Positions 1-20,467 are shown, numbered from the stretch's first letter. The stretch is DNA of 20,467 nt from a virus (IMGVR_UViG_3300037220_000022:1-20467); one strand, 5' to 3'. Notes: a model not told the origin generated them from the letters alone. Made by a program: numbers and translations.

Positions 1-246
1 GCGCTCCTCGATCGCTCGATCGAAGAGCAGCGGAGAGCGCAGATCTGCGCCGGCATCGTGGCCGCGGCCGTTTTCAATGCGAACCCATTCCGCGGCAAGC
101 ACGCGAAAGCTGTCAAGCCGCTCGAGTTCGTTGCCGAGGATCCGCGGAAGCGCGAGGGCGAGATGGACGTCGAGGCGCAGGGCCTCGCGTTTATCGCCGC
201 ATGGTCTTCGATCGCAGGAAATAACTTGAAACACGAGCCAAACTAA
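1..246 (+). CDS. 3' end of a tail assembly chaperone-like gene (partial)
   Basis: The reading frame is open from the first base to TAA at 244-246, so the gene starts upstream of the window. About 81 residues are visible. The stretch with DRSIEEQRRAQICAGIVAAA followed by FNANPFRGKHAKAVKPLEF resembles the C-terminal part of phage tail assembly chaperones (the lambda G/T type), which often carry a short helix with AxIxNANR and a following 'xxFxP' segment. Its position directly before a tape measure gene, with only one base between them, is the normal place for such a chaperone. A GTG at 58 is an internal codon rather than the likely start. The family call is inference from position and pattern; that this is a translated gene is fairly safe. 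A programmed frameshift, common in this family, would lie upstream and cannot be assessed. Confidence 0.55.
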   Translation, partial: ALLDRSIEEQRRAQICAGIVAAAVFNANPFRGKHAKAVKPLEFVAEDPRKREGEMDVEAQGLAFIAAWSSIAGNNLKHEPN

Positions 247-247
247 A

Positions 248-3200
248 TTGGCACAATCTCTCGGAACGCTCTTCGTCGACCTGAAGGCCAATACCGCTGA
301 CTTCGTCAGCGGAATGTCGAAGGCCAGCTACATTTCGAAGCAGGCCGGCCGAGACATTCAGTCGTCGTTCGCGAACGTCGGCAACATTATCTCCCGCGCT
401 CTTTCTCCCCTCGGTACGATCGGTCCGGCAATCTCCTCGTCGCTCTCGGAAATAGGATCGGCCGCCGGCTCCGCCATGAAGTCCTTCGGTGCGATGGGCG
501 GAGCTCTCGGCGCGGTCGCCGCTGTTTCCGCCGGCGCCGCCGCAGCCGTCGGCGCAGTCACGGCCGGCACAATCGGCCTCGCGATTCACACGGCGGAATC
601 CGCAGCAAAACTCTTTCAACTCTCGCAAGCGACAGGTGTGTCCGTCGAGGCGCTCTCCGGCCTCGGGTTCGTGGCGAAGCAAGTCGGCGTCGATCAGGAG
701 ACGCTCGCAAAATCGCTCGAGCGGATGAGCAAGTCCGCTTTCGCGGCTGCGACGGCGCCGGCGGGAGCGGTGAACGCTTATACGCGGCTCGGGATCGCGG
801 TCCGCGATTCCTCGGGCCAGATCCGATCGACCGAAGCGATCTTCGCGGACCTCGCGGCAAAATTCGCTGCGATGCCCGACGGCATCACGAAGTCCGCGCT
901 CGCGATGCAGATTTTCGGCCGCGGCGGCGCGGAGATAATCCCCGTGCTCAACCTCGGGCGCCAGGGCGTCCAGGATCTTCTCGACACGGCTCAAAAACTC
1001 GGCGTGGTGATGGACACCGCGACGGCCGCCGCGGCCGAGCGCTTCTCCCAGGGAATCGGCGTCCTCGAGGCCGGCGCGCAAGGCCTCGCGAACACGCTCA
1101 TGCGCGATCTACTGCCGGCGCTCACCGCCGTCGAGGACCGCATGGTCTCGGCGTTCAAGGACAAAGATTCCGGGTTGGTGAAGTTCATCGGCGAGCTCGC
1201 GGATCTTGTCAAAGGGACGATCGGAGTCGCCGACACCTGGATCACCGCCGGTGAGACGATCAGCGACGTCCTCGCGGCGATCGACGAGTCGGCGGTAGAG
1301 AACGGCCGCGGCGTCCACGATTCGATCGCCAAAGCGCTCGTCTTCGATTTCTCCGGAGCGGAAAAGGCCGCGAGCGACAGCGCCGCGCGCGTCGCAGCGA
1401 TCTGGTCGAAGTTCTCGGACACGAATCGAAAGCGATGGGCGGACGACACCAAGTTCCTGAAGGATCTGACCGCAAAGAGCTCGCCCTCCGCTCCGCCGCC
1501 CGGGCCAGGCGCGAAGGGCGCGGACACGACCCCTCTGACGGCGCGATCGAACGCGATCGCCGAGACGATCGCAAAGCTCATCGCGCAGGAGAACGCCGAG
1601 GGCCGGCTCGCGAACGCGATTTCTTCCGTCACCGCCAACACCATCCTCGCGACGGCCGCGGCCAACGCGCAGAAAGAAATCGACGACCTCGAAGTCCGCT
1701 CCGCTCGAGAAAAGATCACCGTCACGGAGAGCGAGAAGTCGACGATCCGCGACGTCATCGCGCTCACCGAGGCTTATAAAGCCGCTTACTCCGATAACAA
1801 GGCGGTCGAGGAGTCGATTCAGAAAACGACCCTCGAAACGAAATCGCTCGGCGAGCTCGCAAACGCCTACGGTGTGAGCGCCGAGGCCGTGAAGAATGCC
1901 GAGCTCGCGGCGAAGGTCGCGCCATTCCAGCAGCAAGCCGAAGCGATCGACGTCGTCATCGAGCATTTCAAAAAGCTCGGGATCTCGGCCGACCTGACGC
2001 ACGAGCTCGACAAAACGATCTCGGATCTAAAAAAGACGGGCGCATCGGCCGAGGAGCTCAAGCCGCTCGAGGACGCGTTCAAAATCCTAAAGACCGGCGG
2101 CGCGTCGGCGGACGTGCTCGCTCCGCTCGAGAACGCCTACACCGAGCTCACAACCAAGATTGAGCGGATGACGGCGACCGAACGCACAGCCGAATCCGCG
2201 CGCGAGTCCGCCAGCTTCGCCCAGACGATCACCGACCTGCAGCAGGAGACGCAGCAGCAGGAACGATTGACGCTTGCGATCCTCGCCGGTGCCGAAGCCG
2301 CGAAGCAGCAGAAGATCGAAGGCCAGGTCGAGCAATACGAAAAACAAAACCCGCTGCTATCAAAAGCGCCTGGCGGGGAAGTCGACTCCTACCGGCAATC
2401 TCTCCAGCAGCTCGGCGAGCTCGAGCGCGTGAACGCGGCGGCCGAGGAAGTCGCGGCGTCGCAGTCGTTCGAGGAGATTGGAGAGAAAATCGCGGCGCTC
2501 GAGGAGCTCCGCGCCAAGGAAGTCGCCGCCGGCGAGGACCGCAAGAATATCGCCGCCACGGATGCGCTGATCCATTCGAAAGAGATCGACTGGATCATCG
2601 AGTACCAGAAGTACGTCTCGAAAAAGATCGACTGGATCATCGAGTACCAGAAGTACGTCGCCGACACGACCAATCAGGAGCTCCTCGGAAACGCCAAGCT
2701 CTTCGATTCGCAACAGCAGCTCCTCGAGCAGTGGGACGAGGCCGCGATGAAAGTCGGCGACCTCTCCGAAAAGTTCCAGGCCTTCCTCAACGAGATGTCG
2801 CAGGAGGGACAGAACCTCGGCGAAAATTTGTTCGGCAATCTGAAGTCCTACATCGGCGGCGTCGAAGATCAGCTCGCGAAGCTCGTCGTCACGGGCCGCG
2901 CTAACTTCCAGAAATTGATGGAGAGTTTCGAAGAGTCGCTCGTTAAGTCGACGATCCAGAAAGGCGTGAGCGCACTCTCGGGCGGCCTCGAGACGGCGAT
3001 CTTCGGCGAGAAATTCCCTGGCGAGAAAGAGGGCAAGCTCGGCGCGAGTGCGGGAAACCCGATGTTCGTCCGGGAAGTGAACGCGCGCGCCGGCGGCGTG
3101 GCGGCCGCTCCGATCGGCGGATCAAATTCTTCTCTCTCGGGTATTGCGCCAGGCGCGCCGGCAACGCCTCCGTTTTTCTCCCCTTCGGAAGCGGCCGCGA

Positions 3201-5644
3201 TCGGCGCGCCCGGGCTCGGGCCCTCTGGATCCTCGTTATCGGATCTCGCGGCGGCAGCCGACAAGCCCGATGGCTCAACGAGCACGAACGCCTTCTACGT
3301 AACCCCGGTCGATGAGGCGGGCGACGCCATAGGCGGAAAGCGAGCAGGGGGTGCCTCACCCGAATCGCCGAGTTCTTCCTTCTCGATTGCCGAGCCCGAC
3401 TTTTCCGGCCTCTCGCCGGCGGAAACGCCGAGCTCCTCGTTTGCGATCGTTCCGCCGTGGGCACCGCCTGCAGTGGCCGGAGGATCCTCGATCGCAAGTC
3501 CTTCGACGACGTCGGCGACTTCTAACGACTTTTCCTCGCTCCTCGCGAGCTCGTCCGCGTCGACTTCGTTTCCGCTCGCGGTGACAAATTCGTCGACCGC
3601 GACGGAGACGGAGGCCTCGCCCTTCACTTCGACGACCGAGAACAGTTTTTACAATCTCCTGGCGAAGGGGCCCTCCGCGTCGCCGTTCGCTATTCCGTCC
3701 GCTGCGCCAACGGTCCTGCCGGCGACGAACTCCTCGTTCTCGTCACTCGCAACCGGGGCGGCGACGCCTCCTTTTTTATCGCCCTCGGCAGCATCGGTGA
3801 TCTCGCCGGCGGCGGGGGCTTCCTCCAACTCGACGGCCGAAAGTAATTTCTACAATCTGCTCGCCTCGCAAAATTCTTCGTACTCGACGGGGCCCGAACG
3901 GCCGGGCCCGCTTCCCGCTATTGAATCCCGGAGCTCGTCGTTTTCGTTCACGGCGCCCGCGGCCGAGCCATCGTCACCCAGCTCGACGTCGAACAATTTA
4001 TCGACGTTCTTCGCCGCTCCGAATTCATCTTTTTCATCGATCGCGGCTGCAACGCCGGCGGCAGGGCCATCCTCGAGCTCGGTGGCCGAGAGCAATTTTT
4101 ACAATCAGCTCGCCTCGCAAAATTCTTCGTTCTCTTCGATTGAGCCCGGAGAGCCGGTCACGCCGCCGTTCTTCCCTCCGTCGGTCTCTTCCGACCTCGG
4201 GAGCTCTGAGTACACCTCGACGACCGGGCCAAACTTTTACGATCTTCTGGCGGGTTCACCATTGGAAGGCTCGCCGGAGTCGCCGGCGGGCGCGTATGGG
4301 TTGCCTCCACTACCCAGCGCGCCGCCGATCGACATCACTTCCGGACTCGCCGATCTCGAGCTTCCGGAGAGTTCAACTCCTCCCGCGTTTCCTGGATCCG
4401 TTTCGACGACGATAGAAAATTCTCCGCTCACGACGTCGACCCTCACGAATTTCTCAGATCTGCTCGCGAGCGAGGCGGCAATTCCGCCTGCGCTGCCAGG
4501 AACGGCCGCGGCGCCGAGCGGCGGGTTGCTCGGAAACATCTTCGGCAGTTTATTCGGATCGAAGTCCGGACGCGGCGGCGCAGGCGGGCCGACCGGAGCT
4601 CCATCGAGTCCGCTCTACACGGTTAACGTGTCGGGCCCGACGTCCGGATTCAGCGGAGTGCCTGGGGCGCCTTTAACGGAAGGAAGCGGGGGAGGCGGAA
4701 ACCTGCTGACCGGCGCCGGCGGAGGCGCCTCCGGGCTCATCGGCGGTTTGTCCGTTTCGATTGAGAAGTTTTTCGCGAATCTTTTCGGAGTGCAAAATCC
4801 GAAGGGCCTGCCGACTTTGCCTGGCGCTGGATCTCTTTACAACGGTCCGGCCGTCCCCGGTTACGGCGGCGCACCTGGCGCGCCGAGCTCGCCGCTCGGC
4901 ATCCTCGGCTCGCTGCTTCCTATTCCCGGCGCCACAACTGGAACAGGATCGCTCGGCACGGCCGCAAATCCGATGTACGTGATCGTCGTCTCCGGCGCCG
5001 CGGGACCGCTTTCGCCGTCGACGTCGTCGTTCGCAAATCTCGGCGCGCCTGGCTCTGAGCCCGTCGGCTCTTTTTACAGCGGTCCGGAAGTTCCAGGCTA
5101 CGGCGGCGGTGATGAAGATCTCGGCGATACGAGCTCGAGCGCGCCGGCCGGAGGTCTCAGCGGAATCCTCGCGATGTTCAAGTCGCAAGGCTCTAGCAGC
5201 TCGACGGCGCTCGGCACGGCGGCCAATCCGATGTACGTCATCGACGCCGAAGGCGGATCGGGCAGCGGAGGCCTCGGCGGCGGAGGATCTCTTGGCGGTT
5301 TGTTCGGGTCTGGCGGAGATGATTCCGGCTCCGCGTCGGGCGCGGACGATTCAGGCGGAGACCTCGGTGATCTCTTCGGCGGATTCATGGCCTCGGGCGG
5401 CGACGTGATGCCGGGCCAGGCTTACATCGTAGGTGAGCGACGTCCCGAGCTCTTCATCCCTGGACAGAGCGGACACATTCACCCGACGACAGATCTGCCG
5501 GGCTCCGGCGGCGGCCACACAACCCAAGTCAGCGCGCACTTCCACGGCGTCACCGATATGGATTCTTTCCGCAAGTCGCAAGGCCAGATCTTGAGCGAGC
5601 TCCATCGCACGGTCTCGATCGCGAACGAACGGAATCGGAGGTAG
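248..5644 (+). CDS. Tail tape measure protein, 1798 aa, with long Ser/Pro-rich repeat region
   Basis: This protein would set tail length and fill the tail tube before DNA ejection. The start is TTG at 248, one base after the previous stop; it gives MAQSLGTLFVDLKANTADF, the usual tape-measure N-terminus, and no better ATG exists nearby. Order of parts: N-terminal helix (about 1-45); Gly/Ala hydrophobic stretch (about 70-115), a likely membrane-active segment; the motif ATGVSVEALSGLGFVAKQVG (about 128-147) seen in many tape measures; long charged coiled-coil region (about 430-900); Ser/Thr/Pro/Gly-rich low-complexity region (about 930-1700); C-terminal block with GQAYIVGERRPELFIPG, a hallmark of lambda-type tape measures. 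At about 1.5 Angstrom per residue a fully helical protein of this size would imply a tail of roughly 270 nm, but the non-helical region makes that uncertain. No peptidase domain was noticed. It ends 4 bases before the DUF2460 gene. Confidence 0.93.
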   Translation: MAQSLGTLFVDLKANTADFVSGMSKASYISKQAGRDIQSSFANVGNIISRALSPLGTIGPAISSSLSEIGSAAGSAMKSFGAMGGALGAVAAVSAGAAAAVGAVTAGTIGLAIHTAESAAKLFQLSQATGVSVEALSGLGFVAKQVGVDQETLAKSLERMSKSAFAAATAPAGAVNAYTRLGIAVRDSSGQIRSTEAIFADLAAKFAAMPDGITKSALAMQIFGRGGAEIIPVLNLGRQGVQDLLDTAQKLGVVMDTATAAAAERFSQGIGVLEAGAQGLANTLMRDLLPALTAVEDRMVSAFKDKDSGLVKFIGELADLVKGTIGVADTWITAGETISDVLAAIDESAVENGRGVHDSIAKALVFDFSGAEKAASDSAARVAAIWSKFSDTNRKRWADDTKFLKDLTAKSSPSAPPPGPGAKGADTTPLTARSNAIAETIAKLIAQENAEGRLANAISSVTANTILATAAANAQKEIDDLEVRSAREKITVTESEKSTIRDVIALTEAYKAAYSDNKAVEESIQKTTLETKSLGELANAYGVSAEAVKNAELAAKVAPFQQQAEAIDVVIEHFKKLGISADLTHELDKTISDLKKTGASAEELKPLEDAFKILKTGGASADVLAPLENAYTELTTKIERMTATERTAESARESASFAQTITDLQQETQQQERLTLAILAGAEAAKQQKIEGQVEQYEKQNPLLSKAPGGEVDSYRQSLQQLGELERVNAAAEEVAASQSFEEIGEKIAALEELRAKEVAAGEDRKNIAATDALIHSKEIDWIIEYQKYVSKKIDWIIEYQKYVADTTNQELLGNAKLFDSQQQLLEQWDEAAMKVGDLSEKFQAFLNEMSQEGQNLGENLFGNLKSYIGGVEDQLAKLVVTGRANFQKLMESFEESLVKSTIQKGVSALSGGLETAIFGEKFPGEKEGKLGASAGNPMFVREVNARAGGVAAAPIGGSNSSLSGIAPGAPATPPFFSPSEAAAIGAPGLGPSGSSLSDLAAAADKPDGSTSTNAFYVTPVDEAGDAIGGKRAGGASPESPSSSFSIAEPDFSGLSPAETPSSSFAIVPPWAPPAVAGGSSIASPSTTSATSNDFSSLLASSSASTSFPLAVTNSSTATETEASPFTSTTENSFYNLLAKGPSASPFAIPSAAPTVLPATNSSFSSLATGAATPPFLSPSAASVISPAAGASSNSTAESNFYNLLASQNSSYSTGPERPGPLPAIESRSSSFSFTAPAAEPSSPSSTSNNLSTFFAAPNSSFSSIAAATPAAGPSSSSVAESNFYNQLASQNSSFSSIEPGEPVTPPFFPPSVSSDLGSSEYTSTTGPNFYDLLAGSPLEGSPESPAGAYGLPPLPSAPPIDITSGLADLELPESSTPPAFPGSVSTTIENSPLTTSTLTNFSDLLASEAAIPPALPGTAAAPSGGLLGNIFGSLFGSKSGRGGAGGPTGAPSSPLYTVNVSGPTSGFSGVPGAPLTEGSGGGGNLLTGAGGGASGLIGGLSVSIEKFFANLFGVQNPKGLPTLPGAGSLYNGPAVPGYGGAPGAPSSPLGILGSLLPIPGATTGTGSLGTAANPMYVIVVSGAAGPLSPSTSSFANLGAPGSEPVGSFYSGPEVPGYGGGDEDLGDTSSSAPAGGLSGILAMFKSQGSSSSTALGTAANPMYVIDAEGGSGSGGLGGGGSLGGLFGSGGDDSGSASGADDSGGDLGDLFGGFMASGGDVMPGQAYIVGERRPELFIPGQSGHIHPTTDLPGSGGGHTTQVSAHFHGVTDMDSFRKSQGQILSELHRTVSIANERNRR
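2576..2659 (+). repeat. 42-bp perfect-phase tandem duplication in the tape measure gene
   Basis: Two back-to-back 42-bp units (2576-2617 and 2618-2659) differ at one base. Each encodes 14 residues containing KIDWIIEYQKYV or the variant with E for K. The duplication keeps the frame and adds two heptads to the coiled-coil region at about residues 777-804. The near identity points to a recent event. Confidence 0.95.
3521..4474 (+). repeat. Degenerate coding repeats (N-F-Y-x-L-L-A-S type) in the tape measure gene
   Basis: A short motif recurs about every 40-85 residues within Ser/Pro-rich sequence: SNDFSSLLAS (3521-3550), NSFYNLLAK (from 3641), SNFYNLLASQNSS (around 3843-3881), SNFYNQLASQNSS (around 4091-4130), PNFYDLLAG (around 4230-4256) and TNFSDLLAS (4445-4471). 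Two copies share an exact 23-bp block (3859-3881 and 4108-4130). Outside this span the same gene carries other pairs: GTAANPMYVI at about 4956-4985 and 5214-5243, and YxGPxVPGYGG at about 4840-4870 and 5076-5106. The pattern suggests growth by internal duplication. Confidence 0.85.
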
Positions 5645-5648
5645 GGGC

Positions 5649-6296
5649 GTGTCTTTCTTCGAAGTCGAGTTTCCGCGGAACATTTCGTACAAGGCGGTCG
5701 GAGGACCGGGATTTTCGACGATCGTCAACGCGGGCTTTTCGGGAGCGGAGCAGCGAAATCAGAATTGGCAATTCGCGCGCGCGAAGTACACGATCTCGCT
5801 GCAGACGCCGCCGACCGCACAGTTCACCGGAACGCCGCAGCAATTTATCGACCTGCTCCAGGCGTTCTTTCTCGCGGTCGCCGGCAAGGCGAACGGCTTC
5901 CGGCTCTACGACCACAAGGACAACACGTTCACGAACGAGGCGCTCGTGCTCGTGAGCGGCTCGACGTACCAGCTCGTGAAGCGATACGTCAGCGGCGCGA
6001 ATACCTACATCCGCACGATCTCTAAACCGATCGGCTCGCCGGCCGTTGATTACACGGGCGCAGCTCTCGCGGACAGCGTCACGTTCTCGAGCGGATCGGG
6101 AACGGTCGACTACACGACCGGCCTCGTCAGCGGAGTCACAGGCACACCGGTCGCCTCCGGCAAATTTCATTTCCCCGTGCGCTTCGACACCGACGATCTC
6201 GGGATCCAGATCGAGGAATCGAACATCGCCGGCGGCGGGATCATCATCAGTGCGAATTCGGTTCCGCTCATCGAAGTCCTCGCTCCCAACTTCTAA
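5649..6296 (+). CDS. DUF2460 tail protein (GTA orfg12-like)
   Basis: This 215-aa protein matches the DUF2460/TIGR02217 family, found beside the tape measure gene in gene transfer agents and related siphophages and thought to form part of the distal tail. Recognisable features are the N-terminal SFFEVEFPRNISYKAVGGPG, the central FFLAVAGKANGFRLYDHKD (the aromatic 'GFRxxDxxDY' region of the family), and the C-terminal HFPVRFDTDDLGIQIEE followed by IPLIEVL-type residues. Start is GTG at 5649, with a strong GGAGGTAGGGG stretch just upstream that overlaps the end of the tape measure gene. Length is normal for the family. Its neighbours, DUF2163 and NlpC/P60, follow in the conserved order. Confidence 0.9.
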   Translation: MSFFEVEFPRNISYKAVGGPGFSTIVNAGFSGAEQRNQNWQFARAKYTISLQTPPTAQFTGTPQQFIDLLQAFFLAVAGKANGFRLYDHKDNTFTNEALVLVSGSTYQLVKRYVSGANTYIRTISKPIGSPAVDYTGAALADSVTFSSGSGTVDYTTGLVSGVTGTPVASGKFHFPVRFDTDDLGIQIEESNIAGGGIIISANSVPLIEVLAPNF

Positions 6297-6310
6297 AAAG
6301 GCAAAACGAA

Positions 6311-6667
6311 ATGAAATTCACAACCGCGCTCGTCACCGAGTACGCGAAGAAAAAAGCTTTCTCCAAAAAACTCGAGGCCTGGGCGAAGGAGATCCGCGAT
6401 TTCTTCGTCGAGCAGATGCAGGCCGGCGTCCCGTGTCCCTCGCGCGGTCCGTACGTGCTCGTGCTCTCGCCGGACTCGCGGCCGATGGTCGCCTGGGACG
6501 ACGAGCTCCGGAAGTTCGTGGCGAAAGTGAAAATCAAAGAGGGCAAACCAAGGAAGGTCGCAGAGCGCGAAGCCGACGAGTACCTCGAAGCGATCGCAAA
6601 AAAAGCGCAGAAGGAAGAGCGCGTGAAGCTGCTCGTAAAGGCGAATCCGAAGTACCGGAAACGCTGA
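6311..6667 (+). CDS. Small charged protein of unknown function within the tail cluster
   Basis: This 118-aa protein begins at ATG 6311, after AAAAGGC about 10 bases upstream. It is not recognised. It is Lys/Glu-rich with likely helices at both ends (KKKAFSKKLEAWAKEIRDFF near the start and EREADEYLEAIAKKAQKEER near the end) around a short middle with two Pro and one Cys (GVPCPSRGPYVLVL). It has no signal peptide or membrane segment. It lies between the DUF2460 and DUF2163 genes, which are usually adjacent in GTA-type clusters, so it is an extra gene at this point. A structural or assembly role is possible from position only. Coding is supported by codon pattern, ribosome binding site and tight spacing to the gene upstream. 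Confidence 0.75.
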   Translation: MKFTTALVTEYAKKKAFSKKLEAWAKEIRDFFVEQMQAGVPCPSRGPYVLVLSPDSRPMVAWDDELRKFVAKVKIKEGKPRKVAEREADEYLEAIAKKAQKEERVKLLVKANPKYRKR

Positions 6668-6820
6668 AATTTTCGAGTTTTTGGAATGCGTTGCGGCGCG
6701 TCCTGCCGGAGCTTCCGGTCCCGGAGTAGGCGAAACCGAGTTCGGAAAACGAGGCCTCCGGAACGGCCGCGAAATGCGTTGCAACGCTAGAAAAAAGCGG
6801 CCTCTCGCCGCATTCGGCCC
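6668..6820. other. Non-coding gap in the tail operon with palindromes
   Basis: This 153-bp gap is unusual in an otherwise packed operon. It contains CCGGA-GCT-TCCGG (6706-6718), two copies of AATGCGTTGC (6685-6694 and 6773-6782), a perfect 12-bp palindrome GCGTTGCAACGC (6776-6787), and GCGGC-CTCTC-GCCGC about 10 bases before the next ATG. There is no clear Shine-Dalgarno sequence before 6821. A 34-codon Arg-rich frame from 6686 to 6790 is not convincing as a gene. The gap could hold an RNA structure affecting DUF2163 translation; this is inference. Confidence 0.5.
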
Positions 6821-7756
6821 ATGAAGACCTGCTCAGGAGCCCTCAAAGCTCACCTCCAGTCAAACCCGATGTCGCTTGCGTTTCTGTGGAAGATCAAGCG
6901 CACCGACGGGACCATCCTCGGCTTTACCACTTTCGACTCCGACATCAGCTACGACGACGGTCTCGGCGATGGGGCGACGAACTATCTATGCAGCACGGGA
7001 TTTCTCGCCACGGCGAACTCGAGCAAGTCCGATCTCTCGGTCGACAACTCCGAGGCCGCGGGATTCCTAGAGTCGAATTCCATCCTCGAAAGCGACATCC
7101 GCGCGGGGCTCTACGACGACGCGCTAATCTGGATCCGCGTCGTCAATTGGGCCGATCTCACGATGGGAGATCTTCTGCTCCGGACGGGAACCGTCGGCCA
7201 GGTGAAGATGGCAGCCGGCGCGTTTCAAGCGGAGATCCGCGGGCTCTGTTACAAGCTCTCGACTGTGATCGGATCGCTCTTCGGTCCGATCTGCCGCTCG
7301 CAGTTTGGAAGCGGAGCAAACGGCATCGACATGCAGTCTCAGTGGCTCTGTATGGTCGACGTCACGGCGTACGCGCAAACCGGGTACGTGTCGAGCGTGC
7401 CGGACGCGCTGCATCTTGTTCCGCTCGCAACGGGCGGCGTCGTGCTGAAGCAGGTCGGAAGCGCAACGCCGACGGCCGCGGCGCCGGCGGATTGGTTTGA
7501 TGACGGCTATATCGAATTTACGAGCGGGGCGCTCGACGGCCAGGCGTTCGAGATCCGCTCCTGGGACGGAACGACGCTCACGCTTTACCTTCCGCTTCCC
7601 GCAATGCCGGCCGTGAACGATACGTTCTCGATCGAGCCCGGGTGCGATCACACCGTCTACGACTGCAATTATAAATTCGGGAACATCGTCAACTTTCACG
7701 GAGAGCCGTTCATGCCGGGCATGGATAGCATCTTGAATTATCCGAATGCCGACTAG
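6821..7756 (+). CDS. DUF2163 / phage BR0599 family tail protein (GTA orfg13-like)
   Basis: This 311-aa protein has the two-part layout of the TIGR02218 family: an N-terminal DUF2163 domain (about 1-165, with WKIKRTDGTILGFTTFD and SDLSVDNSE) and a C-terminal BR0599 domain (about 215-311, with the Cys-containing GCDHTVYDCNYKFGN and NFHGEPFMPG). Cys275 and Cys282, with Cys residues near GLCYKLS and GPICRSQFG, may form metal or disulfide sites as in relatives. In gene transfer agents the equivalent protein lies in the distal tail between the DUF2460 protein and the peptidase. The start ATG at 6821 gives MKTCSGALKAHLQSNP, which fits the family start; the ribosome binding site is poor. The 3' end overlaps the peptidase gene by 11 bases. 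Confidence 0.9.
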   Translation: MKTCSGALKAHLQSNPMSLAFLWKIKRTDGTILGFTTFDSDISYDDGLGDGATNYLCSTGFLATANSSKSDLSVDNSEAAGFLESNSILESDIRAGLYDDALIWIRVVNWADLTMGDLLLRTGTVGQVKMAAGAFQAEIRGLCYKLSTVIGSLFGPICRSQFGSGANGIDMQSQWLCMVDVTAYAQTGYVSSVPDALHLVPLATGGVVLKQVGSATPTAAAPADWFDDGYIEFTSGALDGQAFEIRSWDGTTLTLYLPLPAMPAVNDTFSIEPGCDHTVYDCNYKFGNIVNFHGEPFMPGMDSILNYPNAD

Positions 7757-8273
7757 CGCCGACGTCGTCGCCACAGCACGCCGCTACCTCAACACTCCAT
7801 TCGCGCACGAGGGACGCGTGCGCGGCCGCGCGCTCGATTGCGTCGGGCTCCCGATCTGCGTAGCGATCGATCTTGGGCTCCGCACGACGTCGGGAGTTCT
7901 GATCGACTCCGATATGTTCGGCGCCTACCCGCGGCAACCGTGCGCCGGCTACTCTACGCACGAAACCGCGAAGAAGACTTTCGTCATGCTCTGGGAGCGA
8001 AGTCCTGCGAGGCGAAATCCCTCTCGCGAGCTGCTCCCCGGCCGCGTGTTGAGCTTGCTCATGGATCCCCGAGTCGGAGTTCCGTTCCACGCCGCGATCG
8101 TGACCGCCGCGGCGCCAGCGCCTACGATGATCCATTGCCTCGGAGGCGGCCGCGCGCGTCTTGTGAATCAAAATTATCGCCGCGGTGATGAAGGTGTTCG
8201 CGAGCACATCATCGACCAAAAATATCTGCGCCGGATCGTGGGAGTGTTTCGTTTCCCCGAGGTCGCGGAATAA
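7746..8273 (+). CDS. NlpC/P60 tail peptidoglycan peptidase (GTA orfg14-like)
   Basis: This 175-aa protein is a cysteine peptidase of the NlpC/P60 type carried on phage tails, where it is thought to cut peptide links in host peptidoglycan during DNA entry. The catalytic Cys is in RALDCVGL (Cys32), the His in VPFHAAIV (His115), and a polar third residue fits His130 in MIHCLGG. The N-terminal ARRYLNTPFAHEGRVRG matches the usual 'ARxxLGTPFxHxGR' lead-in. There is no signal peptide, as expected for a virion protein. The ATG at 7746 lies inside the end of the DUF2163 gene, and the stop overlaps the next start (TAATG), so translation is probably coupled. Its place just before the hub genes is conserved in related tails. 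Confidence 0.92.
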   Translation: MPTSADVVATARRYLNTPFAHEGRVRGRALDCVGLPICVAIDLGLRTTSGVLIDSDMFGAYPRQPCAGYSTHETAKKTFVMLWERSPARRNPSRELLPGRVLSLLMDPRVGVPFHAAIVTAAAPAPTMIHCLGGGRARLVNQNYRRGDEGVREHIIDQKYLRRIVGVFRFPEVAE

Positions 8274-9187
8274 TGGCGAAAATTGCTCTGGCGGCCGCGG
8301 GCGGACTCTTCGGCGCGCTGCTCTCTCCGTTCCTTGGGCCAGGCGCGATCTTCGAAGGGATCTCGATCGGCCTCGCGGTCGGAGGGCTTCTCTTCCGGCC
8401 GACGCCGACTCCGCCTCCGTTGCAGGATCTCCAGGTCTCGGGCTCGGCCGATGGCGCTCCGATTCCTTTCGGCTATGGTCTCCAGCGCTTCGGCGGCCAA
8501 ATCATCTGGACGCCGGGGATCACGTACTCATTCGAGGAGCAATCGTCATCGGCTTCCAGCTACACGACGCTTTTCTCTTCGAGTTTTGCGGCCGCGTTCT
8601 GCGAGGGCCCGGCGAACATTCTCCGCGTCTGGGGCGATACCAAACTCATCTACGACAGCGACCCGATGGCCGCGACCGATTATCCGGTCGACGATTATCC
8701 GGCCTGGGTCTCGACGCAGCTCTACAACCCGGGCAATCAGGTCGCGTATTCGGGGCAGGTGTATCAGTGCCTCGAGACGAACACCGGCGTCGAGCCGGAC
8801 ACTTCCGGTACGACCGACTGGCTGCTTTTGAGCGACACGCCGGCGTGGATCGACACGCAGCCTTACAACCCGGGCGATGTCGTCAACCATGACGCGGAGC
8901 TCTGGGTTTGCCTCGCATCGAACACCGACGTTTCTCCTGGATCGAATTCGACCGACTGGCAGTCTCTCGCGAGCTACTACCCGGCGCCGACGCTTTATCC
9001 AGGGAACAACACGCAGCTCCCGGATCCGGACATTCAGGCGAGCGAGGGCGCGAGCGTCACGCCGGCATTTCGAGGGCTCTGTTACATGACGATGATCGAT
9101 TTTCCCCTGGCGAATTTCGGAAACCGAATCCCGAACATCCGGGCCGAGATCCAGTTCTTGAAGGTCGCGCCAACACTCGGAGGATAA
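8273..9187 (+). CDS. Tail-tip hub, N-terminal part, with two CBM5/12-like modules
   Basis: This 304-aa protein corresponds to the start of the large tail hub/baseplate protein (GTA orfg15-like) that usually is one polypeptide of about 1000 residues or more. The N-terminus has a Gly/Ala-rich hydrophobic stretch (1-41), then VSGSADGAPIPFGYGLQRFG (55-74), the conserved hub entry motif. The hub text resumes at YPGNNTQLPDPDIQASEG (242-259) and FRGLCYMTMIDFPLANFGNR (266-285). Between these halves, at about 144-232, sit two similar modules of the form W-x5-Y-N-P-G-x2-V-x6-Y/W-x-C-L-x2-N-T-x-V-x-P, typical of carbohydrate-binding families 5/12. The protein then stops, where homologues go on into the domain found in the gene at 9662. 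GAGG lies about 10 bases before the ATG. Confidence 0.8.
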   Translation: MAKIALAAAGGLFGALLSPFLGPGAIFEGISIGLAVGGLLFRPTPTPPPLQDLQVSGSADGAPIPFGYGLQRFGGQIIWTPGITYSFEEQSSSASSYTTLFSSSFAAAFCEGPANILRVWGDTKLIYDSDPMAATDYPVDDYPAWVSTQLYNPGNQVAYSGQVYQCLETNTGVEPDTSGTTDWLLLSDTPAWIDTQPYNPGDVVNHDAELWVCLASNTDVSPGSNSTDWQSLASYYPAPTLYPGNNTQLPDPDIQASEGASVTPAFRGLCYMTMIDFPLANFGNRIPNIRAEIQFLKVAPTLGG

Positions 9188-9193
9188 ATTCTC

Positions 9194-9661
9194 ATGGAAC
9201 CAAAACCGCAAATGGCCTGGGTCGAGGCCGTTGTGCGCGATCGCTTCGGAACCGTGAAATCGCGATCGCGATCGCCGAACCTCATGACGGCAGCCGGCGG
9301 GGCGTGGTGGGAGAACCAGCTTTTCGGCACTCCAGTTACGCCGACTCCGTACATCGGCATCTCGACAGACACGACGACGATTTCCGCGGGCGACACCGTG
9401 CTTGCCGGTGAGCAGACGACGAATGGCCTCGCGCGCGCCGCGGCCACCGTGGTCTACCCGGGCGGCGGCACGGAGACGGATACGGTGCAGTTGACGATCA
9501 CCTACACCTACACGGGCTCGAGCTCGCTGTCGATCAATAAGGCCGGCCTCTTCACCGCGTCCTCCGGCGGGACGATGATCCGCGAAACGAAACTGAATGA
9601 ACTCGCGACCCTCACCACGAGCGGAGACACGCTCTCGCTCACCTGGGACATCAGTTTCTAA
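9194..9661 (+). CDS. Beta-rich phage structural protein inserted between hub genes
   Basis: This 155-aa protein begins with AWVEAVVRDRFGTVKSR and NLMTAAGGAWWENQLFG, followed by a Thr/Ser-rich beta region (YIGISTDTTTISAGD, LTITYTYTGSSSLSINKAGLF, LSLTWDISF). This pattern is common among small beta-sandwich phage proteins annotated as minor tail, fibre or decoration proteins; the exact role is not known. The start ATG at 9194 is preceded by GGAGGA at the end of the previous gene. Its stop is immediately followed by the ATG of the next hub gene. It uses the same reading frame as the hub genes on both sides, and the span from one stop to the next (9188-9661) is exactly 158 codons. The gene looks like an added cassette in the hub locus. 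Confidence 0.7.
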   Translation: MEPKPQMAWVEAVVRDRFGTVKSRSRSPNLMTAAGGAWWENQLFGTPVTPTPYIGISTDTTTISAGDTVLAGEQTTNGLARAAATVVYPGGGTETDTVQLTITYTYTGSSSLSINKAGLFTASSGGTMIRETKLNELATLTTSGDTLSLTWDISF

Positions 9662-10582
9662 ATGCCGACTGGATTTGATCGGGCTTTAACTGACGGGCCG
9701 ATTCTCGGCGAGAGTGTCGTCGGTACGGTCACGAGCGCGTCGGGCGTCGCGGCCTTCGTCACGCAGATCGCGCTCGAGGTCGTCGTTTCGGAAGCCGAGA
9801 CGACTGTCGGATCGGGATCTCCTCCGATCGCCGGCATCGTGCAGGATCTTTGCGAACGCGCCGGTTTGCTTCCGGATCAAATCGATGTCTCGCTGCTCAC
9901 CGCGGCGAACCTGCAGCCGAATAACGAGTGCTTGGGCTACGTCGTCGAGCGGCCTACACCCGCGGCGGATGCGCTGCGCGTGTTGATGCAGGCCTATTTT
10001 TTCGACGCGTGCGAGAGCGGCGGAGTCGTTCGCTTCGTTCCCCGAGGACTGCCCGCAGTCGAGGAGGTCCCGGAGACGAACCTCGGCCTGGTCGAAGACA
10101 AACGCAAGGTCCTCGAGACGATGAGCCAGGAGCAGGATCTCCCTCAGACCGTCGTCGTGCTGCACAACGACCCGGCGCTCAACTACGAACAGAACAAACA
10201 ACACAAGGGCCGCAACGTCCGGATCGTCAACACCAAGAACCAAACGATCATCTCGCTCCCGATCGTGATGACGGCCGACCAGGCGCTCGCCGTCGCGAAG
10301 ACCTGGCTATATTTCTACTGGCTCGAGCGCGAGCAGTTCTCGTTCAATCTCTGGCAAGCGGTCTACATGCTTTTCGATCCGTGCGACGTGGTTCAGTTCG
10401 TGTATGAGGGACTCACGTTCCAGATCCGCATCACCGAGACTACGAGCGGCGCCGGGTTCTCCGTTTCGATCGCGGGAGTCAGTGAAAACGAAAGCAACTT
10501 CCTCCAGGGCGGCTCGCCTCCGATCGGAGCTCCGCGGCCCGTCGGCGGATCTCCGCTCCCGGTGACGCCGGTGCTTGAATGA
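9662..10582 (+). CDS. Tail-tip hub, central part
   Basis: This 306-aa protein matches the middle of GTA orfg15-like and related phage tail hubs (putative Phage-tail_3 type). Diagnostic stretches are AGIVQDLCERAGLLPDQIDV, the segment VVERPTPAADALRVLMQAYF with FFDACESGGVVRFVPRG, and a later KTWLYFYWLEREQFSF with FDPCDVVQFVYEGLTF. The start ATG follows the TAA of the preceding gene with no gap and no good ribosome binding site, so translation may depend on reinitiation. The end overlaps the next gene by 4 bases (ATGA). The Gly/Pro-rich tail of the protein (GGSPPIGAPRPVGGSPLPVTP) looks like a linker that in other phages would lead on into the C-terminal hub domain. Confidence 0.78.
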   Translation: MPTGFDRALTDGPILGESVVGTVTSASGVAAFVTQIALEVVVSEAETTVGSGSPPIAGIVQDLCERAGLLPDQIDVSLLTAANLQPNNECLGYVVERPTPAADALRVLMQAYFFDACESGGVVRFVPRGLPAVEEVPETNLGLVEDKRKVLETMSQEQDLPQTVVVLHNDPALNYEQNKQHKGRNVRIVNTKNQTIISLPIVMTADQALAVAKTWLYFYWLEREQFSFNLWQAVYMLFDPCDVVQFVYEGLTFQIRITETTSGAGFSVSIAGVSENESNFLQGGSPPIGAPRPVGGSPLPVTPVLE

Positions 10583-11532
10583 AGCAACTTCTCAGGCGCA
10601 CGGGCCCGACGCAACTCTGGCTCCGGGACATCCCGCTCCTGCGGGATCTCGATGCGAATCCCGTCGGCACCGGCTACTACTACGCGATGGGCTCGCGGCT
10701 TCCGACCTGGGTTAGCGCGACGCTCATGCAGTCAAACGACGGTCGCGCATTCGCGACGGAGGACGCGTCGAACCTGCAAACTTCTTTCGGCTACACAACG
10801 GCCGCGCTCCCAGCTCCGCGCTCTCCCTGGACATGGGATCGCGTGAATTCGCTCACGGTAAAAATGTCCTGGGGATCGCTCGAGGCCGCGGCCGAGATCG
10901 ACGTCATGAACGGAGCGAATGTTCTGCTCGTGGGCGAGGAGCTCGTCCAATTCGCGAGCGCCACACAAAACGCGGATGGGACGTGGACTCTTTCGAATCT
11001 ACTGCGCGGCCGGCGCGGCACAGAATACGCCTGCGCCAGTCACCACGTCGGCGAAGTCGTGCTCGTGCCGAAGACGGGCCTCAAGCGCGTGTTCGATCCG
11101 ACAAGCGTTCTCTGGCTCGAGTATGAGTACAAGGCGATCGAGACCGGCCAGCCGATCGCCGCGGCGCGCGCGCAGAAGTTCATCATCCGCGGCCGCGACC
11201 TCATGCCTTATTCCGTCGTGAGGATCCGCGGGGCCCGCGATCAATCCGGAAACCTCGCGATCTCCTGGATCCGGAGAACGCGGATCGGCGGCGCGTGGCT
11301 TAATCACCTCGGCCGCGTGCCTCTTGCCGAAACCCGAGAGGCTTACGAGCTCGAGATTCTCGACGCGAAGGCAGCCGTAGTCCGCACGATCGAGAGCGAC
11401 CGGCCGGCCGTCGCGTATTCCGTAGCCGACCAGGTGAGTGACTTCGGAGCTCCGCAATCGAGCGTCGCGGTCCGAGTTTTTCAGATCTCCGAATTTGTAG
11501 GGCGCGGCTTTTCCGCCGGCGCCGTTCTGTGA
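10579..11532 (+). CDS. Tail-tip hub, C-terminal part
   Basis: This 317-aa protein fits the C-terminal region of the same hub family. It has the conserved TWTLSNLLRGRRGTEYACAS segment, an all-beta domain with NLAISWIRRTRIGGAWLNHL and PLAETREAYELEILD, which resembles a fibronectin-III-like fold in homologues. The start ATG at 10579 overlaps the previous stop (ATGA), giving coupled translation. The 304 + 306 + 317 residues of the three hub genes add up to a typical single-chain hub length, which supports the idea that one protein is here divided among genes. The product should sit at the tail tip, probably contacting the host envelope together with the fibre genes just downstream. Confidence 0.78.
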   Translation: MKQLLRRTGPTQLWLRDIPLLRDLDANPVGTGYYYAMGSRLPTWVSATLMQSNDGRAFATEDASNLQTSFGYTTAALPAPRSPWTWDRVNSLTVKMSWGSLEAAAEIDVMNGANVLLVGEELVQFASATQNADGTWTLSNLLRGRRGTEYACASHHVGEVVLVPKTGLKRVFDPTSVLWLEYEYKAIETGQPIAAARAQKFIIRGRDLMPYSVVRIRGARDQSGNLAISWIRRTRIGGAWLNHLGRVPLAETREAYELEILDAKAAVVRTIESDRPAVAYSVADQVSDFGAPQSSVAVRVFQISEFVGRGFSAGAVL

Positions 11533-11539
11533 GGAAAAA

Positions 11540-11914
11540 ATGAGCTCTCCGAATCTCGGCATCACGCACGTCGCCGCATCGCAGGACCAGAAGGAGGTTG
11601 TCGTCAACGAGGCGATCGACAAGCTCGACCAGGCGATCGCCGGCACGCTCGCGGTCGCGATTGCTCCGCCGGCGCCGGCGACGCTCGATCCGAGACTCGC
11701 ATTTTCCTTTACGCTCACCGGGACGCTCACTTCCGGCGCGACCGTAACGGTGAAGCCAGTCGTCCGCGTGTTCGTCGTCGCGAACGCTACCGCTCAAGCG
11801 ATCGTGCTCTCGACCGGGGTCGCGCAATCGAAGACCGTCGCGATCGCCGCCGGCGGTCTCGCGATGGCGTACTGCGACGGAACGAACATCCTGATGGTCC
11901 AGGAGCTACGCTAA
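11540..11914 (+). CDS. DUF2793-like tail-associated protein
   Basis: This 124-aa protein begins with SSPNLGITHVAASQDQKEVV and VNEAIDKLDQAI, a close match to the opening of DUF2793-type phage proteins ('...LgLphvaagQaqKEvtvNeAl..Ld'). The rest is beta-rich (FSFTLTGTLTSGATVTV, VRVFVVANATAQAIVLSTG) and ends in MAYCDGTNILMVQELR, a form often seen at the end of such domains. These proteins are usually encoded just after the tail hub and are presumed to be tail-tip or fibre components; no biochemical role is established. AGGAAAAA precedes the ATG at 11540. The stop overlaps the next start (TAATG). Confidence 0.75.
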   Translation: MSSPNLGITHVAASQDQKEVVVNEAIDKLDQAIAGTLAVAIAPPAPATLDPRLAFSFTLTGTLTSGATVTVKPVVRVFVVANATAQAIVLSTGVAQSKTVAIAAGGLAMAYCDGTNILMVQELR

Positions 11915-12984
11915 TGGCTCTTCTTTTTGTCGATTCGTTCGATCACTACACGAGCCTGGTTACGAAGGGATGGCTCACCGGCGGCACAGCGACGGCGATC
12001 GACAACACCGCGGCTCGCACCGGAATCGGCGGTGCACACTTCGCGGCGGGGAGCCCATGCACGCTCGGCTATCAGCTCGCTTCAGCCGCGGCCGATCTCT
12101 GGGTCGGCTTCGCGTTCCAGGTTCCCGGAAGCGGCAGCACCTTTAGTAGCTTTCCGTTTTTTGCCATCGAGTGCTCAAATCCCTACGCGACGATCGTGGA
12201 ACTCAAGTCTGTCCCGGCCGGCGCGGGCCTTTTCAACATCACGGCCACTCTCGAATACGGCAGCGGTGCGACCACCGTGACGCTCGGCACGAGCACGCAA
12301 ACGATCCAACAGGGCACGTGGAATTACCTCGAGGTCGCGATCCTGAGCGGGACTGGTTTCTACGAGCTCCGTGTCAACGGAGCGACGTGGATCTCAGGCA
12401 CGAATGCGAATCTGATCTCTGGCGGGATCTCGCTAATCGACTGGATCGGGCTCAATCAAGCCTCGCCGTCGTCCTACGAGATGTACATCGACGACGTGTA
12501 TATGTGTGACAACACCGGAGCGCAGAACAATGGCTTCCTCGGCCCGATCTCGATCTCCTGCCTGCTCCCGATCGAAGACGGGAACATCACAGCTTGGACG
12601 CGCGGCGGGACAGACACGGGCGCGAATTTTTCACAGATCAACGAAAACCCTCCGGACGATTTAACGACTTACATTTCGGAAACGGTCGACGGCGCTGACA
12701 ACACCTCGATTTTCGCGCCGGTCGCGAGTCTGGGCGTCATGGGCGTCGTCGTGAACATCTGCTGCCAGAACAACGCGACCGCTCCGCGCCGGCTGATTCG
12801 CGCCATCTGCGGAAGCCCCGACAGCTTTGCACAGTTCGACAACGGCGTCGACCTCGAGCCCCCGCAGACACCGGAGTGGCAAATCCTGCAGGCATTTTTC
12901 CCGACCGACCCGGCGCTCGGAGGCGAGGCCTGGACTCCGTCGCTTATCAACGGCACGGAATTCGGAGTGAAGCTCTCTGGCTAA
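11914..12984 (+). CDS. Lectin-like (concanavalin A-fold) tail fibre or receptor-binding protein
   Basis: This 356-aa protein starts MALLFVDSFDHYTSLVTKGW, the standard opening of phage tail proteins with a LamG/concanavalin-A-like jelly-roll. Later parts support this: VGFAFQVPGSG, GTWNYLEVAILSG, ELRVNGATW and YEMYIDDVYMCDN (the 'iDDvy' strand near residue 195). The second half (about 200-356) contains a separate domain, with ISCLLPIEDGNITAWTRGG and TYISETVDGADNTSIF, that recurs in related proteins. A role in binding host surface sugars is inferred from the fold and from the position at the end of the tail genes. Translation is likely coupled to the upstream gene through the TAATG overlap. Confidence 0.75.
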   Translation: MALLFVDSFDHYTSLVTKGWLTGGTATAIDNTAARTGIGGAHFAAGSPCTLGYQLASAAADLWVGFAFQVPGSGSTFSSFPFFAIECSNPYATIVELKSVPAGAGLFNITATLEYGSGATTVTLGTSTQTIQQGTWNYLEVAILSGTGFYELRVNGATWISGTNANLISGGISLIDWIGLNQASPSSYEMYIDDVYMCDNTGAQNNGFLGPISISCLLPIEDGNITAWTRGGTDTGANFSQINENPPDDLTTYISETVDGADNTSIFAPVASLGVMGVVVNICCQNNATAPRRLIRAICGSPDSFAQFDNGVDLEPPQTPEWQILQAFFPTDPALGGEAWTPSLINGTEFGVKLSG

Positions 12985-13296
12985 ATGCGAGGGATCCGCG
13001 TCGATCACGATCCGACCGCGCTCGGGCGATTGGCGGCCGTCGCTCGGACTGTCGTCGACGAGCAACGCAAGCTCGCCGATCAGACAGACCGCCCTTATCT
13101 CGCCTTTCCCGACTACGCCGACTTTCGCGCTCGCATGAATCTCTACGTGAAGCGCGAGCTCCTGATCGCGCGCATGAAGGAGGCCAGGCTTCACAACTGG
13201 GAAGGGGCCGCTCTTCGAATCGCCGCGCTCGAGTGGCAGCTCACCGAGGTCCAGGAGCAGATCGACGAAGACGATACGGGGAGGCTTCGCCGGTGA
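12985..13296 (+). CDS. Small helical protein of unknown function
   Basis: This 103-aa protein starts at ATG 12985, directly after the preceding TAA, and ends in a GTGA overlap with the next gene. It is not recognised. It is charged and mainly helical, with a likely coiled coil at about 65-95 (WEGAALRIAALEWQLTEVQE). It has no signal peptide or transmembrane segment. An N-terminal VDEQRKLADQTDRPYL and a central FPDYADFRARMNLYVKREL give it a compact look. It opens the block of small genes between the fibre and membrane proteins. Small phage proteins in this place can be fibre chaperones or lysis regulators, but neither can be shown here. Confidence 0.7.
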   Translation: MRGIRVDHDPTALGRLAAVARTVVDEQRKLADQTDRPYLAFPDYADFRARMNLYVKRELLIARMKEARLHNWEGAALRIAALEWQLTEVQEQIDEDDTGRLRR

Positions 13297-13532
13297 GTCC
13301 GGAAGCCTATATCAAGATCGCGATCGCAGCGGCGCAGCTCTGTTTCTTCGCCGGCGGCGCCTGGATGATCGTCAAGAACATCCGCAAAGACGTGAACGGT
13401 CTCGGCAAGGCGTTCCGCGATTCGGTGAAACTCGCCGAGCGACGCCACCGCGTCTTGATCGTCGCGATCATCAAGAGCGCTCCGGACGCTGAATCGAAGG
13501 ACCGCGCGGCGGAGCTCCTTCTCGAGGACTGA
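13293..13532 (+). CDS. Small one-TM protein, candidate holin
   Basis: This 79-aa protein starts at GTG 13293 (GTGA overlap with the previous stop); GGGGAGG lies 8 bases upstream and decides this start over the longer open frame that reaches back to 12876. A single membrane segment (AYIKIAIAAAQLCFFAGGAWMIV, about residues 5-27) is followed by a basic, helical cytoplasmic-type tail (NIRKDVNGLGKAF, LAERRHRVLIVAI). A second hydrophobic patch (RVLIVAIIKSA) is short. Small size, membrane segment and place after the tail genes fit a holin or related lysis protein, but the sequence was not assigned to a holin family. Confidence 0.65.
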   Translation: MSPEAYIKIAIAAAQLCFFAGGAWMIVKNIRKDVNGLGKAFRDSVKLAERRHRVLIVAIIKSAPDAESKDRAAELLLED

Positions 13533-13533
13533 G

Positions 13534-13827
13534 ATGAATGTCGAAATTCCGAAAGGCGACTACGACGCGCCTGGACCGTGCTGGATTCCGCGCTGCTATG
13601 ACGAACGAGTTTTGAAGCCGGCCATCAAGTGCCAGTGCGGAAAAATCTGCAATATCAGCCTGCACCACGTCCATGCCGACGGGACTGTCACCGCTTCTTT
13701 TTTTGATTCGAAAGAGACTTCGTTCGTGAACAACGGGAAAACCTACTCTCACACGCCCGGGTGTGGATGGCACGTTTTCCTGAAGCTCAAGGATTACGAC
13801 TGCGGGGACTTTCCTCCCGAGGCCTGA
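13534..13827 (+). CDS. Cys-rich, probably zinc-binding small protein
   Basis: This 97-aa protein has nine or so Cys and several His: GPCWIPRCYDE, KCQCGKICNISLHHVHADG, TPGCGWHVFL and YDCGDFPPE. The CQCGKIC cluster together with HHVH and CGWH suggests one or two small metal-binding knuckles. ATG 13534 follows the previous stop by one base, with GAGGACTGAG upstream. There is no signal peptide or transmembrane segment. It is not recognised as a known family. It sits between two small membrane proteins, and the next gene follows after one base, so it is part of the same transcription unit. Function cannot be stated. Confidence 0.7.
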   Translation: MNVEIPKGDYDAPGPCWIPRCYDERVLKPAIKCQCGKICNISLHHVHADGTVTASFFDSKETSFVNNGKTYSHTPGCGWHVFLKLKDYDCGDFPPEA

Positions 13828-13828
13828 G

Positions 13829-14026
13829 ATGTCGATTCCTAAGCCTAGATGGGAAGAATGGTCGCAACTAACCACAGAGCGGAAGCCCGTCCCGCCGCCG
13901 GCGTCGCGGCCGTTTGAAGATCCGCCGACGCCGCGATCCGGGATCGGCGTCCTACTCGGGATCGTCTTCATCGCGATCGTCGCGATCGTTTTCATCGTCC
14001 AGGCCTTTCTGGGTTCGTGGAAATAA
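13829..14026 (+). CDS. Small tail-anchored membrane protein, lysis module candidate
   Basis: This 65-aa protein has a polar, Pro-rich N-terminal half (KPVPPPASRPFEDPPTPRSG) and a single C-terminal membrane segment at about residues 39-60 (GVLLGIVFIAIVAIVFIVQA). This gives a tail-anchored topology. ATG 13829 is one base after the previous stop; the upstream GAGGCCTGAG may serve for ribosome binding. The next open frame starts right after its TAA. Placement among small membrane proteins after the fibre genes fits a holin, antiholin or spanin accessory role, but no family is recognised. Confidence 0.65.
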   Translation: MSIPKPRWEEWSQLTTERKPVPPPASRPFEDPPTPRSGIGVLLGIVFIAIVAIVFIVQAFLGSWK

Positions 14027-14044
14027 GTGGGAGAAAAAACGAAA

Positions 14045-14680
14045 ATGACTCTCAGAGAAAAATTTGAGGTCGTCGGAGTGCTCGTCATCATGGGACTCGT
14101 CTCGGTCGGGATCGAGCAACACGATCTTCGGGTGAAGGCCGAGGCCACAGTAGAGAAGCAGCAAGCGAGGATCGACGACGCGCAGAAGCAGCGCGACGCT
14201 CAAGCGGCCGCGGATAAAGAACGCGACGCGAGTACGGCCGCTGCGATCGCGGACCTGCAGAAGAAAGCGGCCGCGGCCGTCACGCCTCAGCAGATCGCAA
14301 AGTGGATTCCCGCACAGCTCGGAGATCTTCCGCTCCCGATCTCGATCGCAGTTCCGCCGGCGACGGCAGGGAATCCCACGCCGGCGGCCGTCGCGACGAT
14401 CCCAGAACAGGATCTCGCTCCGCTCCGAAATATGGTTGAGGAAATGCAGACGTGCTCGATCGCTCTGCCGGCCGCGCAGCAAGACCTCGCGAGCTGCAAG
14501 ACTCAGCTCACGGAAGCCGGCGCGCAACTCTCAGCCGCGGAGAAACAGAGGGACGCGTACAAACAGGCGCTCAAGGGCGGAACATTTTGGCATCGCGTGA
14601 AGCACGACGGGAAGGTTCTCGCGATCGGAGGCGCGATCGCCGCGGCCGCGATCTGCGGGACGGGCCACTGCAGCAAGTAA
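14045..14680 (+). CDS. Membrane-anchored coiled-coil protein, i-spanin-like candidate
   Basis: From ATG 14045 (GGGAG 11 bases upstream) the protein has 211 residues. An alternative GTG at 14027, directly after the previous stop, would add six residues, but that GTG is part of the better ribosome-binding stretch. An N-terminal membrane segment (about 9-25, VVGVLVIMGLVSVG) is followed by a long Gln/Ala/Lys coiled coil (about 35-80), a Pro/Ala linker, a second helical part (about 135-175) and a C-terminal hydrophobic segment ending AAAAICGTGHCSK. An N-terminal anchor with a periplasmic coiled coil is the layout of inner-membrane spanins such as Rz. The extra C-terminal hydrophobic end is not typical. 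No embedded outer spanin (lipobox) gene was found. It is the last gene of the late operon. Confidence 0.6.
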   Translation: MTLREKFEVVGVLVIMGLVSVGIEQHDLRVKAEATVEKQQARIDDAQKQRDAQAAADKERDASTAAAIADLQKKAAAAVTPQQIAKWIPAQLGDLPLPISIAVPPATAGNPTPAAVATIPEQDLAPLRNMVEEMQTCSIALPAAQQDLASCKTQLTEAGAQLSAAEKQRDAYKQALKGGTFWHRVKHDGKVLAIGGAIAAAAICGTGHCSK

Positions 14681-14818
14681 GCGACGGAAGGAGGGCGGAG
14701 GAATTCGAGTCGTCACTTTTCGCGGAGTAACGACCTCGGCCGCCCGGTTCCGTGTTCACCGCCCGTACCGCAGGAAACTCTAGCAGGGCTGCGCGGGCCG
14801 TCTGTAACGTTTTGAACA
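14681..14818. other. Gap between convergent genes, no convincing terminator
   Basis: The rightward late operon and the leftward secreted-protein gene end on either side of this 138-bp gap, so transcription stop signals are expected. A purine-rich run at about 14686-14703 looks like a ribosome binding site but no start codon follows. A distant pair of arms (GTGTTCA 14752-14758 and TGAACAC 14813-14819) is separated by 54 bases and may be chance. No stem followed by a T run was found. Confidence 0.5.
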
Positions 14819-15604
14819 CTAGTCGATCGGATTCGGACGATTCGTTACCTGTCCGATTTCGCGGCGCCGTTCCTCTGGGGTCTCGATCGTTACATCGGTC
14901 AGAGCGGCCACGATGTCTCCCCCTGGCCTGACTGCGTTGGGCTGACTCTCGTAGGCCCGAATGAAAAAAGATTCGCTGCTCCACGTCCAGCACCTATGGT
15001 GAAAAACCGCTCCGTAGCCATTCTGCATAGCGAGATCTTCCTCGGTCTGCGGCTTTCCGAACCGTTGCGCCAGCGATCCGGCGACCTCGTCGAACGACGG
15101 ACCGAATTGCTTCTCCAAAGACGACATGTTTCTCACCATGACGTCCTGGCCGATTCGAACATCGAACCTCACAAGCCTCGCGCCCTCGAAGGTCCCCTCG
15201 TCCAGTAATTTCTCGATCCGAGCGCCGGTGTCGACGCCGGAGATCAGCACGCTGCACCCGTCACGCGCTGTGCGGTCCTGCCGCTCCTTGTCCGCTTCCT
15301 GCATGCGCGTAAATTGACGGCCCGCATCCCCGACACCGAAAACGGAATTAAGTGCGCCGCCTCCTTTTTTCTTCGATGGCGCCGGAGAGCTCGCGACAAG
15401 ACTTCGGCACTGTGAAACTAGATCCGGCTGGCCGGCCACGGCCAAGAACTCTGCGATGCTCTCTCCGAGCGCATGGCCTTTTATTGTGGGCCCGGCCGGC
15501 TTGACAGGCGGCGCCGGGCGCGCCTGCAAGGTTGGGCTCGTTATCTGAGCCGCTGCTGAAATCGATGTGCAGACACAGAAAACCGTCACCACGATCGTCC
15601 TCAT
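14819..15604 (-). CDS. Secreted protein of unknown function (candidate moron)
   Basis: Read on the minus strand, ATG at 15604 follows GAGAGGAAAATAAA, a good ribosome binding site, and gives a 261-aa protein opening MRTIVVTVFCVCTSISAAAQ, a standard Sec signal peptide with probable cleavage near residue 19-20. A longer frame starting at 15625 is less likely because it would hide the signal peptide. The mature part starts Pro-rich, then has IKGHALGESIAEFLAVAGQP, a low-complexity KKKGGGALNS stretch, and a folded region with three Cys (QCRSL, DGCSVL, RCWTW). The family is not recognised. The gene is reversed relative to the late operon and lies next to attP, the usual place for cargo genes expressed during lysogeny. 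That role is inference. Confidence 0.75.
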   Translation of the reverse strand: MRTIVVTVFCVCTSISAAAQITSPTLQARPAPPVKPAGPTIKGHALGESIAEFLAVAGQPDLVSQCRSLVASSPAPSKKKGGGALNSVFGVGDAGRQFTRMQEADKERQDRTARDGCSVLISGVDTGARIEKLLDEGTFEGARLVRFDVRIGQDVMVRNMSSLEKQFGPSFDEVAGSLAQRFGKPQTEEDLAMQNGYGAVFHHRCWTWSSESFFIRAYESQPNAVRPGGDIVAALTDVTIETPEERRREIGQVTNRPNPID

Positions 15605-15618
15605 TTTATTTTCCTCTC

Positions 15619-15646
15619 TTGACAATTAGCGGGGGCGTGATAGCTT
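15619..15646 (+). promoter_or_regulatory. Sigma70-type promoter for the HTH/GIY-YIG pair
   Basis: A perfect TTGACA (15619-15624) is followed after 16 bases by TAGCTT (15641-15646), a weak -10. It points towards the gene at 15724, leaving a leader of about 70 bases that carries a strong AGGAGGG (15707-15713) 10 bases before the ATG. The -35 lies just upstream of the start of the divergent secreted-protein gene, so the two could share control. The weak -10 lowers confidence. Confidence 0.45.
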
Positions 15647-15723
15647 CGGGGCGAATTACAGCGGGACCCGAGCGAGTGTGACCTCGCCCGAGCCCCTGAC
15701 CCACACAGGAGGGACTATCTCCC

Positions 15724-15975
15724 ATGAAGGCTTCGGCAACTTTACACGACCCAGCACGCTCTGCAATCCGAAATTCCCAACCAACACGTAACGCGAAACG
15801 GCTACTCTGCTCCGAGAGAGAAGCGGCCGCGGTCCTTTCCGCGACGCCGCGATCGCTTCGCCTCTTGGCCGCTTTTCGCCTCATCAGGATCTTCACGATC
15901 GGAACGAGGAAATTTTTCAGACGCGAACGCGTGGAGGAACTACGAGCGCTCCAGTCTTCACGGTCTACTGCCTGA
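15724..15975 (+). CDS. HTH_17/excisionase-like DNA-binding protein
   Basis: This 83-aa protein starts at ATG 15724 with AGGAGGG 10 bases upstream. After a polar N-terminus (1-26) the segment LLCSEREAAAVLSATPRSLR followed by LLAAFRLIRIFTIGTRKFFRRERVEEL (about 27-73) follows the pattern of MerR/excisionase-type winged helices: helix-turn-helix, a basic wing ending in R-K-F-F, and a final 'REDLEAL'-like helix. The third helix is less regular than usual (LAAFRLIRIF where 'LIREGKLPA' is expected). It lies about 0.7 kb from the presumed attP, so a directionality factor or a local repressor role is possible. Its 3' end overlaps the frame of the next gene. Confidence 0.7.
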   Translation: MKASATLHDPARSAIRNSQPTRNAKRLLCSEREAAAVLSATPRSLRLLAAFRLIRIFTIGTRKFFRRERVEELRALQSSRSTA

Positions 15976-16460
15976 CGAATAAAGTCGACGGCAAAAAGTA
16001 CATCGGCCGGACCAGTCAACCCCTGCGTCGGCGGCTCTTCGGGCATTTCAGCAACGCCGATTGCGGTCGCCGACACTGCCTCGCTGAAGCGATCCGGCAG
16101 CACGGCCGGGAAGCGTTCGTCATCGAGCCGCTCTGCCTTGTCGACTCGATCGAGGAGGCCTACGACGCCGAGCGTCTCTACGTGTCCATCCTCGGGACGC
16201 GAGTCCCGAACGGCTACAACTTCGACCCTGGCGGGAAGAACTCGCACGGCGCCGACTATCGAGCCAGTCCCGAGACGCGCGCGAGGCTGAGCGCTTCTCT
16301 CAAACGCGTGCACCGGGCTAAGAAGCTTAAGCGCTGGCCCTGGGGCGTCGAGGACGACGGCGAGCCCAAGCCCCCGACGCGAGAGGAGCGAAAGCGCGCT
16401 AAGATGCGCGCCGCGTGGGACCGGTATTGGTCGACGCGGGGCAGTAGCGGTGCTAGTTGA
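15942..16460 (+). CDS. GIY-YIG nuclease with no standard start codon
   Basis: The frame ending at TGA 16458-16460 encodes a well-kept GIY-YIG domain: VYCLTNKVDGKKYIGRTSQP, then LRRRLFGHF, LAEAIRQHGREAF, and EEAYDAERLYVSILGTRVPN followed by GYNFDPGG. These hold the Tyr pair, the conserved Arg, the His and the Glu metal ligand (in DAERLY), and the 'GYN' end. A basic C-terminal tail (KRVHRAKKLKRW, EERKRAKMRAAWDRYW) could bind DNA. The frame is open back to TAA at 15789-15791 but holds no ATG, GTG or TTG before the domain; the first in-frame ATG (16182) is far inside it. ACG at 15942, 4 bases after GGAGG (15933-15937), would give MSAPVFTVYCLTN and is the best candidate. The gene overlaps the HTH gene by 34 bases. 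It may be a homing-type nuclease. Confidence 0.65.
   Translation, partial: TSAPVFTVYCLTNKVDGKKYIGRTSQPLRRRLFGHFSNADCGRRHCLAEAIRQHGREAFVIEPLCLVDSIEEAYDAERLYVSILGTRVPNGYNFDPGGKNSHGADYRASPETRARLSASLKRVHRAKKLKRWPWGVEDDGEPKPPTREERKRAKMRAAWDRYWSTRGSSGAS
16444..16460 (+). repeat. Direct repeat, left copy; candidate integrase arm site
   Basis: GTAGCGGTGCTAGTTGA here recurs at 16799-16815 with one difference (GTAGCGGTGCCAGTTGA). A shorter copy, CGGTGCCAGTT, is at 16470-16480. The copies lie on both sides of the presumed attP core at about 180-200 and 100 bases, as integrase arm sites do. The left copy covers the last codons of the GIY-YIG gene. Confidence 0.5.
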
Positions 16461-16469
16461 CTCGGTCAT

Positions 16470-16480
16470 CGGTGCCAGTT
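16470..16480 (+). repeat. Direct repeat, middle copy (11 bp)
   Basis: CGGTGCCAGTT is identical to the core of the right copy at 16803-16813 and differs by one base from the left copy at 16448-16458. Confidence 0.5.
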
Positions 16481-16643
16481 CTGGCGCAGTTACAAATGCG
16501 CTCTTCCGCGTCGTCGTGCAGCGCTATGCGCTTCAGTTGATAGCTCGATTATAGGCCTCTTGTGTTATCAATGGCTTGCGATGTGACGCATCGTGAAGCG
16601 CAGTCGCGCACGCCGCTACGAAATAGTACTGGGTCCGCTCGGG

Positions 16644-16703
16644 AGACTTAAAATCCCCTGACGCTTACGCGTCGTGTGGGTTCGACCCCCACCCCGGGCA
16701 CCA
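16644..16703 (+). other. Presumed attP core: 3' part of tRNA-Leu(UAA)
   Basis: The sequence matches a tRNA-Leu from the anticodon loop to the CCA end: loop CTTAAAA (16647-16653, anticodon UAA), 3' side of the anticodon stem TCCCC, a long variable arm GACGC-TTAC-GCGTC, a perfect T arm GTGGG-TTCGACC-CCCAC (16676-16692), CCCGGGC (16693-16699), A and CCA (16701-16703). No 5' half exists: there is no GCCCGGG partner or D arm in the 150 bases upstream, and the 5' anticodon stem (GGAGA) has a mismatch. So this is not a working tRNA. Tyrosine-integrase phages often carry such 3' ends to rebuild the host tRNA on integration. Confidence 0.8.
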
Positions 16704-16729
16704 TGCATCTTGGCGGATCGGCGTATTTT

Positions 16730-16750
16730 AAGTACCTCCGCCAGGTACTT
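16730..16750. repeat. Perfect 8-bp inverted repeat next to the att core
   Basis: AAGTACCT (16730-16737) and AGGTACTT (16743-16750) are separated by CCGCC, and TTAC follows on the + strand. It could bind a recombination protein or act as a weak stop signal; the sequence does not decide. Confidence 0.6.
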
Positions 16751-16758
16751 TTACAACC

Positions 16759-16781
16759 CGCTTTTTACCGCTTTTTACCGC
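16759..16781 (+). repeat. 10-bp tandem repeat with T tracts
   Basis: CGCTTTTTAC occurs twice in tandem, followed by CGC. It covers the end of the last integrase-operon gene (whose stop is at 16765-16767) and gives phased T tracts near the att core, so bending or protein binding is possible. Confidence 0.6.
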
Positions 16782-17040
16782 GACGCCGCTTCGGGGTCGT
16801 AGCGGTGCCAGTTGAGCTCCCTGGGAGTCCCGGCCACGCTGGAAGTTCCGGCCCCGTGATGTTCCCCCGAACGACGATGCCGGTGATCGTCATCCGCATC
16901 CTCTGCGGAGCCAATGCCTCCGAAATATCGCGGATCTCGATCTCTTGAAGTTCGAGATCCCAGGACGCCAGCTCTCCGCCCGGTCCAGCGTATTTCTGTG
17001 CCGCAACGTCCTTTGCTTCAAACTGAATGATGATCTTCAC
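16765..17040 (-). CDS. Small protein of unknown function, last gene of integrase operon
   Basis: On the minus strand GTG at 17040 follows GGAGGAAG by a few bases and overlaps the previous stop (GTGA), so this start is preferred over an upstream in-frame ATG at 17076. The 91-aa product starts MKIIIQFEAKDVAAQKYAG, has a central beta-rich part (WDLELQEIEIRDISEAL, MRMTITGIVVRGN) and ends in a basic tail TTPKRRRGKKR. No family is recognised. The opening beta strand and the even spacing of charged residues suggest a small folded domain, and the basic tail could bind nucleic acid. Its 3' end covers one of the candidate arm sites. Confidence 0.65.
   Translation of the reverse strand: MKIIIQFEAKDVAAQKYAGPGGELASWDLELQEIEIRDISEALAPQRMRMTITGIVVRGNITGPELPAWPGLPGSSTGTATTPKRRRGKKR
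16799..16815 (+). repeat. Direct repeat, right copy; candidate integrase arm site
   Basis: GTAGCGGTGCCAGTTGA matches the copy at 16444-16460 at 16 of 17 positions. It lies in the coding end of the small gene at 16765-17040, about 100 bases beyond the tRNA remnant. Confidence 0.5.
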
Positions 17041-17381
17041 GACTTCCTCCACGGCGACCGATCGCACGCCTCGCACAAGACCGGCTCGTTAATCTTAGAG
17101 CCCATCGACACCGCGGCTGGCGCCCCGCATCGTGAGCAGGAGACCTCACGCATTGGCAGCGCGTTCTCCCCGTCGATGAATTGCGGGACCTCCTGCTCGT
17201 CTTCGACCCTCGCCTTCTCAAACTCGACTACAGCCGCGTTCACGAGCTCACCGTCGGCGAACTCGATGCTCCATTCCTCCCGCTTCGGATCGAAGTGCGA
17301 TTTCAGAAATGCCTTGTTCACCGCCGCGGCGAGCGCGTCGCCCTTCGCCAGGACGGCCGCGACTTTCTCCTCGAGCTTCAC
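17037..17381 (-). CDS. Small protein with C-terminal zinc ribbon
   Basis: GTG at 17381 overlaps the previous stop (GTGA), with GGGAGG about 9 bases upstream; this 114-aa version is preferred to a longer open frame whose extra residues overlap the preceding gene. The N-terminal part (KLEEKVAAVLAKGDALAAAV, to about 25) is helical. A middle segment (EEWSIEFADGELVNAAVVEF, 35-54) looks like a mixed alpha/beta unit. The C-terminus holds a CxxC-17-CxxC ribbon (Cys82, Cys85, Cys103, Cys106, in SCSRCGAP and LCEACDRS). The protein may bind zinc and nucleic acid or protein. The family is not known. It overlaps the next gene by 4 bases. Confidence 0.7.
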   Translation of the reverse strand: MKLEEKVAAVLAKGDALAAAVNKAFLKSHFDPKREEWSIEFADGELVNAAVVEFEKARVEDEQEVPQFIDGENALPMREVSCSRCGAPAAVSMGSKINEPVLCEACDRSPWRKS

Positions 17382-17578
17382 GAATTTGCCTCCCGGATCC
17401 GCTTGAGATACTCGGCCCACGTCATGCGCTCCGGCTGCCCGAAGACGTCTAGCGCGACGGAGAAATTTTTGTGGAGCGCATGCTTTCTGACGAAGGCCTC
17501 GGTTTGTTCCTCGGTCCCTCCATGCACGCCGCACATGCACTCGCCACAGCTAGCGCCCAACAGTCCCGGCACGCTCAC
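17378..17578 (-). CDS. Small Cys-motif protein coupled to integrase
   Basis: ATG at 17578 overlaps the integrase stop (ATGA) and the stop overlaps the next start (GTGA). The 66-aa product has a Cys cluster near its start (SCGECMCGVHGG: Cys11, Cys14, Cys16, His19) followed by a helical body (EEQTEAFVRKHALHKNFSVA) and a short C-terminal helix (MTWAEYLKRIREANS). A small metal site is likely from the Cys/His spacing. No family is recognised. The strict coupling to integrase suggests co-expression in lysogens. Confidence 0.65.
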   Translation of the reverse strand: MSVPGLLGASCGECMCGVHGGTEEQTEAFVRKHALHKNFSVALDVFGQPERMTWAEYLKRIREANS

Positions 17579-18690
17579 GAGCTCGCTCCAGTCTCTTCCG
17601 GCGCGGCGGCCGCTTCCTGGTTTTGCTCCTCACTTGAGGTCGACGAGTCGGAAGTTTTCGCCGCCTCGAGGCTCTTCACGGCGTCGCGCTTGTGCGGCGC
17701 CGAGAGATGCGAGTAGCGGACCGTCATCCCGATCGTCTTGTGTCCCATGAGGTCCTGGACAGTCCGGATGTCGTGGCCGGCCATCACGAGCCGCGACGCG
17801 AACGTGTGACGCAGATCGTGCCAGTGAAAGTTTCGAAGGCCGGCGCGCTTCATGGCCGCGTCGAACCATCGCCGGTTATCCTCCGCGCGATCGGCTTCGG
17901 CCGAGGGCCCGGGCACGACATACACCGCGGCCGCGCGGCCGCGTCTCAAAACTCGAAGAGCCGCGAGCGCCGTCTCGTTGATCGGGATGTGGCGCCGCTC
18001 GCCGTTTTTCGAATTCTCAACCGTCAAGATCTTCCTCGTCCAATCGACTGACGTCCAGCGAAGCCGGTATTGTTCACCGCGGCGCATCCCCGTCGCGAGC
18101 GCCAGGTCGAGCTCGGCGAGATGAATCGAGCTCGCGATCGCGGAGCGCAGTGTCTTCTCTTCCTTCGGCTCGAGGAAGCGGACGCGCGCATTGTTCTCGC
18201 GCCACAGCCGAACCTTTTTCGCCGGGTTCACCGAGATCTTGTCGTTTCGAAATGCGAGCGAGTAGATTCCGGAGATCGCCGCGCGGTAGCGGTTGCGCGT
18301 CGCCGGCGCCCAATCTTCGGGCGCGCCGAGCACGCGCATGATCTCTTGCGCCGTCACCTGGTCGGCCGCGCGGCCGCGAAAGTGGCCGAGCAGGAATTCG
18401 ACGAAATTCAAATTGTGCTCGTAATGCTTCCGCGAGTGGCGAATCCGCGAGAGTTCGAGGAAGTCCCTCGTGAGCTCCTCGAACAGCGCAGACCGCGGCC
18501 GTTCCGGAAAGAAGCGTTGCTCGCGGACCTCGATCTTGCGTTTATGGTAGGCGTCGATCGCGAGCTGCAGCTTCGGTCCGATTTTTTCTCTCCGCATTCT
18601 TCGCGCGCTGTCCGCGTAGCGGATCCAGTAGACCCCGCTCCCTCGAGGGCGCTCGAACACTCCGCGCGGGAGCTCCTCAGCCTTTGGCAT
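17575..18690 (-). CDS. int: Tyrosine recombinase (phage integrase)
   Basis: This 371-aa protein would catalyse site-specific recombination between attP and a host tRNA gene. An N-terminal arm-binding-like part (about 1-60, with GVYWIRYADSARRMRREKIG) precedes a SAM-like core-binding domain (about 68-150) and the catalytic domain. Catalytic residues are visible: Arg203 in ATGMRRGE, Lys228 in ENSKNGER, His291 and Arg294 in HDLRHTFASR, His317 in LMGHKTI and the nucleophile Tyr326 in TVRYSHLS. All are present, so the enzyme should be active. A Ser/Glu/Ala-rich tail (about 343-371) is disordered. The start ATG at 18690 lies inside the end of the RHH gene. The gene faces the tRNA-Leu remnant about 0.9 kb away, with three coupled small genes between. 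Confidence 0.95.
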   Translation of the reverse strand: MPKAEELPRGVFERPRGSGVYWIRYADSARRMRREKIGPKLQLAIDAYHKRKIEVREQRFFPERPRSALFEELTRDFLELSRIRHSRKHYEHNLNFVEFLLGHFRGRAADQVTAQEIMRVLGAPEDWAPATRNRYRAAISGIYSLAFRNDKISVNPAKKVRLWRENNARVRFLEPKEEKTLRSAIASSIHLAELDLALATGMRRGEQYRLRWTSVDWTRKILTVENSKNGERRHIPINETALAALRVLRRGRAAAVYVVPGPSAEADRAEDNRRWFDAAMKRAGLRNFHWHDLRHTFASRLVMAGHDIRTVQDLMGHKTIGMTVRYSHLSAPHKRDAVKSLEAAKTSDSSTSSEEQNQEAAAAPEETGASS

Positions 18691-18931
18691 TTTTGCTCTT
18701 GCGCGATGTGAGTTCTCTGACGAGCTCGCCGTAGTCGCGCGTCACCCAGGCCGGTTTGTCGAGCAGATCCGCGTCTCCCGTCGCGAGCAGGGCATCGAGA
18801 TAGATCAAACCGCGAAAATATTCGGACGCGTTTTTGGCTTTGTGAGTTTCCGAGAGAGTCTTCACCGCCTGCCGAAATTCGGGGGTCAATCGGACCGACG
18901 TCGTGATGTCTCTCTTCGATTTTGATGGCAT
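18677..18931 (-). CDS. Ribbon-helix-helix-type regulator upstream of integrase
   Basis: From ATG 18931 the product has 84 residues: MPSKSKRDITTSVRLTPEFR leads into the beta strand and first helix of a CopG/Arc-like fold, followed by TLSETHKAKNASEYFRGLIY for the second helix. The C-terminal part (ATGDADLLDKPAWVTRDYGE) extends beyond the basic fold. Longer starts at 18961 or 18985 are in frame but add residues unlike the family; no start has a clear ribosome binding site. It is the first gene of the leftward operon and overlaps integrase by 14 bases. It probably binds operators in the divergent region just upstream. Confidence 0.75.
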   Translation of the reverse strand: MPSKSKRDITTSVRLTPEFRQAVKTLSETHKAKNASEYFRGLIYLDALLATGDADLLDKPAWVTRDYGELVRELTSRKSKNAKG

Positions 18932-19012
18932 GGCGTGAAACGTACTACGATGTGCATGCATATACAAGACCTTTCCGTCCGACACGCGTAAGTCATCTGT
19001 CGTACAAATGGC

Positions 19013-19042
19013 TTGACAGACTTAGGACGTTTGTCCTACAGT
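19013..19042 (+). promoter_or_regulatory. Rightward promoter with apparently leaderless start
   Basis: TTGACA (19013-19018), an 18-base spacer and TACAGT (19037-19042). Transcription would start about seven bases beyond the -10, at or next to the ATG at 19050, and no Shine-Dalgarno sequence lies before that ATG. This is the layout of a leaderless early phage transcript, like lambda cI from PRM. Confidence 0.6.
19023..19038. promoter_or_regulatory. Operator-like palindrome inside the promoter
   Basis: TAGGAC-GTTT-GTCCTA is a perfect 6-bp inverted repeat with a 4-base centre. It fills the spacer and the first bases of the -10, so a bound repressor would block the promoter. One of the RHH proteins nearby is a candidate ligand. 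Confidence 0.55.
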
Positions 19043-19049
19043 CCCCGCC

Positions 19050-19220
19050 ATGACCTACCGAAGACCGCAAGCCCGAAATATCAAATTCACGCTGCGCCTC
19101 CGAACGGGTGAGCTTTCAGCAATCAAATCCGCCGCCTGGAAGCGCCGCAAAACCGCGAGCGAATTCGCGCGCGACGTTCTTCTCCGAGAGAGTCAGCGCC
19201 CGAAGGCGAGCTCGCGATGA
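19050..19220 (+). CDS. Small RHH-like DNA-binding protein, first early gene
   Basis: This 56-aa protein starts at ATG 19050 directly downstream of the promoter and ends in an ATGA overlap with the next gene. The sequence NIKFTLRLRTGELSAIKSAA followed by WKRRKTASEFARDVLLRES has the beta strand (FTLRLR) and two helices of the ribbon-helix-helix fold, of the kind seen in plasmid and phage regulators. It is very basic. It could be the repressor acting at the palindrome just upstream, with the leftward RHH protein as the other candidate. No family name can be given. Confidence 0.7.
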   Translation: MTYRRPQARNIKFTLRLRTGELSAIKSAAWKRRKTASEFARDVLLRESQRPKASSR

Positions 19221-19435
19221 CGGAGAAACTTCTCGTCTCCCGCAAGGACGCGGCCGAAATGCTCTCGGTGAGTCTCCGCGTGATCGACGAAATGATCAGC
19301 TCCGGGAAACTCCCCTCGAAGCGAATTGGCGGTCGCCGGCTATTCGAGCGATCGGTGCTCGAGAAGTTCGCGAAGGGACCTGGCGACGAGTCCCCCGCGG
19401 CGGTACCACCCCGGCGGCGGAAGGCGAGCGCGTGA
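19217..19435 (+). CDS. HTH_17/excisionase-like protein
   Basis: This 72-aa protein, LLVSRKDAAEMLSVSLRVID followed by EMISSGKLPSKRIGGRRLFE, is a good match to the excisionase/MerR-type winged helix: helix-turn-helix, the 'GKLPskRIGGRR' wing and a final helix (RSVLEKFAKG). A short basic Pro/Ala tail follows. Start ATG 19217 and stop overlap neighbouring genes by 4 bases on each side (ATGA, GTGA). Of the two HTH_17 proteins in the window this is the more canonical. It could act in excision or in transcription of the early operon. Confidence 0.8.
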   Translation: MTEKLLVSRKDAAEMLSVSLRVIDEMISSGKLPSKRIGGRRLFERSVLEKFAKGPGDESPAAVPPRRRKASA

Positions 19436-19623
19436 GGCAGAACGACCAGGTCGAGCGGCAGCTCGCGCGGATGAACCCGCGCACGCGCCGCAAGCTCTTC
19501 GCGCTCGCCTACTACCTCATCGAAACGCGATCCGAATCCCATCTCCGCAGAGAAGGGAAGTCCCGTGGCTTTTTCCAAAACAGAACGACTTCGCATTCGA
19601 GTCACCGAAGACATGCTGCGTGA
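19432..19623 (+). CDS. Small basic protein of unknown function
   Basis: GTG 19432 overlaps the preceding stop (GTGA) and GGAAGG lies shortly upstream. The 63-aa product opens MRQNDQVERQLARMNPRTRR and KLFALAYYLIETRSE, a likely helical pair, and ends in a Ser/His/Arg-rich tail that overlaps the next gene by 59 bases. The first 45 residues look like a real short protein; the tail may be a by-product of the overlap. No family is recognised. Confidence 0.55.
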   Translation: MRQNDQVERQLARMNPRTRRKLFALAYYLIETRSESHLRREGKSRGFFQNRTTSHSSHRRHAA

Positions 19624-19885
19624 GATCCGCGCGACCGCCGAGCTCGATGAACGCCAGATCCAGGATCAGGCGCGCTTTCTCTTGTCGCTTGGATTACAGC
19701 GCCGGCGCGCGCTCGCTGGCAACGGGCCAGTGGGCGAGACACGGGCCGAGTCGGGCCCGGCTGTCCCGGCCAGTTCTACGAGTACTGCGCGCGACCCGGA
19801 AACGGCCCGGACCCAGATGTCCCTTCCCGGGACCGTCGGTCCCGTCCTGTCCCGAACGAAGGTGAAGAAACGAGGTGTCGCATGA
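19565..19885 (+). CDS. RHH-like protein with long disordered tail
   Basis: GTG 19565 with GAAGGGAAG upstream gives 106 residues. The first half, KTERLRIRVTEDMLREIRAT followed by AELDERQIQDQARFLLSLGL, has a beta strand (LRIRVT) and two helices in ribbon-helix-helix order. The second half (about 50-106) is Pro/Ser/Thr-rich and disordered, ending in a basic KVKKRGVA. The stop overlaps the next start (ATGA). This is the third DNA-binding candidate of the operon. Confidence 0.65.
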   Translation: MAFSKTERLRIRVTEDMLREIRATAELDERQIQDQARFLLSLGLQRRRALAGNGPVGETRAESGPAVPASSTSTARDPETARTQMSLPGTVGPVLSRTKVKKRGVA

Positions 19886-20139
19886 GCGAGCGGATTCGAA
19901 TTTTGCGCGTGTCGCCGGAGCTCGTCTGTCGAACGCTCGAAACGGGCAACCGGATAAACGTCCGCGTTTTGTCGGGGCTCCCAACCGGCGGCGCGAAGCT
20001 TCTTCGCGTCGTCAACGAAAAGAATTCATTCGCGTTCGTTTTCAGCCACGAGGCGTGGGCCGAGATCCCGGAGGGGCACGAGCCTCCGTCGTTTGACGTC
20101 TGTTTCGAGAGCATGCCGTACACGGAGCCCACGCCGTGA
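19882..20139 (+). CDS. Conserved-looking phage protein of unknown function
   Basis: This 85-aa protein starts MSERIRILRVSPELVCRTLE and continues with GLPTGGAKLLRVVNEKNSFA and FVFSHEAWAEIPEGHEPPSF, ending FDVCFESMPYTEPTP. The layout (beta strand, short helix, then alternating strands with a 'F.fvF.hE.WaeiPEG' section) resembles small phage proteins seen often in early operons, but a function is not known. The start overlaps the preceding stop and the end overlaps the next start (GTGA). Confidence 0.7.
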   Translation: MSERIRILRVSPELVCRTLETGNRINVRVLSGLPTGGAKLLRVVNEKNSFAFVFSHEAWAEIPEGHEPPSFDVCFESMPYTEPTP

Positions 20140-20399
20140 CCTGCGAGAAAGTCAAATTCGCCGACACCGTCGCGATCGTGTGTTCGCGAAGCCATCGCGG
20201 ATCTAGGAAGCCCTGTCAGTTCTGCGCGTCGCCTCACACCAAGCTCTGCGATTTTCCCATCGAGACTCACCCGACGGTCGGAGGCGGTGTGCTTGTCATC
20301 AAGACCTGCGATCGCCGGATCTGCGAACTGCACGCGAAGAGCGTCGGTGAGGACCGCGACCTCTGCCCGATTCATGCGAAAGAGAAGGTGCCAGCGTGA
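20136..20399 (+). CDS. Cys/His-rich zinc-binding protein
   Basis: GTG 20136 overlaps the previous stop (GTGA). The 87-aa product has three Cys/His clusters: CEKVKFADTVAIVCSRSHRG, PCQFCASPHTKLCDFP and TCDRRICELHAKSVGEDRDL followed by CPIHAKEK. The spacing CxxC...H/C and CxxxxC..H...C..H suggests two zinc knuckles. It shows no further domain. Similar small zinc proteins occur in early regions of temperate phages and may bind DNA or partner proteins. It overlaps the last, partial gene by 4 bases. Confidence 0.7.
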   Translation: MTCEKVKFADTVAIVCSRSHRGSRKPCQFCASPHTKLCDFPIETHPTVGGGVLVIKTCDRRICELHAKSVGEDRDLCPIHAKEKVPA

Positions 20400-20467
20400 A
20401 CGCAAAACAGCTCTCAGATTTACTGCGACGCCAGAACGCTTGCACCAAGGCTCGCGAGTTCGCTTCC
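20396..20467 (+). CDS. Start of a further early gene (partial)
   Basis: GTG 20396 overlaps the preceding stop (GTGA) and opens a frame that runs off the window after 24 codons (MNAKQLSDLLRRQNACTKAR and four more). The fragment is too short to identify. It continues the pattern of coupled genes. Confidence 0.55.
   Translation, partial: MNAKQLSDLLRRQNACTKAREFAS

Follow-up and report, generated by a model that had tools for sequence, protein, structure and literature searches.

A tail-tip megatron encoded in domain-sized pieces, with a fibre-superfamily gene at the peripheral-domain slot

In GTAs and many phages, the megatron opens the tail, contacts the cell and bears fibres. A 20.5 kb phage contig (IMGVR_UViG_3300037220_000022:1-20467; the window, that is, the whole stretch of 20,467 nucleotides analysed), with its tail module on the plus strand, raises the question of how such a protein is made when its N-terminal, central and C-terminal parts are separate genes, and a gene for a 155-aa beta-rich protein stands between the first two. 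A preliminary description had offered two answers: either the parts work as individual subunits and have acquired a cassette, or the stop codons are sometimes read through. We favour, with a probability of about 0.72, an RcGTA-like megatron made as separate polypeptides that are cut at domain borders and assemble non-covalently, with the 155-aa fibre-superfamily protein serving a modular peripheral slot. The features of the locus are:

248-5644, plus strand: tape measure, 1798 aa
5649-6296, plus strand: gene matching phrog_2913, followed by a small gene and then the hub
6821-7756, plus strand: RcGTA-type hub protein (Rcc01696-like), the megatron's upstream partner (PF09931, E 3e-42; PF09356, E 1e-23)
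7746-8273, plus strand: peptidase-like gene at the position of the NlpC/P60 peptidase (Rcc01697)
8273-9187, plus strand: megatron-N, 304 aa, with the iris/penetration and adhesin-like domains of an RcGTA-like megatron
9178-9184, plus strand: Shine-Dalgarno-like CGGAGGA within the last megatron-N codons, 9 nt upstream of the ATG of the 155-aa gene
9194-9661, plus strand: free-standing gene for the 155-aa beta-rich protein (phrog_5417/phrog_4176 fibre superfamily), at the peripheral-domain slot
9662-10582, plus strand: megatron-central, 306 aa (PF13550, E 7e-31)
10579-11532, plus strand: megatron-C, 317 aa, the fibre-binding domain (PF23666 Rcc01698_C, E 5e-28; phrog_4271, E 3e-80)
11540-11914, plus strand: 124-aa gene straight after the megatron (phrog_11585, E 8e-9; phrog_11660 tail protein, E 1e-5)
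17575-18690, minus strand: integrase-like gene near the window end, judged from sequence

The coordinates, the lengths (304, 155, 306 and 317 aa) and the common frame of the first three of the four genes given in the preliminary description proved exact. So did its count of 158 codons from stop to stop, which is a mere result of the 6-nt spacer between megatron-N and the 155-aa gene and of the TAA of the latter abutting the ATG of megatron-central (0 nt). By chance, two junctions would both keep the frame in about 1/9 of cases, so the common frame carries little weight. The first three genes end with TAA (9185-9187), TAA (9659-9661) and TGA (10580-10582); megatron-C is out of frame, its start overlapping the end of megatron-central by 4 nt (ATGA). 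All four have a GC3 of 0.77-0.81 and codon use like that of their neighbours, and we conclude that all four are coding; the 155-aa gene read in either of its other frames had GC3 and codon use clearly unlike those of the neighbours.

Whether the stops at 9185-9187 and 9659-9661 are assembly errors, a concern already raised in the preliminary description, was checked against a second record with different ends, IMGVR_UViG_3300037146_000029. Over 12.9 kb the two share 99.99% identity: there is a single mismatch in the whole alignment, and none in a 12,465-base stretch that includes all four genes. This makes a one-off assembly error unlikely and, together with the recurrence of the break in relatives, led us to reject it as the source of the stops. 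The four-gene form was found in these two near-identical contigs only. Since head genes are missing from the contig, the genome could hold another megatron, or the 155-aa gene a second time, outside it.

Three features of the tape measure gene are recorded here as separate observations. It contains a near-perfect 42-bp tandem duplication (2576-2659; 14 codons twice) that is probably recent. The C-terminal part of its product (window 3000-5400) is long and Ser/Pro/Gly-rich, with loose repeats such as NFYNLLAS. Its length is 1798 aa, against 1102 aa in the nearest relative by tree (L053, below).

The megatron of RcGTA consists of iris/penetration (residues 1-46), adhesin-like (47-229), peripheral (230-744), central (745-984) and fibre-binding (985-1304) domains, the last attached via a 20-residue linker (PMC7296036). 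The three outer genes of the window correspond to columns 1-144 (with a second stretch), 747-973 and 987-1304 of the 1309-column phrog_4271, the match of megatron-N to positions 1-144 having an E of 2e-44. From these positions and the RcGTA borders, the first gene holds the iris and adhesin-like domains, the third the central domain and the fourth, which starts at the linker position, the fibre-binding domain, with the peripheral domain absent. Comparison with full-length proteins, as the preliminary description had advised, agreed: profiles from the window and its relatives matched the solved RcGTA and R4C megatrons (for megatron-N, E 3e-23 to 6tba/6teh and E 4e-25 to 8gtc). The iris/adhesin-like part is homologous to RcGTA 1-229, the central domain (PF13550) to 745-984 and the fibre-binding domain (PF23666) to 985-1304. 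Judged from these alignments, the gene breaks fall on the domain borders 229/230, 744/745 and 984/985 of the RcGTA cryo-EM structure. In the predicted structure of megatron-central, residues 52-283 form a confident central domain, with low confidence at both ends; the best PDB match of the model is the RcGTA megatron (6tba_8A, E 7e-11). Residues 1-51 are predicted to be disordered and include one TQ-ALEV motif.

The preliminary description was right that the three genes are the N, central and C parts of one protein, but its name for that protein does not stand. What is divided here is the megatron (Rcc01698, g15), and the RcGTA hub in proper naming is the neighbouring gene at 6821-7756 (PF09931). 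Like RcGTA (Rcc01698/g15; 6tba, 6teh) and roseophage R4C (8gtc), the window has the order iris plus adhesin-like, central, fibre-binding, with a hub gene and a putative peptidase gene upstream. The latter is suggested by its position and a weak phrog_329 match (E 0.002), NlpC/P60 being the annotation of the same slot in phages with a one-gene megatron. Unlike them, it encodes these parts in separate genes rather than in one chain, although other members of the family, too, depart from the single chain. It also has an additional 155-aa gene in the peripheral slot, and it lacks the TIM-like peripheral domain, for which domain and phrog profile scans gave no match in any of the four window proteins. 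There is no room for such a domain in three relatives with fused genes (L052, L062 and L071) either. A further difference, absent from the preliminary description, lies in the adhesin-like domain of megatron-N, which carries two CBM5/12 modules (PF02839, twice) inserted near RcGTA residue 145. This stretch of chitin-binding type (8690-8975) is kept in the aligned split relatives, and many distant fused ones skip that part of the profile.

Is the divided arrangement peculiar to the window? Searching viral and genome contigs brought up about 40 distinct relatives, on whose ORFs we ran HMMs for N, central and C; from the genome contigs came four distant loci, their genes fused or truncated, and no host of the window phage. 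N and central are fused without an insert in three relatives, with 4 residues between them in L052, 12 in L071 and 14 in L062, and many others are fused with inserts of 200-580 residues. The two parts are split in thirteen (L003, L014, L015, L016, L020, L022, L023, L024, L025, L047, L053, L055 and L056), mostly with the insert joined to the front of the central gene. The inserts fall into about 20 mutually unrelated groups, two of which occur both fused and split (L003/L049/L059/L064 and L056/L065). Among ten sequences, mostly inserts of relatives, a Pfam scan recognized nothing but CBM5/12 in L022 and megatron domains in L120. L062, L008 and L011 encode C in a gene of its own (about 3 kb off in the last). 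Among the roughly 40 contigs, the window is the only one with both the N/central and the central/C break in one locus.

In a tree of central plus C with 41 rows, the N/central state changed at least five times, a count in which L036 is scored as split though possibly a broken gene, and the central/C state at least three times. The window groups with L053 (IMGVR_UViG_3300036903_000029; support 92/95). Like the window, L053 has an N/central split with a 6-nt spacer, a TQ-ALEV motif opening the central gene and the same gene order around the locus; unlike it, L053 has no 155-aa gene, and its central and C parts are fused (612 aa). Relatives without the insert or with fused genes, which the preliminary description had suggested looking for, thus both exist: L053 is split without the 155-aa gene, and L052 fused without an insert. 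A gene like the 124-aa one of the window also follows the megatron in L053, L003, L014, L015 and L016; the product of the 124-aa gene is a candidate for a fibre docking on the fibre-binding domain. Compared across these sequences, the N/central site appears as a modular slot in this phage group, and its repeated cutting and refilling speak for a modular part and against some trick of the stop codons. The 155-aa gene does lie between N and central, as first described, but it is not simply in the middle of the protein: it stands where the RcGTA peripheral domain or another insert lies.

This recurrence bears on the idea that the locus represents a prophage megatron in decay, disrupted by mutation. 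The integrase-like gene makes a temperate origin possible, and L036 (3706-7545), where about 1.1 kb of broken but unshifted frame separates N from central, is possibly such a decayed case and not a true split. In the window, however, the breaks lie exactly at domain borders with a start codon at each, the domains are complete, codon use is intact and the second contig is identical. The same N/central break is found, moreover, in at least 12 intact relatives and in cultured phages. We give decay next to no credence, and the intact codon use and the recurrence of the break led us to reject it.

The relatives also speak to read-through of the stops at 9185-9187 and 9659-9661, which would yield some fusions of N, the 155-aa protein and central beside the single proteins. 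The first three genes lie in one frame, with no further stop in the 6-nt and 0-nt spacers, which would permit it. Among the 13 split environmental relatives, however, 6 have the next gene in frame and 7 do not, against a chance expectation of one third in frame (binomial P for at least 6, about 0.24), with spacings between N and the next gene of -11 to +109. TAA, TAG and TGA are all used at this junction, and there is no common slippery heptamer. In addition, the 155-aa gene has a strong ribosome site of its own (CGGAGGA, duplex -9.5 kcal/mol), and megatron-C is out of frame anyway. Read-through is thus very unlikely, contrary to the second answer of the preliminary description, and on the comparison of frames, stops and slippery sites we rejected frameshifting along with it. 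The start signals (a Shine-Dalgarno sequence, a start at the preceding stop and an ATGA overlap) look like ordinary coupling of adjacent genes.

What, then, is the 155-aa protein? By profile comparison it belongs to the phrog_5417/phrog_4176 fibre superfamily: residues 2-155 match phrog_5417 with an E of 1.8e-7, and hhalign of its family with the fibre genes of Xanthomonas phages gave a probability of 97.1 (E 6e-11). Its match to the phrog_4176 fibres, which are longer, is confined to their N-terminal part. The Pfam family PF23140 (Gp80) was hit with 24 bits (E 5e-5), below the curated cut-off of 27 bits. A PDB search with the single sequence gave no match. The predicted structure (pLDDT 85) gave a Foldseek probability of 1.00 to a Haloferax virus HFTV1 tail protein (9h4p, 953 residues); PDB fold matches apart from this one were weak, fibre I (gp80, 8jou) of phage GP4, a podophage, being matched with a probability of 0.99 but an E of 0.013 and a TM of about 0.45-0.49. 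The model also resembles predicted phage tail-collar fibres.

Homologues of the 155-aa protein in viral contigs are scattered, and most are encoded by open frames that stand alone and are about 147-240 codons long. In 25 records (24 related phage contigs and a Chlorobiaceae phage), phrog_5417/Gp80 gave only far-off copies, in two relatives (L076 and L078). The closest homologue found (42%, 180 aa) is in L118 (locus 14459-15804), the relative behind L029, where it lies just past a capsid gene and a collagen-like gene, possibly as a head fibre, and about 9 kb upstream of an undivided megatron. Its place in the head region of a phage with a one-chain megatron suggests that the 155-aa gene is mobile between modules, and that its product might be a capsid decoration protein. 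The gene could, on this evidence, be an independent virion gene, for a head decoration or a side fibre, that recombined into a tolerant junction and makes no megatron contact; the scattered homologues and the lack of the gene in L053 fit this account. It is harder to square with a member of the same superfamily at exactly the same junction in distant cultured phages, and with an insert domain at that junction in most relatives. We regard it as unlikely, yet as an account to be taken seriously, under which the 155-aa protein would not dock at the slot and could belong to the virion separately or not at all.

The cultured phages in question are Xanthomonas phages Langgrundblatt1/2 and Pfeifenkraut and Stenotrophomonas phage Sonora. 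Like the window, they have megatron-N, a fibre gene of the same superfamily and then central plus C; in Langgrundblatt1, Pfeifenkraut and Sonora, N matches phrog_4271 (E 3e-52 to 5e-48) and the fibre gene both phrog_4176 and phrog_5417. Unlike the window, the fibre gene encodes 322-353 aa rather than 155, central and C form one gene with a phrog_4950 domain in front, and N matches phrog_4271 without the CBM5/12-type stretch. A fibre-superfamily gene at the N/central junction thus occurs in a distant phage group too. The split and the inserted fibre gene have these precedents, and in the literature searched we found no description of them as a divided megatron; the part of the Mesyanzhinovviridae and Xanthomonas phage literature covered here makes no mention of a split megatron.

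The first answer of the preliminary description, separate subunits with a gained cassette, is thus supported by the common N/central break among relatives, the separate C of others and the order N, fibre gene, central plus C in cultured phages; for assembly itself we infer the following. Megatron-N, -central and -C would come from genes that are closely spaced and linked in translation, and the three chains would assemble without a covalent link into the trimeric tip of the tail, beneath the hub. In fused relatives the link between N and central can be as short as 4 residues, which suggests that their ends are close together and that a nick there could be harmless. The outer, peripheral slot between them would be served by the free-standing 155-aa protein rather than by a fused domain. 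That protein, seated at this slot in the virion, would most likely be a small adhesin or fibre-base subunit docking on the baseplate.

A repeat of about 17 residues, xRLTQ-x-ALEV-x, opens the central genes of the window (9749-9793) and L053 (6892-6987), the C gene of L011 (10098-10307) and a small gene after the megatron of L027 (10041-10190), with no clear match in other ORFs of the loci examined. The repeat may be a docking strand. More broadly, and as a tentative proposal that we hold at less than even odds, the peripheral slot would be a general docking port of RcGTA-like megatrons, filled by a fused domain, left empty or served by a separate fibre-family subunit, with the TQ-A-EV repeats as docking strands.

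Several evolutionary cuts exactly at structural borders suggest that the tail tip is probably held by contacts and not by the chain, and they mark the outer slot as an exchange site for adhesion parts. For annotation, the arrangement is a warning that the 'hub' of such phages may be spread over several hypothetical genes, and that a 'hypothetical' gene inserted there makes a good receptor-binding candidate. If the subunit form is true, occupancy per virion could be mixed or partial, and adhesion parts could be swapped as whole genes.
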